This document shows positions 1-64,000 of a stretch of DNA of 64,000 nucleotides, in pieces (within the stretch, counting starts at the first letter, position 1; each line of letters opens with the position of its first letter). Made by a program: the position numbers and the translations under genes. The notes under the pieces are model-generated. The model saw nothing but the letters and a program-made list of their open reading frames with translations, was not told the origin of the DNA and searched no databases. Origin of the DNA: Poseidonibacter antarcticus (GTDB lineage Bacteria; Campylobacterota; Campylobacteria; Campylobacterales; Arcobacteraceae); the NCBI RefSeq assembly GCF_003667345.1, contig NZ_RCWF01000005.1, forward strand, positions 124,001 through 188,000, written 5' to 3'.

Positions 1-2474
1 TAATTAGTGCTATAAAAAACCTCTCATATATATATCCAGTTGGGCAAATTGAACAAACTGGTAACCACGTATATTTAACAGCAAATAACAATAAATTCCA
101 AAAAGATTTATGGGAAAATACTATTATCAAAGTAAATGATAAAAAAGTTTATCTAAAAGATATTGCCAAGATTACTATAGATTATCCTTTAGATGAAACA
201 ATTTCAAGACTAAATGGAAAAACAACAGTATCTCTTAATGTATATAAAAGTGAGGAAGGTGATTCAATTGCAGTTGCAAATACTATTAAAAGTATTTTGG
301 ATAAATATGAAGAATCATCTAAAGATTTGACTATTAGTATCACAAGGGATTCTTCAGGTCCTGTTGATGATAGAATAAAAACAATTATTGCAAATATCAC
401 TTTAGGACTTATTTTAGTTGGTCTTTCAATGCATATTTTAATATCAACAAGACTTTCACTTATTATAGTTATGGGGATACCATTTTCTTTTATTTTAGGT
501 TTATTAGTAATTGAAACAATGGGTTATAGTTTAAATATGATTTCACTAATGGCGATACTTATGTCTTTGGGAATTGTAGTTGATGATGCAATTATTGTAA
601 GTGAAAATATACAAAGGCATCTTGATGAAGGTGCCGAGGTTGATGATGCTGTTTTAAATGGTGCAAAAGAGATGATTGCTCCTGTTTTAATTGCAGCTTT
701 TACTACAATATTTGCTTTTCTTCCAATGCTTTTAATAAGTGGAGAATTTGGAATTTTTATGCAACTTATTCCTATAGTTATTTCTGTACTTATTTTCGCA
801 TCTTTAGTTGAGTCATTTATATTTTTGCCACTTCATGCAAAACATATGTTAAAAAGAAAAGATAAAATGCTTGATTGGACAAAAGCATATAATTTTTATG
901 AAGCTATTTTACATAAAGTAATTCATTATAAAAAGACTTTTCTTCTTATGTTTTTTGTTACGATACCACTAATAACATTTTTTCTAGTAAGTCAAAGTAG
1001 ATTTCAAATGATGCCAGATATGGTTTCTAGCAATGTAACCTTATCTTTTAAACTTGATGAATCAAAATCATTAGAAGAAACAAATAAAATTACGAAAAAA
1101 TATGAAAAACTTCTTTTAGAAAATGCAAAAAAACTATTTATCAAGAATATTGATACAACAGTTGGACGATTTACAAATGTTGCAAGTGATAGTGAAACTA
1201 TTGATAATGGATTTACATTAACTTTAGAACTTGAAGACTTAAAAGAAGACAACTTTATAAATCATTATATTAATCCTGTGCTAAATTTTAGTTTTGATTT
1301 TGAACAAAAAGACAAAATAAGAACTACAGATACAGCAACTGCAATGCAACAAATAAGAGAGCTTGTAACACCATTATCAAAAGAAGATAAAGTAGTCGAA
1401 TTTAACGTAGTAACAAGTAGAATTGGAATAGTTAAAACAGATATAGAACTAAAACTAAGTAGTGATGATAAAACACTTTTATTAAATGGAATCAATACAC
1501 TTAAAACTGCAATAGGAAATATTGAAGGTACAAAAGATATAGCAGATAATACTCAACTAGGGGATAGCGAATATAAATTCTCTTTAAATAATTATGCAAT
1601 GAACTTAGGACTTACTGATAATGAAATAGCAACTCAAGTTACAAGCTATTTTATGGAAAAAGATCAAGGTGATACTTTTAATAAAGATGGAGTAATTGAT
1701 ATTATCACTCAATCAGTTTATAAAGATAGTATTGATGAACTTAAACATTTTTTAATATCAGTTGATGATACAAAAGTAGAATTATCACAACTTGTAGATT
1801 TCAAAATAGAGCGAAATTTTGAAAAAATCAAAAAAGAAAATGGACTAATTCAAAAAACAGTATTTGCAAACGTTGATACAAAAATTACAAGTGCAAATGA
1901 AGTATTAAAACAACTAGATTCTACTATTAAAGAGATTGAGAAAACAGGAGTAAGTATAGGTTTTGGAGGGGAGATAGAAAAAAGTTCTCAAATGGCAAGT
2001 GATATGTTAAAAGCTTTTATGGTTGGACTATTTTTAATCTTTTTAACATTACTTATAAACTTCCCATCTTTTAAAAGTGCGCTTATTATTTTATCAGTTA
2101 TTCCATTTACTGCATTTGGTGCTGTTGTGGGACATACAATTATGGGAATAAATCTAAATTCACAATCACTAATAGGTATGCTAGGACTTGCTGGTGTTGT
2201 TATTAATGATGGAATTATCATGCTTGATTTTTTACATGATACAAAAAATAGACATGACTTCTTTATTCGAGCAAAACAAAGAGTAAGACCAATATTAATT
2301 ACTTCAATTACAACTATATTAGGGCTTGCAACGTTAATATTTTTTCCTACAGGAGAATCTGTGATGCTTCAACCAATTGCTATTTCACTTGGATTTGGAA
2401 TTGCATGGGGAACAATATTAAATCTTATTTATGTACCTGCTTTATATGCAACATTATTTAAAATAAAGGATTAG
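1..2474 (+). CDS. RND-family efflux pump, inner-membrane subunit (5' end missing)
   Basis: The reading frame is already open at position 3 and runs to a stop at 2472-2474, so the start lies upstream; 823 residues are visible. It is the proton-driven inner-membrane subunit of a tripartite exporter. Two blocks of membrane helices are visible, each after a periplasmic loop. The paired acidic residues of the proton relay are in LGIVVDDAIIVSENIQRHL, and the second half repeats the fold with GMLGLAGVVINDGIIMLDF. Family members are usually about 1000-1050 residues, so perhaps 200 are missing. The adaptor and TolC genes follow directly, which supports one operon. The substrate cannot be told from sequence; the HAE-like motifs suggest organic compounds rather than metal. 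Confidence 0.93.
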   Translation, partial: ISAIKNLSYIYPVGQIEQTGNHVYLTANNNKFQKDLWENTIIKVNDKKVYLKDIAKITIDYPLDETISRLNGKTTVSLNVYKSEEGDSIAVANTIKSILDKYEESSKDLTISITRDSSGPVDDRIKTIIANITLGLILVGLSMHILISTRLSLIIVMGIPFSFILGLLVIETMGYSLNMISLMAILMSLGIVVDDAIIVSENIQRHLDEGAEVDDAVLNGAKEMIAPVLIAAFTTIFAFLPMLLISGEFGIFMQLIPIVISVLIFASLVESFIFLPLHAKHMLKRKDKMLDWTKAYNFYEAILHKVIHYKKTFLLMFFVTIPLITFFLVSQSRFQMMPDMVSSNVTLSFKLDESKSLEETNKITKKYEKLLLENAKKLFIKNIDTTVGRFTNVASDSETIDNGFTLTLELEDLKEDNFINHYINPVLNFSFDFEQKDKIRTTDTATAMQQIRELVTPLSKEDKVVEFNVVTSRIGIVKTDIELKLSSDDKTLLLNGINTLKTAIGNIEGTKDIADNTQLGDSEYKFSLNNYAMNLGLTDNEIATQVTSYFMEKDQGDTFNKDGVIDIITQSVYKDSIDELKHFLISVDDTKVELSQLVDFKIERNFEKIKKENGLIQKTVFANVDTKITSANEVLKQLDSTIKEIEKTGVSIGFGGEIEKSSQMASDMLKAFMVGLFLIFLTLLINFPSFKSALIILSVIPFTAFGAVVGHTIMGINLNSQSLIGMLGLAGVVINDGIIMLDFLHDTKNRHDFFIRAKQRVRPILITSITTILGLATLIFFPTGESVMLQPIAISLGFGIAWGTILNLIYVPALYATLFKIKD

Positions 2475-2477
2475 ATT

Positions 2478-3182
2478 ATGAAAAAATATTTATTTATATT
2501 AATAACACCACTTATGGTATTTGCTCAAACTTATATGGCAAAAGTTGAACCTTATGATACTTTTACAATATATTCACAAGCAGCAGGACAAATCGTGCAA
2601 CTTGATAAAAGTGATGAAACAAAAGTTGTAAATAAAACACTAATAAAACAAGATACAAGTTTAGAAAAAAAAGAACTTGCAATTTATAATAAACAATTAA
2701 GTTTATATAATAAAAAATTAAAAATATTAGAGAATAGTTATAAAAAGTATGTAACAATTAGAGGGAAAAGCCAATCAGAAAAAGATGATAAATTATATGT
2801 AATAATTGAACTTCAAATCTCAATAGAAACTTTAAAATTAAATATCAAAACAATAGAAGATACTTTGAAAAAGAAAGTAATAAATGCCAAAAACTTATAT
2901 ATAAAAGAATTCGCTGTAAACAAAGGAGACTATGTATCAATTGGCTCTGAATTAGCAAGTGCTTACGATATAAGTAAATCCAAACTAATAGTATATGTAA
3001 GTGAAGATGATTATAAAGATATAAAAAATAAAAAAGTTTTAATCAATGGAAAAGAAAATATTGCATCTATTGAAAAAATAGATAAAACTTTGGATGAAAC
3101 ATTTGTATCAGCTCATAAAGTAACCCTAACTTTAAAAGATGATGACTTTGGAAAAATTCTAAAAGTGGAGTTTGTAAAATGA
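2478..3182 (+). CDS. Short RND periplasmic adaptor (membrane fusion protein)
   Basis: This 234-residue protein begins with a signal-like stretch (KKYLFILITPLMVFA). A lipoyl-like half motif (SQAAGQIVQL), a coiled-coil hairpin rich in Lys, Glu and Leu (about residues 55-130) and a second lipoyl-like half (KEFAVNKGDYVSIGSELA) follow. This is the HlyD/AcrA plan of the protein that bridges the pump and the outer-membrane channel. At 234 residues it is clearly shorter than typical adaptors (330-400), so the C-terminal membrane-proximal domain is probably reduced. An AAAGGA lies about 7 bases before the ATG. It starts 3 bp after the pump gene and overlaps the TolC gene by 4 bp. Confidence 0.82.
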   Translation: MKKYLFILITPLMVFAQTYMAKVEPYDTFTIYSQAAGQIVQLDKSDETKVVNKTLIKQDTSLEKKELAIYNKQLSLYNKKLKILENSYKKYVTIRGKSQSEKDDKLYVIIELQISIETLKLNIKTIEDTLKKKVINAKNLYIKEFAVNKGDYVSIGSELASAYDISKSKLIVYVSEDDYKDIKNKKVLINGKENIASIEKIDKTLDETFVSAHKVTLTLKDDDFGKILKVEFVK

Positions 3183-4345
3183 AAAAATTATCACCAGTAA
3201 CACTATTAACATTATCTGCATTTATACCTATCTTAGCTTTTACAAATGAAAGTGAAGTATTATCAAATACAAAACAAGAAATTATAAAATTAAAACAAGA
3301 ACAAATAAAACAAAAAGAACAATCAAATAAATATGATTGGATTTCTGATGTTGATTTAAATGCAAGTATTACAAAAGATGAAGATAATACAAAAACAAAA
3401 GATTACTCTTTATCAATTTCACAAGATATATTTAACTTTGGTGGTATTAGTTCACAAATGGATTATGCAACACAACTTAAAAAAATGGAAAACTTAGATT
3501 TACAAATCAGTACAAAAGATGATTTGAATACACTTTTCTCTTATTTAATAGACGTCAAAATAAATGATATATCTTTGGAACAAAATATATATTATCTTAA
3601 AAATAGCCAAATTGATATAAGAAATAAAAAATCAGAATACAAAGCAGGGCAACTAGATATTAGCGATTTAAACGATGCAATTATGACAAAAAATGAACTA
3701 AGCGATACACAAAAAGAGTTAGAATTATCAAAACTAGTAAATATAAATAGCATAAAAAAATATACATCAAAGAACTATAAAACAATAGAAATACCAAATG
3801 TAAAACTAATGACAAAAGAAATATATCTACAAAATGCAACATCAGTAAACTATGCAAAACTTGATATTGATGTAAATAAGTCATTATATAAAATCAAAAA
3901 AAGTGATTATTTACCTACATTAGCAGCAACAGGAACATATGGATACCAAGATAGTGATACAATTGAAAATGATGATTACTATAATTATGGATTAAAAGTA
4001 TCAATGCCACTTAGCTATACAGCATCAAGTGATATAGAACAAACAAAACTAGATCAACTAATAAGTCAAAAAGAGTTAGCAGATGAACTAATAAGCAGTG
4101 AATCTACATACGAAGAAGCCATCTTAACAATAAAAAGTTATAAAGATAGAATTAACCTTGCCTTACAAGATATAAAGCTATATGATGAGCTATTAGAGGT
4201 AAATGAAGAAGAATACAAGGCAGGATATAAAACAATCGATGATGTTGATACATTAAAAAACTCAAAAATGATTAGAGCACTAGATATAAAGTCATATAAA
4301 TTGAATATTCAAAAAGAAATATTAAATCTATATTTTAAAATGTAG
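3179..4345 (+). CDS. TolC-family outer-membrane efflux channel
   Basis: The 388-residue product has an N-terminal export signal and long alternating helices with the TolC/OEP pattern. Examples are the segments around YDWISDVDLNASITKDE and LAATGTYGYQDSD, and the C-terminal repeat of the same helix pair (YDELLEVNEEEYKAGYKTIDDV). It would form the outer-membrane exit duct for the pump encoded just upstream. Its ATG overlaps the adaptor stop (ATGA), which is typical of translational coupling. It is somewhat short for the family (about 420-480). No strong terminator follows. Confidence 0.85.
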   Translation: MKKLSPVTLLTLSAFIPILAFTNESEVLSNTKQEIIKLKQEQIKQKEQSNKYDWISDVDLNASITKDEDNTKTKDYSLSISQDIFNFGGISSQMDYATQLKKMENLDLQISTKDDLNTLFSYLIDVKINDISLEQNIYYLKNSQIDIRNKKSEYKAGQLDISDLNDAIMTKNELSDTQKELELSKLVNINSIKKYTSKNYKTIEIPNVKLMTKEIYLQNATSVNYAKLDIDVNKSLYKIKKSDYLPTLAATGTYGYQDSDTIENDDYYNYGLKVSMPLSYTASSDIEQTKLDQLISQKELADELISSESTYEEAILTIKSYKDRINLALQDIKLYDELLEVNEEEYKAGYKTIDDVDTLKNSKMIRALDIKSYKLNIQKEILNLYFKM

Positions 4346-4669
4346 TAATTTTATATATAAAAAAATAAAACACTTTCTCTAGTGTAAAATAGATGTACTA
4401 GATTAACAAGATATCCAAGTAAATACTTTACAGGGATTCTATAACAAATGAGAAGCCTGATAAAACGTATTATATCAAATGACTATCACTTAAATTTTGA
4501 AGATTCATTTAGCTCAAATTATGTTTTTGAATTTATTAAGCTACTTTCTATGCATTCTTCATATGATGAAAGCTATAAAAAAGATATTAAATAATACGAT
4601 TAATCAAGATATTCGTATCATCTATAAAAATTCTTTTTTATCTCTAATTATTTTGAGAAACTTGACAAT
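4346..4669. other. Gene-poor gap after the efflux operon, with one short ORF
   Basis: These 324 bp lie between the TolC gene and the helicase gene of the opposite strand. A short ORF (4448-4594, plus) encodes 48 residues beginning MRSLIKRIISNDYHLNFED. It has no good ribosome-binding site and no recognised domain, and related-looking open codons follow after its stop. It may be the worn end of a lost gene. An ACACT/AGTGT hairpin lies near 4369-4384. Nothing else is recognisable. Confidence 0.35.
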
Positions 4670-7276
4670 TTAGATTACTTCCCAATAATTCTTCCAATAT
4701 TTTATATCAAAGGTATCTATATCTTTATAATAGTCAACTAGGTCATCAAAAAAATTCTTTTTTATTTTTTGAATATCATTTTTATTATTGATTTGATTCC
4801 ATAAAATATTTGAGAAAGCAATATTATTTAAATCTTTACAATGATACATAAATCTTTTTCTTTCAAATTTTTCAAATGGATTTGCTAAAATATTTTTCTT
4901 TACTTTTGAATTATCATCGATAAAATCTTGATTTTCAAAAGGACTTTTATTTCTATCTATTTTAAGATTATTATCTAATCTATATTGATAAAACTTTTTA
5001 AACTCTAAAAGTAAATTATCTAAATTGACTTCACCGTTATGATCAATAGATTTTAATAATGACAATATAAAAATCATTTTATAAGAAAGTGAATATGTAC
5101 CCTCATCTATAAACTCAAAAAAATCTTCATAAATTGTTTTATCACTATGAACTTTTAAATTTTTAGCTTTTCTTATTTTATCTATTTGTGAAGCTTCATA
5201 ATAATTCAAAAACTGTTTTCCTATAGAAATCTGAACATCTGGTTTGACTTCTTTTTTCTTAACCCATTTTCGTAATGTTCCAGTTGAAATATAAAGCTCT
5301 CGTGCAAGCTGTTCATCACTTAAATAATCTGCATATTTTTCTTCAAATGTAAAAATATCAATATATTCAAGTTTTCGCTCTTCTTCATAAAGTCCATCAA
5401 GTAGAATTTCTTCATGAGATAATTTATTTGGATTCAATATATCACCCCAAGGTTTATATTCTGATATACCTAACAGCGCATGAATTGACCAAGGTGAATT
5501 TTTAAATGTTCCAGCCCCTCCATAATTATCAACTATATCAATTACATAAAGTGCTTCTTTATCTTTATATTTTCGTGTTCCTCTTCCTATTTGTTGTGTA
5601 TATAAAACTTTTGACATAGTCGGTCTTGCCATCACTATTATCGAAGTTCTAGGAGAATCCCACCCTTCATTCAGTAATGAACAAGTTGTTAAAAATTGGA
5701 TTTTTCCATTTTGATACTCTTCAATATATTTTTGAGAGTTGTTGTCATTTCCACTTACAGCTTTACAAGAAATTTCATTATCTTGTAAAAGTTTTGCTAC
5801 TTTTTTTGCATGAGCAACCGATACACAAAAAATCAGTCCTGATTTAAATGGCATAGTTTTATCTATAAAATATTTTTGCATAATATCAACAATAAGTTGA
5901 TCTCTTGATGGAGCTATTACCGTTTTTTGTAAATCTATTGAATAGTAATCTTTTCCATTAAATCTAACTTCTGATAAATCAATATTACTTTGAACTCTAA
6001 AAGCTTTGATTGGTGACAATATATCTTGTTTTATAGCTTCCACTAAAGTTAAATTTGATTCATATTTACCAAATATTTCTGCTAAACTTTTTTCATCAAG
6101 TCTTTTATCTGTTGCTGTTAGTCCTAAAAGCATTTGTGGGTTAAAGTATTGAATAACTTTTTGTAAAGTTGGTGCAACTGCATGATGAGCTTCATCGATT
6201 GCAACATAATCAAAATCTAAACTATTGAAGTTTTGATAATATCTACTCATCCAAGAATATGTTTGAATAACAATTTGGGAATTTCTTTCTTCACCAATTA
6301 GAATTTCAGCATTTAGTTCATTTTCAAATCTACAATTTACTTTTTTAATAGTGTCAATTTTCAACTGTTTTGTAGGAACTAAAATCAAAACTTTTAAATC
6401 AGTATCTTTTTTATATTGGTTTATGATATCAGCAATTAATATTTCTGTTTTCCCTGTACCAGTGGGAAGAACAACCAAAAAGTTTTTTTCTCCATTCTCT
6501 CTTCTTTCTTCAAGTTCATTGAGTGAATTAAGTTGGTGATTTAAAAGTATAATCTGTCTTGAAACTGAAAGTTTTTGTAAGTCTTCTAAATCTTCAATAT
6601 TTCCAACATATTTTTTTATTTCATCATAAAAATTTTCTGTTGTTTTCATTCCTTCTAAAGACCATCGGAAAACTTTAAATCCATAAGCTACTAATGAGTT
6701 TTGTTTATATAGTTGTGATTTATACTTCATTTTCCCTATAATTATTGGATGATGATAAGTCTCTCCATTTTTCTCTATTGCTATATTATAGTTCTTATGT
6801 TTTATAAAATAGTCAATCCATCTTGTTTGACCTTTGAAATCAATGACTGGAAATTCTCTTCTAATCTTTGATAATGATTCTCTTCCATAACAATTAATAA
6901 ATGCCGATTCAAAATAAGCTTCAGGTAATGTTGGGTCAATTTCTTTTAACTCTCTATTTGTTCCTCTTTGCTTGATATTATCTTCATTAAAATCATGATT
7001 TTGGATATGTGAATAAATAGATTTAAATTCTTCAAAATCTTTTTTATCATCAATTACAAATCTGTAGCAAGAATTATATTTTGATATTAAAGAGTTTTGT
7101 TCTTTTGTGTATTCGTTGTATTTAAAAGGGTTTGTTTTATCACAAATTTGATAATCAATTATAATTGCATTGTTATTTGAATCAACTAATAAAAAACCCC
7201 TCAAGAGTTCCTTTTCAAAATCAAAGATATTTTTTAAGAAATTACGAATATCTTTTTTTAAAATTTCTAGATACAT
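4670..7276 (-). CDS. SF2 DEAD/DEAH helicase fused to a PD-(D/E)xK-like nuclease domain
   Basis: This is an 868-residue multidomain protein. Around residues 110-210 a Vsr/DUF559-like nuclease fold is suggested by D155 in TRWIDYF, E168 in IAIEKNG and the following HH. A complete superfamily 2 helicase core follows: Walker A LPTGTGKTE (about 270), DEAH box at 361-364, TAT motif near 390, EGWDSPR near 540 and QQIGRGTR near 561-568. Residues about 650-700 look like a small helix-turn-helix (SDEQLARELYISTGTLRKW). The C-terminal 170 residues are unassigned. This build resembles R subunits of restriction systems and solitary defence or repair helicases. A SAM methyltransferase gene ends 1 bp upstream, so the two are surely co-transcribed. 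A role in DNA processing or phage defence is inference. Confidence 0.85.
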   Translation of the reverse strand: MYLEILKKDIRNFLKNIFDFEKELLRGFLLVDSNNNAIIIDYQICDKTNPFKYNEYTKEQNSLISKYNSCYRFVIDDKKDFEEFKSIYSHIQNHDFNEDNIKQRGTNRELKEIDPTLPEAYFESAFINCYGRESLSKIRREFPVIDFKGQTRWIDYFIKHKNYNIAIEKNGETYHHPIIIGKMKYKSQLYKQNSLVAYGFKVFRWSLEGMKTTENFYDEIKKYVGNIEDLEDLQKLSVSRQIILLNHQLNSLNELEERRENGEKNFLVVLPTGTGKTEILIADIINQYKKDTDLKVLILVPTKQLKIDTIKKVNCRFENELNAEILIGEERNSQIVIQTYSWMSRYYQNFNSLDFDYVAIDEAHHAVAPTLQKVIQYFNPQMLLGLTATDKRLDEKSLAEIFGKYESNLTLVEAIKQDILSPIKAFRVQSNIDLSEVRFNGKDYYSIDLQKTVIAPSRDQLIVDIMQKYFIDKTMPFKSGLIFCVSVAHAKKVAKLLQDNEISCKAVSGNDNNSQKYIEEYQNGKIQFLTTCSLLNEGWDSPRTSIIVMARPTMSKVLYTQQIGRGTRKYKDKEALYVIDIVDNYGGAGTFKNSPWSIHALLGISEYKPWGDILNPNKLSHEEILLDGLYEEERKLEYIDIFTFEEKYADYLSDEQLARELYISTGTLRKWVKKKEVKPDVQISIGKQFLNYYEASQIDKIRKAKNLKVHSDKTIYEDFFEFIDEGTYSLSYKMIFILSLLKSIDHNGEVNLDNLLLEFKKFYQYRLDNNLKIDRNKSPFENQDFIDDNSKVKKNILANPFEKFERKRFMYHCKDLNNIAFSNILWNQINNKNDIQKIKKNFFDDLVDYYKDIDTFDIKYWKNYWEVI

Positions 7277-7277
7277 A

Positions 7278-7889
7278 CTATTTCTTTGCTATTAAGGTAA
7301 GCCATTCTATTCCATCTCTATTTAATCCATCTTTATTTATTTTTGTCTCAATAATTCTAAATCCTACACTTTCACAAATCTCTATCCATTCGTCAATTTT
7401 TAAAACTAAAAAAAATCTTCCTTTTTTATCGAAACCATTTTCACCAATATCATCTCTAAATAACGATACTGACATTAAAAATCTTCCATTCAAATTTAAT
7501 ATGTTATAAATGTTTTTAATTGTTTGTTTTAAATCATTTTTTGATAAATGCATTAGTGTTGCAATTGAATAAATTCCATCAAATTTTTTATCAAATTTTA
7601 AATTATTTGGCAAAATACTATGAAATAGTCTTTGTGATAATTCAGGGTGAATCATTTTTGCTTCTTCAATCATCTTTTTTGATCCATCAATTCCTATAAC
7701 ATTATAGTTATTCTGAATCATAAATCCAGCATCTCGACCTGAACCACAACCAATTTCAAGTAATTTGGAGTTTGTAGAAAATGTTTTTAATAAAAGATTT
7801 TGGACTTTATCTACATTTGCTAATTCATATTGAGTTATAAGGGAGGATGAGTTATTTTCATAATAAGTTATAGTATGTGAATATTCCAA
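7278..7889 (-). CDS. Class I SAM-dependent methyltransferase
   Basis: The product contains the SAM-binding glycine loop LLEIGCGSGRDAGFMI, the acidic end of strand 2 (VIGIDGSKKM) and the motif IYSIATLMHL, as in small class I methyltransferases. I place the start at a TTG at 7889, which has AAGGA 7 bases upstream and gives 203 residues. The longer open frame to a GTG at 7943 would begin inside the tRNA terminator hairpin, so I reject it. The gene is immediately followed by the nuclease-helicase gene. The substrate is unknown. The fold alone does not say DNA, and no typical DNA methylase motif (DPPY or NPPY) is present, so it may modify a small molecule, RNA or protein. Confidence 0.78.
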   Translation of the reverse strand: MEYSHTITYYENNSSSLITQYELANVDKVQNLLLKTFSTNSKLLEIGCGSGRDAGFMIQNNYNVIGIDGSKKMIEEAKMIHPELSQRLFHSILPNNLKFDKKFDGIYSIATLMHLSKNDLKQTIKNIYNILNLNGRFLMSVSLFRDDIGENGFDKKGRFFLVLKIDEWIEICESVGFRIIETKINKDGLNRDGIEWLTLIAKK

Positions 7890-7922
7890 GTAATATTCCT
7901 TATAATATAATTTTGTATAATT

Positions 7923-7967
7923 AAAAAAGCCCGACCTAAACACTGTAAACAGTGATTAGATCGGGCT
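7923..7967 (-). terminator. Rho-independent terminator of tRNA-Arg
   Basis: Read on the minus strand, AGCCCGATCTAA pairs with TTAGGTCGGGCT (one G-U), and an inner CACTG/CAGTG pair closes a short loop. A run of six T follows. It sits just 3' of the tRNA gene in the direction of transcription. Confidence 0.88.
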
Positions 7968-7973
7968 TCTAAA

Positions 7974-8050
7974 TGGTACGCCTGACAGGAGTCGAACCTG
8001 TAACCGCCGGGGCCGAAACCCAGTGCTCTATCCAGTTGAGCCACAGACGC
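7974..8050 (-). tRNA. tRNA-Arg (anticodon TCG)
   Basis: The 77-nt minus-strand sequence folds as a tRNA. GCGTCTG pairs with CAGGCGT in the acceptor stem. The D arm has GCTC/GAGC. The anticodon stem is CTGGG/CCCGG around loop TTTCGGC, which gives anticodon TCG. The T arm contains GGTTCGACTCC, and an A plus encoded CCA ends the gene. The 5' half and leader (8005-8056) are an exact copy of sequence at 14618-14669. The functional gene is therefore a hybrid of chromosomal 3' half and element-carried 5' half. Confidence 0.96.
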
Positions 8051-8056
8051 ATTTAA
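8005..8056. repeat. attL: 52-bp direct repeat within tRNA-Arg
   Basis: This 52-bp block is identical to 14618-14669. Identity stops sharply on both sides. It spans the tRNA leader, the whole 5' half and the anticodon arm, ending near the variable loop. It marks the left junction of the integrated element. Confidence 0.92.
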
Positions 8057-8062
8057 GACCCT

Positions 8063-8090
8063 TCTATAGGGGTTTGTAGTTATTTGTTAA
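8063..8090 (-). promoter_or_regulatory. Candidate element-supplied promoter for tRNA-Arg
   Basis: On the minus strand TTAACA (8085-8090) and TATAGA (8063-8068) are separated by 16 bp and lie 12 bp before the tRNA 5' end. This sequence lies inside the integrated element. The original promoter (TATAAT at 14681-14686) is now at the other end of the element, so the tRNA needs a substitute here. Confidence 0.5.
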
Positions 8091-8108
8091 ATACCTTAAT
8101 CAACACTT

Positions 8109-8128
8109 TGTGTATCAGATTGTGTATC
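8109..8128 (+). repeat. Left putative integrase arm site
   Basis: TTGTGTATCAGATTGTGTAT contains two TGTGTAT half sites. A near copy in the same orientation lies at 14547-14566, at almost the same distance (about 52 bp) from the other core repeat. That placement fits arm-type integrase binding sites; no binding data exist here. Confidence 0.5.
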
Positions 8129-8198
8129 GTTAACGGATGGTATTCTACTGTGATTAACTTTAAGAACCTCTTATAAAACTAATGAATTACCTATATGT

Positions 8199-8328
8199 GA
8201 ATATATTAGGGTCTGTGAGAGCATACTAAAGGGCTTAAGTCATCTTAGGACTATAGATTGCATTAGTTAATAGCTTCAAGATGCTCTGACAGAAGACCTA
8301 AAGAGACACTTATTCTCATTGCTATACC
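8199..8328 (-). repeat. Structured repeat unit 1
   Basis: This is the leftmost unit. The left outer arm is degraded, but the core and right arm are intact. The inner stem uses AGAGCAT with ATGCTCT. It differs from the other units in carrying three extra bases near the AGAAGACC segment. The strand is assigned by the weak wobble-pair argument that favours the minus strand. Confidence 0.75.
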
Positions 8329-8412
8329 AATCACATTACTACTTGTATAAAGGGTGTCTGTATTTGAGACAACCATCCAAAGCTATCACTATAAGTATTT
8401 ATGTTCAGGATT

Positions 8413-8547
8413 AGAATAAGGTTGCTATAGGTCATCTGTGAGGCATCTAGAAGGCCTTAATTATAGTGAGGCTTATAGATTGCATTACTTAATAGCTTGA
8501 GGATGCTCTGACAGAGCTACAGAGACACTTATTCTCATTGCTATACC
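8413..8547 (-). repeat. Structured repeat unit 2
   Basis: This is a full unit with both outer arms (AGAATAAG and CTTATTCT). The inner stem is of the GAGGCATC with GATGCTCT type. The preceding spacer contains the small hairpin GTCTGTATTTGAGAC. Confidence 0.8.
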
Positions 8548-8717
8548 TTATCCACTATCAGGGTTTCTATTACTAACAGTTTTGTTAATAATGTAATCTT
8601 GACCTTATCTCTACCTAACTACTTCTCTGAGTTTTCGTCAAGGTTGACGATAAGGTAATCCTATAAAACTTATTGAGGTTGCTATAGCTCATCTGTATTT
8701 GTATATATGTTTAGTAT

Positions 8718-8850
8718 GAGAATAAGGTTGCTATAGGTCTGTGAGAGTATCCTGAAGGGCTTAACTATAGTGAGGCTTATAGATTGCATTAGTTAATAGT
8801 ATAGGTGCCTTCAGGCAGAGCTACAGAGACACTTATTCTCATTGCTATAC
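8718..8850 (-). repeat. Structured repeat unit 3
   Basis: This is the most regular copy. The outer stem GAGAATAAG/CTTATTCTC is perfect and the inner stem CCTGAAGG/CCTTCAGG is perfect. A detached fragment of the left arm (GAGGTTGCTATAG) sits at 8675-8687, in the spacer before it. Confidence 0.85.
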
Positions 8851-8928
8851 ACACGTCTATCCATTATGGCTACCGTCATACCTAACTTACGCTCGACATT
8901 TTAGCGACCGTCCCATTAACATAACAGA

Positions 8929-8943
8929 TGTCCAAAATGGACA
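8929..8943. repeat. Spacer palindrome TGTCCAAAATGGACA
   Basis: This is a perfect 6-bp inverted repeat with a 3-bp centre, in the spacer between units 3 and 4. Related TGTC-TTTTGG-ACA sequences occur in other spacers (8353-8374, 9447-9467 and 10070-10084), so it is a second small repeat family. It could be an operator or a short RNA hairpin. Confidence 0.6.
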
Positions 8944-8966
8944 CTTGTAGAAAACTACTAAGTATA

Positions 8967-9101
8967 AGGATAAGGTTGCTATAGGTCATCTGTGAGAGCA
9001 TCTAGAAGGGCTTAAGTCTAGTGAGGCTTATAGATTGCATTAGTTAATAGCTAAAGTGGCTTCAAGCAGAGCTATAGAGACACTTATTCTCATTGCTATA
9101 G
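8967..9101 (-). repeat. Structured repeat unit 4
   Basis: This is a complete unit with a slightly altered left arm (GGATAAGG). The inner stem pairs the AGAAG and CTTCA segments. A GTGGCTTCAAGCAGAGC module replaces the GATGCTCTGA version of units 1 and 2. Confidence 0.8.
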
Positions 9102-9303
9102 CTTGTTTCTTAGTTAAGTTATAGGTCATTATCCAATTATTAACTACACCTCTCTTGTCATAACTAGCACTGTCACGTTCTGTTGCAGTGACAATAAAGT
9201 GCTTACCTTCTTCATAGCCTTATCATACGTAATACGAGTTTCTCGTAAAACCCCAAAGCTAGGCTCTTTAGCTATCACTATAAGTATATTTAGTGTTAAG
9301 GAT

Positions 9304-9430
9304 GAGAACAAGGTTGCTGTAGGTCATCTGTGAGGAACCTAGAAGGGCTTAAGTCACCTAAGGGCTTATGATTGTATTACTAAATAGCTTCAGGATGCTC
9401 TGAGAGAGACACTTATTCTAATCCTATACC
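9304..9430 (-). repeat. Structured repeat unit 5
   Basis: The core is shortened. The outer arms are GAGAACAAG and CTTATTCTA. The C-A mismatch on the plus strand becomes a U-G pair on the minus strand. The preceding spacer (9102-9303) is the longest before a full unit and contains a CACTG/CAGTG hairpin at 9168-9193. Confidence 0.75.
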
Positions 9431-9572
9431 TCATCACATTACACATTGGGTGTCCGTTTTGGCCAACCAAAGTTAACTAACAGTTCTGACTTTAGCTCTC
9501 TTAACTTTCTTCAAGTTCACCTGAGGTTATCGCCATTTTGGCTAAAACCCCAAAGCTAGGTCTATAAGTATT

Positions 9573-9703
9573 AGAATAAGGTTGCTATAGGTCTGTCAGA
9601 GCATACTGAAGGCCTTAAGTTAAGTGGGGCCTATAGATTGTATTAGCTAATAGTATAGGTATCTTCAGGCAGAGCTACAGAAACACTTATTCTAATCCTA
9701 GAC
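9573..9703 (-). repeat. Structured repeat unit 6
   Basis: This is a full unit whose outer stem has changed on both sides (TTAGAATAAG with CTTATTCTAA) and stays perfectly paired. A further GGTCTA/TAGACC pair lies outside it. It is the clearest case of compensatory change in the array. Confidence 0.82.
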
Positions 9704-9717
9704 CTTATCACCTACAG

Positions 9718-9741
9718 CTCACTAACAGATTCGTTAATGAG
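9718..9741. repeat. Spacer hairpin between units 6 and 7
   Basis: CTCACTAAC pairs with GTTAATGAG with a single C-A mismatch on the plus strand, which would be a G-U pair in a minus-strand RNA. The loop is 6 nt. Confidence 0.6.
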
Positions 9742-9749
9742 TATTAAGT

Positions 9750-9881
9750 GAGAATAAGGTTGCTATAGGTCTGTGAGAGTATCCTGAAGGGCTTAACTAT
9801 AGTGAGGCTTATAGATTGCATTAGTTGATAACTAAAGTGGCTTCAAGCAGAGCTACAGAAACACTTATTCTTATCTTATAG
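9750..9881 (-). repeat. Structured repeat unit 7
   Basis: This is a full unit with outer arms GAGAATAAG and CTTATTCTTATC and inner CCTGAAG/CTTCAAG. Within the outer stem one pair is G-T on the plus strand, the only copy that argues against minus-strand transcription. Confidence 0.8.
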
Positions 9882-9886
9882 CTCGT

Positions 9887-9902
9887 TACTCACTTTTGAG
9901 TA
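9887..9902. repeat. Spacer hairpin between units 7 and 8
   Basis: TACTCA and TGAGTA form a perfect 6-bp stem with a CTTT loop. It is the small palindrome expected in each spacer of the array. Confidence 0.6.
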
Positions 9903-9922
9903 TGATGAAGTCCTTTAGCATA

Positions 9923-10055
9923 AAGAACAAGGTTGCTATAGGTCTGTCAGAGCATACTGAAGGCCTTAACTATAGTGAGGCTAATAGATTGCATTGGTTA
10001 ATAGCTAAAGTGGCTTCAAGCAGAGCTACAGAAACACTTATTCTTACCCTATACC
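9923..10055 (-). repeat. Structured repeat unit 8
   Basis: This is a full unit. The outer arms AAGAACAAG and CTTATTCTT have changed together relative to unit 3 and contain one C-A (plus) or U-G (minus) pair. Confidence 0.8.
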
Positions 10056-10112
10056 GTTAACACACTAGATGTCTATTTTGGACAACTGCCTAAAGCTAGG
10101 TCTATAAGTATT

Positions 10113-10243
10113 AGAACAAGATTGCTGTAGGTCTGTGAGAGTATCCTGAAGGTCTTAACTCTAGTGAGGCTTATAGATTGCATAGGTTAATGGTATAGAT
10201 GCCTTCAGGCAGAGCTACAGAGATACTTATTCTCATTGCTATA
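10113..10243 (-). repeat. Structured repeat unit 9
   Basis: This is a full unit with AGAACAAG and CTTATTCT arms and a TCCTGAAGG/CCTTCAGG inner stem. The spacer before it holds GTCTATTTTGGAC, a member of the small palindrome family. Confidence 0.8.
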
Positions 10244-10319
10244 TCTTTTCCCCTTCAACTCTATTTAAGTTTAAAGTATCCATTTTGGCTACATCACTAT
10301 GAGTATATCTAATGTATTA

Positions 10320-10434
10320 AGAAGAAGGTTGCTGTAGGTCTGTCAGAGCATACTGAAGGGCTTAACTCTAGTGAGGCTTATAGATTGCATTGGTTAATGG
10401 TTTAGGTGCCTTCAGGCAGAGCTACAGAGATACT
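10320..10434 (-). repeat. Structured repeat unit 10 (right arm missing)
   Basis: The core and inner stem are intact, but the unit stops after CTACAGAGATACT. The right outer arm is absent, replaced by the start of a second module type. Confidence 0.72.
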
Positions 10435-10443
10435 AAATTAAAT

Positions 10444-10595
10444 AGATAGTATAAGACAATCACGTAGTAAGTAAGACATAAAGCCATCTATAGCTATCTT
10501 ATGACATCACTCTAGGTGTTTATGTTTAGGGTGTGAATAAGGTTGTTATAGCTCTACTTTAGCTCATCTACAGTTAACCTTATTCTCATCTTATA
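10444..10595. repeat. Second module type, copy 1
   Basis: This segment, starting near AGTATAAGACAATCACG, is similar to 10838-10952. It ends in a compact hairpin in which GAATAAGGTT and AACCTTATTC pair perfectly over 10 bp. That hairpin looks like a minimal version of the large unit's outer stem. Units 10 and 11 are each followed by this module, so a block of about 400 bp was probably duplicated. Confidence 0.65.
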
Positions 10596-10717
10596 AATTA
10601 TCACTATTAGTATTACAGTAAGTCTCACTCTACCTCAACCTAAGTAACTAAAGTTTTCTTCAAGTATATATACCATCATGTCCTTTTAGGTCATACCATA
10701 ATAAACTAATAGATGTG

Positions 10718-10823
10718 TTTGTAGGTCTGTGAGAGCATACTGAGGGCCTTAACTATAGTGAGGCTTATAGATTGCATTAGTTGATAGCTAAAGTGGCTTC
10801 AAGATGCTCTGACAGAAACACTA
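10718..10823 (-). repeat. Structured repeat unit 11 (both outer arms missing)
   Basis: The core from GTAGGTCTGTGAGAG to GATGCTCTGACAGAAACAC is present, with the AGAGCAT/ATGCTCT stem. Both outer arms are lost. Confidence 0.7.
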
Positions 10824-10837
10824 AAAACAAATAGGAG

Positions 10838-10952
10838 CAGTATATGACAACCACGTAGTAAGTGAACCTCAAGTCATCTATAGTTATCTTATGATATAAT
10901 TAGGTATTATGAATAAGGTTGTTATAGCTCTACTTTAGCTCATCTGTAGTCT
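10838..10952. repeat. Second module type, copy 2
   Basis: This segment parallels 10444-10595 (shared ACGTAGTAAGT, CATCTATAG, TATCTTATGA and GAATAAGGTTGTTATAG). The right half of its terminal hairpin is missing, and the Fur-box-like palindrome takes its place. Confidence 0.62.
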
Positions 10953-10969
10953 TAATGATAATCATTATC
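10951..10969. promoter_or_regulatory. Fur-box-like palindrome
   Basis: CTTAATGATAATCATTATC matches 17 of 19 positions of the classical Fur consensus. It is at the end of the repeat array and is not directly upstream of a protein gene. If it is real, it could link array transcription to iron. The match could also be chance in AT-rich DNA. Confidence 0.5.
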
Positions 10970-10982
10970 AATGTGTCCACCT

Positions 10983-11230
10983 TAGGTCTTTACTTTAGTC
11001 TTACTTTAGCTCTACTTTAGTCTTACTATAGCTCTACTTTAGTGTTACTTTAGCTGTTACTTATTCTTATCTTATTTAGTCTTCTTCCTTAACTTTGTTA
11101 TAGGTCATCTTTAGTCTTACTATAGCTCTACTTTAGTGTTACTTTAGTCTTACTTTAGCTGTTACTTATTCTTATCTTATTTAGTCTTCTTCCTTAACTT
11201 TGTTATAGGTCATCTTTAGTGTTACTTTAG
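10983..11230. repeat. CTTTAG-rich tandem repeats
   Basis: Short units of 10-11 bp of the type YTTACTTTAG occur back to back. On top of this a larger unit repeats: 11021-11114 and 11115-11218 are almost identical apart from an 11-bp insertion in the second. It lies between the array and the resolvase gene. Confidence 0.75.
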
Positions 11231-11348
11231 TGTGTCTTCACTTTCCCTCTTTCCTATGGGGAGTCGTAAACTCTAGACCCCAAGTATAGGTATCTGTAGA
11301 AATCTTTAGATAACCTTGAAATGATGTTATTTGTAAGCTAAAGTAATT

Positions 11349-11440
11349 GTCTGTGAGAGTGCCTGAGCCTAGCTAAAGTGTTGAAGAATACAATCAGTCA
11401 TGTGAGGGTGACTAAAGCTCTTCATAGGCTCGTATATGCT
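11349..11440. repeat. Degenerate structured-repeat remnant near the resolvase
   Basis: GTCTGTGAGAG, GAGCCTAGCTAAAGTG and nearby sequence recall the core of the large units in the same order and orientation. The outer arms are not recognisable. Confidence 0.45.
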
Positions 11441-11474
11441 TTTATTTAAGTGTGTTTATAAGTTGTGGTTAATA

Positions 11475-12146
11475 TTACCTATCTAGTATTCGCTTAACTT
11501 GCATTGACTGAAACTCTTTGCCATTCTTAGTAGTAATTCCTCGTTCATTAAGTTTCTTAGCTATTGCTCCAAGTGATAAGCCTTTGCTTTTGTATCTCTT
11601 GATTGAAGCTACTACCTTTTGCTCTACGTCATTCTTAAATAATACCTTCTTCTTATCTTGTTCAATAACATCAAAGCCAAAAGGTATAGCTCCACCTAAC
11701 TTCTCACCTTTGGATTTCTTCAAGTCCATTGTTGCTTGAATCCTAGACTTAATCATTTGTCTTTCATAATCAGCAAAAGCAGTTACTATCTGTTCCATTA
11801 GATTAGCCATAGGGTCGTTATTGTCATTCTTAGTATCAATAATTACAAGTTCACAACCTTTACGAGCTAGTTCAGTTCTAATCCAACCCATCTGAAGAAC
11901 ATCTCTAGATAACCTATCAATCTTCTGAACAATAACCTTATCATCCTTCTTGATTGTGTTTAGTAATTCCATAAGCCCTAACCTCTGTTCAAGTTTAGCT
12001 CCACTCTTAGTATCTTTGAATGTTTTAACGATTGGTTCTAGACCATTAGCTTTGGCATAAGTTGTAATAGCTTGTGATTGTATCTCGAATGAGTTTGACT
12101 GTTTATCTTCATCTGTAGATAGTCTCATGTACGAATAGATAGGCAT
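11475..12146 (-). CDS. Small serine recombinase (resolvase/invertase family)
   Basis: The 223-residue protein starts MPIYSYMRLSTDED, where Ser10 is the expected nucleophile. It continues with the resolvase catalytic-domain pattern: KDTKSGAKLEQR, then QKIDRLSRDVLQMG, then MANLMEQIVTAFADYERQMIKSR. A recombinase-type segment (GEKLGGAIPFGF) and a short helix-turn-helix (GLSLGAIAKKLNERGI) end it. It is closer in size to resolvases and invertases than to large phage serine integrases. The start has AAGGAG 8 bases upstream. It reads toward the repeat array, so a long transcript from here could cover the array. Its recombination sites are not known; the spacer palindromes are candidates only by position. 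Confidence 0.9.
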   Translation of the reverse strand: MPIYSYMRLSTDEDKQSNSFEIQSQAITTYAKANGLEPIVKTFKDTKSGAKLEQRLGLMELLNTIKKDDKVIVQKIDRLSRDVLQMGWIRTELARKGCELVIIDTKNDNNDPMANLMEQIVTAFADYERQMIKSRIQATMDLKKSKGEKLGGAIPFGFDVIEQDKKKVLFKNDVEQKVVASIKRYKSKGLSLGAIAKKLNERGITTKNGKEFQSMQVKRILDR

Positions 12147-12565
12147 TTAGTGACTCCTTTAAGGTTTGCATTTGTAACACTTCAACTGAACTGTTATGAA
12201 ATCTTAACAAAAATAGAGGTAATCTGTCAAGTGGTTAAGGTAGAAAACGAATAGGAATAAACAAAAAGGATTAGCTTAAGTGTAGTCATAGGTGTATATA
12301 TAATATGCCTGAGCATCTACAAATAGTTTACCTATACAATTACTTAGGTAAAATAAAACAAAGGCCTTCAGGCAGAGCTATACACTTAAAGATTACTTAA
12401 AGAATAGTTATATGTTGAGTATAGGAGAATTGAAAAAGGGCTATGGGGGAAAATACTCGAGCTGTTTACATATATATGACCTCACAGATATTTTTATAAT
12501 TTTTTAGTATGACTTTAGTGTTGTTTAGGTAGAATACTTTTCATAAATATATAAGGGATTAAATT
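12147..12565. other. Divergent control region between the resolvase and exonuclease genes
   Basis: This 419-bp gap must hold the promoters of two divergent genes. It also contains another degenerate array unit at about 12307-12390. There GCCTGA (12307-12312) pairs with TCAGGC (12368-12373), the TTTACCTA/TAGGTAAA hairpin lies inside, and GCCTTCAGGCAGAGCTA is identical to the core of the large units. No ORF is credible. Confidence 0.55.
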
Positions 12566-13219
12566 ATGGAAGTAGTATTAGTAGTATTGGTAGTTTGTTA
12601 TTTGATTTGGTATTACTTCATAAGAAAAAAACCAAACAACACTGCAAGTAAGAAAACGTATAGTGACAGAGATAGTAAGAAAATATATCGTAAGAATCAG
12701 GCTGATAGCTTTATTGTATTAGACATTGAAACTACAGGACTAAAGCAAGAAACTTGTAAAATAATTGAGATTGGTGCAATAAAGATAAATAATATAAATG
12801 ATAAAGAACACCAAACATTCCATACTATGATAAAAATAGACAATAAATTACCAAAGAAAATAAAAGACTTAACTGGTATTACTGATAGTGATTTAGAAGA
12901 TGGAATAACTCTACATGAGGCCTTAGTAAGCTTTAGTGAATTTGCAAAAGATAATGTAATAGTAGCACATAATGCTCCTTTTGACTTAGGGTTTATTAGA
13001 CATAACATGAAGCAAGAAGGTATAGAGTTTTCTATAAGCAAGGCTATAGATACACTAGAGCTTTCAAGAGATGTATTTCCTCATTTAAAAAGTTATAAAC
13101 TTGGAGCTCTTGCAGACTACATAGGTATTGATAAAGGGAATGCTCATAGAGCTATAGATGATGCAAAAGTTACACTCTTACTGTATACAACTTGTTTAGA
13201 ATTACTTAAGAAGAAGTGA
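12566..13219 (+). CDS. Membrane-anchored DnaQ/RNase T-like DEDDh 3'-5' exonuclease
   Basis: The 217-residue protein begins with one strong transmembrane helix (VVLVVLVVCYLIWYYFI), followed by a basic linker. From about residue 50 it has all three exonuclease motifs: Exo I DIETTG, Exo II HNAPFDLGFI and Exo III HRAIDDAK, the last in the DEDDh arrangement. Such enzymes remove nucleotides from DNA or RNA 3' ends using two metal ions. Solitary copies are common, but one anchored in the membrane and carried on a small mobile element is unusual. AAGGG lies 8 bases before the ATG. It is the only gene of the element that is not a recombinase, so it is the likely functional partner of the array, if there is one. 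That link is inference. Confidence 0.87.
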   Translation: MEVVLVVLVVCYLIWYYFIRKKPNNTASKKTYSDRDSKKIYRKNQADSFIVLDIETTGLKQETCKIIEIGAIKINNINDKEHQTFHTMIKIDNKLPKKIKDLTGITDSDLEDGITLHEALVSFSEFAKDNVIVAHNAPFDLGFIRHNMKQEGIEFSISKAIDTLELSRDVFPHLKSYKLGALADYIGIDKGNAHRAIDDAKVTLLLYTTCLELLKKK

Positions 13220-13250
13220 CCCGTTTACTAGATTTTCAGTAACCCCTTTC

Positions 13251-14498
13251 CTAGCTATACTCTAGCTTGTTAATAGCTTCCTTCAGTATTGGTAAAGGAT
13301 ACCTACTAGCATATCTACCCATAGTCATACCACTGTGAGAGTGTCCTAGTAGCTCAGAGATGACTAAAGGGTTAACTTCAGTGTACTTCAACTGTGTAGC
13401 TAGAGTATGCCTATAAGAATACAGAACCTTTCTAGGGTTATCTGTAACAAGAGGTTTTACCTTCTCCCTAAACTTCCTACTTATAAATTCATCCCTAAAG
13501 AGTCCCTTGAGTCTGTTATACTTCTTATGCACATCAAGCATGATAAGGTCATTGTGTAAGGGAATCTTTCTATGACTAGATTTAGTCTTAAGTGTTGTAA
13601 TATCTTCGCTGAGGTTTATGTAGTATATTGTGTCCTCTAGGGTTAGTTCAGCTTTTGATAGTTCACTTATTCTCATACCCGTATAAGCAAGAATCTTATA
13701 GATAAGCCTTAAGTTAACATCATCAATAACCTTATCCATTACAGTAAATGACTTCTTAACCTCATCCACTGTGAAAGCTTCTCTCTCTAGTTGTGCTGAA
13801 AGCTCACTCTTTGGTGACTCTAGGAAAGGAGCTATATCAATATCAATGAACCTACAAGCATGACAAAACTTAAAGAACCTTCTAACCCACTTGAGGTACT
13901 TCTTTAGTGTAGTTGTGCTTACCTTATCATCTTCACTTAGTAGTTTAGTATTAAGTAATTGACTAGGTGTCATTGAGCGATAGGGTTGCTTAGTTCTCTT
14001 TGGTACTTCTTTAAGCTTACTCTTGATGTAGTTCAGGTCATCAATATCAACAATCTTCAATACTAACTGCTTACAGATGTACCTAAGTAAGTCATCAAAG
14101 AATCTAATCATTTCATCTCTATTCTTATCTGACAGAGTCTCAGAGCCCTCTAGGTGTTTAATGAACTTATCTATTGCATAAGAATAGTTAACCTCTCTGT
14201 TAGCCTCTACAGTAGTTGAAGAGCCTACTTTCATGTTCAGGATATTGAGGTAAAAGTTCTGTACTAATGCTTTAGTGAGTGCTTTATCAGAGTGACTAAG
14301 TTTAAGAGAAACAATCAACTTATCAAACTCTACATGATAAGCTCTAGCAACCTTCACTGCATTCTTAAAGTTATCAGTTTTAATGCTCTTAGTAATCTCT
14401 AGCTTATCATCAAAGTAAAACCTTAGTTCCTTTGGTATTCTTACTCTAAACTTGAAGCCTGATTTAGTCTTGTAAATGTATGTAGTTTTAGTGACCAT
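13251..14498 (-). CDS. Tyrosine recombinase/integrase of the tRNA-Arg element
   Basis: The 415-residue protein has an N-terminal DNA-binding part and a C-terminal catalytic domain. The catalytic domain has the first Arg in LAYTGMRISELSKAEL, the HxxR-like box SYRHTLATQL, the second His in ELLGHSHSGMTMG and the Tyr nucleophile in GRYASRY. It would cut and join the tRNA-Arg core site. The gene lies beside the right attachment repeat. The only obvious upstream promoter is the displaced tRNA-Arg promoter at about 14681, which now points into this gene through the truncated tRNA. That would let integration switch on its expression. The RBS is an AAAGGG before the ATG. Confidence 0.93.
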   Translation of the reverse strand: MVTKTTYIYKTKSGFKFRVRIPKELRFYFDDKLEITKSIKTDNFKNAVKVARAYHVEFDKLIVSLKLSHSDKALTKALVQNFYLNILNMKVGSSTTVEANREVNYSYAIDKFIKHLEGSETLSDKNRDEMIRFFDDLLRYICKQLVLKIVDIDDLNYIKSKLKEVPKRTKQPYRSMTPSQLLNTKLLSEDDKVSTTTLKKYLKWVRRFFKFCHACRFIDIDIAPFLESPKSELSAQLEREAFTVDEVKKSFTVMDKVIDDVNLRLIYKILAYTGMRISELSKAELTLEDTIYYINLSEDITTLKTKSSHRKIPLHNDLIMLDVHKKYNRLKGLFRDEFISRKFREKVKPLVTDNPRKVLYSYRHTLATQLKYTEVNPLVISELLGHSHSGMTMGRYASRYPLPILKEAINKLEYS

Positions 14499-14546
14499 TA
14501 ATGTAACCCTTTAAGGCTAACGAATGATGATTTAACAACTGAAAGT

Positions 14547-14566
14547 GTGTGTATTAGATTGTGTAT
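14547..14566 (+). repeat. Right putative integrase arm site
   Basis: GTGTGTATTAGATTGTGTAT is the counterpart of 8109-8128, in the same orientation and 51 bp from the right core repeat. Confidence 0.5.
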
Positions 14567-14617
14567 TTGTATCTTAAGAAATAGCTATAGAGCCTATATA
14601 GTGGGGTCTTGAGTTCT

Positions 14618-14663
14618 CGCCGGGGCCGAAACCCAGTGCTCTATCCAGTTGAGCCACAGACGC
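14618..14663 (-). pseudogene. Truncated tRNA-Arg (5' half only)
   Basis: The first 46 nt of the tRNA, from the 5' end through the anticodon arm, remain behind the original promoter. The T arm and acceptor 3' strand are missing, so no tRNA can form. Transcription from the promoter would continue into the integrase region. Confidence 0.85.
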
Positions 14664-14669
14664 ATTTAA
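14618..14669. repeat. attR: 52-bp direct repeat
   Basis: This block is identical to 8005-8056. It marks the right junction of the element. The chromosomal sequence resumes with ATAAGTCCGG. Confidence 0.92.
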
Positions 14670-14680
14670 ATAAGTCCGGA

Positions 14681-14686
14681 ATTATA
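14681..14686 (-). promoter_or_regulatory. Original tRNA-Arg promoter, -10 box
   Basis: A minus-strand TATAAT lies 17 bp before the 5' end of the truncated tRNA, in chromosomal sequence outside the element. It is inferred to be the ancestral tRNA promoter, now reading toward the integrase gene. Confidence 0.7.
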
Positions 14687-14716
14687 CCATAAAAAACTTA
14701 GATAATATTTATTTTA

Positions 14717-15577
14717 TTAAAAAAATATATTATCTAAGACTATAAGTATAAAAAATACAATTCCTAAGTATCCATTTACAGTAAAAAATGCTTTATCTAT
14801 TTTTGTAAAATCTTTATTTACAAGATAATGTTCATATGACAGCATCAGCGCACTTACTATCACTGCAAAATATGCAAAAGCTGAGCTATTTGAATTTATT
14901 ACAAATAACAACCAGAAAAATACAGTTAGTGTATGAAATACTTTTGATATTAGCATTGTTTTTTTAGCACCAAATCTTGAAGGAATAGAATGAAGATTTA
15001 ATTTTTTATCAACTTCTATATCTTGTAAGGAATACAATAAATCAAATCCAGCAACCCAAAACATAACTCCTATACTTAAAAATACACTCCATAAAGGTAT
15101 ATATTCTAAAACTGTTACAACTCCAGCAATTGGTGCAAGTCCTAAAGATATTCCTAATATAATATGAGCTAAATACGAAAATCTTTTAAAATATGAATAA
15201 GAACCAATTACCAATAAAATAGGTATTGATAAATATAAAGCTAAGTCATTTACGAAATAAGCAATTATTATAAATCCTACAGCATTAGCTAGTGTAAATA
15301 TTAACATTTGATTAGCTGAGATTCTACCATCAACATTTGGTCTATTTATTGTTCTTGGATTTAGTGCATCAATATCTCTATCCATATATCTATTAAATCC
15401 CATAGCAAAATTTCGAGCTGTTAGTGCTGCTAAAATACCAAGAAGCATTAATTTAAACCCAAACCAACCATTAGCTGCAACTACCATTGCAATAAAAATA
15501 AAAGGTAAAGAGAATATAGAGTGTTTGAACATTACTAGTTCATTGAAGTCATTAAGTTTTTTTAAGATTTTTTCCAT
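14717..15577 (-). CDS. mqnP: UbiA-family prenyltransferase, probably MqnP of the menaquinone (futalosine) pathway
   Basis: This 286-residue polytopic membrane protein has the UbiA signature NRYMDRDID, whose Asp residues bind magnesium-diphosphate. A second acidic motif is in YSLQDIEVDKK. It transfers a polyprenyl chain to an aromatic acceptor. Campylobacterota make menaquinone by the futalosine route, in which MqnP is the UbiA homologue, so this is the most likely role. An automatic annotation might say 4-hydroxybenzoate polyprenyltransferase. It is the first chromosomal gene right of the element. Confidence 0.85.
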   Translation of the reverse strand: MEKILKKLNDFNELVMFKHSIFSLPFIFIAMVVAANGWFGFKLMLLGILAALTARNFAMGFNRYMDRDIDALNPRTINRPNVDGRISANQMLIFTLANAVGFIIIAYFVNDLALYLSIPILLVIGSYSYFKRFSYLAHIILGISLGLAPIAGVVTVLEYIPLWSVFLSIGVMFWVAGFDLLYSLQDIEVDKKLNLHSIPSRFGAKKTMLISKVFHTLTVFFWLLFVINSNSSAFAYFAVIVSALMLSYEHYLVNKDFTKIDKAFFTVNGYLGIVFFILIVLDNIFF

Positions 15578-15644
15578 GGAGAGGATTTTATCTAAGAATA
15601 ATAAATAAAGACTTTAAATTTAGCCTTTATTTATTTACAAGTTT

Positions 15645-16124
15645 CTATTGTTCTTTATATTTAATTTTTTCTATTCTGTTTTTTTGATCTGTAATATAAT
15701 TTATTAATTCTGTAGATGTATTAAATACTTCACCAACTACTCTTCTATTTTGTGCGGCACCTGCTTTTGTATTATTATCATACAAAGGAGTTGATTCACC
15801 AAATCCCATTGCTTTAACTTTTGAGGGACTAACACCTAATTTAATTAATTCAGATTTAACTTTATTGGCTCTTCTTGATGATAAATCATAATTATATTTA
15901 GCATCTGCCAAAGAACTTGTATGTCCTTCAATAACCGTAAATAAATCACTTTCTTTTAAAAATTGAGCATATTCTTTTATTTCTTTCATCTCTAATGTAT
16001 TAGAATAAATAGTAGAACCATTCTTAAACTGAACATTTAAATCCTTAACCATTATGCAGTCAGCCGCACTTAAAGATACAGCTCCTATAAATCCTGCTAA
16101 TGTTGATATGATAATTTTTTTCAA
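15645..16124 (-). CDS. OmpA-family peptidoglycan-associated outer-membrane protein
   Basis: The 159-residue protein has a signal peptide (KKIIISTLAGFIGAVSLSA) and a C-terminal OmpA domain. Motifs include VIEGHTSSLADAKYNYDLSSRRANKVKS (given in parts: EGHTSS, NYDLSSRRA), then GFGESTPLYDN and QNRRV. It would bind peptidoglycan from the periplasm. The start is a TTG at 16124, with AGGAG 7 bases upstream. It is divergent from the repeat lipoprotein gene and shares a 116-bp promoter region with it. Confidence 0.85.
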   Translation of the reverse strand: MKKIIISTLAGFIGAVSLSAADCIMVKDLNVQFKNGSTIYSNTLEMKEIKEYAQFLKESDLFTVIEGHTSSLADAKYNYDLSSRRANKVKSELIKLGVSPSKVKAMGFGESTPLYDNNTKAGAAQNRRVVGEVFNTSTELINYITDQKNRIEKIKYKEQ

Positions 16125-16240
16125 TTTTTTCTCCTAGAATTTGATAAGTATGATATTATACCGTATCATATCATATCTAATTTTAAAGTAATATTTATGA
16201 TTATTTTGTTAAGATTAACCTAAATTTTAAAGGGATAAAA

Positions 16241-17611
16241 ATGTCAAATTATTTAAGAAATTCTGCAATATTAGCAACACTTACTGTTATTGGAATGACT
16301 GGTTGTACATCAAAAGATACAATGAATACATCATCTAATAAAGTAATGCAATTACAAGAAGAAATTGAAGCACAAAATGCAAAGATCTCTCAATTAGAAC
16401 TAGATAAAACAAGAGCATTAAACTCAATTCAGGCAATGAATATTGAAGCAAATGACAAAAATGCCGTAAGTAACTCTTTAGTTCCTGCAAATGCTGTAGC
16501 TGGCGAATGTTATGCAAAAGTTTTAGTTCCCGCAAAATATGAGACTAAAAACATTCAAAAAATGCTAAAAGAATCAAGAACTAATATTTCTATTACTCCC
16601 GCAACTTATAAAGTTGTTGAAAAAAAAGTTACAATTAGAGAAGCTTCTAATAAATTGATAACAGTCCCTGCAACTTACAAAACTGTTACTGAAAAAATTT
16701 TAATTAAACCTGAAACAACTAAATTAATTGTTGTGCCAGAAACATATAAAAAAGCTTCAAAAAAAGTACTAGCTTCTGAAGAAACTTCAAGATTGCTTAC
16801 AGTTCCCGCAACTTATAAAACTGTTAAAGAAACAGTAATGGTTGAACCAGAAAAAACTAAATTAGTAACAGTGCCTGCAACATACAAGACTGTTACTGAA
16901 AAGATTTTAATTAAACCTGCATATACTACATGGAAAAAAGGTAGAGGAGAAATTGAAAAAGTTGATAATTCAACTGGTGATATTTTATGTTTAGTTGAAG
17001 TACCAGCTGTTTACAAAACACTTACTTCAAAAGTAATTGATGAACCTGCACATACAAAAGAAGTTAAAACTCCAGCTGTATATAGAACAGTAGAAAAAAG
17101 AGTTGTAGCAACTCCAGCTACTAGTAAAGAAATAAAAATTCCTGCTGTTTATAGAACTGTGCCAACACAAGAAATTCAAACTCCTACAATTACTAAAAAA
17201 GTTACTATCCCTGCTGTTTATGAAACAGTGACAAAAAAAGTTGTAGCAACTCCAGCTACTACAAAAGAAATAAAAATTCCTGCCATTTGTAAAATGGTTA
17301 AAACAAGAGAACTTGTAAGTCCGGCAAAAGAAATTAAGACAATTATCCCTGCTGTTTATACACAAGTACCAACAAAAATCAAAGTTGCTGATTCATATCT
17401 TAAATGGCAACCAATTCTTTGTGAAACAAATACTACAACAGACGTAGTTGCTCACTTACAAAGAGCATTAAAAGCAAAAAAATTCAAAATTACATATATT
17501 GATGGGGTTTATGGACCAGAAACTAAGGCTGCTGTAAAAGCATATCAAAGAGTAAACAAATTAAATGAAGGTGCTCTTACTTTAGAAACTCTAAAATCTT
17601 TAGGTTTATAG
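16241..17611 (+). CDS. Lipoprotein with twelve ~23-residue VPAxYKTV repeats and a C-terminal peptidoglycan-binding domain
   Basis: The 456-residue protein starts with a lipoprotein signal ending in TVIGMTGC. A short coiled-coil segment (about residues 35-65) and twelve repeats of about 23 residues follow. The pattern is V/I-P-A-x-Y-K/R-T-V, then a basic stretch and a P-E/A-x-T-K. A Trp-Cys insertion interrupts the array after repeat six, and a similar W-x-x-x-L-C closes it. The C-terminal 60 residues match the PG_binding_1 fold (ITYIDGVYGPETKAAVKAYQ). It probably spans the periplasm from the outer membrane to the cell wall. The function of the repeats is unknown to me. Confidence 0.8.
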   Translation: MSNYLRNSAILATLTVIGMTGCTSKDTMNTSSNKVMQLQEEIEAQNAKISQLELDKTRALNSIQAMNIEANDKNAVSNSLVPANAVAGECYAKVLVPAKYETKNIQKMLKESRTNISITPATYKVVEKKVTIREASNKLITVPATYKTVTEKILIKPETTKLIVVPETYKKASKKVLASEETSRLLTVPATYKTVKETVMVEPEKTKLVTVPATYKTVTEKILIKPAYTTWKKGRGEIEKVDNSTGDILCLVEVPAVYKTLTSKVIDEPAHTKEVKTPAVYRTVEKRVVATPATSKEIKIPAVYRTVPTQEIQTPTITKKVTIPAVYETVTKKVVATPATTKEIKIPAICKMVKTRELVSPAKEIKTIIPAVYTQVPTKIKVADSYLKWQPILCETNTTTDVVAHLQRALKAKKFKITYIDGVYGPETKAAVKAYQRVNKLNEGALTLETLKSLGL

Positions 17612-17621
17612 TATAATAAGG

Positions 17622-17645
17622 ACAAAAAGCGTTGACGCTTTTTGT
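17622..17645 (+). terminator. Terminator after the repeat lipoprotein gene
   Basis: ACAAAAAGCGT and ACGCTTTTTGT pair around a TG loop and are followed by TTTTA. It lies 11 bp after the stop codon. The hairpin is symmetric enough to act in both directions. Confidence 0.8.
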
Positions 17646-17674
17646 TTTTAATTTTAAAGGCCGAGAAAAATTTA

Positions 17675-17878
17675 ATGAAAATACTAAAATATACACTTAT
17701 ACTATTATTTATAACAAGTTTCTTTACAGCTTGTTCTTCAAAAGTACAAACAGAAGTTACCGAATCGAACGATCAAAATGTTTCAGGACTATTAAAAACA
17801 TTAATAAAAAAAGAACAAGAAATTAATAAATTAAATCAAAAATTAGAAGATTGCAAAAAAACAAAAGATGTAGAATAA
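17675..17878 (+). CDS. Small lipoprotein with a coiled-coil tail
   Basis: The 67-residue product has a hydrophobic leader ending in FFTACSS, a lipobox-like cysteine, and then a charged helical tail (KKEQEINKLNQKLEDCKK). I chose the ATG at 17675. The upstream ATG at 17642 lies inside the terminator hairpin, and its extra residues precede the signal peptide. The stop is 1 bp before miaA, so the two are probably co-transcribed. No further function can be assigned. Confidence 0.65.
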   Translation: MKILKYTLILLFITSFFTACSSKVQTEVTESNDQNVSGLLKTLIKKEQEINKLNQKLEDCKKTKDVE

Positions 17879-17879
17879 A

Positions 17880-18752
17880 ATGAAAGAAATTGCAATTATA
17901 GGATCTACGGCTTCAGGTAAAACGGGTTTATCCTTGGAAATAGCAGATAAAACAAACTCAATTATATTATCACTTGATTCTCTATCTGTATATAAAGATA
18001 TTGATATTGCATCTGCAAAACCTACAAAAGAAGAAAGAGGGGATATTATTCATTTTGGAATAAATGAAGTTTATCCAAATGAAGAATATGATGTAATCAA
18101 GTTTATCGATTGTTATAAAAAAGCAAAAAAATATGCGCAAGAGAATAATAAAAATCTTATTATAGTAGGTGGAACAGGATTCTATCTAAAAGCTTTAATA
18201 GAAGGCTTATCTACAGGTGTTAAATCAAAAATAAAATTAGATTCAAATGTTGGTGAAGTTTATGATTTATTATACTCACTTGATGAAGATTATATGTCAA
18301 GAATTAAAAGAAATGATAAGTATAGAGTTGAAAAAGCTTACGCAATTTATAAAGAGACAAATCTAACTCCAAGTGAATATTTTCTACAAAATCCTAAGAT
18401 TCCAATTACTAAAGATCTTAAATTATTTGAAATTATTTGGGAGAAAGAAGAATTAAAAAAAAGGATTCATCAAAGAACAAAAGTAATGATAAAAGATGGA
18501 ATTATTGATGAAGTTATTTTTTTAGAAAAAAAATATTCAAGAAAGCCAAATAGCATGTCATCTATTGGTATTTTAGAAACCCTAGAATTTTTAGATGGTA
18601 GATTAGATAAAAAACAATTGGAAGAAAAAATCGCATTAAATACAACTAAACTTGCTAAAAGACAAAACACCTTTAACAAAGGTCAATTTAATAATCAACA
18701 AACATCTGGAGTTATAACAAGCTTAAATTCAGAGATTCTTAAGTTTTTTTAG
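17880..18752 (+). CDS. miaA: tRNA dimethylallyltransferase
   Basis: The 290-residue protein starts with the P-loop [11 protein letters not shown] and the conserved [19 protein letters not shown], followed by [13 protein letters not shown]. These are MiaA hallmarks. It adds a dimethylallyl group to A37 of tRNAs that read UNN codons. The length is slightly below the usual 300-310, as in other Campylobacterota. It follows the small lipoprotein gene by 1 bp. Confidence 0.95.
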
Positions 18753-18837
18753 TTATAATCCGCGTTCTAAGAGTTTAATAAAGGGCAACATAGACTTGAC
18801 CTTTTATTTTACATTAATTTTATATAAGGAATATGGC

Positions 18838-19044
18838 GTGAAAAAAGATATACACCCAGATTACAAAACTTGTACAGTATCTTGTGCTTGTGGTAATACA
18901 TTTGAAACTAAATCAAATGTTGAAACTATGAGAATAGATATTTGTTCAGAATGTCACCCATTCTTTACTGGTGAGCAAAAAATTGTTGATGCTGCTGGTA
19001 GAGTTGAGAAATTCAAAGCTAAATACGCTGCTGCTGCAAAGTAG
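18838..19044 (+). CDS. rpmE: 50S ribosomal protein L31
   Basis: The 68-residue protein is [14 protein letters not shown] onward, with the zinc-binding cysteines in CTVSCACGN and [11 protein letters not shown], so it is the Cys-containing (C+) form. The start is the GTG at 18838, 7 bases after AAGGA. An in-frame upstream ATG at 18796 would add residues with no counterpart in L31. rsmI follows closely. Confidence 0.95.
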
Positions 19045-19053
19045 TAGAACTTT

Positions 19054-19875
19054 ATGCTCTGCTTAGTTCCCACTCCAATAGGTAATCTTGAAGATATCTC
19101 AAAAAGATCTCTTCAAGTCCTAGAAGAGTGCGAACTAATTTTTTGTGAAGATACAAGAGTCACAAAAAAACTACTTTCACTTTTAGGTGAAAAAAATAAT
19201 CTAGACTTTTCAAATAAAGAGTATAAATCTTACCACTCTCATAATGAAAAGAAAGTCCTAGAAACATTATCAAAAGAAACTTTTACTAAAAATGTTGTTT
19301 ATGTAAGTGATGCAGGAATGCCTTGTGTCTCAGACCCAGGTGCAACTCTAGTTGATTTTTGTATAAAAAATGACATACAATATGATGTATTACCAGGTGC
19401 AAATGCTGTTTTAACTGCTTATGCAATGAGTGGATTTACACATACTACTTTTTCTTTCCATGGCTTTTTAGCTCATAAAGGAAGTGAAAGAACTTCAAAA
19501 TTAAATGCCATTTTAAATGATGATAAATTAGCAATAATTTATGAGTCACCACATAGATTAGGTAAATTATTAGAAGAATTAAATAAACAAGCCCCAAATA
19601 GAACAATATTTTTAGCAAAAGAAATAACAAAATTACATCAAACTACATATAAAGATACTGCATCAAAATTATATGAAGAGTTTAAAAGTATAAACATAAG
19701 AGGTGAATGGGTTGTTGTTATTGAACCTTTAGAAATAACAGGTTCACACCTTGAATTAAAAGATATACAAGACCTTCCTTTAGCTCCAAAAGTTAAAGCA
19801 AAACTTATATCTAAACTAACAGGACAATCTACAAAAGAGGTTTATCAAGAACTTTTAGATAGAATCACTTTATGA
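19054..19875 (+). CDS. rsmI: 16S rRNA (cytidine-1402-2'-O)-methyltransferase RsmI
   Basis: The 273-residue protein has LVPTPIGNLEDISKRSLQVL at the N terminus, FCEDTRVTKKLL, SDAGMPCVSDPGATLV and HGFLAHKGSER. These are the diagnostic stretches of RsmI in the SAM-dependent tetrapyrrole-methylase fold. It modifies the ribosomal P site. It overlaps the next rRNA methyltransferase gene by 4 bp. Confidence 0.95.
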   Translation: MLCLVPTPIGNLEDISKRSLQVLEECELIFCEDTRVTKKLLSLLGEKNNLDFSNKEYKSYHSHNEKKVLETLSKETFTKNVVYVSDAGMPCVSDPGATLVDFCIKNDIQYDVLPGANAVLTAYAMSGFTHTTFSFHGFLAHKGSERTSKLNAILNDDKLAIIYESPHRLGKLLEELNKQAPNRTIFLAKEITKLHQTTYKDTASKLYEEFKSINIRGEWVVVIEPLEITGSHLELKDIQDLPLAPKVKAKLISKLTGQSTKEVYQELLDRITL

Positions 19876-20561
19876 TAATATATGGAAAACAAATCGTACT
19901 ATACGTACTTGAAAATCACCCCGAATTAATTGAAGAAGTTTTTCTTTCAAAAGAAATAGATAAAAAACTATTTTCTAAGTTTGCAAACTTAAAAAAAGTA
20001 ATCTATAAAGTTGATAATCAAAAAGCACAAGCCTTAGCAAAAGGAGGAAACCATCAAGGTTTCTTCTTAAAACTTGTTCAATTTGACTATGCACCAATAA
20101 AAGAGTTCAAAGATATGAACTTTATTTTAGTTTTAGATGGTGTTACAGATGTTGGTAATATTGGAGCAATCGCAAGAACTGCGTATTCAATGGGAATTGA
20201 AGGAATAATTGCATCAAATATAAAAACAATCAATAACGCAGGAATTGTAAGAACAAGTTCTGGAGCATTACTTGATTTACCTTTTATGGTTCATCCAAGA
20301 TCAGCTGATCTTTCAAGTGAACTTAGAGATTGTGGATTTACCTTGATTGGTGCTACAATGGATGGTATTGATCTAAAAAAATATGGAAAGATTGAAAAAA
20401 CAGATAAAGTTGCACTATTTTTAGGAAGTGAAGGTGAAGGTATTTCTCCAAAAGTTGCTAAAAAACTTGATTTAAAAGTATCAATTGCAATGGAACATGA
20501 ATTTGATTCTTTAAACGTATCTGTAGCAGCTGGGATATTAATTTATAATCTAAAAAGATAA
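19872..20561 (+). CDS. rlmB: TrmH-family 23S rRNA (guanosine-2'-O)-methyltransferase
   Basis: The 229-residue protein has a small N-terminal substrate-binding domain and then the SPOUT domain. Motif 1 is VLDGVTDVGNIGAIARTAYS, motif 2 is LFLGSEGEGIS and motif 3 is ALNVSVAAG-like (SLNVSVAAGILIYNL). This knotted fold methylates ribose 2'-OH groups, and RlmB (G2251) is the most probable member. The gene overlaps rsmI by 4 bp, giving a small rRNA-modification operon. Confidence 0.88.
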   Translation: MIIYGKQIVLYVLENHPELIEEVFLSKEIDKKLFSKFANLKKVIYKVDNQKAQALAKGGNHQGFFLKLVQFDYAPIKEFKDMNFILVLDGVTDVGNIGAIARTAYSMGIEGIIASNIKTINNAGIVRTSSGALLDLPFMVHPRSADLSSELRDCGFTLIGATMDGIDLKKYGKIEKTDKVALFLGSEGEGISPKVAKKLDLKVSIAMEHEFDSLNVSVAAGILIYNLKR

Positions 20562-20571
20562 GAGATTCACT

Positions 20572-21384
20572 ATGCTAAAAAAATTAATTTTAATAATATC
20601 TTCTACTGTAGTATTGAATGCAAGTATAAATACAGAAGTTGAAAATATAATAGGTTCAAGTACTTATAATACAAATAAAAACCTAATCAACTATATTTTC
20701 AATGGAAATAGTTCTACATACTATACTAATGGACAAGTAAATTATATAGCATTAACAAATACATTGCAAAGTAATGGTTTATTAAAATTAAAATATGGTT
20801 CATCTCAATATATAAATATTTCATTTAAAATAAGTGACAATCCAAAAAAATCTCTTATGATTCTACAAGATACACTAAAATCTTTAGGTTATTATTACTA
20901 TCTTGTTCAAGATGCTAAATATGATAAAAACAAATATATTTGGACTATAAAATTAAAAACAGAAGCCGCCATTAACCCTCTTAGGTTATCAAAAGCACTT
21001 GCAAGAAATAATTGTAAAGTAAGCTTTATAAAAAAAGAGGGCAAATATGATTGGAAATATTCTATAAATAGTGATAATTCAGTGATTTACAAAGCAAATG
21101 ACTTAATAAGTAACTCTCAATTATCATTAAAAAAACCACTTAAACCATATATAGTAAAAGTTGAAAATGCTACTAGCTTAAATATAGTATCAAATAGTGG
21201 AAATAGATGGTATCCAAATGTAATTTTTTATGATAATGATTTAAATATTATAGAAAGTTTTAAAGATGATAGTTTACATCATAATTTAAGTATTGATGTA
21301 CCAAATAATACAACATATATAAAAATAGATGATTTGTATTCTCTTGCTAACTTAAAGCGAGGGATTAGTATTACAAAGGAGTAG
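20572..21384 (+). CDS. Putative periplasmic protein, unknown function
   Basis: The 270-residue protein begins with a signal peptide (KKLILIISSTVVLNA). No catalytic motif is visible. The middle contains an alternating polar/aromatic region with many Tyr and Asn (YYYYLVQDAKYDKN). The C-terminal third (residues about 190-260) looks like a beta-sandwich, with FYDNDLNIIESF and YIKIDDLYSL. It lies 10 bp after rlmB and 3 bp before the aminotransferase gene, within the same operon. I do not recognise a family. Confidence 0.72.
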   Translation: MLKKLILIISSTVVLNASINTEVENIIGSSTYNTNKNLINYIFNGNSSTYYTNGQVNYIALTNTLQSNGLLKLKYGSSQYINISFKISDNPKKSLMILQDTLKSLGYYYYLVQDAKYDKNKYIWTIKLKTEAAINPLRLSKALARNNCKVSFIKKEGKYDWKYSINSDNSVIYKANDLISNSQLSLKKPLKPYIVKVENATSLNIVSNSGNRWYPNVIFYDNDLNIIESFKDDSLHHNLSIDVPNNTTYIKIDDLYSLANLKRGISITKE

Positions 21385-21387
21385 TAA

Positions 21388-22602
21388 GTGTTTAATGAAA
21401 TAGAGTTCGAAAGAATGAAAAGACTTCCAAATTATGTGTTTGCTGAAGTTAATAATATAAAAATGGAAGCTAGACATGCTGGCGAAGATATAATAGATTT
21501 TTCAATGGGAAATCCTGATGGTCCTACACCACAACATATTATTGATAAATTAAAAGAAACAGCAGATAAAGGGAAAAACCACGGTTATTCTGTAAGTGCT
21601 GGTATATATAAACTTAGACTTGCAATTTGTAACTGGTATAAAAGAAAATATGGTGTTGATTACCTAGACCCTGATAAACACGCTTGTGCAACAATGGGTT
21701 CTAAAGAAGGTTATGTTCACTTAGTTCAAGCAATTGTAAATGTTGGTGATGTAGCAGTAGTTCCAGATCCAACTTATCCAATTCACTCGTATGCATTTAT
21801 GTTAAGTGGAGCAGCTATTCATAAGTTTGAACTTTCTTTTGGTCATGATTATAAAGTTGATGAAGATATATTCTTTGAAAGATTACAAAAAACACTTGAT
21901 GAATCAATTCCTAAAGTAAAATTTGTAGTTGTAAACTTCCCACATAATCCAACATGTGCAACAGTTACACCAGAATTTTATCAAAGACTTGTAGATATGG
22001 CAAAAAGAGAAAGATTCTATGTAATTTCTGATATTGCGTATGCTGATATATCTTTTGATGGATATAAAAGTCCTTCAATATTTGGAGCAGAGGGTGCACT
22101 TGATGTTGCAGTTGAATCATTTACTTTATCTAAATCATATAATATGGCAGGATGGAGAGTTGGATTTATTGTTGGTAATGAAAAACTTGTAGGAGCATTA
22201 AAAAGAATCAAATCTTGGCTTGATTATGGAATGTTTACACCAATTCAAGTAGCTGCAACTGTAGCACTTGATGGACCACAAGAATGTGTAGCAGAACATG
22301 TTGAAAAATATAGATTTAGACGAGATGTTATGATTGATGCATTTAAAGATGCAGGTTGGGAAATGGATACACCAAATGCTTCTATGTTTATTTGGGCAAA
22401 AATCCCAAAAGTAGCTGAACATTTAGGAAGTATGGAATTTTCAAAACAATTATTAACTCAAGCACAAGTAGCTGTTAGTCCTGGTATTGGATTTGGTCAC
22501 TATGGTGAAGGTTATGTAAGAATTGCACTAATTGAAAATGAAAAAAGAATTAGACAAGCAGCAAAAAATATTAAGAAATATTTAAAATCATTAGAAAAAT
22601 AA
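21388..22602 (+). CDS. Class I/II PLP-dependent aminotransferase (aspartate/LL-DAP/alanine type)
   Basis: The 404-residue protein has FSMGNPDGPTP near the N terminus, the YPIHSYAF region, NFPHNPT and the PLP lysine in SFTLSKSYNMAGWRVGF. This is the fold-type I subgroup often annotated as LL-diaminopimelate aminotransferase or AlaA/AspC in Campylobacterota. The start is a GTG at 21388, 7 bases after AAGGAG. The next gene, hom, makes homoserine from aspartate semialdehyde, so an aspartate-family role is plausible. The exact substrate is uncertain. Confidence 0.88.
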   Translation: MFNEIEFERMKRLPNYVFAEVNNIKMEARHAGEDIIDFSMGNPDGPTPQHIIDKLKETADKGKNHGYSVSAGIYKLRLAICNWYKRKYGVDYLDPDKHACATMGSKEGYVHLVQAIVNVGDVAVVPDPTYPIHSYAFMLSGAAIHKFELSFGHDYKVDEDIFFERLQKTLDESIPKVKFVVVNFPHNPTCATVTPEFYQRLVDMAKRERFYVISDIAYADISFDGYKSPSIFGAEGALDVAVESFTLSKSYNMAGWRVGFIVGNEKLVGALKRIKSWLDYGMFTPIQVAATVALDGPQECVAEHVEKYRFRRDVMIDAFKDAGWEMDTPNASMFIWAKIPKVAEHLGSMEFSKQLLTQAQVAVSPGIGFGHYGEGYVRIALIENEKRIRQAAKNIKKYLKSLEK

Positions 22603-22621
22603 AAATAGGGTAGGGAATAAT

Positions 22622-23884
22622 ATGTTAAAAGTAGGAATTATTGGAGTAGGAACAGTTGGAACTAGTGTTGCAAATATTTTAAGAGATAATAAAAATATTA
22701 TTACTGCACGTGCTGGTATTGAGATTGAGCCTGTTCTAGGAGTAGTTTCAAACTTAAACAAAAAAAGAGATGTCTCTATCAAATTAACTGATAATATTGA
22801 TGATATTTTAAATGATGATTCAATTGATATTGTAGTTGAACTTATGGGTGGAATTGAAAAACCTTATGAAGTAGTGAAAAAAGCTTTAGCAAAAGGTAAA
22901 GCTGTTGTAACTGCAAATAAAGCTTTACTAGCTTATCATAGATATGAATTACAAGAAATAGCTGGAGATACTGCATTTGAATATGAGGCAGCAGTAGCTG
23001 GTGGTATTCCAATTATTAATGCATTAAGAGAAGGTTTAACTGCAAATAATATTTTATCAATCAAAGGTATTATGAACGGTACTTGTAACTATATGCTTAC
23101 AAAAATGATTCAAGAAGGTGTTGATTATGACACTATTTTAAAAGAATCACAAGAATTAGGATATGCAGAAGCTGATCCAACATTTGATGTTGGTGGTTTT
23201 GATGCTGCTCATAAATTACTAATTTTAGGATCAATTGCTTACGGAATTGATGCAAAGCCTGAAGATATTCTAATTGAAGGTATTGAAAATATTTCACCTG
23301 AAGATATTGATTTTGCATCTGAATTTGATTATTCAATCAAATTATTAACAATTGCTAAAAAAATTGGTAATCAAATCGAACTTAGAGTTCATCCTGTATT
23401 AATACCAAATTCGCAAATGATTGCAAAAGTTGAAGGTGTTATGAATGGTGTATCTGTAATTGGTGATAAAGTTGGTGAAACAATGTATTATGGACCAGGA
23501 GCAGGTGGAGATGCAACTGCTTCAGCTGTTGTTGCAAATATTGTTGATATTGCAAGACGTGGAAAAGGTTCACCAATGCTTGGTTTTGAGGCTTCTTATG
23601 GTGAAGATTTAAAACTAATGAGTAAAGACGATATTCAAACAAAATATTATTTAAGACTTAGAGTTGAAGATAAAGCTGGTGTATTAGCAAAAGTTGCAAA
23701 TATTCTAAGTAAATATGATATTTCTATTGAAAAAATGATTCAAAAACCATTAAATAAAACTTGTGCACATATATTACTATCTACACATATTTCTATTGAA
23801 AGTAATATAAATAAAGCACTTGCTGAAATTAAAGAAGCAGGTGTTGTAACAGCTGAACCTGCAATGATTAGAATAGAAGATTAA
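22622..23884 (+). CDS. hom: Homoserine dehydrogenase
   Basis: The 420-residue protein has an N-terminal NAD(P) site (IIGVGTVGTSVANIL), the middle-domain motif EAAVAGGIPIINALREGL, the conserved NGTCNYMLTKM, and a C-terminal ACT domain (about 345-420) for allosteric feedback. It reduces aspartate semialdehyde to homoserine, which leads to threonine and methionine. It lies 20 bp after the aminotransferase gene. Confidence 0.96.
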   Translation: MLKVGIIGVGTVGTSVANILRDNKNIITARAGIEIEPVLGVVSNLNKKRDVSIKLTDNIDDILNDDSIDIVVELMGGIEKPYEVVKKALAKGKAVVTANKALLAYHRYELQEIAGDTAFEYEAAVAGGIPIINALREGLTANNILSIKGIMNGTCNYMLTKMIQEGVDYDTILKESQELGYAEADPTFDVGGFDAAHKLLILGSIAYGIDAKPEDILIEGIENISPEDIDFASEFDYSIKLLTIAKKIGNQIELRVHPVLIPNSQMIAKVEGVMNGVSVIGDKVGETMYYGPGAGGDATASAVVANIVDIARRGKGSPMLGFEASYGEDLKLMSKDDIQTKYYLRLRVEDKAGVLAKVANILSKYDISIEKMIQKPLNKTCAHILLSTHISIESNINKALAEIKEAGVVTAEPAMIRIED

Positions 23885-23972
23885 TTCTTCTTTCTAATTC
23901 TTCTTTTTACTCTTTAACATCACTTAAAACTCTTTTTTTACACTATAATCACTCTTAAACAAATCAAAAAAT

Positions 23973-25340
23973 ATGGATAACACTTTGACAAAATCAAATC
24001 ACTTAACTACACAAAAAATCCCATCACTTATTAGACAGTTAGCAATTCCTGCAAGTGTTGGAATGTTTTTTAACACTATGTACAATGTTGTAGATACATT
24101 TTATGCTGGACTTATTTCAACCCAAGCAATTGCAGCTTTATCTCTATCTTTTATGATATTCTTCTTAATTATTGGTCTAGGATATGGTTTTTCTTCAGCA
24201 ATTACTGCCTTATTAGGAAATGCTTTTGGAAAAAAGAAATATAAATTGGCTTCAATTTATGCACATAAAGGTCTATTTTTTGTACCTCTTCTTGGTATTC
24301 TTCTTGGAATTATTGGATATTTTGTAGCACCTTCATTGTTTATTTTATTAGGTGCAAGTGAACAATATTTAGCTACATCAATAGAATATATAAATCCTAT
24401 TTTATTTGGTACAGTATTTTTTATGTTTAATTTCTCACTAAACTCAATACTTGTGGCACAAGGTGATACAAAAACATATAGAAATACTTTAATATTTGGT
24501 TTCTTTGCAAACCTAGCTTTAAATCCTTTATTTATTTATGGATTTTTATTTATACCTGCAATGGGAATAAAAGGTATCGCAATTGCTACAGTTTTAATTC
24601 AAGTAATAAATATGTTTTTTATGCTTTATAAAGTACTTCAAACAAAAGTTATTCACTTTGAGAAATTAGAATATTTTCTTCCAGATTTTAGAATATATAA
24701 ATTATTTATGAGCCAAGGATTACCTATAAGTTTGAGTATGTTAACTATGGCATTTGGTTCATTAATTCTTACTTATTTTGTATCTCATTACGGTATGCAA
24801 GCAGTTGCAGGATATGGTATAGGATATAGAGTTGAGCAACTTATGCTTTTACCAGCACTTGGTCTTAATACTGCTGTTTTAACACTTGTTTCAAATAATT
24901 ATGGTGCTAAAAAATATGATAGAGTTATTGAGACATTAAAAGTTTCACTTAAATATGGATTTATAATTTCGACTGTTGGAATAATATTATTAACTCTTCT
25001 TGGAAGATTTATTATCACTCAATTTGATTCAAATGAAATAGTTGTAAACTTTGGAGTTGATTATTTACTAGTTGAAATATGGATTTTCTATGCTTATATT
25101 GTTTTATTTATTTGTGTATCAACACTTCAAGGAATAAAAAAACCTAAGATGATTTTATTTATTAGTTTATATAGACAAATTATTGCAAAACTTATTATTG
25201 CATGGATTATTGTTAAATATTTTGAATTGGATTACATTTATTTATGGTTTGGAATTTTATTTATGATTTATAGTGCTGCAATATTCACATATTTTTATAC
25301 AAATAAAGTACTTAAAAAAGTTTGTAATAAAACAATTTAA
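23973..25340 (+). CDS. MATE-family multidrug/cation antiporter
   Basis: The 455-residue protein has about twelve membrane segments in two similar halves. The N-terminal motif is SLIRQLAIPASVGMFFNTMYNVVDTFYAG, and GYGIGYRVEQLMLLPALGLNTAVLTLVSNNYGAK starts the second half (shown for its GYGIGYR...QLMLLPA signature). It exports drugs or organic cations using sodium or protons. It ends by overlapping the stop of a convergent MFS gene by 4 bp. Confidence 0.9.
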   Translation: MDNTLTKSNHLTTQKIPSLIRQLAIPASVGMFFNTMYNVVDTFYAGLISTQAIAALSLSFMIFFLIIGLGYGFSSAITALLGNAFGKKKYKLASIYAHKGLFFVPLLGILLGIIGYFVAPSLFILLGASEQYLATSIEYINPILFGTVFFMFNFSLNSILVAQGDTKTYRNTLIFGFFANLALNPLFIYGFLFIPAMGIKGIAIATVLIQVINMFFMLYKVLQTKVIHFEKLEYFLPDFRIYKLFMSQGLPISLSMLTMAFGSLILTYFVSHYGMQAVAGYGIGYRVEQLMLLPALGLNTAVLTLVSNNYGAKKYDRVIETLKVSLKYGFIISTVGIILLTLLGRFIITQFDSNEIVVNFGVDYLLVEIWIFYAYIVLFICVSTLQGIKKPKMILFISLYRQIIAKLIIAWIIVKYFELDYIYLWFGILFMIYSAAIFTYFYTNKVLKKVCNKTI

Positions 25341-26575
25341 TCTTTAGATACATAATCTTCATCTTGTCTTGGATCTAACTTGGATAATTCTGGACTTGAT
25401 GCAAGGGGAATATTAACAAAAACACTTAGGTCTTTGTCTTTTATTCTTTCTTGCGTTAAGGCATAAATACTTAGAATAATGCATAAAATAAAGAAACTTA
25501 TAAATAAGAAATTTGATGATAAACTAAGTCCAAAACCTATAATAAGTGGAGATAAAAATGAACCAATCCCATAAGTAAATAGCAAACTTCTACTTATTTC
25601 TACAATATCTTTATTTTCATCAACAACATCGTTTGCTCTTGCAACTGCTAAAGGATACAAAGTAAATATTGCTAAGCCTAAACAAAATCCTAATATATAT
25701 AGATAAATTTCTTCATTTCCATATATTATAAATAAAAGTGAAATAATCGCACTAAAAAATGAAACAATAGAAATAAGTTTTCTTCTACCAAATTTATCTG
25801 AAAGTATTCCAACTGGCCATTGAGAAATCAATCCACCAAGAATAGAAATTAACATAAATTTTGAAACAAGTTCAATAGAAGCACTTTGTGTAAGAATATA
25901 AACAGGAATCATTGAGAAAAAACCACCTACAACAAAACCGCTAATAAAACTTGTAACTGTTGCAAGAGGTGCAACTGAGAATATTTTTGGAAAGCTGAAT
26001 TTTTCAAAAGGTACTAATACTGGTTCTTTTATTTTAGTAAAAGAAATAAAAATAACAGAAAATAGAACGAGAATAGAACCTATTGTAAATATAAATTGTT
26101 TAAAATGCTCATCAATATTTAAGAATAATTGCCCAATTCCTATAGATAAATAGAAAATTATTGTATAAATAGCTAATATCTGACCTCTATTTTCTTCAGA
26201 ACTTTTTTCATTTAGCCAGCTTTCTAATATAATTAAAAGTGCATAAAAAGAAAATCCCGAAACTAATCTTAATACTGCCCATAATATTTCATTAAAAAAG
26301 AGTGAATGCATAAGAAAAGAGATAACCATAAGAGCAGCAAAAGCAGCAAAACTTCTGATATGTCCAACAGATGATATAAATTTTTGTGAAAATATAGAAG
26401 ATAAAACAGCACCTAAAAAAAATGAAGCATTAATAATACCAATAACAGTATTGCTAACTTCTAAATCTTTTAAATATACTCCTACAAATGTTAGAATCAT
26501 CCCATAACCAACAGCTAAAAATGCTATTGCAAAAAATAAAGATGATATTGGAAATACAATTTTTTTTAAACCCAT
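25337..26575 (-). CDS. MFS transporter
   Basis: The 412-residue protein has twelve predicted helices. The motif between helices 2 and 3 is degenerate, and WPVGILSDKFGRRKLI between helices 8 and 9 is the clearer MFS signature. The C-terminal tail is charged. It belongs to the drug/sugar group near YcaD-like exporters. The gene lies 28 bp after the bufferin cluster in the same direction and could be part of that transcript. Its substrate is unknown; export of a metal-binding peptide would be speculation. Confidence 0.82.
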   Translation of the reverse strand: MGLKKIVFPISSLFFAIAFLAVGYGMILTFVGVYLKDLEVSNTVIGIINASFFLGAVLSSIFSQKFISSVGHIRSFAAFAALMVISFLMHSLFFNEILWAVLRLVSGFSFYALLIILESWLNEKSSEENRGQILAIYTIIFYLSIGIGQLFLNIDEHFKQFIFTIGSILVLFSVIFISFTKIKEPVLVPFEKFSFPKIFSVAPLATVTSFISGFVVGGFFSMIPVYILTQSASIELVSKFMLISILGGLISQWPVGILSDKFGRRKLISIVSFFSAIISLLFIIYGNEEIYLYILGFCLGLAIFTLYPLAVARANDVVDENKDIVEISRSLLFTYGIGSFLSPLIIGFGLSLSSNFLFISFFILCIILSIYALTQERIKDKDLSVFVNIPLASSPELSKLDPRQDEDYVSKD

Positions 26576-26603
26576 AAATTAACTCTTTTTCTTTTAGTAT
26601 ATT

Positions 26604-27317
26604 CTAATAAATCGCCTTTAATAAAAGTAATTCTTGTAAAGGTTCTTGTAAAATCTCTTTTGCTTCATTAAAATCAATTTCATTTTCTTTACAAAGTATT
26701 TCTAAAATTTTAGAAAGAGATTCTTTTTTATTTGATTTTTTGATTAAAACATATAAAAATTGATTTATTTCTCTATATAATACTTCATCACTTTTATAGT
26801 CATAATATATGATTAAAAAGTTTTCTCTCGTATTTTCATAGTCTTTATTTATAATATCAAAATCAAATCTTTTAAGCCTTGCACTTGGAGCTAATTTATA
26901 TCCATTTTCCCAAGAAAAATCTTTCTTTTTTATCTTTTTATATTCTTTCATATATATTTCAACTTCAATCCAGTCAAAATATAATAGTTCATAAAGATAT
27001 TTTCTATTATGAAAAAGTTTTTGTTTTTTTACAAATTTTCTATAATCATTTGCTATTTGCCACACATATGGAGTACTTGGAGGATTTTTTAAAAATGAAT
27101 AAATACTTTTTTCTAACTCATCTTCACTTATGTGTTTACAAAACTCTATAAATGTACTTTTAACTATTTCTTCAAATCTATAAAAAACAAGTTTTTGATA
27201 AACTTTATATACAGAATTTGTAGGATTTTCTTTTTGATTACTTATAATATCAATAAATCTATCTTGTACATTTTTCTCAATAGTTTTTTCAACTTTTTTT
27301 GTTTTTTTATTTTGCAT
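26604..27317 (-). CDS. BufC/HvfC-like partner protein of the DUF692 enzyme
   Basis: The 237-residue protein overlaps bufB by 11 bp. Its pattern is an N-terminal helical region with FYRFEEIVKSTFIEFCKHISEDELEKSI-like content (FCKHISEDELEKSIY) and a central YVWQIANDYRKFV and FDWIEVEIYMKEY. This fits the DUF2063-type partners that recognise the RiPP precursor. The C-terminal part (LYVLIKKSNKKESLSKILEILC) suggests a winged-helix-like domain. It is assigned mainly by gene order next to a DUF692 enzyme and precursor; the sequence match is moderate. Confidence 0.7.
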   Translation of the reverse strand: MQNKKTKKVEKTIEKNVQDRFIDIISNQKENPTNSVYKVYQKLVFYRFEEIVKSTFIEFCKHISEDELEKSIYSFLKNPPSTPYVWQIANDYRKFVKKQKLFHNRKYLYELLYFDWIEVEIYMKEYKKIKKKDFSWENGYKLAPSARLKRFDFDIINKDYENTRENFLIIYYDYKSDEVLYREINQFLYVLIKKSNKKESLSKILEILCKENEIDFNEAKEILQEPLQELLLLKAIY

Positions 27318-28131
27318 TACGAACTGCCTTACAAATTCTTTCCATCTTTCTATACTCTATTTCAAGCTCACTAAGAGGTGGGACATTGTTATCTCGTTCA
27401 ATCATTACAGGTGCATCTATTTGTTTTAAAGTATACTCTAAAAGTTTCCAAACACCAGAACAAATTGGCATTCCATGAGAATCTATTTTTAAAGCAGATT
27501 CTTCATCAAAATAATGACCTGCCATATGCATATAAGCTACTTTACTTTTATCAATTTCATCAATAAATTTTCGTGCTTTAAAAGAGTGATTAGAAGCATT
27601 TACAAATACATTATTTACATCAAGTAACATTTTTGCACCTGATTTTTCCATTACTTCATTTATAAAATCAACTTCTCTCATTTCAGAATAAGGTACTAAA
27701 TAATATGTAGAGTTTTCTAGTATTAAATTTCTTTGAATTATATCCTCAACTTCTTTTACTCTATCACTTATAATATCTACCATCTTTTTTGTCATTGGAA
27801 CAGGTAGTAGTTCATAAGATTGTCTATTATCTAAAGAGGAAAAAGAAAGATGTTCAGAATAAAATTCTATATTATATCTATCTAGGAAAGTTTTGATTTG
27901 CTTGACAAACTTTCTATTAAGTTTGCAAGCAGAACCAATTGATAAAGATAAACCATGTGCAATTGTAGGTCTTGAAAAAACAGCTTGTTCAAATGCTTTT
28001 TCATAAATTCGAGGCATATGCATCCAGTTTTCAGGAGTTACCTCCCACCAATCTGGTTGAAATTTACTTGATTGTATATCTAGTAAAAAATCACTTCGTA
28101 AGCCTAATCCACATCCATTTAAATTCATCAT
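27307..28131 (-). CDS. DUF692 multinuclear iron oxidase (BufB/HvfB/MbnB-like)
   Basis: The 274-residue TIM-barrel protein has the DUF692 motifs GCGLGLRSDF, PDWWEVTPENWM, AHGLSLSIGS, YSEHLSFSS, LLDVNNVFVNASNH and YMHMAGHY. His, Glu and Asp in these motifs bind the iron centre. Enzymes of this family oxidise cysteine residues of precursor peptides to copper-binding thioamide or thiooxazole groups. The precursor gene lies 20 bp upstream and the partner gene overlaps downstream, the canonical buf/hvf order. Confidence 0.92.
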   Translation of the reverse strand: MMNLNGCGLGLRSDFLLDIQSSKFQPDWWEVTPENWMHMPRIYEKAFEQAVFSRPTIAHGLSLSIGSACKLNRKFVKQIKTFLDRYNIEFYSEHLSFSSLDNRQSYELLPVPMTKKMVDIISDRVKEVEDIIQRNLILENSTYYLVPYSEMREVDFINEVMEKSGAKMLLDVNNVFVNASNHSFKARKFIDEIDKSKVAYMHMAGHYFDEESALKIDSHGMPICSGVWKLLEYTLKQIDAPVMIERDNNVPPLSELEIEYRKMERICKAVRNAK

Positions 28132-28151
28132 TGTTTATTCTTTATTAAAAA

Positions 28152-28472
28152 TTATTTTGCTTCTTTTTTCATATCAGCACCACATTTACCAGCACCACAA
28201 GAAGCTTTTTTCATATCTTTTTTCATCTCATGACCTTTCATGTCGCCTTTTTTCATATCAGCACCACACTTACCAGCACCACATGAAGCTTTTTTCATAT
28301 CTTTTTTCATATCAGCACCACATTTACCAGCACCACAAGAAGCTTTCTTTTCAGTTTTCTTAACATCACCACCACATTTTCCTGCACCACACGAAGCAGT
28401 TCCTGCAAAAGCAGCTGTACTTGTTAAAGCAGCTCCTAACATAATTCCAGCTAATTTCATTTTAGTATTCAT
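28152..28472 (-). CDS. Bufferin-type RiPP precursor with four SCGAGKCG motifs
   Basis: The 106-residue protein has a signal peptide (about residues 1-23, ending AAFAG) and then four repeats built on ASCGAGKCGADMKK. The spacers between repeats are rich in Lys, Met and Asp. HvfA/BufA precursors usually carry EGKCG motifs whose Cys is modified by the DUF692 enzyme encoded next. Here Ala-Gly-Lys-Cys-Gly follows a second Cys in each repeat, giving eight cysteines. The likely product is an exported copper-binding peptide that buffers the metal in the periplasm. AAGGA lies 6 bases before the ATG. The gene sits directly downstream of a CusA-like pump gene. Confidence 0.88.
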   Translation of the reverse strand: MNTKMKLAGIMLGAALTSTAAFAGTASCGAGKCGGDVKKTEKKASCGAGKCGADMKKDMKKASCGAGKCGADMKKGDMKGHEMKKDMKKASCGAGKCGADMKKEAK

Positions 28473-28639
28473 TTTAAATCCTTGATTTTAATTGACATTT
28501 ATTTTGTCATTCTTATTATTTACTTCCTTTATTTAAAGAAGCGACTTTTGATTTTAATTTTTTATATCTTTCATATGTACGAGAGCATTTTATATTTTTA
28601 TTGTGTAGTGAATGTTTAGATTACTACATATTTAAAAGA
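28473..28639. promoter_or_regulatory. Probable promoter region of the bufferin cluster
   Basis: This 167-bp gap between the pump gene and the precursor gene is the only space long enough for a separate promoter. On the minus strand AT-rich boxes such as TATAAAAT and GATATAAAA occur. I see no clear metal-regulator palindrome. Confidence 0.35.
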
Positions 28640-31600
28640 TTACTCAAACTTATCCTTTTTCTTCATTTCTAGTATATAAAAGATTGAAGGTATTATAATT
28701 AAAGTTAATAATGCAGATGAGAACATTCCACCAATCATCGGTGCTGCGATTCTTTGCATAACTTCACTACCCACTGAATTTATATACATAATAGGAATAA
28801 GACCCCCTAAAATTGCAAATAGAGTCATTAACTTCGGACGTAGTCTTAAAACTGCACCTTTGTATATTGCATTAAAAATATCACTTCTATTTATTTGTTT
28901 TGATTTTTGTTTTAATTCATTCATAGCTTCATGTAAATAAACCAACATTACAATAGATGTTTCAGCTGCAATTCCAAGAAGAGCAAGAAAACCAACGATA
29001 ACAGCAATAGAAATATTAAAGTCCAAATAATCAAGATAAAAGATTCCACCTGTTAAAGCAAAAGGAAGTGTAAAAAATATAATCATTGTATATGTAATAT
29101 TTTTTAGTGCAAAATATATTAATAAAAAAATAATTACAAAAGTAAATGGAATAATATATATTAATCGCTGTACTGCTGATTCCAAGTATTCACTTTGTCC
29201 TGCCCATTCATAATAAAAACCATCAGGTAATTTAATATCATTTAAAAGCTCTTTTGCTTCATCTTTATACTGTTTTGCAGATATTCCACTTTTAGGTGTA
29301 ATATAAATAAAGTTTACATTTAATGCTTTTTCAGATTTTATAACAGAAGGTCCTTCTTCATATTTTAAGTTTGCAAACATTTCAAGATTCTGGAATCCAA
29401 GTTTTGTTTTTATCTGTAAATTACGAAGAGATGTAATATCTTCTCTTTGTGTAGTTTCATATCTCAAACTTATTGGGTATCTTTCAAGTCCATCTAAAAA
29501 TGTAGATATTTTTGCTCCCGCAACTCCCAATGAAATAGTAGAAAGAATATCATTTTTTGTAATTCCATACCTTGATAGCATTTCTTCTTTTACTTCTATA
29601 TTTAAGTAATAACCAGAATTAATTTTATCTGTTGATACTGAAAGAGTTTTATTAAACTTTTTTAATTTTTGTTCAATTACCCCTGCACTTATTTCTAATT
29701 GTTTATGATTATTACCATATAATTTTATACCAAGAGGAGTTCTTATACCTGTTAAAAGCATATCAATTCTTCCTCTTATTGGATAAGTCCAAGAGTTAAT
29801 AAGACCTGCAACTTGAAGTTTTTTATCCATTCCTTCCATAAGTTTTTTATACGTCATTCCTTTTCGCCATTGTTCTTGAGGTTTAAAAGTAATAATAGTC
29901 TCAATCATTGCAAGAGGGGCAGGATCAGTTGCTGTATTAGCCCGACCTGTTTTTCCAAATACAGTTTGTACTTCAGGAAAGGACTTGATGATTTTATTTG
30001 TTTTTTGTGTTAATTCTTTTGATAAATCAATTCCTAAACCATAAGGAGTTACGGGCATATACATAATTGTTTGCTCATTCATCATTGGCATAAATTCCCA
30101 ATTTAATTTTTTATAAACTGGATAGGAAACAATTAACATTCCGAAAAAAATAAATACTACTAAATATCTAAATTTTAAAGATAATTTTAACAGTGGAGAA
30201 TAAAGTAAAATAAAAAACTTATTCAATATGTTTTTATCTTCTCTTACAATTTTTCCACGTATAAAAAATATCATAAGAATAGGAACTATAGTAATAGATA
30301 ATATTGCTCCACTTATCATTGCAAACGATTTGGTAAAAGCTAAAGGAGTGAACAATCTTCCTTCTTGTCCTGTTAAGGCAAATATTGGAAGAAAAGAGAC
30401 TACAACTAATATCAAAGCAAAGAAAATGGGTCGTCCAACTTGTTTTGCTGATTTTATTATGATCTTAATTCGTTCTTCATTTGATATATTTTCTTTTCCT
30501 TGAAGATGTTTATGTGCATTTTCAACCATTACAATCGTAGCATCAACCATTGCACCAATTGCAATTGCAATACCACCTAAACTCATAATATTTGAGCCCA
30601 TTCCAAAAGCTTTCATTAATAAAAATGTAATTAAAACCGTAAGAGGAAGAGTGATTATAATAATTAACGCTGATCTAAAATGAAATAGAAATAATCCTGT
30701 AATAATCATAACAATAATGGACTCTTCTATAAGTGTATTTTTAAGTGTATTTATTGCTTTATCAATAAGTGTCGACCTATCATAAGTTTCAATAACTTCA
30801 ACACCTTCAACTTTTAGTGTTTTGATTTTTTCTTTTACTGCTTTGATAACTTTATATGGATTTTCACCAAAACGAACAATTACAATCCCACCAACAGTTT
30901 CACCTTCACCGTTTAAATCTACCATTCCTCTTCTGTTAGTTGCTGTAATATTTACTTCTGCTATATCTTTTATTTTTAGAGGTATTGTATTATTTGTTTT
31001 TATTGTAATATTCTCAATATCAACAATAGATTTTAAATATCCCTTAGCTTGAATCATATGTTCAAAGCCATTTTCTAGAATAATTCGACCACCTTTTTCA
31101 TCATTATTTGAAGTTAGTGCTTTTTTAACTTGATTTATAGAAATATCATATTGAACTAGTTTATCTTGGTCTAATGTGATTTCATAGTTTTTTATAAAAC
31201 CACCAATACTTGCAATTTCACTTACTCCATCAACACCAAGTAGGGCATATTTATAATAATAATCTTGTAAAGTTCTTAGTTCATCAAGTGATTTATTATC
31301 AGATTTAAGTGCATATTCATAAGCCCAACCAACACCCGTTGCATCTGGACCAATTGTAACATTTGCATCACTTGGAAATGTTCCTTGTAAAGAAGATAAT
31401 TGCTCTAATATTCTATTTCTTGAATCATAAAGATCCGTTCCATCTTTAAAAATAATATAAATTAATGCATTTTGAAAAGAACTCATAGCTCTTACTGTAT
31501 CAATATTTGGTAAAGACATTAAATTTGAGATTAGTGGATATGAAACTTGTTCTTCTATTGTTTTAGGACTTTGTCCAGCCCACTTAACTTGTACAATTAC

Positions 31601-31738
31601 TTGAGGAGGTGATAAATCAGGTAAGGCATCTAAACTTGTATTTTTAACTGCCCAAATAGATGCAAACGTTAAGATAATTATAGAAAAGAGTACTAGAAAC
31701 TTATTTTTAATGCTGTATGAAATTATATTTTCTACCAT
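28640..31738 (-). CDS. cusA: CusA/CzcA-type heavy-metal efflux RND pump
   Basis: The 1032-residue protein is of full RND length. The N terminus (SLDALPDLSPPQVIVQVKW) and GIAIAIGAMVDATIVMVENAH mark the heavy-metal (HME) class. Stretches such as GRANTATDPAPLAMIET, EQWRKGMTYKKLMEGMD and RIDMLLTGIRTPLGIKLYG closely follow CusA. They include methionines in the periplasmic region that suit copper or silver. It would pump Cu(I) through the adaptor and channel encoded upstream. It lies 9 bp after cusB. Confidence 0.92.
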   Translation of the reverse strand: MVENIISYSIKNKFLVLFSIIILTFASIWAVKNTSLDALPDLSPPQVIVQVKWAGQSPKTIEEQVSYPLISNLMSLPNIDTVRAMSSFQNALIYIIFKDGTDLYDSRNRILEQLSSLQGTFPSDANVTIGPDATGVGWAYEYALKSDNKSLDELRTLQDYYYKYALLGVDGVSEIASIGGFIKNYEITLDQDKLVQYDISINQVKKALTSNNDEKGGRIILENGFEHMIQAKGYLKSIVDIENITIKTNNTIPLKIKDIAEVNITATNRRGMVDLNGEGETVGGIVIVRFGENPYKVIKAVKEKIKTLKVEGVEVIETYDRSTLIDKAINTLKNTLIEESIIVMIITGLFLFHFRSALIIIITLPLTVLITFLLMKAFGMGSNIMSLGGIAIAIGAMVDATIVMVENAHKHLQGKENISNEERIKIIIKSAKQVGRPIFFALILVVVSFLPIFALTGQEGRLFTPLAFTKSFAMISGAILSITIVPILMIFFIRGKIVREDKNILNKFFILLYSPLLKLSLKFRYLVVFIFFGMLIVSYPVYKKLNWEFMPMMNEQTIMYMPVTPYGLGIDLSKELTQKTNKIIKSFPEVQTVFGKTGRANTATDPAPLAMIETIITFKPQEQWRKGMTYKKLMEGMDKKLQVAGLINSWTYPIRGRIDMLLTGIRTPLGIKLYGNNHKQLEISAGVIEQKLKKFNKTLSVSTDKINSGYYLNIEVKEEMLSRYGITKNDILSTISLGVAGAKISTFLDGLERYPISLRYETTQREDITSLRNLQIKTKLGFQNLEMFANLKYEEGPSVIKSEKALNVNFIYITPKSGISAKQYKDEAKELLNDIKLPDGFYYEWAGQSEYLESAVQRLIYIIPFTFVIIFLLIYFALKNITYTMIIFFTLPFALTGGIFYLDYLDFNISIAVIVGFLALLGIAAETSIVMLVYLHEAMNELKQKSKQINRSDIFNAIYKGAVLRLRPKLMTLFAILGGLIPIMYINSVGSEVMQRIAAPMIGGMFSSALLTLIIIPSIFYILEMKKKDKFE

Positions 31739-31747
31739 AATATCTTC

Positions 31748-32752
31748 CTACCAGTCTTCATCATCATCTGATGAATATAAACCGTTTGTAACAGCATCAG
31801 AATCAAGTAAAAATAGGGCGTTGTTTATTACAATTTGTCCTTCTTCTAAACCACTTAATATTTCATATTTACTTGAAGACAATCTTTTAGCTTCAATTTC
31901 AATAGGTTCAAATTCAGTTTTAGAAAGGTTTTGGAAAACATAAAACTTATCACCTTTTCTAAGAACTGCTGTTTTAGGTAAAGTTAACATCTGTTTTTCA
32001 ATAGTTTTAATCTTTACCTTTGCAAACATATTGGGATAAAGTTTTAAGTCTTTATTGGCAATTATAAATCGTACATCTACAGTTTTTGTTTTCATATCAA
32101 CTGTAGGATAAATCATATCAACCTTCGACGCTATTGGATTTTTAACTCCATCTATATAAATTTTTGCTTTCATATCTTTTTTTATGAATGATAAATCTTT
32201 TTGATAAACAGAGGCAATAAACCAAAGTTCATCTAAAGATACTAATTGAAGAAGAAGTTTTCCTTTTTTTATAAAACTTCCTTTATTTATATTTTTTTGT
32301 AAAATAATAGAATTCATAGGTGAATAAAAAGAAATGTCTTTTAGAACTTTTTTAGAACTTTTTATTTTTTTAATCATTGAAGAATTTATATCCAAAGATT
32401 TTAATTTCTCAATATTACTATTTACTAATGATTTATTAAATTTTTTTGCAATTTGTAATTCTTCTTGAATTGAAGATATTTCATTTGAATATATAGTAAA
32501 AAGTGGACTTGCTTTTTTTATAGTTTTATATTGTTCATTTGCATATAATTTTGTGATATATCCGTCAAACCTAGTCACAATATCATAGATTTTTGTTTCA
32601 TTTAGAGCTGTTCTTCCATAAAAGCTTTTTAAAGTACCTATTTGCTCTTTTTGTACTTTGACAAGCTTTTTATTAAACACTTGTGAAACTTCAATGATTT
32701 GAGCATTTAGTATTGAAACTCCTAAGAGTAGGGCTATGAAGAGGTATTTCAT
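31748..32752 (-). CDS. cusB: CusB-like periplasmic adaptor
   Basis: The 334-residue protein has a signal peptide (KYLFIALLLGVSILNA) and the lipoyl-like motif RFDGYITKLYANEQYKTIKKASPLF. Its coiled-coil hairpin is short. The beta-barrel region contains SLDELWFIASVYQKDLSFI, and the C-terminal membrane-proximal domain contains KTAVLRKGDKFYVFQ. This is the architecture of heavy-metal RND adaptors. It starts at the stop of the channel gene, with a 1-bp overlap, in a three-gene exporter operon. Confidence 0.9.
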   Translation of the reverse strand: MKYLFIALLLGVSILNAQIIEVSQVFNKKLVKVQKEQIGTLKSFYGRTALNETKIYDIVTRFDGYITKLYANEQYKTIKKASPLFTIYSNEISSIQEELQIAKKFNKSLVNSNIEKLKSLDINSSMIKKIKSSKKVLKDISFYSPMNSIILQKNINKGSFIKKGKLLLQLVSLDELWFIASVYQKDLSFIKKDMKAKIYIDGVKNPIASKVDMIYPTVDMKTKTVDVRFIIANKDLKLYPNMFAKVKIKTIEKQMLTLPKTAVLRKGDKFYVFQNLSKTEFEPIEIEAKRLSSSKYEILSGLEEGQIVINNALFLLDSDAVTNGLYSSDDDEDW

Positions 32753-33957
32753 TATATTTCCTTAGTAAAATATATAGATTTAGCAATTGCACTAAAATAT
32801 TTATCTTTTTGATTAATTACTTCTAATTTATATTTTATGATTTCATTTAAATTATTTATTAAAGATTTTGAATCAATCTTTTGCAAAGAGTTATATGATT
32901 CTAGAACTTTTTGCAATTGATTAAATTTTGGAAGAATTTTATTATTAATAATATCAAGTGTAATTATTGAATCATTTATAGTTTCTTGTAGTATTTTTAT
33001 TTTATTTTTAAAGCTTGATTTTAAATCTTGAATATTATGATTTATTTCAATAGTTTTTATTTTTGCTTGTTTTGATTTTATATCTTCACTTCCTCTAAGA
33101 GACAAAGGAATTGCAAATGCAATATTTACATAATCTTCATATTTCTCATCTCTTTGAAAATAGTTTAGTGAAACTTTTATATCTGAATTCTTTTTTTCTT
33201 TTTCTAAAATTGAAATATTATCTTGCTTTTTTGAACTTTGAATAAGTGATAATATTTTAGGATGAGAATTTATATTTGTAAGAAGTTTTATTTTTTTTAT
33301 TTTAGTATCAATATTTATATTTTTAATTTTTTCGTATGTGATTTCTTCTAGGTTTAAATTTATTGTATTTAATAAAGTTTGTAATTTCTGTGATTTAAGA
33401 TTTAGTTCTTGATACAAAACTTGTGTATTAATAATTTGTATCTGAGTAGCTTTATTATATTTATATAGTTTAGTTAATAGTTCTTCTAATTTTAATGTAT
33501 TTGATTTAAATTCTTGAAAAAGTGCTAATTTTTCTTCTAATAATTTTTCTTTATAAATATACTCATATATTTTTGATTTGTATTGTAATTTCTTTTCTTC
33601 AAGTAAATATTTAGAAATTTGATAATCATTTATTGCTATTTTTTCTTTTCTTTGAAGTTTTTCACCTATTGGAACGATTTGAGAAAAACCGATAAACTGC
33701 GATTGCATCGCTTCTAAATCTCTTTTTGAAACATCATCAAATTGTATATCATTAATTCCAAATGTTAAAACAGGATTTTGCCATTTGGAAGAAAGTGCAA
33801 TTTGTTCTTTTGTACTTTTAATTGATTCTTCTAATGCTTTTAAACTATAATTATTTTTAAATGTATTTTCAATAATATTATCTATAGTTTGTGCATTAGC
33901 AAGAGAAAAACTTGCTAAGATTATTAAGGTAAATAGAAAAAGTTTTTTTCTCATCAT
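32752..33957 (-). CDS. CusC/TolC-like outer-membrane channel of the metal pump
   Basis: The 401-residue protein has a signal peptide (LFLFTLIILASFSLANA) and OEP-family helices, e.g. SSKWQNPVLTFGINDIQFDD and VNIAFAIPLSLRG. It is placed first in the cus-like operon with cusB and cusA. It would be the outer-membrane exit for the pumped metal. No lipobox is visible, unlike enterobacterial CusC. Confidence 0.85.
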   Translation of the reverse strand: MMRKKLFLFTLIILASFSLANAQTIDNIIENTFKNNYSLKALEESIKSTKEQIALSSKWQNPVLTFGINDIQFDDVSKRDLEAMQSQFIGFSQIVPIGEKLQRKEKIAINDYQISKYLLEEKKLQYKSKIYEYIYKEKLLEEKLALFQEFKSNTLKLEELLTKLYKYNKATQIQIINTQVLYQELNLKSQKLQTLLNTINLNLEEITYEKIKNINIDTKIKKIKLLTNINSHPKILSLIQSSKKQDNISILEKEKKNSDIKVSLNYFQRDEKYEDYVNIAFAIPLSLRGSEDIKSKQAKIKTIEINHNIQDLKSSFKNKIKILQETINDSIITLDIINNKILPKFNQLQKVLESYNSLQKIDSKSLINNLNEIIKYKLEVINQKDKYFSAIAKSIYFTKEI

Positions 33958-33962
33958 AATAC

Positions 33963-34343
33963 TTATAAGTTAATACTTGATCTAATTTTATGTACTTTTC
34001 CATCTGCTGATTTAAACATTAGATGATATTGCCAAGTCCCACCCATTGAAAGATTAATCATAAATTTGTATTTTCCATCAACTAGTTTTGCTTTATCTTT
34101 AAATTCCATATATGGCATACCTGGCATTTCTGGCATAAAAAATTTTGCTTTTACTTTTGCATTTGTAACAACAACTCCATCTTTATACAAGCTAGCAAAG
34201 AAAATATTATCTCCAATTACTAGTGATTTTTCTGATTTTAGTACTATTTCATAAGAATCTTTTTGTACTTTATGAGATATTACTTCTGCATTTAAAAAGC
34301 CAAAAGTCAGTGTTACAATAGTCAATAATTTTAATAAGTTCAT
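33963..34343 (-). CDS. FixH/YtkA-like periplasmic protein with a Met-rich segment
   Basis: The 126-residue protein has a signal peptide and a single Ig-like FixH/YtkA fold. It includes VVTNAKVKAKFFMPEMPGMPYMEF and MGGTWQYHLMF. The cluster of methionines (MPEMPGMPYM) suits Cu(I) contacts. The gene lies 5 bp before the channel gene of the Cus-like operon, so a copper-handling role is likely, by context. Confidence 0.75.
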   Translation of the reverse strand: MNLLKLLTIVTLTFGFLNAEVISHKVQKDSYEIVLKSEKSLVIGDNIFFASLYKDGVVVTNAKVKAKFFMPEMPGMPYMEFKDKAKLVDGKYKFMINLSMGGTWQYHLMFKSADGKVHKIRSSINL

Positions 34344-34419
34344 AATAAACTCCTTTTTTAATTTAAAGGAGTTTATTCTTTTAATATGGAAGTAGTGTGG
34401 AAAAATAAAAGTTGAATAG

Positions 34420-35571
34420 CTAATTAAAAGTAAGTATAAAAGTTGTGCCTTCTTTTATTTTTGAGTGAACATCTATTTTTATTTTATATTCATCACATAT
34501 ATTTTTTACAATATTAAGTCCAATACCAAAACCACCACTATCATTTGTTGCTCTATAATATCTATTGAAAATATCCTTTACTTTTTTTTCTTCAATTCCT
34601 ATACCAGAATCTTTGATAAGAAGTTTTTTATCTTTTAATTCAATATTAATAAAACCTGTTTTTTTATTATATTTTATTGCATTGGATAAAATATTATTAA
34701 AAACTCTTATAAAATCATTTTTATCTATCATAAATTTTAATTCTTCTAAACTAATATTTATAGTAATTTTCTTTTTTTGTGCTAATACATCAAAATATTT
34801 TAACTCTTCTTCAATAATTTCCTTTAAAGAAATATCTTCTAAATTAATTTTTTTTTCTTTATCTTCTAAAAAAATATATGTTAAATCTTTATATATTTCT
34901 GATATTTTAACTGATGCTAATCTTATTCTCTCAATTTGTTTTTTACTTAATTCTTCTTTTTCACAGGACATTAAAATAGCACTAATTGGTGTATTTAACT
35001 CATGAGTTGTATCTTTTATAAAGTTGTTTAACTTTTCTCTTTCATCTTTTATTGGTTTTAAAAATAGTCGTGCAAGATAAAATCCAATAAGAGCTAAAAT
35101 TGTATATATCGTCATAAAAAGAATAATTATTTCATTTTTTAGATTTTGAACTCTTTGAAAATATACATTCTCTTTTATCGCAATATAATATATTCCAAGG
35201 TGACCATAAGTAGAATTATCAAGTAAAATAAAATACTTATCTTTTTTGATAATTTTTTTAGAAAAATCAATTTTCTCATCTAAATTACCGTACATCTTTT
35301 TTTTATCTTTATCATAAAATGCAATTTTATAAAGTTTTGTTCTCAAAAACTGTGAAGTATCAATTTTTTTATTTTTCATATGTGAAAAGATGATTTGTGA
35401 AGTAATATTAGATACTACATTTTGCATTTTTGTTTTTGTTAAATCAAAATATAGTTTTTTCTCATTTTGAAAGTAAAGTAGGGCAATAAAAAGCATTAAA
35501 ATAAAAGAAGCACCTAAATAAAGGCTAAGGAATCTAATAAAGGTACGTTTTTCACTTTGTGTTAAATTAAT
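34420..35571 (-). CDS. Sensor histidine kinase; probable ATT start
   Basis: This is a membrane sensor with two transmembrane helices around a periplasmic domain of about 95 residues, then a linker. The H box is DTTHELNTPISAI (His190 by my start), followed by the N box NAIKYN, the G1 box DSGIGIEE and the G2 box GGFGIGLNI. The first in-frame ATG (35496) would cut the first membrane helix in half. Upstream the frame is open from a TAG and contains no ATG, GTG, TTG or CTG, but an AGGAG lies 6 bases before an ATT at 35571. That start gives MNLTQSEKRTFIRFL and a 383-residue protein. It is divergent from the response regulator gene and probably senses the metal exported by the nearby pump. Confidence 0.82.
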   Translation of the reverse strand: MNLTQSEKRTFIRFLSLYLGASFILMLFIALLYFQNEKKLYFDLTKTKMQNVVSNITSQIIFSHMKNKKIDTSQFLRTKLYKIAFYDKDKKKMYGNLDEKIDFSKKIIKKDKYFILLDNSTYGHLGIYYIAIKENVYFQRVQNLKNEIIILFMTIYTILALIGFYLARLFLKPIKDEREKLNNFIKDTTHELNTPISAILMSCEKEELSKKQIERIRLASVKISEIYKDLTYIFLEDKEKKINLEDISLKEIIEEELKYFDVLAQKKKITINISLEELKFMIDKNDFIRVFNNILSNAIKYNKKTGFINIELKDKKLLIKDSGIGIEEKKVKDIFNRYYRATNDSGGFGIGLNIVKNICDEYKIKIDVHSKIKEGTTFILTFN

Positions 35572-35651
35572 TATAAACTCCTAATTTATTCTTTTTTATC
35601 AAAAGTATATCATAAAAGTTTTTTTCCATATACTTTACATATTAAATTTAC

Positions 35652-35657
35652 TATACT
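35652..35657 (+). promoter_or_regulatory. -10 box of the response regulator gene
   Basis: TATACT lies 6 bp before the ATG, with no Shine-Dalgarno sequence in between. If it is used, the mRNA would be leaderless or nearly so. The 92-bp gap to the kinase gene must also hold the divergent promoter. Confidence 0.45.
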
Positions 35658-35663
35658 TGCAAT

Positions 35664-36326
35664 ATGAAAATATTACTACTTGAAGATGATACTTTATTAA
35701 ATGAAATTATAGAAGAGTTCCTAGAAGAATTAGGACATAAAGTAATTTCTACCTTTGATGGACAAGAAGCCCTTGAAACAATTTATGAACATAATTTTGA
35801 CTTATTATTACTTGATGTTAATGTACCATCATTAAATGGTTTTGATTTGTTAAAAAGTTTAAAAAATAATTCTATTAATACTGCTAGTATATATATCACT
35901 TCTTTACATACGCCAAATGATATGAAAAAAGGCTTTGATAGTGGAGCTGATGATTATATAAAAAAACCATTTCAATTAAGTGAATTAAATTTGAGAATAA
36001 ATAATATAAGTAGATTACGCCAAATTGAAAAAACAGGATTAAAAGTTTTAAGTCCAGATATTTCATATAATTATGATACAAAAAATATAACTATGCAAAC
36101 AAAACAAATACACTTATCTAAAACCCAAGCAAAAATTTTTGAGTATTTTTTAAAAAATGAGAATAAAACTATATCAATAGAAGAAATAGGTTTAAACAAT
36201 TGGGCGTATGATGAAATTCCAACAGATTCAACAATAAGAACATATATAAAAAACTTGAGAAAGATTATAGGTAAAGATAGAATTACCACTATAAAAGGAG
36301 TAGGTTACCAGGTAACCTTTAAGTAA
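35664..36326 (+). CDS. OmpR/PhoB-family response regulator
   Basis: The 220-residue protein has the receiver domain with acidic pocket LLEDDT, the phosphoacceptor Asp51 in LLLLDVNVPSLNGFD, Thr/Ser near YITSLHTP and Lys in IKKPFQLSEL. The C-terminal winged helix contains STIRTYIKNLRKIIGKDRI and IKGVGYQVTF. It is the natural partner of the divergent kinase. Its targets are likely the cus-like and bufferin operons on the opposite strand. Confidence 0.92.
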   Translation: MKILLLEDDTLLNEIIEEFLEELGHKVISTFDGQEALETIYEHNFDLLLLDVNVPSLNGFDLLKSLKNNSINTASIYITSLHTPNDMKKGFDSGADDYIKKPFQLSELNLRINNISRLRQIEKTGLKVLSPDISYNYDTKNITMQTKQIHLSKTQAKIFEYFLKNENKTISIEEIGLNNWAYDEIPTDSTIRTYIKNLRKIIGKDRITTIKGVGYQVTFK

Positions 36327-36340
36327 CCATTTAAGGTTAC

Positions 36341-36370
36341 CATATTAGAAAAAATATTTTCTCTAATATG
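36341..36370. terminator. Bidirectional terminator between the response regulator gene and gltX
   Basis: CATATTAGA and TCTAATATG form a stem with an A/T-only loop, between two convergent genes. GGTTACC palindromes precede it at the end of the regulator gene. Confidence 0.6.
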
Positions 36371-36379
36371 ATTTAAAAT

Positions 36380-37795
36380 CTAATTTTCTTCTTTATTAAA
36401 ATTAACTTCTATTGCTTTTTCAAGTCTTGATTTTGTTTCATCATAACCTAAAACAGAAATTATATCATAAACTGAAGGAGCTTGTGTTCCACCCGTTAGT
36501 GCAATTCTAATTGGTTGGAATAATTGAGGGAATTTCAAGCCATTTTCTTCTATAAATGGTTTAGTAAATGCTTCAATATTATCAACTGAATATAATTCAT
36601 CTTTATGTTCATCTAATAAAAGTAAATACTTTTTCAAAAAGTCTAAAGTCCCTTCTTTAACAAACTTTTTACTTCCTTTAGCTTCATATTCACTTGGTAC
36701 TTCTAATATTTTATTTACTGAATCTTTTAATTCAATTAATGTTTGTGCTCTTTGTTTTGATAAATCTAATATTTCTGTTTTTTTATCATAATTACTTAAA
36801 TCTAAATCAAAAGCTTTTAATTCTTCAACTAATCTATCATTTGAAACTGATTTAATATATTCAGAATTTAACCATAAAAGTTTTTCTGCATTATATGAAG
36901 ATGCTGATTTATTGATATTATTAGGATCAAATAATTCTAACATTTCATCCATTGAAAAGATTTCTTGATCTCCATTTGACCAACCAAGTCTTACTAAAAA
37001 GTTTAGAAGTGCTTCAGGTAAATATCCATCTCTTTTATATTGCATTACATCCATAGCACCATCTCTTTTAGATAGTTTTTTACCTTTTGGATTATTAATC
37101 ATTGGCATATGATAAAACTTAGGAATATCAAATCCTAAAGCATTATAAATTACAATTTGTTTAGGAGTATTACTAACATGATCATCACCTCTTAAAACGT
37201 CTGTCATACCCATTAAATGATCATCAATAACAACTACAAAGTTATATATAGGCATTCCATTAGCACGTGCAATTACAAAATCATCAACTTGATTAGCATC
37301 AAATTTCATAGAACCTTTAACACCATCTTCAAATGTAATAAAACCTTCTGTTGGAGCTTTGATTCTAATTACAGGTTCAATATCAGTTGGAATCTCTGGT
37401 AAAACTTTACCTTCTTCAGGTCTCCAAGTTCCATCATATCTTGGATTTTCTTTAGCTGCTTCTTGAGAAGCTCTCAGTGCTGCAAGTTCATCTTTACTCA
37501 TATAACACTTATAAGCTTTACCTTCTTCTAAAAGTTGATCTATATATTTTTTATAAATATCTATTCTTTTAGATTGGTATTCAATTTCACAGTCACTTGG
37601 CATTCCCACCCACTCAAATGCTTCTAATATTGCTCTTACTGCATCTTCATTATTTCTTGCATTATCAGTGTCTTCAATTCTAAGTTTAAACTCACCATTT
37701 GTTTTTTTAGCCCAAAGATAACTATAAAGTGCAGTTCGAAGTCCTCCAATATGTAAATATCCTGTTGGACTTGGTGCAAATCTTGTAATTGCCAT
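36380..37795 (-). CDS. gltX: Glutamyl-tRNA synthetase
   Basis: The 471-residue protein has the class I signature SPTGYLHIGG at the N terminus and the KMSKS-type loop KKLSKRDGA in the middle, plus the helical anticodon-binding part. It charges tRNA-Glu. Campylobacterota often carry two GltX paralogues, one of which may charge tRNA-Gln for later amidation; which one this is cannot be told here. AGAGGAG precedes the start, inside a tiny upstream ORF. Confidence 0.95.
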   Translation of the reverse strand: MAITRFAPSPTGYLHIGGLRTALYSYLWAKKTNGEFKLRIEDTDNARNNEDAVRAILEAFEWVGMPSDCEIEYQSKRIDIYKKYIDQLLEEGKAYKCYMSKDELAALRASQEAAKENPRYDGTWRPEEGKVLPEIPTDIEPVIRIKAPTEGFITFEDGVKGSMKFDANQVDDFVIARANGMPIYNFVVVIDDHLMGMTDVLRGDDHVSNTPKQIVIYNALGFDIPKFYHMPMINNPKGKKLSKRDGAMDVMQYKRDGYLPEALLNFLVRLGWSNGDQEIFSMDEMLELFDPNNINKSASSYNAEKLLWLNSEYIKSVSNDRLVEELKAFDLDLSNYDKKTEILDLSKQRAQTLIELKDSVNKILEVPSEYEAKGSKKFVKEGTLDFLKKYLLLLDEHKDELYSVDNIEAFTKPFIEENGLKFPQLFQPIRIALTGGTQAPSVYDIISVLGYDETKSRLEKAIEVNFNKEEN

Positions 37796-37798
37796 TTA

Positions 37799-37897
37799 TT
37801 ATTTCTCCTCTTTTTTATTATATATGTAAAATCCTACCCCTGATACTATTACTACACTAGCTATAAATATTAGCATTCCTATCTCAAGCCAGCCCAT
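37799..37897 (-). CDS. Small single-pass membrane protein (32 residues)
   Basis: This is a tiny ORF between rlmN and gltX, starting MGWLEIGMLIFIASVVIV. It has one hydrophobic helix and a short charged end (YNKKEEK). The ATG at 37897 has AAAAGG 6 bases upstream; an earlier ATG at 37903 is also possible. It overlaps the end of rlmN and stops next to gltX, so it is positioned for translation coupling. No family is recognised. It is short enough to be missed by gene finders. Confidence 0.55.
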   Translation of the reverse strand: MGWLEIGMLIFIASVVIVSGVGFYIYNKKEEK

Positions 37898-38966
37898 TTG
37901 CATCCTTTTCTTTTAACTGTCCACAAGCAGCTGAAATATCTATACCTTTAGATTCTCTAATAGTACAAATAAGACCTCGATCATTTAAATAATCTTTAAA
38001 TCTAATCATATCTTCAACTTCTGGTCTTTCATAATCTGTCCCTGGATATGGATTAAAGAAAATAAGATTTACTTTTGCATTTATACCATTTAATAGTTTA
38101 ATTAATTTAGCAGCAGCTTCAATACTGTCATTTTTACCTTTGATTACAAGGTATTCAAACATAACTTTTTTTCTAGTATCAACTGGAAATTTTTTAACTG
38201 CATCAATAATTGTTTGAATATTATAAGCTTTATTCATAGGAATTAATTCAGATCTTAATTCATCATCAACAGCATGAAGTGAAATTGCAAGTTGAATTCC
38301 TAAATCAAATTCACCAAGCTTTTCTATTTTTGATGCAACTCCTGAAGTAGATACTGTTTGTCTTCTTTTATTAATAGATAAACCTTCTTCTTCAGAAAAA
38401 ACATTTACAGCACGTGTAAAGTTTTTAAAGTTATCAAGAGGTTCACCCATTCCCATATATACAATATTTACTGATTTATTAGCAGGGATATCATTATCTC
38501 TTTTAATATTTACAATTTGTGCAATATATTCACCAACTGTAAGGTTTCTTACAAATCCACCTTTTGCAGTTAAACAAAAAGTACAGCCAACTTTACAACC
38601 AACTTGAGAAGAAACACAAACTGTGTATTTTTCACTACGAACAATTACACCTTCTTCATTTTTTTTCTTCTCTTTCATTAGTAAAAGTACTGCTTCAACA
38701 GTTAAATTATCTCTTAATTTAAAAAGATATTTAATACTTCCATCTATACTTACTTCTTTTTTTAGAATACTCATCACATCAATTGGGTATTTTTCTTCTA
38801 ATTCTTCTTTTAAATCTTTTGGTATATTTTTCATCTCATCATAAGATGTTGCATATTGTTTATATAACCAGTTGTATACTTGCTTTGCTCTAAATGATGG
38901 TTTTAGAGTTTCTTTTAATTCATCAAGAGAAAAATCGTATATTGAGGGTGTTCCTTGTTTTGCCAT
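37884..38966 (-). CDS. rlmN: Dual-specificity 23S rRNA/tRNA (adenine-C2)-methyltransferase RlmN
   Basis: The 360-residue radical-SAM protein has the CxxxCxxC cluster motif in QVGCKVGCTFCLTAKGG, the GMGEPLDN motif and the C-terminal Cys in SKGIDISAACGQL. It methylates C2 of A2503 in 23S rRNA and A37 in some tRNAs. All catalytic cysteines are present. Confidence 0.97.
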   Translation of the reverse strand: MAKQGTPSIYDFSLDELKETLKPSFRAKQVYNWLYKQYATSYDEMKNIPKDLKEELEEKYPIDVMSILKKEVSIDGSIKYLFKLRDNLTVEAVLLLMKEKKKNEEGVIVRSEKYTVCVSSQVGCKVGCTFCLTAKGGFVRNLTVGEYIAQIVNIKRDNDIPANKSVNIVYMGMGEPLDNFKNFTRAVNVFSEEEGLSINKRRQTVSTSGVASKIEKLGEFDLGIQLAISLHAVDDELRSELIPMNKAYNIQTIIDAVKKFPVDTRKKVMFEYLVIKGKNDSIEAAAKLIKLLNGINAKVNLIFFNPYPGTDYERPEVEDMIRFKDYLNDRGLICTIRESKGIDISAACGQLKEKDANGLA

Positions 38967-39003
38967 TGTTAATCCATTTCTTTTTGTTTTTATCTATTTT
39001 AAC

Positions 39004-39540
39004 TTATTTTATGATGTTTTTTTCAACTACATATTCACTTAATTTTTTCATTGCTTCTTTATGATTTTTTAAAAAATCTTTATGTGCATTTTCATTTGTA
39101 TAATTTGTAACTATAAATATTCCTGCAACTGGTATTTTAAATTCAAGTGCTACTTGAACTACTGAAAAATATTCCATATTTTCAATACCAATTCCGTATT
39201 CTTTATATTCTTTACATAACTCTTGATTTGTTGATATATAGTTTGAAGAGTTAACTATAGTATCATTCCTAACTATTTCATTATTGGATTCTAAAACTTT
39301 ATCTAAAGGTGTATATGAATTATTTGATAGAAAAGAAAGTTCAATATTAGAAGCTTTTCTTGATTCTATAATATCAAATACTTTATGATTTCCATAAGAA
39401 CCTGCTGTTCCTATAAAAAGAATAAAATCAGGTTTATTAAGCATACATTTTTTAGTTAAATTAATAGCTGACTCAATTAATCCTACACCAATTACTTGGG
39501 CAAAATCAAAAGTTTCATTTCTTCCCGCACAAACAATCAT
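39004..39540 (-). CDS. Nucleoside phosphorylase/hydrolase family protein (short)
   Basis: The 178-residue protein matches the PNP_UDP_1 fold. DFILFIGTAGSYGN is the phosphate/ribose-binding strand, GIENMEYFSVVQVA contains the ENME motif, and a VTNYTNENAH segment lies near the C terminus. It is shorter than typical MTA/SAH nucleosidases (about 230). Purine salvage or futalosine hydrolysis are both possible. It overlaps the SIMPL gene by 4 bp. Confidence 0.78.
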   Translation of the reverse strand: MIVCAGRNETFDFAQVIGVGLIESAINLTKKCMLNKPDFILFIGTAGSYGNHKVFDIIESRKASNIELSFLSNNSYTPLDKVLESNNEIVRNDTIVNSSNYISTNQELCKEYKEYGIGIENMEYFSVVQVALEFKIPVAGIFIVTNYTNENAHKDFLKNHKEAMKKLSEYVVEKNIIK

Positions 39541-40220
39541 CTACATTCCAATAAATATTTTGGTTCAATATGAATTTCTTGACTAGAATTAACAGGAGCA
39601 ATATCTGCTACACTTTTAGAAGAGTAAGACTCTTTATTTACGGCTCTTAAAAATTGATGATTTGATTCATTTATAGTAATATTTCTAACTATACAATCTT
39701 TTGATAAACTATTTTTTAAAGATTGGGCATAAGCATCTATCCACTTAATCGCATCAATTCTTAATTCATCTAAACTATTATCATAAAGCTCAATACTTGT
39801 ATTCCACGAAACACTTGAAATCATAAGTTTTACGTTATCTCGATCAAAAGTATTTTCTAAATTTATCAAATCATCTATAAATTTATTTAAATCATTTGCA
39901 TTTTCAGATTTTATAACATATCTAAGTGTCCCGATATATCCCATAAATTTTTGTGTATTTTTAAAATATTTATACTTAGGACTTAGTGTAAATTTACCAT
40001 CTTTTTTTTGAACTGTTTTATTACCTTTAATATATTTACTAAACTTTTCAATATGTTTATTTATAAAATCTTCAGATTCATTTTCGATATTAATATTTAC
40101 ATATGTACTTAATACATCAGGCGTAACTAATTTTGTGAATCTTTTATTAAAAGATATCTCATATGAAAATACGGAAATAGGTAAAAGTAGGGCAAGAAGA
40201 AATAAAACTTTAACTTTCAT
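39537..40220 (-). CDS. SIMPL-domain (DUF541) periplasmic protein
   Basis: The 227-residue protein has a signal peptide (VKVLFLLALLLPISVFS) and the SIMPL pattern: KLVTPDVLSTYVNINIENESED, then GYIGTLRYVIKSENANDLNKFIDDL (GYIGTLRYVI), and LRIDAIKWIDAYAQSLKNSL-like helix. Members occur in the periplasm or outer membrane with poorly known roles. It lies 1 bp after hisF. Confidence 0.75.
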   Translation of the reverse strand: MKVKVLFLLALLLPISVFSYEISFNKRFTKLVTPDVLSTYVNINIENESEDFINKHIEKFSKYIKGNKTVQKKDGKFTLSPKYKYFKNTQKFMGYIGTLRYVIKSENANDLNKFIDDLINLENTFDRDNVKLMISSVSWNTSIELYDNSLDELRIDAIKWIDAYAQSLKNSLSKDCIVRNITINESNHQFLRAVNKESYSSKSVADIAPVNSSQEIHIEPKYLLECR

Positions 40221-40221
40221 A

Positions 40222-40983
40222 TTAAATTCTCACTGGTATATTATTATCTCTTAAATATCTTTTTAAATCCATAATATCTATTTCTTTGAAGTGAAAAATT
40301 GATGCAGCTAATGCAGCACTTGCACCATGTTCAAAAGCTTCTTTCATATGTTCCATAGTCCCAGCACCACCACTTGCAATCACTGGAATATCAATCATTG
40401 AAGATATTTTTTCTGTAATATTTAATTCAAATCCTGTTTTAGCACCATCTGTATCCATAGATGTAAGTAAAATTTCACCTGCACCTCTTTCATAAACTTC
40501 TTTTGCCCAAATAACAGCATCAATTCCTGTATCTTCTCTTCCACCTTTTACAAAAACGTGATATGAACCATCAAGGACTTTTTTCACATCAATTGCTGTT
40601 ACAATACATTGAGAACCAAATCTTTTAGCACTTTCATTTATCAAATCAGGATTTGAAACAGCTGATGAGTTAATCGAAACTTTGTCACATCCTACATTTA
40701 ATAATTTATAAATATCTTCAAGTTTTCGTATTCCTCCACCAACTGTAAGTGGAATAAAAACTTCTTTTGCAACTTGTTTTACAATATCTACAATAGTTCC
40801 TCTGTTTTCATGGCTAGCTGTAATATCTAAGAAAGTTATTTCATCTGCACCTTCATTATTATATCTCTTTGCAACTTCTACAGGATCACCTGCATCACGA
40901 AGACCTACAAAATTTATTCCTTTTACTACTCTTCCATTATCTACATCTAAACAAGGTATAATTCTTTTTGCAAAACTACTCAA
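40222..40983 (-). CDS. hisF: Imidazole glycerol phosphate synthase subunit HisF
   Basis: The 253-residue TIM barrel has [36 protein letters not shown] and [12 protein letters not shown], with catalytic Asp residues in CLDVD and TAIDVK. It makes imidazole glycerol phosphate and AICAR with HisH. The start is a TTG with GAAGGA 6 bases upstream. hisH is not adjacent. Confidence 0.96.
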
Positions 40984-41055
40984 GTAAATTCCTTCATTCT
41001 AATTAATTGTATATTATCTAATTATAAGTTAAAAGCAGTTATACTCTTTCCAATT

Positions 41056-41850
41056 ATGGAAAATATAAAAGCAAAAAAAAAATACGGACAAAACTTTTTA
41101 AAAGATACTACGGTTTTGGATAAGATCATCCAATCGATGCCCAACAACAATAACTATGTGGTGGAAATTGGGCCTGGATTAGGTGATTTGACTAAAAATC
41201 TAGTCAAGTACAAAGAGATGACTGCTTATGAAGTAGATACTGATTTAATTAGTATTTTAGAGTCCAAATTTGCAATAGAAATAGAAGAAGGTAAACTAGA
41301 ACTGATTCACACAGATGTTTTAGAAGCTTGGGATAAACAAGAAACCTTACACGATGGTAAATATGATTTAATAGCCAATTTACCATATTATATTGCAACA
41401 AATATTATATTAAGAGCATTTGAAGATAAGAACTGTGAGAGCATCATTGTAATGATTCAAAAAGAAGTAGCTTTAAAATTCTCGGCAAAGCCTAAGGATA
41501 AAGAGTTTTCTTCACTAGGAGTAATTACGAATATGATGTCGATTGAATCAAGAATACTATTTGACGTACCTCCTGAATCATTCGATCCTCCACCAAAAGT
41601 TATGTCTTCTATACTTTATATTAGAAAAGATATGAATAAAACTATAGATAAAGATTTTAATAAATTTTTAAAGGCTTGCTTTGTGCAGCCTAGAAAAAAA
41701 CTATCAAAAAATCTTTCTTCAATAGTTGATAAAAAGTTAATATCAGAATATTATGAAGAACTTGGAATTAGTGATAATATAAGACCTCATGAAGTTAGTT
41801 CATCTTTGTATAGCCAATTGTATACAAAGGTAAGAAATGGAAGAAATTAA
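41056..41850 (+). CDS. rsmA: 16S rRNA (adenine-1518/1519-N6)-dimethyltransferase
   Basis: The 264-residue protein has KKKYGQNFLKD, the SAM loop VVEIGPGLGDLT and the NLPYYIAT catalytic motif. It dimethylates two adenines at the 3' end of 16S rRNA. It overlaps rnj by 14 bp. Upstream, a TATACT box lies 9 bp before the ATG. Confidence 0.96.
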   Translation: MENIKAKKKYGQNFLKDTTVLDKIIQSMPNNNNYVVEIGPGLGDLTKNLVKYKEMTAYEVDTDLISILESKFAIEIEEGKLELIHTDVLEAWDKQETLHDGKYDLIANLPYYIATNIILRAFEDKNCESIIVMIQKEVALKFSAKPKDKEFSSLGVITNMMSIESRILFDVPPESFDPPPKVMSSILYIRKDMNKTIDKDFNKFLKACFVQPRKKLSKNLSSIVDKKLISEYYEELGISDNIRPHEVSSSLYSQLYTKVRNGRN

Positions 41851-43795
41851 ACAAGAAGAAACAATTGTTAACACACAGGCTGCTATAAAAACTACTGAAG
41901 ACAAGCCAGTAGAAGAAAAGCAAATTATAAAAAAAGAAGAAGTTAAACCTTCTAGAGAAGCTAATAAAGCTAATCAAAAAAGAAAACCAAACCAAAATAA
42001 TAAAAGACCAAAAGCAAAACTACCTACAGAAATGGTAGGAGAGGGATGGATAAATGATCTTAAAAAAGCTTTTGTTACAAATGAAAAAATTCAAAAAGAT
42101 AGATTAAATCCACATTATAAATTAAATCTTAACACTAATGCTAAATTAAGAGTTACTCCACTTGGTGGACTAGGTGAAATTGGTGGGAATATGATGGTTA
42201 TTGAGACTGAAAAGTCTGCAATTATCGTTGATGTTGGTATGAACTTTCCTGATGAAACTATGCATGGTGTTGATATTTTAATCCCTGATTTTTCATATTT
42301 AAGAGAAATTAAACACAAAATTGAAGCTGTTATTATTACTCATGGACATGAAGATCATATTGGTGCAATGCCATATTTATTTAAAGAAATGCAATTTCCT
42401 ATTTATGGAACATCATTACCATTAGAAATGATTGGTTCAAAATTTGATGAACATAAAATGAGAGAATATAGAAAATTCTTTAGAGCTATTGAAAAAAGAA
42501 GACCAATTAAAATTGGTGAATTTGAAGTAGAATGGATGCATGTAACTCACTCAATTATTGATTCATCAGCAATTGCTGTTACAACAGAAGCTGGAACAAT
42601 GATTCATACAGGTGACTTTAAAATTGACCATACTCCAATTGATGGTTATCCAACAGATTTACATAGACTTGCATATTATGGTGAGAAAGGTGTTTTATTA
42701 TTAACATCAGATTCAACAAATTCACATTCACCAGGATTTACAAGAACTGAAAAAACTGTAGGACCTACATTTGATAGAATTTTTGCACAAGCAAAAGGTA
42801 GAGTTATTATGTCTACATTCTCATCAAATATTCATAGAGTTTCTCAAGCAATTGAAAGAGGAATTAAAGCAAATAGAAAAGTTTGTGTAATTGGTAGATC
42901 AATGGAAAAAAACTTAGACTTAGCAATGGGTTTAGGATATGTTAAATTTCCAAAAGATTCTTTTATAGATGCACATGAAGTAAATAAATATAAAGATGAA
43001 GAAGTTTTAATTATTACAACAGGTTCTCAAGGTGAACCAATGTCAGCACTATATAGAATGGCAATTCATGAGCATAGACATATTAAAATTAAACCAAATG
43101 ATCAAATTGTACTATCAGCAAAAGCAATTCCTGGAAATGAAGCTAGTGTATCTGGTATTATAAATCATTTATTAAAAGCAGGGGCAAAAGTAGCATATCA
43201 AGATTATCCAGATATTCACGTATCAGGACATGCAGCTCAAGAAGAACAAAAATTAATGTTAAGATTAGTTAAACCTAAATTCTTTATGCCAGTTCATGGT
43301 GAATATAATCATGCACTAAAACATGGTAAAACAGGTATTGACTGTGGTATTTTAGAACGAAATCTTTATATTATGAATGCTGGTGAGCAAATTGAAATAA
43401 CTCCTAAGTATATGAAAAAAGTAAAAACTGTTAAATCAGGAAAAGTATATATTGATAATCAATTAAATCATAAAATTTCTGATGATATTGTACTTGATAG
43501 ACAAACAATGGCAAACGAGGGTGTTGTTATGATTGTTGCTCAAGTAAATGAAAGTGATAGAACATTAGCACAAAGAGCAAAAGTTACTTCATTTGGTTTA
43601 GTTCCAGATAAACAAGATAAATTCTTTGCAAAAGAAATAGAAGATTTATTAGCAACTTTCCTTTCAAATGTTAAACCAGGGATTTTCAAAAATTCTAGAA
43701 TGTTAGAAGACGAATTAAGAAAAGTAGTTAGAAAACACTGTATTAGAAAATATAAAAAATACCCAATGATTGTGCCAACTGTATTTGTACAATAA
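41837..43795 (+). CDS. rnj: Ribonuclease J
   Basis: The 652-residue protein starts with a lysine/glutamate-rich tail of about 80 residues. The metallo-beta-lactamase/beta-CASP core follows, with HGHEDHIGAMPYL, HTGDFKID, STFSSNIHR and MPVHGEYNH. RNase J has 5' exonuclease and endonuclease activity and is the main mRNA decay enzyme in Campylobacterota. The long basic tail resembles that of H. pylori RNase J. The start overlaps rsmA. Confidence 0.95.
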   Translation: MEEIKQEETIVNTQAAIKTTEDKPVEEKQIIKKEEVKPSREANKANQKRKPNQNNKRPKAKLPTEMVGEGWINDLKKAFVTNEKIQKDRLNPHYKLNLNTNAKLRVTPLGGLGEIGGNMMVIETEKSAIIVDVGMNFPDETMHGVDILIPDFSYLREIKHKIEAVIITHGHEDHIGAMPYLFKEMQFPIYGTSLPLEMIGSKFDEHKMREYRKFFRAIEKRRPIKIGEFEVEWMHVTHSIIDSSAIAVTTEAGTMIHTGDFKIDHTPIDGYPTDLHRLAYYGEKGVLLLTSDSTNSHSPGFTRTEKTVGPTFDRIFAQAKGRVIMSTFSSNIHRVSQAIERGIKANRKVCVIGRSMEKNLDLAMGLGYVKFPKDSFIDAHEVNKYKDEEVLIITTGSQGEPMSALYRMAIHEHRHIKIKPNDQIVLSAKAIPGNEASVSGIINHLLKAGAKVAYQDYPDIHVSGHAAQEEQKLMLRLVKPKFFMPVHGEYNHALKHGKTGIDCGILERNLYIMNAGEQIEITPKYMKKVKTVKSGKVYIDNQLNHKISDDIVLDRQTMANEGVVMIVAQVNESDRTLAQRAKVTSFGLVPDKQDKFFAKEIEDLLATFLSNVKPGIFKNSRMLEDELRKVVRKHCIRKYKKYPMIVPTVFVQ

Positions 43796-43805
43796 GGAGA
43801 AAAAA

Positions 43806-44768
43806 ATGGATTTTAAACAAATAGTTAAAGATCTTTTGCTTACAGAAGCAAAAGAGTTAGAAAAAGCATCAAGTCATGTTTCTTTTGATATAGAAAAAGC
43901 TATAGAGTTGATTATAAATTCAAAAGGAAAACTTATTGTAACAGGTGTTGGAAAATCAGGTCTTGTTGGAACAAAAATTGCAGCAACACTTGCAAGTACA
44001 GGAACAAGTTCTTTTTTCCTTCATCCTACTGAAGCCATGCATGGTGATTTAGGAATGATTAGTAAAGAAGATATTGTTCTTGGTATTTCGTACTCGGGAG
44101 AAAGTGAAGAATTAGTTCAAATTCTTCCTCATCTTAAAAGATTTAATATTCCATTAATTGCAATGGCAAGAAATGAAAATTCTACACTAGCAAAATATGC
44201 TGATGTATTTATCAATATAAACGTTGATAAAGAGGGATGTCCTTTAAATGTCGCTCCAATGTCATCAACTACACTTACAATGGCAATGGGTGATGCTCTT
44301 GCTGTTTGTTTGATGAAAAAAAGAGACTTCAAAAGAGAAGATTTTGCATCATTTCATCCAGGAGGAAGTCTAGGTAAACAACTTTTTATAAAAGTTGATG
44401 ATTTACTAAGACGAGAAGAACTACCTATCGTTTCACGTGAAACAAAACTTAAAGATGCAATTTTAAAAATGAGTGAAGGTAGAATTGGTAGTGTTATAGT
44501 TACAGATAAAGACAACAAAGTAGTTGGATTATTAAGTGATGGAGATTTAAGAAGAGCCTTAATGAAAGATGACTTTACAATGGATTGTACAGTTGAATCA
44601 TTAGCATCGTCTAATCCTAAGACATTAAAAAACAAAGATCTTTTAGCAAGTGATGCATTACAAGTTATAGAAGATTATAAAATACAATTATTAATAGTTA
44701 CAGATAATGAAAATAGACTAATCGGTGTACTTCATATTCATGACTTAATAGAAGCTGGTATAAAATAA
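43806..44768 (+). CDS. kdsD: Arabinose-5-phosphate isomerase
   Basis: The 320-residue protein has an SIS domain (VTGVGKSGLVGTKIAATLASTG; HPTEAMHGDLGMI) and two CBS domains at the C terminus (about 205-320). It makes arabinose 5-phosphate for KDO in lipopolysaccharide. I use the ATG at 43806, which has AAGGAG upstream. The ATG at 43770 lies inside rnj and adds residues unlike the family. Confidence 0.93.
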   Translation: MDFKQIVKDLLLTEAKELEKASSHVSFDIEKAIELIINSKGKLIVTGVGKSGLVGTKIAATLASTGTSSFFLHPTEAMHGDLGMISKEDIVLGISYSGESEELVQILPHLKRFNIPLIAMARNENSTLAKYADVFININVDKEGCPLNVAPMSSTTLTMAMGDALAVCLMKKRDFKREDFASFHPGGSLGKQLFIKVDDLLRREELPIVSRETKLKDAILKMSEGRIGSVIVTDKDNKVVGLLSDGDLRRALMKDDFTMDCTVESLASSNPKTLKNKDLLASDALQVIEDYKIQLLIVTDNENRLIGVLHIHDLIEAGIK

Positions 44769-45571
44769 TGAAAAAAGAAGAAGAATTAGAAGCAACTAGA
44801 CTTAATAAATTTCTATCACACAATAGCAAATACTCTAGAAGAGAAGCAGATAGATTAATAGAAGAGGGTAAAGTTAAAGTTAATGGTGTAGTTGTTGAAA
44901 ATCTTGCAACTAAAGTTACAATTGAAGATGAAGTTCATATCAATAAAACTTTAATCAAAGAAGATAAAAACAAAATGCCTACGGTAATTATTTACAATAA
45001 ACCAAAAGGTGAAATTGTATCTAAAAAAGATCCTCAAGGTAGAAAAACTATTTATGATTCATTAGGTAAAAGATATGCACACTTTATGTCAGTTGGTAGA
45101 CTTGATTATGCAAGTGAAGGTTTATTAATTTTGTCTGATAGTGTAGAAATTGTTGATACATTAATGCATTCAAATTTAGAGAGAATTTATAAAATCAAAG
45201 TAAATGGTCCAATAGGTCCAAAAGTAGAATCTGCAATGATGCATGGTTTAGAACTTGAAGATGCAACAGATGGTGCATATAAAGGTAATAAAATCAGATC
45301 AATGAAATTTGCACCATTTTTGGGATACAATATTTTAACAAATGGCGAAAAATTTTCAAAGATAAAAGTATCAATTAATGAAGGGAAAAATAGAGAATTA
45401 AGAAGATTCTTTGCTCACTTTGGACTTGATATTATGGATCTTAAAAGATTTGAATTTGGTGGAATATCACTAAATAACTTACCAACAGGGAAAAGTAGAT
45501 TCCTTTCAAAAGAGGAATATCGAAACTTAAGAGACTTTTTAAACGAAAGCGAAGATGACAGATCTTTCTAA
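44768..45571 (+). CDS. rluB: RsuA/RluB-family pseudouridine synthase
   Basis: The 267-residue protein has an N-terminal S4 RNA-binding domain (TRLNKFLSHNSKYSRREADRLIEEG, cited for RLNKFLS and SRREAD). The catalytic domain has the active-site Asp in VGRLDYASEGLLIL and the KINEGKNRELRR-like SINEGKNRELRRFF. It converts a uridine of large rRNA to pseudouridine. Its ATG overlaps the kdsD stop, and it overlaps rarA by 17 bp. Confidence 0.87.
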   Translation: MKKEEELEATRLNKFLSHNSKYSRREADRLIEEGKVKVNGVVVENLATKVTIEDEVHINKTLIKEDKNKMPTVIIYNKPKGEIVSKKDPQGRKTIYDSLGKRYAHFMSVGRLDYASEGLLILSDSVEIVDTLMHSNLERIYKIKVNGPIGPKVESAMMHGLELEDATDGAYKGNKIRSMKFAPFLGYNILTNGEKFSKIKVSINEGKNRELRRFFAHFGLDIMDLKRFEFGGISLNNLPTGKSRFLSKEEYRNLRDFLNESEDDRSF

Positions 45572-46745
45572 TAAACTTAGACCAACAAATTTAGATAATT
45601 TTGTTGGTCAATCTCACATAATATCAAAAGATAAAGCCCTTTATAAACTTATAAAACAAAAAGACATTCCTCACTTATTTTTCTATGGAAAACCTGGAAC
45701 TGGTAAAACTACATTAGCTAAGATTATTGCTAAAGAAATTGATACAGACTATTACTATTTTAATGCAACAAGTATTAAAGTTGAAGATTTACGTAAAGTA
45801 TTTGATAGATATAAAAATGCTTTAATTAAACCTTTAATCTTTATTGATGAAGTTCATAGATTATCAAAAAATCAACAAGAAGTTCTACTTCCTATTATGG
45901 AAAATTATGATGCAACAATAATAGGTGCAAGTACAGAAAACCCATTTTTTACTTTAACAAATGCAATTCGTTCAAGAGCTTTTCTTTATGAGTTTAAAGC
46001 TTTTACACAAGAGGAAATGAATAAAATCCTTCAAATAGCTTTAAAAGATGTTGATGCAAATCTTGATGATGAAGCAAAAGAGTATCTTATCCTTTCAAGT
46101 TCAGGTGATGCTAGAGCTATGCTAACTTTATTAAACTTTTCATATAAAGTATCTAAAGATATAAATATAGATTTATTAAAAGAGTTAAGAGAGAATGTAA
46201 TAGGGGATGGAGTATCTTCTTCAAATACTCATTATGATTTAGCAAGTGCAATGATAAAATCTATAAGAGGTTCAAATATTGATGCAGCTTTATATTATAT
46301 GGCTAGATTAATAAATGGTGGAGAGAGTGTAGATTTTATTACAAGAAGACTTGTAATTTTTGCAAGTGAAGACATAGGAAATGCAAATCCAAATGCTTTT
46401 AATCTTGCAGTTAGCACAATGACAGCATGTAATAAAATTGGATATCCAGAGTCAAGAATAATGCTAGGGCAGTGTATAATTTACTTAGCTTCATGTCCAA
46501 AATCAAATGCTGCATATAAAGGTATAAATAAAGCCTTACAAGGCATAAAAGATGGAAAGATACTAGATATACCAAAACATCTTGATTCGCAGCATATAGG
46601 CTATCTATATCCTCATGATTTTGGTGGGTATGTAGAACAAGAGTATTTAAAAGAAGATTTAACTTTATATGATTCTTTAAATATTGGTTTTGAAAAAACC
46701 TTAAATGAATGGCTTACAAAAATAAAGAATAAAAATAAGAACTAA
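45555..46745 (+). CDS. rarA: Replication-associated AAA+ ATPase RarA (MgsA)
   Basis: The 396-residue protein has FYGKPGTGKTTLAK (Walker A), FIDEVHRLSKNQQE (Walker B), the arginine-finger region ENPFFTLTNAIRSRA and a C-terminal tetramerisation domain (DIGNANPNAFNLA, HDFGGYVEQEYL). It acts at stalled replication forks. It is closely packed in the kdsD-rluB-rarA-hemJ-phoH run. Confidence 0.95.
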   Translation: MTDLSNKLRPTNLDNFVGQSHIISKDKALYKLIKQKDIPHLFFYGKPGTGKTTLAKIIAKEIDTDYYYFNATSIKVEDLRKVFDRYKNALIKPLIFIDEVHRLSKNQQEVLLPIMENYDATIIGASTENPFFTLTNAIRSRAFLYEFKAFTQEEMNKILQIALKDVDANLDDEAKEYLILSSSGDARAMLTLLNFSYKVSKDINIDLLKELRENVIGDGVSSSNTHYDLASAMIKSIRGSNIDAALYYMARLINGGESVDFITRRLVIFASEDIGNANPNAFNLAVSTMTACNKIGYPESRIMLGQCIIYLASCPKSNAAYKGINKALQGIKDGKILDIPKHLDSQHIGYLYPHDFGGYVEQEYLKEDLTLYDSLNIGFEKTLNEWLTKIKNKNKN

Positions 46746-46754
46746 GGATTATCA

Positions 46755-47273
46755 ATGGAATACTATACTTGGATATTAACATTTCATGTAATGTCATTTT
46801 TATCATGGATGTCAATGTTATTTTACCAACCAAGACTTTATGTTTATCATACAGAAAATCAAGATAAAAAAGATTTTGTTGATGTAGTGAAAGTTCAAGA
46901 ACTGAAAATGTATAAATATATTGGTATGCCAGCTATGTGGGCAACAATTATAAGTGGTGCTGTAATGCTTTATATGAATCCGTATTTATTATCTAGCCAA
47001 GCGGGAGGATGGATGCATGCAAAACTTTTTTTTGCTGCATTACTTATTGCATATTCTTTTTCATTAGGGTACTACAGAAAAAAACTTGAAAAAGATGATT
47101 ATGAAAGAAGTGGTAATTTTTTTAGAGCTTATAATGAAGTTCCAACTATACTTTCACTTTTTATTGTAGCTTATGTAATTACAAAAACTTTTTCTATTTT
47201 ATTTACAGTAATTACTTTAGTAATAGGTTCATTTATAGTTTATAAAGTTTATAAACAAAAAGGAAAAAAATAA
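46755..47273 (+). CDS. hemJ: HemJ-type protoporphyrinogen oxidase
   Basis: The 172-residue protein has four membrane helices. TFHVMSFLSWMSMLFYQPRLYVYH includes the conserved His near the N terminus, and MYKYIGMPAMWATIISG and WMHAKLFFAALLIAYS follow. It carries out the last oxidation before heme in bacteria that lack HemG and HemY. It lies 9 bp after rarA and 2 bp before phoH. Confidence 0.88.
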   Translation: MEYYTWILTFHVMSFLSWMSMLFYQPRLYVYHTENQDKKDFVDVVKVQELKMYKYIGMPAMWATIISGAVMLYMNPYLLSSQAGGWMHAKLFFAALLIAYSFSLGYYRKKLEKDDYERSGNFFRAYNEVPTILSLFIVAYVITKTFSILFTVITLVIGSFIVYKVYKQKGKK

Positions 47274-47275
47274 TT

Positions 47276-48676
47276 ATGAAATTTGATAAATATTATGTGT
47301 TAGACACAAATATATTACTTGAAGATGCAGGGAATATATTTAAATTATCTCAAGATAGTAAAAATCTAATTATTCTTCCTGAAACTGTTTTAGATGAAAT
47401 AGATAGTAAAAAATCTGGTTTTGATGAGATAAATTTTCAAGCAAGAGAGTTTGCAAGAATATTAGAAAATTCAAACGTGAAAGAATCAATATCAAAAGAT
47501 GGATTTAAAATTATAAGATTAGAAGTTCAACATTTACAAAAAGCTCTTATAGATATAATCTCAAAAGATGTCTATGATATAAATACAAAAAACGTTTCTT
47601 TAAATATAATTAATGATAGAAAGATTTTAGAAATAGCTAAGTTCTCAACTATTTATTATCAGAATGAAACAGAATTTTTATCTCTTGATATTATGGCAAG
47701 AACAAGAGCCATATCACTTGATATTAAAACAAACTCTTTACTAGGCTCTAATAAGGATGATTTCAACTATGAATTTATTAAAGATATCAATATTGACTTT
47801 AATGATTTAAACAATTTTGATAATCAAGAAATAGCTAAATTTGATAAAGAGCATAAACCTTATAACTATTCATATTGTTTTAAAGTTAATGACTCAGACC
47901 AAGTAATCTTAGCAAATATAGAAAATAAAAGAATTCGAGTCTTAGACGAGGGTGAAATAAGAAATCAAATAATAACACCTTTAAATAAAGAACAATTATT
48001 TTTTTCAAATGCAATATCATCTCATCTTTATAATGTATTAATAGTTGAGGCCAAAGCAGGATCAGGAAAAACTTTATTAGCTTTAAGTGGTGCATTAAAA
48101 TTAATACGACAAAAGAAATATCAAAAAATCATTTATATACGAAACTCTGTTGAGTCTTTAGATAAAGGTGAAGATATTGGATATTTACCAGGTTTTGAAG
48201 AAAAATTTAGAATATACAATCATCCTTTAATGGATAGTTTAGAGTATATAATACGAACAGAATATAAAAAGAAATCAAAAAAGAATATAGAAAATATTCC
48301 TGAATTAGATGATAGTGAAGTTACATCAAGAGTTGAACAAATGATTCAAAACTACCATATTGAAACTATGTGGGTAGGGGAGATGAGAGGAAGAACTATT
48401 TCTAATGCTTTTATTATAATTGATGAAGCTCAGAATATGTCAAATAAAACAATGCAGATGGTATTATCAAGAATTGATAATACATCTAAAGTTGTAATAT
48501 TAGGATCTAATAAACAAATAGATAACTTCTATGTAAACAAATATACTAACTCATTAACAACTCTATTAAAGTCTACAAAGGACGAAAATTCATTAGTAAA
48601 TACTTTTGCAATAAAATTACAAAAAGTGCTTAGAGGTCCAATTACTGAATGGGCTGAAATGATTTTCTCTAAATAA
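47276..48676 (+). CDS. PIN-PhoH fusion ATPase (PhoH2 type)
   Basis: The 466-residue protein has an N-terminal PIN nuclease domain (YVLDTNILLEDAG, LPETVLDEIDSKKSG, acidic residues for metal). The C-terminal PhoH ATPase has EAKAGSGKTLLAL, and IIDEAQNMSNKTM as Walker B. PhoH2 proteins unwind and cut RNA. The order PIN then PhoH is standard. It ends the kdsD-phoH operon. Confidence 0.92.
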   Translation: MKFDKYYVLDTNILLEDAGNIFKLSQDSKNLIILPETVLDEIDSKKSGFDEINFQAREFARILENSNVKESISKDGFKIIRLEVQHLQKALIDIISKDVYDINTKNVSLNIINDRKILEIAKFSTIYYQNETEFLSLDIMARTRAISLDIKTNSLLGSNKDDFNYEFIKDINIDFNDLNNFDNQEIAKFDKEHKPYNYSYCFKVNDSDQVILANIENKRIRVLDEGEIRNQIITPLNKEQLFFSNAISSHLYNVLIVEAKAGSGKTLLALSGALKLIRQKKYQKIIYIRNSVESLDKGEDIGYLPGFEEKFRIYNHPLMDSLEYIIRTEYKKKSKKNIENIPELDDSEVTSRVEQMIQNYHIETMWVGEMRGRTISNAFIIIDEAQNMSNKTMQMVLSRIDNTSKVVILGSNKQIDNFYVNKYTNSLTTLLKSTKDENSLVNTFAIKLQKVLRGPITEWAEMIFSK

Positions 48677-48705
48677 TAATATATGTATTAATACATATAT
48701 TATTA
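48674..48705. repeat. Perfect 32-bp palindrome after the phoH2 gene
   Basis: Starting at the stop codon, TAATAATATATGTAT is followed by TA and its exact reverse complement. With almost no loop it is more like a protein-binding palindrome than a classic terminator. Its core ATATGTAT/ATACATAT recurs in the promoter at 48811-48832. Confidence 0.6.
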
Positions 48706-48809
48706 TATGTACTTAATCTTCATAAAAGCTCTTATACAAAGAATAAATTACTATATTACCTTAACTTATTTCTTTTAAAATTATAAAATAAATCCTTAGT
48801 AAAATGTGT

Positions 48810-48832
48810 TATAATACATATTAGAATACGTA
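48810..48832 (+). promoter_or_regulatory. Promoter/operator of the Phd-like gene
   Basis: TATAAT at 48810-48815 is followed by ATACATAT and ATACGTAT halves 6 bp apart, before GGGAG and the ATG at 48846. The paired AT(A/G)C-TAT halves suit autoregulation by a dimeric antitoxin. Confidence 0.45.
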
Positions 48833-48845
48833 TGGGAGTTAAGAA

Positions 48846-49223
48846 ATGAATCTTTTACAATATAAATCAAATGAAATGTTCTCATCAACAGAATTAATAC
48901 GAAAAAGTAAAATGGTATTTGATAAAGTATCAAAAAAAGAAATTGAGAAAGCTGTAATATTAAGAGATGGTAAACCAAGTTTTATGCTTTTAGATTTCTT
49001 TAAATATGAAGAATTAATCACTGAATATTTAGAACTTAAAGAAAAAGTCAAACAAAAAAACACTTCTCAAAAAGAAAAAAAAGAAGAAATAAAAAACTTT
49101 AAAGAAATTAATGATGATGATTTGAAAGATGCCTTAGCACAAATAGAAGAATTGGATCTTGATTTAAAAAAAGAACCTAGAATAAAAAAGAAAGAAGAAT
49201 CAATGAAAGACTTTTGGGAATAG
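48846..49223 (+). CDS. Phd/YefM-like antitoxin protein without a toxin partner
   Basis: In the 125-residue protein the first 60 residues follow the Phd/YefM pattern: FSSTELIRKSKMVFDKVS, EKAVILRDGKPSFMLLDFFKYEEL. The remaining half is a highly charged, probably helical tail (KKKEESMKDFWE). No toxin ORF follows. Instead 49224-49318 contains a broken frame that could encode EFLEFFVLAKALRIY and then, in another frame, SNKDDLDFDTNRF. That may be the frameshifted end of a longer protein or a lost partner. Confidence 0.62.
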   Translation: MNLLQYKSNEMFSSTELIRKSKMVFDKVSKKEIEKAVILRDGKPSFMLLDFFKYEELITEYLELKEKVKQKNTSQKEKKEEIKNFKEINDDDLKDALAQIEELDLDLKKEPRIKKKEESMKDFWE

Positions 49224-49320
49224 AAATAAGAAGAGTTCCTAGAATTTTTTGTATTAGCCAAAGCACTTAGAATATACAAGTAATAAAGATGATTTAGATT
49301 TTGATACTAATAGATTTTAA

Positions 49321-49340
49321 TTAAGAGCAAATGCTCTTAA
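49321..49340. terminator. Terminator of the first dctP gene
   Basis: TTAAGAGCA and TGCTCTTAA pair around AA, with T-rich sequence on both sides. It lies 15 bp beyond the dctP stop on the minus strand and can also serve the Phd-like gene. Confidence 0.65.
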
Positions 49341-49354
49341 TTAATTTGTTAATA

Positions 49355-50422
49355 TTATAAATTATCTTTTAAATATAAGTAATCAGACATTTTAGTCCAT
49401 TCTCTAGCTTTCTTTTGATAAGCAGCTTGTGAATCTAATATCTCTTTTAATAAAGGACTTTTAGCACTTACTTCTGCTCTTAATTCTTTATTAGCTTTTT
49501 TCATAGCATCCATTACTGGTTTTGGAAAAGTTTTAACTTTAATATCTGGATAATCAGTTTTCATCTTATCCCATGCAGTAGCACTCATATCATAATTTTG
49601 GATATACATATCATACGCACTTAATTTCATTGCAGCAAGTAAGATTTGTTGTAAATCTTTTGGTAGCTTGTTATATGCTCTTTTATTTACAATAAACTGC
49701 ATTTCAGATGCTGGTTCTTGCCATCCTGTATAATAATAAGGTGCAATTTTATGGAATCCCATTTTGATGTCCATTCCAGGGCCTACCCATTCAAGAGCAT
49801 CAAGTGTACCTCTTTCAAGTGAAGTATAAAGCTCCCCAGGAGCCATATTAGTAACAGCAACACCAAGTTTAGACATTATTTCTCCACCTAAACCAGCAAT
49901 TCTCATTTTAAGACCTTTTAAATCTTCAACTGTATTGATTTCTTTTTTAAACCAACCAGCCATTTGAACACCAGTATTTCCACCAGGGAAAGATAACACT
50001 TTATGTTTTTTATATGCTTTTTGCATAAATTCTAAACCACCACCATAATAAAACCATGCGTATTGTTCAGGCGCAGTCATACCAAATGGCATTGTTGTAA
50101 AAGGTAGTGTATCAATATCTTTACCTTTCCAATAATATGAACCAGAATGACCCATTTCATATTGACCACCTTTAACCATATCTAAAATACCTAATGGTGC
50201 TTTATGTTTATTAGATGAATCAACTCTAATTTTAAATCTTCCATCTGACATTTCTTCAACAAGTTTTGCCATTTTAATGGGTGAATCAATCAAAGGTGAA
50301 AGTGTTTTTCCCCAAGTAGTTGCAAGTTTCCACTTATAAACTTTTTCTGCTGCTTGCATACTCATAGACATTGATATAAGTAATGCAGATGTAAGACCTA
50401 ATTTTGCGATTGTTTTTTTCAT
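49355..50422 (-). CDS. TRAP-type periplasmic substrate-binding protein (DctP family), copy 1
   Basis: The 355-residue protein has a signal peptide (LGLTSALLISMSMSMQA) and the DctP fold: WKLATTWGKTLSPLIDSP, LKGLKMRIAGLGGEIMSKLGV and GTLDALEWVGPGMDIKMGFHKIAPYY (key LDALEWVGP). Such proteins capture carboxylates or related solutes for DctQM permeases. No permease genes are nearby. It is a close paralogue of the next gene, so the pair arose by duplication. Confidence 0.92.
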   Translation of the reverse strand: MKKTIAKLGLTSALLISMSMSMQAAEKVYKWKLATTWGKTLSPLIDSPIKMAKLVEEMSDGRFKIRVDSSNKHKAPLGILDMVKGGQYEMGHSGSYYWKGKDIDTLPFTTMPFGMTAPEQYAWFYYGGGLEFMQKAYKKHKVLSFPGGNTGVQMAGWFKKEINTVEDLKGLKMRIAGLGGEIMSKLGVAVTNMAPGELYTSLERGTLDALEWVGPGMDIKMGFHKIAPYYYTGWQEPASEMQFIVNKRAYNKLPKDLQQILLAAMKLSAYDMYIQNYDMSATAWDKMKTDYPDIKVKTFPKPVMDAMKKANKELRAEVSAKSPLLKEILDSQAAYQKKAREWTKMSDYLYLKDNL

Positions 50423-50539
50423 TATTCCTCCTGAAAATATTAAAAGAGTATATATTTATATAAGTATCATTTTACTTAATTCAGAGGTTAAATATTAAAG
50501 GAAAGTGTTAATTAAGATAAAGAAGTATTTACTTGTAAA

Positions 50540-50555
50540 TGTTTCACATGAAACA
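50540..50555. promoter_or_regulatory. parS-like site
   Basis: TGTTTCACATGAAACA differs by one base from the ParB-binding consensus TGTTTCACGTGAAACA. It lies in the 190-bp gap between the two dctP genes. Real parS sites cluster near the replication origin. One near-match in a window is suggestive, not proof. Confidence 0.5.
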
Positions 50556-50584
50556 TTATATTATTTGAACTAAATGAATTTTAA

Positions 50585-50609
50585 AAAGAAGCTAAATTTT
50601 AGCTTCTTT
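50585..50609 (-). terminator. Terminator of the second dctP gene
   Basis: On the minus strand AAAGAAGCTAAA and TTTAGCTTCTTT pair, followed by TTTTTAAAA. It lies 5 bp beyond the stop. Confidence 0.8.
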
Positions 50610-50613
50610 CCTA

Positions 50614-51684
50614 CTATTCTAAATTATCTTTTAAATATAAATAGTCAGACATTTTTGTCCATTCTCTAACTTTTTTTTGATAAGCTTCTTGAGAATCAAG
50701 TACTTCTTTTAATAAAGCACTTTTTGCACCAAGTTCAATTCTTAATTCTTTATTTGATTTTTTCATAGCATCCATAACTTCTTTTGGAAAAGTTTTAACT
50801 TTTATTTCTGGATTATCTTTTAACATACTTTGCCATGCACTTGCATTTAAATCATAATTTTGAATATACATATCATACGCTGCTGTTTTCATTGCTACAA
50901 TTAAAATTTTCTGTAAATCTTTAGGAAGTTTTGCATAAGATTTTTTATTAATCATAAATTGCATTTCTGAAGCTGGTTCATGCCATCCAGTATAATAAAA
51001 AGGTGCGATTTTATGAAATCCCATATTAATGTCCATTGATGGTCCAACCCATTCTAATGCATCAATATTATTTCTATCAAGTGCTGTATAAAGTTCACCT
51101 GGAGCAATATTTGTAACTTGAACACCAAGTTTAGCCATAACTTCACCTGCAAAACCAGGGATTCTCATTTTAAGACCTTTTAGGTCATCAAGTGACTTGA
51201 TTTCTTTTCTAAACCATCCACCCATTTGTAATCCGGTACTTCCACCAGGGAAAGATAACATATTGTGTTTAGCATAAACTTTATTCATAAGTTCTAATCC
51301 ACCACCGTAATAAAACCATGCATATTGCTCAGGTGCAGTCATCCCAAAAGGCATTGAAGTAAATGGTAAAGTGTTTATATCTTTACCTTTCCAATAATAC
51401 GAAGCTGAGTGACCCATATCATATTGACCAGCTTTAACCATATCTAAAATACCAAAAGGTGCTTTATGTTTATCTGCTGTATCAACTCTAATTTTTAATC
51501 TTCCATCTGACATTTCTTCTGCTAATTTTACCATATTCATTGTAGTATCAATTAATGGTCGAGTAGTTTTACCCCAAGTTGTTGCTAATTTTAACTTATA
51601 AACTTTATCCTTTGCTTGTAAGCTCATACTCATTGCAATTAAAAGTACAGAAGTAACTCCCAATTTTACAATTGATTTTTTCAT
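50614..51684 (-). CDS. TRAP-type periplasmic substrate-binding protein (DctP family), copy 2
   Basis: The 356-residue protein is alignable with copy 1 along its whole length: LKLATTWGKTTRPLIDTT, ASYYWKGKDINTLPF, and the NNIDALEWVGPSMDI motif in place of GTLDALEWVGPGMDI. The differences lie mostly in the ligand-facing loops, so the substrates may differ. Its ATG overlaps the stop of the bluB-like gene by 4 bp, so it belongs to that transcript. Confidence 0.92.
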   Translation of the reverse strand: MKKSIVKLGVTSVLLIAMSMSLQAKDKVYKLKLATTWGKTTRPLIDTTMNMVKLAEEMSDGRLKIRVDTADKHKAPFGILDMVKAGQYDMGHSASYYWKGKDINTLPFTSMPFGMTAPEQYAWFYYGGGLELMNKVYAKHNMLSFPGGSTGLQMGGWFRKEIKSLDDLKGLKMRIPGFAGEVMAKLGVQVTNIAPGELYTALDRNNIDALEWVGPSMDINMGFHKIAPFYYTGWHEPASEMQFMINKKSYAKLPKDLQKILIVAMKTAAYDMYIQNYDLNASAWQSMLKDNPEIKVKTFPKEVMDAMKKSNKELRIELGAKSALLKEVLDSQEAYQKKVREWTKMSDYLYLKDNLE

Positions 51685-52310
51685 TTTTTCCCTTTCTTTA
51701 AAATAATCTCTTTTAATTTCTTTTTCTTTTTCCAGCCAAGTCTTTTTAATTCAGGCTCGGTCAAAAACTCTTTTGTATATCCAAAACATAAATATGCAAT
51801 AAATTTATAATCATTTTTATTAATATCAAAAATTTTATTGATCTTTTTTGGTTTTAGAATAGATACCCATCCCATTCCAATATTTAAAGATCTTGCAGTT
51901 AACCACATATTTAAAATTGCACATACAACAGAATATTCACCTGTTCTTTTCATATAAGTTTGTCCCAAAATATTAGTTTTACTCTTCTCATAATAAACAG
52001 CAATATTAATATTTGACTCTTTTATTCCCTCAAGTTTTAAAGAATTATATAACTTATTATTGAATTTTTCTTTACTCTTTTCATAAGATTTGGAGAAATG
52101 ATTATAAACTAACTCTTTATCTTCTTTATTTACAATAAGAAAACGCCAAGGTTGAGAATATCCAACAGAAGGTGCATTTTGTGCGGAGTTTAAAATCTTT
52201 AGAAGTTTCTTTTTTGAGATCTTTTTATTTATAAAATTATTACCTCTAACATCTCGTCTTGAAGCAATAATTTTATTTAAGCTATCTTGATCTTTTTTTT
52301 CAAAAATCAT
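51681..52310 (-). CDS. bluB: BluB-like nitroreductase-fold enzyme
   Basis: The 209-residue protein has ASRRDVRGN, NAPSVGYSQPWRFLIV and NMWLTARSLNIGMGWVSIL, close to the BluB signature. BluB breaks reduced FMN to make 5,6-dimethylbenzimidazole, the lower ligand of cobalamin. A generic nitroreductase is the alternative. It starts at the stop of the NifX-like gene. Confidence 0.8.
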   Translation of the reverse strand: MIFEKKDQDSLNKIIASRRDVRGNNFINKKISKKKLLKILNSAQNAPSVGYSQPWRFLIVNKEDKELVYNHFSKSYEKSKEKFNNKLYNSLKLEGIKESNINIAVYYEKSKTNILGQTYMKRTGEYSVVCAILNMWLTARSLNIGMGWVSILKPKKINKIFDINKNDYKFIAYLCFGYTKEFLTEPELKRLGWKKKKKLKEIILKKGKK

Positions 52311-52613
52311 TTATATAGAAAAATCATGTAGGTCTTTGAATATAAAAGCCTCAATAATTTCATCAATACTTTTTTGTGTAGGAGCAACTAAAGCAATTAT
52401 TCCTTCATCCATAAATGGCCAAACGTATTCTTGATCATTTATAACAACAACTGCATCAATCCATTCAATTATATCTTCTCTTCTATCTACAAACTCTACA
52501 TTAGTAATTTTACCACCATCTAAAGTTACAAAAGCCCAAGATTTGTTTTCTTCAATTGAAGCAATTACGCATTCATTTCTATCTGTTGAATCAACAGGTA
52601 TTAATACTGTCAT
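52311..52613 (-). CDS. NifX/NifB-like small cofactor-binding domain protein
   Basis: The 100-residue protein resembles the dinitrogenase iron-molybdenum cofactor-binding superfamily: TVLIPVDSTDRNECVIASIEENKSW, EFVDRREDIIEWIDAVVV and IIALVAPTQKSIDEII. The match is at fold level only. No nitrogenase genes are in the window, so the ligand is unknown. It is followed directly by bluB. Confidence 0.6.
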   Translation of the reverse strand: MTVLIPVDSTDRNECVIASIEENKSWAFVTLDGGKITNVEFVDRREDIIEWIDAVVVINDQEYVWPFMDEGIIALVAPTQKSIDEIIEAFIFKDLHDFSI

Positions 52614-52668
52614 AAAATCCCTTTTAAATATTATAAATTTATGAATTATGATTTTACAATTTTGTTTC

Positions 52669-54459
52669 TTAATTCATATACTCTTTTTTAAACCATAAAG
52701 AAAATATAAATAAAGAATAAAGGTGTTGTTTAAATTTTCTATCCAAAGAAAGCGCATAAATATGTCTAATATAGGTCTCATTAAATAGCTTAGTTGTATT
52801 ATTTACATCAATTATTGTATCTAATATTGTTTTTCCATATTCTTCATTTAACCACTCATTAAAGGGTGAATTAAAACCTTTTTTTGTTCTATTAATAATT
52901 TTTTTAGGTATATATTTTGAAGCGATTTTCTTTAGTAAATATTTATTTGTATTTCCAACTTTTATATTTGAGTCAATACTAAACATATAATTTACCAAAT
53001 TAAAATCCAAAAAAGGTGTTCTAACTTCTAAAGAGTTATGCATAGAAATCCTATCAACCTTTGAAAGTAATGATTCACCTAACCATATTTTTAAATCAAT
53101 ATAACTCATCCAATCTACTGGATCATTTTTTGCTTTTTCTGTCTTATATGTTGGTACTTTATTAAAAAGTTTTTTTCTTTGAATATCTGTATATATTTCT
53201 CCAAAAGAGTTATATAAATTTTGTTTTTTTACAATTCTTCTTAAATACTCACTCTCTTTAGTATTGTTTTGCAATGCTGAAACAATTGTATTTAAAAACT
53301 CATTTTGCCCATTTGATAATGATTTTTCAAACTCATAATATTTTAAAAATTTTGCATAATTATCATAACCTAAAAATATTTCATCACTTCCTTCACCTGA
53401 CAGAACAGTTTTTATTCCACTTTGATGTATCTTTTGACTTAGAATATTCAAAGGAATTGCAGCACTATCTCCATGAGGTTCTTCTAGTGCATCTAAAGTT
53501 TCGTGAAAATTATTGATATACTCTTTTTGACCAATTATCACAGGATGATGATTTGAATTTATGTGATTTGCAGTTATTTGTGCATAATCTAATTCACAAT
53601 AATTTTTATATTCATCATAACCAACTGAAAAAGTATTGATTCTTTTACCTGATATTTTTGTATATAAAGCTGATATTAGTGAACTATCAATTCCACCACT
53701 AAGTAGTGATGCAACTTCAACATCTCCAACAAGTCTACTTTCAACACTTTTGAATAAAAGTTCTTCAATATCTTTTAATGCAGTAGGTTCATCTTTGATT
53801 TTTTTATATGTATTTATTTTATAAAATCTTTTCTTTTGAAGCTCTTTTGATTTTTTTGGTTCATACACAAAATAAGTTGCCGCTTCAAGTTTTAAGATAT
53901 TTTGATAAAAAGTATCTTCTCCATAAGAAACAAAATATTGTAAGTATTTATTTACTGCAACTTTATTTAAATTTGGTTTTTTATCAAGCAATTTTAAAAT
54001 AGATTTAATAGATGAAGCAAAGATAAATTTATTATCTTTAAAGTAGTAAAAGAAAGGTTTTTTACCATATCTATCTCTTGCACAAAAATACTTTTCTTTT
54101 TTCATATCATAGATACAAAATGAAAACATTCCATTTAGTTTATTTAAAAAGTTTGTTTCATACTTTTGGTAAAGTCGTATCAAAACTTCTGTATCTGAAG
54201 CAGTTTTACATTCAAATTCTTCATCTATAATTAACTGTTTATAGTTATAGATTTCACCATTAAAAACTATTAAAATATCATCAAAAACCATTGGTTGATT
54301 TGCTTCTTTATCTAAATCAATAATTGCCAAACGATTATGTCCAAACTCTTTATTATCAATTTTTATACTATTTTGATAATCAGGACCTCTATTGTTTTGT
54401 ATTTGTAAAGCTTGTTTAAAGTCATTTGATAAAAAATTTGTACCTAAAATTCCACACAT
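52669..54459 (-). CDS. asnB: Asparagine synthase (glutamine-hydrolysing)
   Basis: The 596-residue protein begins MCGILGTNF, giving the N-terminal nucleophile Cys2, with RGPDYQNS and FNGEIYN in the glutaminase domain. The synthase domain has SLLSGGIDSSLISA (P-loop), LSGEGSDEIFLGY and the C-terminal RTPFLD. It makes asparagine from aspartate and glutamine, or may act on a surface polymer. It lies 8 bp downstream of the AEC transporter gene. Confidence 0.93.
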   Translation of the reverse strand: MCGILGTNFLSNDFKQALQIQNNRGPDYQNSIKIDNKEFGHNRLAIIDLDKEANQPMVFDDILIVFNGEIYNYKQLIIDEEFECKTASDTEVLIRLYQKYETNFLNKLNGMFSFCIYDMKKEKYFCARDRYGKKPFFYYFKDNKFIFASSIKSILKLLDKKPNLNKVAVNKYLQYFVSYGEDTFYQNILKLEAATYFVYEPKKSKELQKKRFYKINTYKKIKDEPTALKDIEELLFKSVESRLVGDVEVASLLSGGIDSSLISALYTKISGKRINTFSVGYDEYKNYCELDYAQITANHINSNHHPVIIGQKEYINNFHETLDALEEPHGDSAAIPLNILSQKIHQSGIKTVLSGEGSDEIFLGYDNYAKFLKYYEFEKSLSNGQNEFLNTIVSALQNNTKESEYLRRIVKKQNLYNSFGEIYTDIQRKKLFNKVPTYKTEKAKNDPVDWMSYIDLKIWLGESLLSKVDRISMHNSLEVRTPFLDFNLVNYMFSIDSNIKVGNTNKYLLKKIASKYIPKKIINRTKKGFNSPFNEWLNEEYGKTILDTIIDVNNTTKLFNETYIRHIYALSLDRKFKQHLYSLFIFSLWFKKEYMN

Positions 54460-54467
54460 AATAAAAC

Positions 54468-55382
54468 CTATTTAATAAAGTATTCAATAATTTGAATATA
54501 AGGGTAAAGTAAAAAAACAAAAATAATTGATGAAACTAAAATAGAAGCTGTGACATCATAAGGTCTACAATTGTATAAAGCAGCCATATTTACATTATTA
54601 ACAGCAAGTGGCACCATTAATTCCATAATCAAAATAGAACTTACATAAGGATTCAAATCAGTAAAATACATAACTATAAAAATACCAAATAATGGTAAGC
54701 AAATATGCTTAATAAAACTAACTTGCAATGATAAAAACCAAGGAATTGTTCTAACTTTAATTTTCGATAAATAAATACCAAAAATCAATAATTGTAAAAC
54801 CATAGAAGTATAAGCTCCCATTTCCAAAGCAGTATAAAGATTTTTGTTAATACCAATTTCACTATAATTAACAAAAAGTGCTAAAAATGCAAACCAAATA
54901 CCAGGTATTTTTAAAATTGAACGAAAGGCTTGTTTAATAGAAAATTGTTCTCTTGCAAAGAAATATACAGAAAATATATATATAAAGAAAATATTTGCAA
55001 TATTAATAATACTAGTGTAAGGTACAGAAGCCACACCAAACAGTGCAATTCCTAAAGGAATTCCTAAATTACCTGTATTTCCAACTAATGCAGTTGCTAA
55101 ATAGATTGATTGTGTTTTTCTTTCTTTAAATATTAATTTACTAAGAAAAAACAATACAAATAATAATATTAATATAATTGTTAGATAAATAATAGGTGTT
55201 GCAATAAAGGCATAATCTATTGGAGATTTTGTTAAACCCCAAAATATTAATATTGGTTGAAAAAAATAAAGAGATATTATAACAATAGTACGTTCATTTA
55301 TTTCTTCATCAAAAACCCTTTTAGCAATAAAGCCTAATAAAATAAAGAAATAAACGGGTAATACTAGTAAGATAGCGTCGAT
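54468..55382 (-). CDS. AEC-family transporter; probable ATC start
   Basis: The membrane protein has ten predicted helices of the auxin-efflux-carrier type, with LVGNTGNLGIPLGIALFG in the middle. An internal TTG at 55154 would give only 228 residues, lacking the first three helices. The frame is open upstream to a TAG near 55394. It reads DAILLVLPVYFFILLGFIAKRVFDEE, the normal family N terminus. No ATG, GTG, TTG or CTG occurs there, but an AGGA is 7 bases before an ATC at 55382. With that start it is 304 residues, the usual size. Substrates of AEC proteins include organic acids. Confidence 0.75.
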   Translation of the reverse strand: MDAILLVLPVYFFILLGFIAKRVFDEEINERTIVIISLYFFQPILIFWGLTKSPIDYAFIATPIIYLTIILILLFVLFFLSKLIFKERKTQSIYLATALVGNTGNLGIPLGIALFGVASVPYTSIINIANIFFIYIFSVYFFAREQFSIKQAFRSILKIPGIWFAFLALFVNYSEIGINKNLYTALEMGAYTSMVLQLLIFGIYLSKIKVRTIPWFLSLQVSFIKHICLPLFGIFIVMYFTDLNPYVSSILIMELMVPLAVNNVNMAALYNCRPYDVTASILVSSIIFVFLLYPYIQIIEYFIK

Positions 55383-55453
55383 GGGAAAGTCCTAGCTTTT
55401 TTGTGATTTTATCATAAACAAATAAAATCTATCAATAAAAAGAAGAAGAAGAA

Positions 55454-55497
55454 GGTATTATACCTTAAGTAGATAATCCTACTTAAGCCATAATACC
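55454..55497 (-). terminator. Nested hairpin at the end of the PiT gene
   Basis: GGTATTAT/ATAATACC encloses CTTAAGTAG/CTACTTAAG. The structure includes the stop codon. It lacks a long T run, so it may be a terminator or an RNA-stability hairpin. Confidence 0.5.
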
Positions 55498-57063
55498 TTT
55501 AATCATAAAAAATACTGCCGCAGATATAATTGCAGCAGCTGGTACTGTAATAACCCATGCTGCAATAATTTTTTTAACAGCATCTCTTTTTACATATTTA
55601 ACACTTTTGGCATCTTTGACATCTCTTTTTTCTTGTTTAACAATTTCTTGTTTTTCATCAATACCTTTATAAAGTTCAACAATTCTTATATAATTTGTTT
55701 TTGATTTTGATTCAATTTTTTCTAATTCATTAAGTTCAGTAGTCATCGAATCTAATTCTTTTTTATGTTTTTTAAACTTTTTTCGTATTTGTTGTAAGAA
55801 TCTTGCTTCATTTGAATCTAAATATTCTCTTAAAAATCCAACACCAAAAACTCCACCAACTGCAATATGTGTTGAAGAAACAGGAAGACCCAATTGTGAT
55901 GCAATAATAACAGTAATTGAAGCAGCCATTGCAATAGAATATGCTCTCATTTGATCAAGTTCAGTAATTTCAGACCCAACTGTTTTAATAAGTTTTGGTC
56001 CATATAATGCAAGTCCAACAGCAATACCAACTGCTCCAACAGCCATAACCCAAAAAGGAATATCAACTTTACTTGAGATTTCAGAACTCATAACCGCATC
56101 ATTAATTGCAGCTAATGGTCCAATTGCATTTGCAACATCATTTGCACCATGTGCAAAACTTAAAAGTGCAGCTGCGAAAATTAATGGGATTGTAAATAGT
56201 GTATTAACACTCACTCTTGTATTTTCTAATTTATTAGAAACTTTTAAAATTAAAGGTTTAACTAAAAGATAAGCAACTATTGCAATAAGTAATCCAATAC
56301 CTAATGCACTTATAAATTCTAATTTAATGATTTTTTTTAAACCTTTTAAAATAAGGTAAGTTGAGAATGCCCAAGTCATTATAGCTATTAAATATGGAAC
56401 AACTCTTTGAGCAGAAGCTATCATATCTTTTTTATAAACAATCTTGGTTTTAATAACATATAAAAAAATAGCAGCAACAATACCTCCTAAAATAGGAGAA
56501 ATAATCCATGAAGCAGCAATTTTAGCAATAGTTCCCCATGAAACAATTGAAAAGCCAGCAGCAGCAATTCCAGCACCCATAACTCCACCTACAATAGAGT
56601 GTGTAGTAGAAACAGGAGCACCTATTGAAGTTGCAAAGTTAAGCCATAAAGCAGCTGATAATAAAGCAGCTGTCATAGCCCAAATAAATATCTGAGGATC
56701 AGAAATTAAAGCTGGATCGATAATACCTTTTTTAATTGTTTTAACAACATCACCACCAGCAACAAAAGCACCTAAGGCTTCAAAAGTTGCAGCAATTACA
56801 ATTGCCCACATTAAAGTCATCGCCTTTGAACCAACAGCAGGTCCTACATTATTTGCAACATCATTTGCTCCAATATTCATAGCCATATATGCACCAAATA
56901 CAGCTCCAATAACTAAAAATGTGTTATTTGGAAGATCTCCATATGAGGTATATGACCATAAAAATACCACCACTATAAAAAGTAGTGCTAGAGAAAGTTT
57001 TGCAAAGCTAGAAACTGATTTTTCTGTTGCCTTATCCAAAGTATCGAAAGTTTTAATATCCAA
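55483..57063 (-). CDS. Inorganic phosphate transporter, PiT family
   Basis: The 526-residue protein has two copies of the PiT signature. GANDVANNVGPAVGSKAMT is near the N terminus and GANDVANAIGPLAAI is in the second half. The SIGAPVSTTHSIVGGVMGAG and LPVSSTHIAVGGVFGVG blocks are also present. A charged coiled-coil loop (about residues 420-490) separates the last helices. It imports phosphate with protons or sodium ions. Confidence 0.94.
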   Translation of the reverse strand: MDIKTFDTLDKATEKSVSSFAKLSLALLFIVVVFLWSYTSYGDLPNNTFLVIGAVFGAYMAMNIGANDVANNVGPAVGSKAMTLMWAIVIAATFEALGAFVAGGDVVKTIKKGIIDPALISDPQIFIWAMTAALLSAALWLNFATSIGAPVSTTHSIVGGVMGAGIAAAGFSIVSWGTIAKIAASWIISPILGGIVAAIFLYVIKTKIVYKKDMIASAQRVVPYLIAIMTWAFSTYLILKGLKKIIKLEFISALGIGLLIAIVAYLLVKPLILKVSNKLENTRVSVNTLFTIPLIFAAALLSFAHGANDVANAIGPLAAINDAVMSSEISSKVDIPFWVMAVGAVGIAVGLALYGPKLIKTVGSEITELDQMRAYSIAMAASITVIIASQLGLPVSSTHIAVGGVFGVGFLREYLDSNEARFLQQIRKKFKKHKKELDSMTTELNELEKIESKSKTNYIRIVELYKGIDEKQEIVKQEKRDVKDAKSVKYVKRDAVKKIIAAWVITVPAAAIISAAVFFMIKGIMA

Positions 57064-57292
57064 AGTAACCCTTTTGTGACTATTATGAGATTTTATCGAC
57101 CGTATTGTAGTAGAAAATTACTTATTAGACCTTTAATTAAGCTTAAAGTATTTATAGGCAATGTAGTTATTTTATTTAAAAAGACTATATTATATTCCAT
57201 CAAATTTATAAATTTAATGTAAGAAGAATAAAGAAAAAGAATTTAAAAAAGATTATTTTTAAGAATTATTTAAAAGAGTGGGGAAGAAGAGA
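57064..57292. other. Intergenic region between pit and the DEAD-box gene
   Basis: This is AT-rich DNA with no ORF and no clear RNA gene. It should contain the pit promoter. An AAGAAGAGA/TCTCTTCTT hairpin overlaps the stop of the helicase gene (57284-57304). Confidence 0.4.
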
Positions 57293-58843
57293 CTAATCTC
57301 TTCTTCTATTTCTATCACCACCAGAACGATTATCTGATCTTCCGCTTCTTTCTCTATCGCCACTTGGTCTTCCACCAGAACGATTATCAGATCTTCCACT
57401 TCTATTTCTATCACCACTTGGTCTTCCACCAGAACGATTATCTCGACCACCTGATCTTCCGCCTCGGTTTCCACCACGGTATCCACCTCGACCTCGACCA
57501 CCTCTGTCATCACCTCTTGGTGCATTTTCAATTAATCTTAGTATATCACTTTCTGATTTACCAATTCTATCATTACCTTTTACATAAGTAGATGATGCAA
57601 GCATTGATGCTAATTTAGCAGCAATAGTATCAATATCAAATTCAGATTTTAAATCTTCAACAAGCTCTAAAGCATAATCTTTGATTTCTTGTCCAGTAAT
57701 CTTACCTTTTAAATCAGCTGTTTTTTTCACTTTAACTGAATCAATATTTGGAATAATCTTACCTTCAAGTTTTGTTCCAATATTTTTTTCAATTTTTTGA
57801 AGCATTCTAAATTCATGTGGAGTTACAATTGAAACTGCAACACCAAGTTTTCCTGCACGTCCAGTTCTACCAATTCTATGTACATAAGACTCAGAATCAA
57901 ATGGTAAATGATAGTTAAATACATGTGAAACATCATTTACATCAAGTCCACGAGCAGCAACATCAGTTGCAATAAGAATTTCTAATTTAGATGTTTTAAA
58001 AGCTCTAATAGCTTCTTCTCTTTGTCTTTGCTCCATATCACCATGAAGACCTTTTGCCATATATCCTTGAGATACTAAGAAAGTTGATAATCTATCAACT
58101 TCTTTTTTTGTGCGACAAAAGATAATTGATTTTGTAGGAGCTTTGAAATCGTATAATCTAATTAAAGCATCATCTCTTTCTCTTTCATCAACAACATAAT
58201 ATGTTTGTGTGATTTTTGAGTTAGTAACATCTTTTTTAGTTAATGTAACAAATTCTGGTTCTTTTAAAATTGTTTTTGCAAGATTTTTAATAGCTTGTGG
58301 CATAGTTGCAGAGAATAATAAAGTTTGTCTTTCTTTTGGTAAGAAAGTAAATACTTCTTTAATATCATCTAAGAATCCCATATCAAGCATTTCATCTGCT
58401 TCATCTAAAACTACAAAAGAAGGTTTAATATTAATTTTTCCACTTCTTAATAAATCTAAAAATCTTCCTGGAGTTGCAACAATAATTGATGCTCTGTCTA
58501 TATTTCTTAATTGAATAGAATAAGACTGACCACCATATACAGTTGCTGTATTTAAGTTTAAGTTTTTCCCGAATCTAAATAATTCATCTGATACTTGCAT
58601 TGCAAGTTCTCTTGTTGGAACGATAACTACAGCTTCAACACCTTTTTGTCCTTCCATCATATTAATAATTGGAAGTCCGAATGCTGCTGTTTTACCTGTA
58701 CCTGTGTGAGCTTGTCCAACCATATCTTTACCTTCTAAAACAATAGGAATTGCTTCTGATTGAATAGGGCTTGGTTCTTTGAATCCTGCATGGTCGATTG
58801 CGTTTTGTAACTGTTCTTTGAAATTGAAATCTTTAAAAGTCAT
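57293..58843 (-). CDS. DEAD-box RNA helicase with an RGG-type tail
   Basis: The 516-residue protein has all DEAD-box motifs: AHTGTGKTAAFG, PTRELAMQ, TPGRFLD, VLDEADEMLDMGF, FSATMP, ATDVAARGLDV and HRIGRTGRAGK. A C-terminal tail (about 440-516) is rich in Arg, Gly, Ser and Asp. In it, a 54-bp DNA unit (SGGRPSGDRNRSGRSDNR type) is repeated two to three times. The tail should bind RNA non-specifically. It is a DeaD/RhlE-type enzyme, likely for ribosome assembly or cold adaptation, and can team with RNase J. Confidence 0.94.
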   Translation of the reverse strand: MTFKDFNFKEQLQNAIDHAGFKEPSPIQSEAIPIVLEGKDMVGQAHTGTGKTAAFGLPIINMMEGQKGVEAVVIVPTRELAMQVSDELFRFGKNLNLNTATVYGGQSYSIQLRNIDRASIIVATPGRFLDLLRSGKINIKPSFVVLDEADEMLDMGFLDDIKEVFTFLPKERQTLLFSATMPQAIKNLAKTILKEPEFVTLTKKDVTNSKITQTYYVVDERERDDALIRLYDFKAPTKSIIFCRTKKEVDRLSTFLVSQGYMAKGLHGDMEQRQREEAIRAFKTSKLEILIATDVAARGLDVNDVSHVFNYHLPFDSESYVHRIGRTGRAGKLGVAVSIVTPHEFRMLQKIEKNIGTKLEGKIIPNIDSVKVKKTADLKGKITGQEIKDYALELVEDLKSEFDIDTIAAKLASMLASSTYVKGNDRIGKSESDILRLIENAPRGDDRGGRGRGGYRGGNRGGRSGGRDNRSGGRPSGDRNRSGRSDNRSGGRPSGDRERSGRSDNRSGGDRNRRRD

Positions 58844-58971
58844 TTTTTACCTTAGTATATTTTTATTAAATAATACACGGTTATATAAGTAGATCTTATC
58901 TTCCCATTAATGTACGATTAAAACGTAATTTCAGTTATGTCAAAGTTGAGTATTGTTTATCAAAAATGAAT

Positions 58972-58993
58972 CTTTGATATATATCTATCAAAG
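58972..58993. repeat. Inverted repeat upstream of the DEAD-box gene
   Basis: CTTTGATA and TATCAAAG flank a 6-bp A/T centre about 130 bp before the gene. It could be a regulatory hairpin in a long leader, as cold-shock helicase genes often have, or a binding site. Confidence 0.35.
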
Positions 58994-59087
58994 TAGAATG
59001 GGGTATATAAATGTGTATGATTTGGCGCATTATAGCTATTTTAATATTAATTTAAGCTTCAAGAATAAGGGAAAAAACCCTTATTTC

Positions 59088-60440
59088 TTAAATATCATCA
59101 AGTGATTTGTAGTTTTCTAAGTATTTAGTATCGTAATTATTTGAAATAAAGTCTTCATTTTCCATCATTTTCTTATGGAAAGGAATAGTTGTTCTAATTC
59201 CTTCTACTTCAAATTCATTTAAAGCTCTTTTCATAATATTAATAGCTTTATTTCTATTTCTACCCCAAACAATAAGTTTTCCAACCATTGAATCATAATA
59301 TGGAGGCACAATATAACCTGCGTATAAATGTGAATCAACTCTTACATTTCTTCCACCTGGAACCATCCATTGAGTTACTTCACCAGGACTTGGTAAAAAT
59401 GAGTTAGGATCTTCTGCTGTAATTCTAACTTCAATAGCATGACCACTAAATTTAATTTTTTCTTGAGCTGGTAATTCTTCACCTTCTGCAACTTTAATCA
59501 TCCATTCAACAATATCAAGCCCTGAAACCATTTCAGAAACTGGATGTTCAACCTGAAGTCTTGTATTCATTTCCATAAAGTAAATATTTTGTTTATCATC
59601 TGCTAAGAATTCAAAAGTTCCTGCACCTTCATATTTTAAATATTTAGTAGCTTTAACTGCAACATCATGTAAATGAGCTCTTGTTTCATCACTTAATAAA
59701 ATTGCAGGTGATTCCTCAATAACTTTCTGATGTCTTCTTTGTAACGAACAATCTCTCTCACCAATATGAATAGCATTACCATGAGAATCACCAAGAACTT
59801 GAACTTCAATATGTCTTGGATTATTAATAAATCTTTCTAAGTACATAGTACCATCACCAAATGCAGCCAATGCTTCTGAAGATGCAGCCATGAATAATTG
59901 ATCAAAATCAGATTCATCATTAATAAGTCTCATTCCTCTTCCACCACCACCAGCAGATGCTTTTGCCATAATTGGATAACCAATTTCTGCAGCAATAACT
60001 CTACCTTCTTCAACAGTATGTACAGCACCAGTTGATCCTGGTACAACAGGAACACCTGCTCTTACCATCTCTTCTTTTGCTTTAGATTTATCAGCCATTT
60101 TTTCCATTACGTCATTAGAAGGACCAATAAATTTAATATCATGTAATCTACAAATCTCTACAAAGTCTTGATTTTCAGAAAGGAAACCATAACCTGGAAA
60201 AATTGCATCACATCCAGTCATTTCAGCAGCAGTAATAAGTGCAGGGATATTTAAATATGAATCAGCAGATTTAACACCACCAATACATACTGCTTCATCA
60301 GCATGTTTTAAATATGATGCATTTTTATCACCAACACTATAAACAGCAACTGATTTCTTACCCATTTCTCTAATAGTTCGAATAGCTCTTTGAACTATTT
60401 CACCTCTATTAGCAATTAATATTTTTTTAATTTCTGCCAT
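59088..60440 (-). CDS. accC: Acetyl-CoA carboxylase, biotin carboxylase subunit
   Basis: The 450-residue ATP-grasp protein has KKILIANRGEIVQRAIRT, KASAGGGGRGMRLI, the ERDCSLQRRHQKVIEESPA block and NTRLQVEHPVSEMVSG. It carboxylates biotin on AccB. It lies 9 bp after accB in the same operon. A hairpin AATAAGGG/CCCTTATT overlaps its stop codon (about 59064-59085). Confidence 0.96.
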   Translation of the reverse strand: MAEIKKILIANRGEIVQRAIRTIREMGKKSVAVYSVGDKNASYLKHADEAVCIGGVKSADSYLNIPALITAAEMTGCDAIFPGYGFLSENQDFVEICRLHDIKFIGPSNDVMEKMADKSKAKEEMVRAGVPVVPGSTGAVHTVEEGRVIAAEIGYPIMAKASAGGGGRGMRLINDESDFDQLFMAASSEALAAFGDGTMYLERFINNPRHIEVQVLGDSHGNAIHIGERDCSLQRRHQKVIEESPAILLSDETRAHLHDVAVKATKYLKYEGAGTFEFLADDKQNIYFMEMNTRLQVEHPVSEMVSGLDIVEWMIKVAEGEELPAQEKIKFSGHAIEVRITAEDPNSFLPSPGEVTQWMVPGGRNVRVDSHLYAGYIVPPYYDSMVGKLIVWGRNRNKAINIMKRALNEFEVEGIRTTIPFHKKMMENEDFISNNYDTKYLENYKSLDDI

Positions 60441-60449
60441 GACGAAACT

Positions 60450-60905
60450 TTATATTTTTTCTACAGTAAATATAGGCATATCATATTCAACTGGATCACC
60501 GTCTTTAACTAACATATCAATGATTTTACAGTCAAATTCAGCTTCAACTTCATTCATAATTTTCATAGCTTCCAAAATACATAAAGTTTGACCTTTTTTA
60601 ATTGTATCTCCAATCTTTACAAATGCTGGCGCTTCAGGTGAAGGCGAAGCATAATATGTTCCAACCATTGGTGAATTAATTGTATCTCCTAATATTGCTG
60701 CAGGTGCCGAGGCTTCAACAGGTGCAACTGCTGGTGCAACAGCAACCGATGTAGCAGGAGCTGGTACTGATGTAGTTGAAACAACAGTTCCACCTTCAAA
60801 TCCAGTTTGCATAGAAATTTCAAATTCTCCATCTTTAACTTTTAATTTATTTAATTCACTTTTGTCAAATACTCTTATTAATTCTTTGATTTCTTTAAAA
60901 TCCAT
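60450..60905 (-). CDS. accB: Acetyl-CoA carboxylase, biotin carboxyl carrier protein
   Basis: The 151-residue protein has an N-terminal helical segment, an Ala/Pro/Val-rich linker (about 45-75) and a C-terminal biotinyl domain. The biotin lysine is in LEAMKIMNE. It carries CO2 between the biotin carboxylase and carboxyltransferase. The order accB-accC is standard. Confidence 0.96.
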   Translation of the reverse strand: MDFKEIKELIRVFDKSELNKLKVKDGEFEISMQTGFEGGTVVSTTSVPAPATSVAVAPAVAPVEASAPAAILGDTINSPMVGTYYASPSPEAPAFVKIGDTIKKGQTLCILEAMKIMNEVEAEFDCKIIDMLVKDGDPVEYDMPIFTVEKI

Positions 60906-61094
60906 AATCAGCCTTTTCTTAATATTGTCAATTTTTTTAGTATATTAGCACAATTATAATTATATTTTTATTTTTGTTAGAATAAATAAGCTTAATTTAA
61001 GACTTAAAGAATAATTCCTATCTTAATATATTGATAAAATACTAATATCAAATATCTTTAGATATAATTCCATAAAATTATATAAGGTCAAAAG

Positions 61095-61538
61095 ATGTTA
61101 AATGATCAAAGTTTTATAAATATTGCAAAAGAGATAGCAAAAGCGTCAAAATGTGTTTCAAAACAAGTTGGTGCAGTTATAGTAAAAGATGGAAGAATTT
61201 TATCAACTGGATACAACGGAACTCCAAGTGGTTATCAAAATTGTAATGACCATTGGAATGGTAAATATACAAAAGATCATCATGATTGGTCAAAAACATA
61301 TGAAATACATGCTGAAATGAATGCAATTATTTGGGCAGCAAGAAAAGGTATAAGTATAGAAGGTGGAACAATTTACGTAACGCTAGAACCTTGTAGTGAA
61401 TGTTCAAAGAATTTAATTGCAAGTGGAATACAAAGAATAGTTTATGACATAGCATATGAACATACTAATTCTAAAATAATTTCTAAGTTTATTCAAGATA
61501 ATAATGTAATTATAGAACAAATTGATAATTGTAAATAA
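61095..61538 (+). CDS. dCMP deaminase/ComEB-family cytidine deaminase
   Basis: The 147-residue protein has the zinc sites HAEMNAI and LEPCSECSKN, and the GYNGTPSGYQNC loop typical of dCMP deaminases. It turns dCMP into dUMP for thymidylate synthesis. AAGG lies 8 bases before the ATG. It overlaps the next gene by 1 bp. Confidence 0.92.
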   Translation: MLNDQSFINIAKEIAKASKCVSKQVGAVIVKDGRILSTGYNGTPSGYQNCNDHWNGKYTKDHHDWSKTYEIHAEMNAIIWAARKGISIEGGTIYVTLEPCSECSKNLIASGIQRIVYDIAYEHTNSKIISKFIQDNNVIIEQIDNCK

Positions 61539-62116
61539 TGTCTAAAATCGGGTATAAAAATAATAAAGAATTTTATAAAAAAGTTATTAAAAGATATGGT
61601 ATAAGCCCAAGAGGTGTTCACTGGAACTCTAAAGAATCACAATACATAAGATTCGAAATTTTAAGCAAATTTATTAAATATGATATTAAAGAAAGTGTTA
61701 TAGTTGATGCAGGTTGTGGTTTTGGTGAATATTATAATTACTTATTTGACAACAATCTAAAACCAAAAATATATATTGGACTTGACTGTGAAGAAGAAAT
61801 GATTAATTCTGCATCAAAAAGATTTTTAAATACAAATTTTTTTATAAAAAATATACTTGAAGATGAACTTATAAATGCTGATTATTATATTTGTAGTGGA
61901 GCTATGAATATATTAAATGAGAAAGAAGTTTTATTATTTATACAACGTTGTTATAATACATCTAATAAAGGATTTATTTTCAATTTCTTAAAACAAGACT
62001 CTTTTAATAAAGTAGAAATAAATACAGTTCTTGAATTTTGTAAAAGCCTTTGCCCAAAAATAAATATAAAAGATAATTATTTAGAAAATGATATTTCAAT
62101 TTTTCTAAAAAAATAA
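61538..62116 (+). CDS. Class I SAM-dependent methyltransferase
   Basis: The 192-residue protein has VIVDAGCGFGEYYNYLF (SAM loop), IYIGLDCEEEMI (strand-2 acid) and YYICSGAMNIL in the motif IV position. It is coupled to the dCMP deaminase gene by a 1-bp overlap (ATG in TAATG). The substrate is unknown. Confidence 0.8.
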   Translation: MSKIGYKNNKEFYKKVIKRYGISPRGVHWNSKESQYIRFEILSKFIKYDIKESVIVDAGCGFGEYYNYLFDNNLKPKIYIGLDCEEEMINSASKRFLNTNFFIKNILEDELINADYYICSGAMNILNEKEVLLFIQRCYNTSNKGFIFNFLKQDSFNKVEINTVLEFCKSLCPKINIKDNYLENDISIFLKK

Positions 62117-62178
62117 AAATATCATACTTATTTCATATATTGAATATATAATTACATTATAATCCAAAAGGAGCATAT

Positions 62179-62928
62179 ATGAAAATAGGTCTATTTATTC
62201 CCTGTTTTATGAATGAATTATATCCCGATATCTGTAAATCAACTTATAAAATATTAAAACAACAAGGTTTGGATATTGATTATCCTTTAAATCAAACATG
62301 CTGTGGTCAGCCAATGGCAAATTCAGGTTGTTCTAAAGATATTGAAGTTTTAGCCAAACAATTTGTAAAGATATTTAAAGACTATGACTATATAGTAGCA
62401 CCTAGTGGTTCTTGTGTTACAATGGTAAAAGAGCATTATGCACCATTTTTTGATAATGATAAAGACTATAATAAAGTAAAAGCATCTATTTATGAAGTAT
62501 GTGAATTTTTACATGATGTAATAAAATTAGAAAATCTAAGTTTTAACTCTTCTTTCCCTTATAAAGTAGGGGTACATAACTCTTGTCATGGACATAGAGC
62601 TTTAAAACTTGCAACTGCAAGTGAATTAAATATTCCTTATGACTCAAAATTAAAAAATCTTTTACAAAAAGTAGATGGCATTGAACTTATAAATTTAAGA
62701 AGAGAAGATGAATGCTGTGGTTTTGGTGGAACATTTGCAGTACAAGAAGAAGATATATCAGTTGCAATGGGAAAAGATAGAATCAAAGATCACTTGGACT
62801 CAGAAGCAGTTGTAATGACAGGTGCTGATATGTCTTGTTTAATGCATATGGATGGAATTATAAATAGAAATAATCATCCAATAAAAGTAAAACATATTGT
62901 TCAAATCCTATTAGGAGAAGAATTATGA
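62179..62928 (+). CDS. lutA: L-lactate utilisation Fe-S protein LutA (LldE)
   Basis: The 249-residue protein has two CCG-type domains: NQTCCGQPMANSGC and, near the C terminus, DECCGFGGTFA, plus HNSCHGHRAL. These cysteines bind Fe-S clusters. In LutABC/LldEFG, it helps oxidise lactate to pyruvate. The ATG has AAAGGAG upstream. It overlaps the next gene by 4 bp. Confidence 0.93.
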   Translation: MKIGLFIPCFMNELYPDICKSTYKILKQQGLDIDYPLNQTCCGQPMANSGCSKDIEVLAKQFVKIFKDYDYIVAPSGSCVTMVKEHYAPFFDNDKDYNKVKASIYEVCEFLHDVIKLENLSFNSSFPYKVGVHNSCHGHRALKLATASELNIPYDSKLKNLLQKVDGIELINLRREDECCGFGGTFAVQEEDISVAMGKDRIKDHLDSEAVVMTGADMSCLMHMDGIINRNNHPIKVKHIVQILLGEEL

Positions 62929-64000
62929 GTACTAAACATCCACAAAATGCAAAAGAATTTGTAGCAAACGATGAGAGAATGCATTGGCATGACCAAGCAT
63001 TATGGTTTGTAAGAGAAAAAAGAGATGTAGCTTCTAAGACTATTCCTGAATGGGAAGAGTTACGAGAATTTGCAAAAAGAATCAAATCTCATACAATGGC
63101 AAACTTAGATATATATCTTGAAGAGTTTGAAAAAAATGCTAATAAAAAGGGAATTACAGTTCATTATGCAAGCGATGCAAAAGAACATAATGAAATTGCC
63201 TATAAAATCTTAAAAGAAAAAAATGTAAAAAAACTGGTTAAATCAAAATCTATGTTAACAGAAGAGTGTCACTTAAATCCATTTTTAGAAAGCAAAGGAA
63301 TAGAAGTAATTGATACAGATTTAGGTGAAAGAATTGTTCAACTTAGAAATGAACCACCATCACATATTGTATTACCAGCAATTCATCTGAAAAAAATGGA
63401 TGTATCAGATACATTTCATAAATACTTAGGAACCCAAAAAGGAAATGATGATCCTACTTATTTAACAAGAGCAGCACGTGCAAGTTTAAGAGAAGATTTT
63501 CTAACTGCACAAGCAGGAATGACAGGTGTTAACTTTGCAATTGCGCAAACAGGTGGTGTTGTTGTTTGTACAAATGAAGGAAATGCTGATATGGGAGCAT
63601 CTGTTCCAAAACTTCATATTGCTTCAATGGGAATTGAAAAAATAATTCCAAGACTTGAAGATTTATCTGTATTTACAAGATTATTGGCACGAAGTGCAAC
63701 TGGACAACCAATTACTTCTTATACTTCACATTTTCACGGGAGCGTTGAAGATGGAGAAATGCATATTATTATTGTTGATAATAAAAGAAGTGAATTCTTA
63801 TCATCTGAAAAATATAAAAAAGCATTAAACTGTATTAGATGTGGTGCTTGTATGAATACTTGTCCTGTCTATAGAAGATCAGGTGGTCACTCTTATGAAT
63901 ATGTAATTCCTGGACCAATTGGTTCAATTTTAGGTTCAGTAAAAGAACCAGAAAAACATAATACTTTACCATTTGCTTGTACTTTATGTGGTTCTTGTAC
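62925..64000 (+). CDS. lutB: L-lactate utilisation Fe-S protein LutB (3' end missing)
   Basis: The frame is open from the ATG at 62925 to the end of the window (358 codons). It has the LutB core TAQAGMTGVNFAIAQTGG and a ferredoxin-like 4Fe-4S motif CIRCGACMNTCPVYRR. A second such motif begins at CTLCGSC at the very end. The full protein is usually about 470 residues. The start overlaps the lutA stop. Confidence 0.93.
   Translation, partial: MSTKHPQNAKEFVANDERMHWHDQALWFVREKRDVASKTIPEWEELREFAKRIKSHTMANLDIYLEEFEKNANKKGITVHYASDAKEHNEIAYKILKEKNVKKLVKSKSMLTEECHLNPFLESKGIEVIDTDLGERIVQLRNEPPSHIVLPAIHLKKMDVSDTFHKYLGTQKGNDDPTYLTRAARASLREDFLTAQAGMTGVNFAIAQTGGVVVCTNEGNADMGASVPKLHIASMGIEKIIPRLEDLSVFTRLLARSATGQPITSYTSHFHGSVEDGEMHIIIVDNKRSEFLSSEKYKKALNCIRCGACMNTCPVYRRSGGHSYEYVIPGPIGSILGSVKEPEKHNTLPFACTLCGSC

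What the first reader, a model, noticed from the sequence alone, without database searches (positions are those of the whole stretch)
8199..10823. Unrecognised array of eleven large structured repeats fills nearly half of a mobile element
Seen directly: eleven ~105-135-bp units in one orientation with shared landmarks in fixed order, separated by variable spacers, over a stretch with no normal ORF. The units have an outer stem (GAGAATAAG/CTTATTCTC) and inner stems. I know of no CRISPR, integron, retron, REP or tRNA array with these sequences. A compact element spending half its length on this implies function. Options are a tandem non-coding RNA locus, a recombination or partition site array, or decoys.
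Basis: partly seen in the sequence, partly recalled or inferred. Interest (0 to 1): 0.88.

Follow-up and report, generated by a model that had tools for sequence, protein, structure and literature searches.

The report
Amplified noncoding control-module array, mobile element
A small mobile element sitting in a tRNA gene of a Campylobacterales bacterium devotes about 40% of its length to eleven copies of a noncoding, foldable DNA module; related elements carry that module only once or twice, beside their genes, so this one appears to have lost the genes and multiplied the control sequence, for a reason that is still unknown.

Summary
The array is real: eleven same-orientation units (~110-135 bp, mean 86% identical) in unalignable spacers at 8204-10823, no ORF of 60 aa or more, inside an intact 6.6-kb integrative element (52-bp direct repeat, tRNA-Arg, 8005/14618). 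It matches nothing in Rfam, IMG/VR, phage or plasmid collections, and occurs once in its genome. Comparison shows where it comes from. Related elements in two other genomes (G003, G112; same resolvase, 72-73%) carry one or two diverged copies of the unit next to their genes, followed at the cargo gene's stop codon by a conserved noncoding block that the window also has. Those elements encode KilA-N and winged-helix genes; the window element has neither. The array is therefore a tandem amplification of a cis module whose cargo gene is gone, not a decayed gene. The eleven units share a consensus fold on the + strand only (z -4.5 against -0.8), mildly favouring a + strand RNA, but the relatives' copies do not keep that fold and no promoters were found. 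Best guess: a multi-domain + strand RNA acting as a sponge or scaffold for an element-family protein. Close rivals: a DNA binding-site/origin array, resolvase sites, neutral amplification. Mechanism unproven.

The parts
7974..8050 (-). tRNA-Arg(TCG), the integration target
   Evidence: ARAGORN; Rfam
8005..8056 (.). attL: 52-bp direct repeat covering the tRNA 5' part
8204..8325 (+). unit u1 (left outer arm missing)
8413..8545 (+). unit u2
8718..8849 (+). unit u3
8966..9100 (+). unit u4
9304..9431 (+). unit u5 (most diverged)
9572..9702 (+). unit u6
9750..9878 (+). unit u7
9923..10052 (+). unit u8
10112..10245 (+). unit u9
10319..10435 (+). unit u10, fused directly to the T-block
10434..10710 (+). 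T-block: conserved noncoding block that in relatives starts at the cargo stop codon and ends at the wHTH gene 3' end; contains hairpin H at 10524-10604
   Evidence: 68-70% to G003 and G112 over ~290 bp, E 1e-15 to 1e-22; hairpin z -3.7
10714..10823 (+). unit u11, at the place where relatives have the wHTH gene, fused to a second T-block
10825..10960 (+). second, partial T-block
11342..11442 (-). weak unit-like dyad between the lost wHTH site and the resolvase
   Evidence: 11.6 bits, E 0.04; position shared with dyads in G003, G065, G069
11475..12146 (-). serine recombinase (resolvase), 223 aa
   Evidence: Pfam; 72-73% to G003 and G112; dN about 0.18 with dS 1.8 or more
12309..12385 (.). further dyad with the unit's right-arm sequence GCCTTCAGGCAGAGCTATA
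   Evidence: z -3.6
12566..13219 (+). DEDDh 3'-5' exonuclease with an N-terminal hydrophobic segment (cargo)
13251..14498 (-). tyrosine integrase (DUF6538 type)
   Evidence: 70% to G065
14618..14669 (.). attR: 52-bp direct repeat

Best explanation
Origin (well supported): the array is a tandem amplification of a noncoding cis module (unit core plus hairpin-bearing T-block) that related integrative elements carry in one or two copies around their cargo genes; in the window element the cargo, KilA-N and winged-helix genes are absent and the module has multiplied to eleven. Mechanism (inferred): the module is read from the + strand, like the cargo genes of the relatives, as a long RNA in which each unit folds into an outer stem, a middle stem and a local hairpin; the repeated domains act as a multivalent sponge or scaffold for a protein or RNA of this element family, or of a co-resident related element, so that a gene-poor element gains regulation or an advantage over its autonomous relatives.
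For: Diverged unit copies in G112 (4157-4273 E 1e-17, 6454-6571 E 2e-16) and G003 (9172-9278 E 5e-5); the two G112 copies were in the profile, but they were first found as a repeat of their own. G112's second unit and G003's unit lie 32-64 nt before a + strand cargo ORF. T-block conserved at 68-70% from the cargo stop codon to the wHTH gene. KilA-N and wHTH genes absent from the window element and no match in its genome. Consensus fold of the 11 units: + strand z -4.45 (0 of 200 column-shuffles), - strand z -0.81; + z stays between -3.2 and -4.3 when any one unit is dropped. T-block + z -3.2 against - z -0.9. Extra standard pair types exceed all but 4 of 500 shuffles. Hairpin H recurs in five elements with different arm sequences.
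Against: The relatives' units do not keep the fold: adding the two G112 copies gives no consensus pair, and single-sequence z is near 0 for G003 and weak for G112. Single-unit z is similar on both strands (mean about -1.7 and -1.6) and positive for u5. Leaving out both u1 and u5 makes the strands equal. No excess of promoter- or terminator-like sites (Campylobacterota promoters are poorly covered). The sponge step and its target are pure inference; no helper element was found in the host.
Confidence: 0.33

Rival explanations
1. DNA-level binding-site array: each unit is a dyad site (operator or origin site) for a KilA-N, winged-helix or replication protein of this element family; a derivative lacking those genes multiplied the site to recruit or titrate the protein supplied by a related element, as defective replicons amplify their origin.
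For: Dyad arms TCTGTSAGAGCAT / ATGCTCTGACAGA within the units and in relatives. G003's unit lies between divergent KilA-N and cargo genes, and similar dyads lie between the resolvase and wHTH genes in G003 and G069 and upstream of the wHTH-position gene in G065. The low-confidence wHTH model resembles primosome/initiator winged helices (5wtn Z 10.1, RepA_N-type initiators 4pql/4pt7 Z ~7). Vibrio PLE has a 2.7-kb noncoding region with four repeats, one of them the RepA iteron (PMC7145576).
Against: The strand asymmetry of the consensus fold is unexplained. Conservation spans ~110-130 bp, long for iterons. No helper in the host genome. wHTH proteins are a common fold; initiator function is not shown.
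Confidence: 0.3
2. Recombination-site array: the unit is the site of the element's serine resolvase, and [unit-cargo-T-block] modules are cassettes; the window array is a run of emptied cassettes.
For: Unit and resolvase co-occur in 3 of 3 elements with the 72-73% resolvase and the unit is undetected in G065 and G069, which lack it. Units are mosaics with a peak of breakpoints in the conserved centre, cols 79-86 (P 0.006). G112's two copies differ at about 9 of 42 positions left of centre but 2 of 46 right of it (counted by eye).
Against: Breakpoints occur elsewhere too (Rm 8) and the peak weakens without u5 (P 0.07). Ordinary unequal crossover or gene conversion explains mosaics. Eleven direct res sites beside an intact resolvase should delete. 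The resolvase's relatives on small Campylobacter plasmids have no unit.
Confidence: 0.14
3. Neutral amplification: tandem duplication of a junk-like intergenic module, kept alike by gene conversion, with no function.
For: Single occurrence in all genomes searched; mosaic units; truncated copies u1, u10, u11.
Against: Units stay alike while spacers have diverged beyond alignment; element genes are under strong purifying selection; consensus fold beyond column shuffles.
Confidence: 0.23

Closest known systems
Noncoding region of Vibrio PLE phage satellites (PMC7145576)
   Same: A 2-3 kb repeat-bearing noncoding stretch in a small integrative element; there one repeat is the RepA iteron.
   Different: PLE keeps its initiator gene; its repeats are not eleven 130-bp direct units; no sequence relation known or tested.
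PeSL cassettes of T4-like phages (Arbiol et al. 2010, cited in PMC4503421)
   Same: Noncoding hairpin modules flank cargo genes and recur between elements with different cargo.
   Different: No early promoter was found in the units; cargo is absent; the host element is unrelated.
Integron attC arrays
   Same: Direct array of foldable sites with variable spacers.
   Different: No cassette ORFs, no integron integrase match above cutoff, R''/R' boxes not conserved.
Resolvase res sites (Tn3, small plasmids)
   Same: Site of ~110 bp with internal dyads near a serine recombinase.
   Different: Normally one per element; site structure and binding not shown here.
Large ornate phage/plasmid RNAs (GOLLD, ROOL)
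   Same: Large structured noncoding region on a mobile element (own knowledge).
   Different: No Rfam match; repeated domains instead of one fold.

Membership tests
Any Rfam RNA family | Match to a curated covariance model | tested here: not met
   only tRNA reaches its gathering score over 7000-15000
Structured RNA (generic) | Consensus fold beyond shuffled alignments, stronger on one strand | tested here: met
   + z -4.45, - z -0.81 for the eleven paralogues
Structured RNA (generic) | Fold kept in homologues from other elements | tested here: not met
   no shared pairs once G112 units are added; G003 z near 0
Structured RNA (generic) | Expression | not testable with these tools
   no RNA data; promoter-like sites not in excess
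Integron cassette array | Integron integrase gene nearby | tested here: not met
   tyrosine recombinase is DUF6538 type; XerA/integron-integrase model at 44.6 bits against a cutoff of 220
Integron cassette array | Cassette ORFs between sites | tested here: not met
Rep iteron/origin array | Cognate initiator gene in the element | tested here: not met
   wHTH and KilA-N genes absent
Rep iteron/origin array | Initiator binding and origin function | not testable with these tools
   needs EMSA and replication assay
DnaA-box array | HTWTTCACW boxes (A. butzleri consensus, PMC5043019) | tested here: not met
   recurrent outer arm reads TTATTCTCA or variants, without the TTCAC core (read by eye)
Resolvase res site | Co-occurrence with a specific resolvase | tested here: met
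   3 of 3 with, 0 of 2 without; very small sample
Resolvase res site | Crossover by the resolvase at the unit | not testable with these tools
   needs in vitro recombination

The most novel reading that the evidence does not exclude
The array is a transcribed ~2.6-kb RNA built of eleven repeated folded domains: a new kind of large repeat-domain noncoding RNA, being most of the payload of a gene-poor, non-autonomous element that interferes with or exploits its autonomous relatives.
Probability: 0.2. Interest if true: 0.8.

Novelty: new variant of a known kind. Interest (0 to 1): 0.52.

Why it matters
It shows a live integrative element that has apparently dropped its replication and regulatory genes and cargo while multiplying a noncoding module elevenfold. 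If the array is a sponge, origin array or repeat-domain RNA, it would be a compact natural case of one mobile element parasitising another through noncoding sequence, testable with a handful of related elements in one bacterial family.

Tried and rejected
Rfam scan: only the tRNA reaches its gathering score. DNA similarity to phages and plasmids and IMG/VR pattern scans: nothing. Resolvase, integrase and wHTH scans of IMG/VR: nothing; resolvase scan of genome contigs: only the G003 and G112 elements again. Search of 399 order genomes with the profile: apart from the window and G003, only weak scattered hits (E 5e-4 to 8e-3 per genome), treated as chance. Decayed gene: rejected (stops, indels not in threes, homology to noncoding modules). 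DnaA boxes: core absent. Integron: no cassette ORFs and no integron integrase. MFE lower on + in 11 of 11 units was first taken as strand evidence but shuffle z-scores are equal on both strands; only the alignment-level test differs. tblastn for remnants of KilA-N, wHTH and cargo genes in the element: none. Structure of the wHTH protein: low confidence (pLDDT 49), used only as a hint. Literature searches found no description of this element or array.

Full report
OBSERVATION. The repeat search and a profile find eleven direct units in 8204-10823. Units average 86% identity whereas the spacers between them align no better than shuffled spacers in identity. There is no ORF of 60 aa or more from 7944 to 11474. 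The outer stem is complete only in u2-u9. The eleven copies are the only ones in the 2.9-Mb genome.

ELEMENT. The array lies in a 6,613-bp integrative element bounded by a 52-bp direct repeat (8005 and 14618) that covers the 5' part of a tRNA-Arg gene. Its genes are a serine recombinase, a DEDDh exonuclease and a DUF6538-type tyrosine integrase. The recombinase (against G003 and G112) and the integrase (against G065) show dN about 0.2 against saturated or near-saturated dS, so the element family is under selection and not dead.

WHERE THE UNIT COMES FROM. Integrase and resolvase searches in the family found relatives: G003 (tRNA-Ser), G112 (tRNA-Thr), G065 (tRNA-Arg) and, through the winged-helix gene, G069. 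G112 holds two diverged units (4157-4273, 6454-6571) and G003 one (9172-9278). G112's second unit and G003's unit lie just before a + strand cargo ORF. The cargo stop codon opens a conserved noncoding 'T-block' of about 280 bp that runs to the 3' end of a convergent 150-aa winged-helix gene; the window has the same block at 10434-10710, 68-70% identical. In the window, u10 and u11 are fused straight to T-block starts, with no cargo between, and u11 sits where relatives have the winged-helix gene. This last reading is by eye. KilA-N and winged-helix genes are absent from the window element and gave no match in its genome. So the array is an amplified noncoding module with its genes gone; it is not a decayed gene, CRISPR, integron or known RNA.

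RNA OR DNA. Single-unit folding is only modestly better than shuffles and equal on both strands. The alignment-level test differs: the consensus fold of the eleven units has z -4.45 on + (0 of 200 column-shuffles) and -0.81 on -, and the + result survives dropping any one unit. Without both u1 and u5 the strands are equal (-2.2, -2.4). Pair-type counts exceed nearly all shuffles, on a structure derived from the same alignment. The T-block also scores on + only (z -3.2), and hairpin H recurs in five elements with changed arm sequences. Against RNA: the G112 and G003 units do not share the fold, and no promoter-like excess exists. I read this as a mild preference for a + strand RNA.

OTHER MECHANISMS. 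Units are mosaics; breakpoints peak in the conserved centre TTAGTT|AATAG (P 0.006 for all units, 0.015 for the B-form units, 0.07 without u5). That fits resolvase sites, and the unit tracks the resolvase rather than the integrase in the few elements known, but ordinary gene conversion also makes mosaics, and relatives of the resolvase on small Campylobacter plasmids have no unit. A DNA binding-site or origin array is nearly as likely as RNA: dyad arms recur near regulators in relatives, the winged-helix model (low confidence) looks like primosome or plasmid initiator domains, and PLE satellites have an analogous repeat-bearing noncoding origin region (PMC7145576). DnaA boxes of the Arcobacter type (PMC5043019) are not present in the outer arms.

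VERDICT. Shown: the array, its boundaries, its noncoding nature, and its homology to a low-copy module of related elements. Inferred: loss of genes followed by amplification. Not shown: expression, binding, recombination or any effect. The mechanism I commit to, with about one chance in three, is a + strand repeat-domain RNA acting as sponge or scaffold. Interest is above average because the case is odd and testable, but the sample is five elements and the array itself is known once.

Noticed in passing
window 10985-11240: Second repeat region outside the finding: short TTTAGTCTTACTTTAGCTCTAC-type repeats with an 11/22-bp period and a 105-bp duplication.
   Followed up: no
window 12470-12495, L021 12038-12060, L024 9355-9380: Conserved box ATATATGACCYCACAGAT upstream of the + strand cargo gene in three elements; possible promoter or excision control site.
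   Followed up: no
window spacers, e.g. 8926-8944, 9190-9215, 10072-10090: Spacers hold small hairpins of a TGTCCATTTTGGACA type with varying stems.
   Followed up: partly
window 12566-13219: Cargo DnaQ-like exonuclease with an N-terminal hydrophobic segment, similar to CRISPR-associated DEDDh and PDC-S48 defence models.
   Followed up: partly
L055 3391-9299: The related G069 element carries a type I restriction-modification system as cargo and, like G065, an IS21-type insertion with nearly identical transposase.
   Followed up: no
L055 15597-15698: Tandem 60-bp repeat TGTCGGATTAAAGTTCCTTCC..AGGAGAGA in the G069 element upstream of a gene.
   Followed up: no
window 4670-7943: Outside the element: a restriction-type helicase next to a methyltransferase-domain gene, possibly a defence pair beside the tRNA.
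   Followed up: no

Follow-up and report, generated by a model that had tools for sequence, protein, structure and literature searches.

Gene content of the locus

The window analysed here, a 64 kb stretch of Poseidonibacter antarcticus contig NZ_RCWF01000005.1, contains at 25337-36326 what appear to be genes for a copper sensor, an efflux pump and a modified copper-binding peptide in a single block, a novel combination of known parts. All the open reading frames listed in a first-pass annotation of this DNA were recovered, with their families confirmed by HMM searches; coordinates and families agree that the DUF692 enzyme, its partner and the Cys-rich precursor lie on the same strand as a CusABC-like exporter.

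The proposed two-component system consists, by HMM, of a histidine kinase and an OmpR-type response regulator. The regulator gene (35664..36326, + strand), classed as CrdR-like by HMM, placed in clade II by a tree and carrying a recognition-helix motif also found in clade I, is divergent from that of the CrdS-like kinase (34420..35571, - strand). Both genes had been described as divergent; this is true of the regulator, but the kinase runs in the direction of the pump genes. The reading frame of the kinase extends beyond its first in-frame ATG (35496), which falls inside TM1, and translation probably starts at a conserved ATT codon (35571-35569) that follows the sequence TTAGGAG.

Between kinase and pump genes lies a CDS encoding a secreted protein (33963..34343, - strand), originally described as FixH-like. 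At an E value threshold of 0.05 its sole match is PF13115 (YtkA), the FixH domain PF05751 giving none; comparison with H. pylori CrdA (9ll2) using phmmer gives an E value of 1.4e-16, and the nearest solved structure to its AF2 model (pLDDT 85.9) is also H. pylori CrdA (TMt 0.91 and 0.94 against 9ll2 and 9ll4, respectively). We therefore consider it a CrdA orthologue. Its copper motif, MPEMPGMPYM, is unchanged in all 16 aligned homologues and includes the sequence MXEMPGM; the CrdA motif has been reported as MMXEMPGMXXMXEM (PMC9182242).

Following crdA on the same strand are CDSs identified by HMM as an outer membrane factor of the OEP family, in the position of CrdB (32752..33957), and a CusB/CzcB-type periplasmic adaptor (31748..32752), and then a CusA/CzcA-type RND pump (28640..31738) that matches TIGR00914 with 998 bits (cut-off 701) and is the only such protein found above the cut-off in the assembly. 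This is the gene order reported for the H. pylori CrdAB-CzcBA system. Compared by eye, the adaptor lacks the N-terminal Met residues of E. coli CusB. In a hand-counted alignment to 3k07, pump residues M561, M611 and M660 correspond to M573, M623 and M672 of E. coli CusA, which we take to be the periplasmic Met ligands.

A 13-bp hairpin (34344..34377, - strand; RNA z score -5.4) pairs the Shine-Dalgarno sequence of crdA (AAAGGAG) with CTCCTTT. Strong at the Poseidonibacter locus, it reaches a z of -3 or lower in eight of 20 homologues and is weak in roughly every second one, and we make no claim for it as a mechanism. Neither is a structured 5' leader claimed for the precursor gene, where two small hairpins were seen in only six sequences with a weak covariation term (-0.28). 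No RNA family reached the Rfam gathering score within 23000-38500.

Captophorin precursor and maturation genes

The precursor gene (28152..28472, - strand) encodes 106 aa, comprising a Sec-like leader and four SCGAGKCG repeats that together hold eight Cys residues. It matches NF050137 (HvfA) with 39.1 bits against a cut-off of 19.5, and its four CGAGKCG units provide the repeated Lys-Cys-Gly motifs of HvfA. It has no Pfam match at an E value of 0.05, and hence no DUF2282 domain as in Buf1. The precursor is best classed as an HvfA/oxazolin-type captophorin with (S)CGAGKCG repeats; the earlier 'bufferin' label is not retained, as it falls in neither the Buf1 (DUF2282) nor the Buf2 group. Across 36 precursors of the family, the pentamer AGKCG occurs 127 times and EGKCG once, and Gly directly follows 284 of the 288 Cys residues (36/36 family loci). 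It is the thiooxazole, rather than the EGKCG pentamer, that defines the captophorin class; FonBC is reported to tolerate the E1A change (PMC12668002). Of 14 order-level loci, 13 were positive with the precursor finder, which detected none in L094.

Adjoining the precursor gene is that of an HvfB-like MNIO (DUF692) maturase (27307..28131, - strand; PF05114, 287 bits), the only MNIO found in the assembly, which scores 307 bits with the HvfB model, under its cut-off of 360. The next CDS (26604..27317, - strand) encodes the HvfC-like partner protein (PME1; DUF2063/NGO1945_C), recognised as a DUF2063 protein through PF09836 (28.5 bits, cut-off 27.2) and scoring 72 bits with NF050145 (HvfC), under the NCBIfam cut-off of 142. 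Last in the run, where it had been noted as an exporter, is an MFS transporter gene (25337..26575, - strand; MFS_1 by HMM). As this is found in just two of the 36 family loci, we regard it as an accessory, lineage-specific neighbour. It is not counted as part of the 'complete module' initially envisaged.

Distribution and block exchange

A two-component pair lies beside the peptide genes in 28 of 36 Arcobacter-family loci, and a CusA pump in 23. As one or both adjoin the peptide genes in so many related genomes, this grouping is more than would be expected by chance. Linkage to the pump is a family-level trait, since the 14 order-level loci had no CusA pump within reach. Pump linkage beyond Campylobacterota was looked for and rejected: 50 of 63 named loci belong outside the Arcobacter group, and none of these 50 gave a CusA match above 18% identity. 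Left out of the set were L027 and L028, whose MNIO matches are below the cut-off, and L097 (G412), a partial match with no MNIO by tblastn.

In the window genome and one congener, the sequences show the sensor-pump block to have been swapped for a related one, with the peptide genes retained. A recombination breakpoint could not be placed inside cusA, identity to both clades being similar along the protein. A plasmid origin was also considered and set aside, the locus having no match among PLSDB plasmids.

A direct repeat before three genes

Direct repeats with a spacing of 11 bp, approximately YTMCACA-N4-YTMCACA, precede the regulator gene, crdA and the precursor gene, and are found nowhere else in the window. 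A repeat scan placed these putative CrdR boxes at 35624..35641 (+ strand; TTCCATATACTTTACATA), 34385..34402 (- strand; TTCCACACTACTTCCATA) and 28602..28619 (- strand; CTAAACATTCACTACACA), respectively. Shuffled sequence contained a mean of 0.28 and a maximum of two such boxes in 64 kb, and the 36 family loci together have 39, where 2.6 were expected. A strict form of the box gave 14 matches in 104 family genomes (reversed control, 0), whilst a class-wide scan of 101 genomes gave 20, spread over 19 of them, against one for the reversed control. Of the 20, 15 are directly before crdA, including that of Helicobacter. A 21-nt stretch at crdA is the reported binding site of CrdR (PMC9927306), for which the repeat is a candidate match; CrdR is also reported to be necessary for copper induction (PMC4557348, PMC12319023). 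The sensor, pump and peptide genes are apparently co-activated through what may be the control site used by the Helicobacter copper regulator. The scan of the window's own assembly gave five matches, three at the locus; the other two (L101 and L102) have no metal genes close by. Given the one match in the reversed control, they are taken as chance rather than as further regulon members.

The box before the precursor gene, together with the 15 of 20 class-wide matches before crdA, suggests that the peptide operon probably belongs to the CrdRS copper regulon. It might instead be a mere neighbour, with its own promoter and a different regulator, leaving CrdRS to govern the pump alone: the first half-site of its box is weaker at the Poseidonibacter locus (CTAAACA), peptide genes occur without the pump in the order-level loci, and the window's sensor-pump block was exchanged independently of them. 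However, several congeners have good boxes ahead of the precursor, and in other genera such boxes separate the peptide operon from a regulator gene of clade I; the recognition-helix motif is common to regulators of both clades, and the window genome has no further regulator above 44% identity among the matches listed. We consider this explanation unlikely, and favour the reading that a captophorin operon has been added to a copper-resistance regulon of the CrdRS type, which we judge probable. Against this reading count the link of H. pylori CrdRS to nitric oxide, the adaptor's lack of the N-terminal Met of E. coli CusB and one RNA-seq study that did not recover crdA (PMC9927306).

A main signal other than copper, such as nitric oxide, zinc or envelope stress, is suggested by reports tying H. 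pylori CrdRS to nitric oxide (PMC9927306) and listing H. pylori czcAB with both copper and zinc (PMC4557348). The CusA-type Met triad of the pump, the Met motif of CrdA and the reported binding of Cu by captophorins (PMC12668002) make this very unlikely. That the peptide is a methanobactin-like metallophore, secreted for copper acquisition rather than acting as a buffer, appears less probable still. H. influenzae oxazolin is reported to be a copper-binding virulence factor with no known export route (PMC13419390), but neither the open reading frames nor the HMM searches revealed an importer gene at the Poseidonibacter locus, the peptide operon has the same operator as the efflux pump, and bufferins are reported to improve growth under copper stress (PMC12452194).

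Proposed mechanism

The suggestion that peptide sequestration and efflux are combined in one copper-type locus is thus backed by the protein families, the Cu(I)/Ag(I) residues of the pump, CrdA orthology and the common operator. The gene content, the orthology of CrdA, the conserved pump ligands, the repeated operator with its class-wide association with crdA and the replacement of the sensor-pump block are all evident from sequence; copper as the signal, regulator binding at the three boxes, thiooxazole formation and the buffering role are inferred. The CrdS-like kinase would sense excess periplasmic Cu(I), and the phosphorylated CrdR-like regulator would recognise the direct repeats lying close to the -35 region in its own promoter and in those of the crdA-crdB-czcB-czcA pump operon and the precursor-MNIO-HvfC operon. 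Periplasmic Cu(I) would then be bound by CrdA and expelled by the CusA-type pump. In parallel, MNIO and HvfC would convert the eight precursor Cys residues to 5-thiooxazoles in the cytoplasm, and after export by Sec the mature peptide would buffer periplasmic Cu(I), presumably in cooperation with the pump.

A more speculative extension, which we think doubtful, is that the modified captophorin hands Cu(I) on to CrdA/CzcB and so feeds the pump, sequestration and efflux being physically coupled and evolving as exchangeable blocks under one operator, with the conserved AUA/AUU/AUC start of the kinase giving a low kinase-to-regulator ratio. If true, a periplasmic peptide would be a working part of an efflux line, and not merely a parallel sponge.

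Our literature search found no paper linking MNIO peptides to CrdRS or to Arcobacter. The locus would place captophorins within a defined copper regulon of the Campylobacterota whose operator is concrete and testable. What captophorins do in the cell becomes directly testable too, as the genus is marine and cultivable and allows the sensor, the pump and the peptide to be deleted in turn.

Comparison with known systems

The closest parallel to the pump genes is H. pylori CrdRS/CrdAB-CzcBA, which shares the reported crdA-crdB-czcB-czcA order, the CrdA fold and Met motif, an OmpR-type two-component system and the direct repeat before crdA. However, the H. pylori sensor genes are reported to be apart from the pump (HP1364/HP1365 and HP1326-HP1329), whereas those of Poseidonibacter are adjacent to it, with a captophorin operon appended under its own copy of the box.

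The peptide genes resemble those of oxazolin and fontiphorin (HvfABC, FonABC) in the Sec-leader, Cys-repeat precursor, the MNIO, the DUF2063 partner and the order A-B-C; they differ in having AGKCG/SCG motifs rather than EGKCG, in matches to HvfB and HvfC that fall under the equivalog cut-offs, in the lack of a DoxX gene and in their linkage to a two-component system and RND pump. With the bufferins Buf1 (DUF2282) and Buf2 they share MNIO and DUF2063 maturation and the copper context, but the precursor has no DUF2282 match and a different type of repeat.

E. coli CusCFBA/CusRS is similar in pump sequence and the Met triad, but Poseidonibacter has CrdA instead of CusF, and a direct-repeat operator, whereas the E. 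coli CusR box is an inverted repeat. In Cupriavidus metallidurans, a Cus pump and the gig operon, which includes a DUF2063 gene, likewise both contribute to copper resistance within one cell (PMC10304878); as described there, gig and an ECF sigma factor gene are divergently transcribed, and gig is not joined to a pump and two-component system as the peptide genes are in Poseidonibacter.

Organisation of the locus

Reading of the ORFs together with profile HMM searches bore out the genes and families that the first-pass annotation had assigned to 25337-36326. The order of transcription on the minus strand is kinase, crdA, OEP, CusB-type adaptor, CusA-type pump and, following a 167-bp gap, precursor, MNIO (DUF692) maturase, HvfC-like partner and MFS gene; of the kinase/regulator pair previously described as divergent, only the regulator points in the opposite direction, the kinase itself sharing the minus strand with the pump. 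A single MNIO was found in the whole assembly, and a single CusA/CzcA pump over the cut-off, both being those of the window. Among named records, this MNIO is most closely related to those of Poseidonibacter lekithochrous and P. ostreae and to further records of Arcobacter type, which places the window in or near Poseidonibacter. The distribution of MNIO is patchy: 37 of the 104 family genomes have a match, a partial one in one case, and 26 of 397 class genomes have one above cut-off.

Allowing that some fetched stretches end at contig ends, the regulator-kinase pair accompanies 28/36 family loci and 8/14 order loci, and the CusA pump 23/36 and 0/14 respectively. One order-level relative (L093:12155-16267) has a precursor-MNIO-partner-DoxX-regulator-kinase run, linking the two-component system to the peptide genes in the absence of the pump. 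The MFS gene is present in just two of the 36 family loci, those of the window and of genome G342. No DoxX gene was found in the window locus; the accessible portion of PMC12452194 describes clusters of this kind as mostly precursor, MNIO, DUF2063 and DoxX genes in various combinations.

In five genera (g10, g2, g7, g11 and g12), a gene with a YceI-like ending often lies directly 5' of the precursor, YceI being a periplasmic, lipocalin-like protein; Pfam confirmed it in one locus only (L053:11514-12092), the others being judged from the C-terminal end of the product, and no such gene precedes the window precursor. Elsewhere, an ORF resembling an IS110-type transposase by eye (L055:4331-5530, genome G324) splits the module between kinase and crdA.

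The pump and CrdA

The CusA-type protein scores 955 bits against E. coli CusA (3k07) and 443 bits against ZneA, and its Met residues 561, 611 and 660 align, by hand count, with M573, M623 and M672 of E. coli CusA, in agreement with its earlier description as a Cus-like pump. The label 'FixH-like' was wrong: the protein is CrdA, as indicated by phmmer (E 1.4e-16 to PDB 9ll2), an AF2 model (pLDDT 85.9) matching H. pylori CrdA in Foldseek (TMt 0.91 and 0.94), and a Met-rich block, MPEMPGMPYME, unchanged in 16/16 aligned homologues, which resembles the HpCrdA motif as given in the accessible part of PMC9182242. The Shine-Dalgarno sequence of crdA is buried in a 13-bp hairpin (34344-34377); as the 5' arm overlaps the presumed -10, this may silence just those transcripts reading through from the kinase gene.

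The peptide precursor

The 106 aa precursor contains four SCGAGKCG repeats behind a Sec-like leader ending in AFA (judged by eye), and exceeds the cut-off of the NCBIfam HvfA model. Such a precursor is found 5' of the MNIO gene in all 36 family loci; among these, Gly directly follows 284 of 288 Cys residues, and the pentamer AGKCG occurs 127 times versus once for EGKCG. In the available portion of PMC12668002, FonBC is reported to tolerate Ala in the first position and A, R or T in the third, and to call for a small residue following Cys. Under this rule, all eight Cys of the window precursor could become 5-thiooxazoles, at -4 Da each.

The precursor gene has a long 5' leader (28480-28590, minus strand) with small hairpins, such as TGACA/TGTCA, where relatives have, for instance, GGTAA/TTACC and TGATA/TATCA; across six sequences these may covary.

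A putative CrdR box

Side-by-side reading of relatives' upstream regions led to recognition of a direct repeat with 11-bp spacing, YTMMAYANNNNYTMCAYA, matched three times in the 64-kb window, once each in front of the regulator, crdA and precursor genes. One hundred shuffles of the window gave a mean of 0.28 matches and a maximum of 2, although this count is no independent test, as the pattern was partly derived from the same three sites; scans of other genomes serve that purpose. A similar pattern has 39 matches in the 36 family loci, against 2.6 expected, 34 of which are ≤700 bp 5' of a module gene. In the 104 family genomes a strict pattern matched 14 times (reversed control, 0), the majority before crdA or the peptide operon. 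A class-wide scan of 101 genomes returned 20 matches, spread over 19 of them (control, 1); 15 are directly 5' of a crdA gene, and in ten of those cases the CrdA is Helicobacter-like. Binding of CrdR to a 21-nt sequence at crdA is stated in the accessible part of PMC9927306, hence the name putative CrdR box given here to the repeat. At all three window promoters a -10-like hexamer lies, by eye, just downstream of the box, the placement expected of an OmpR-type activator.

Exchange of the sensor-pump block

Trees and DNA identity along the locus distinguish two related sensor-pump blocks: clade I, with regulator and kinase in tandem, in four sampled congeners (L050, L061, L067 and L075), and clade II, with a divergent regulator, in the window genome and G342. 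The nearest relatives of clade II are in genus g10 (Halarcobacter in one matching record, L122). By DNA identity, the stretch from ~32.0 to 36.3 kb is nearer to g10 and G342, whereas gltX and the peptide genes are nearer to the window's own genus. In topology tests, which used quick trees and groups named once the first tree had been seen, a single clade for the genus was rejected by CusB (p-AU 0.0003) but not by MNIO (p 0.39), and a grouping of the window, G342 and g10 was rejected by MNIO (p 0.0099) and HvfC (p 0.0046). The sensor-pump block was thus swapped in place and the peptide genes retained.

The start codon of the kinase

The conserved N-terminus of all 34 family kinases examined begins at ATA (23), ATC (8) or ATT (3), preceded by a purine-rich Shine-Dalgarno; the window kinase probably starts at an ATT (35569-35571, minus strand). 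Twelve of the 34 have no in-frame ATG, GTG or TTG upstream of this start; most of the remainder have, as the in-frame candidate, a TTG lying two codons further upstream, beside the Shine-Dalgarno. Gene callers would begin the window kinase at 35496, within its first membrane helix. In clade I the start falls within the conserved GYRF codons of the regulator, an overlap that can explain a non-ATG codon, but divergent clade II keeps an ATA/ATC/ATT start free of this constraint. The same test gave ATG starts for the regulator (20 cases), CusA (20) and MNIO (36), though it is imperfect, as OEP shows mixed codons at the aligned position.

Comparison with known systems

Judged from its sequence, the locus is best read as a probable copper regulon, whose two outputs would be efflux and buffering by the peptide. 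No paper linking MNIO peptides to CrdRS or Arcobacter was among the matches listed from the open-access literature. Copper activation of crdAB-czcBA through CrdRS in H. pylori is supported by the accessible portions of PMC4557348 and PMC12319023, and the gene order in the window is the same as the reported H. pylori order, crdA-crdB-czcB-czcA.
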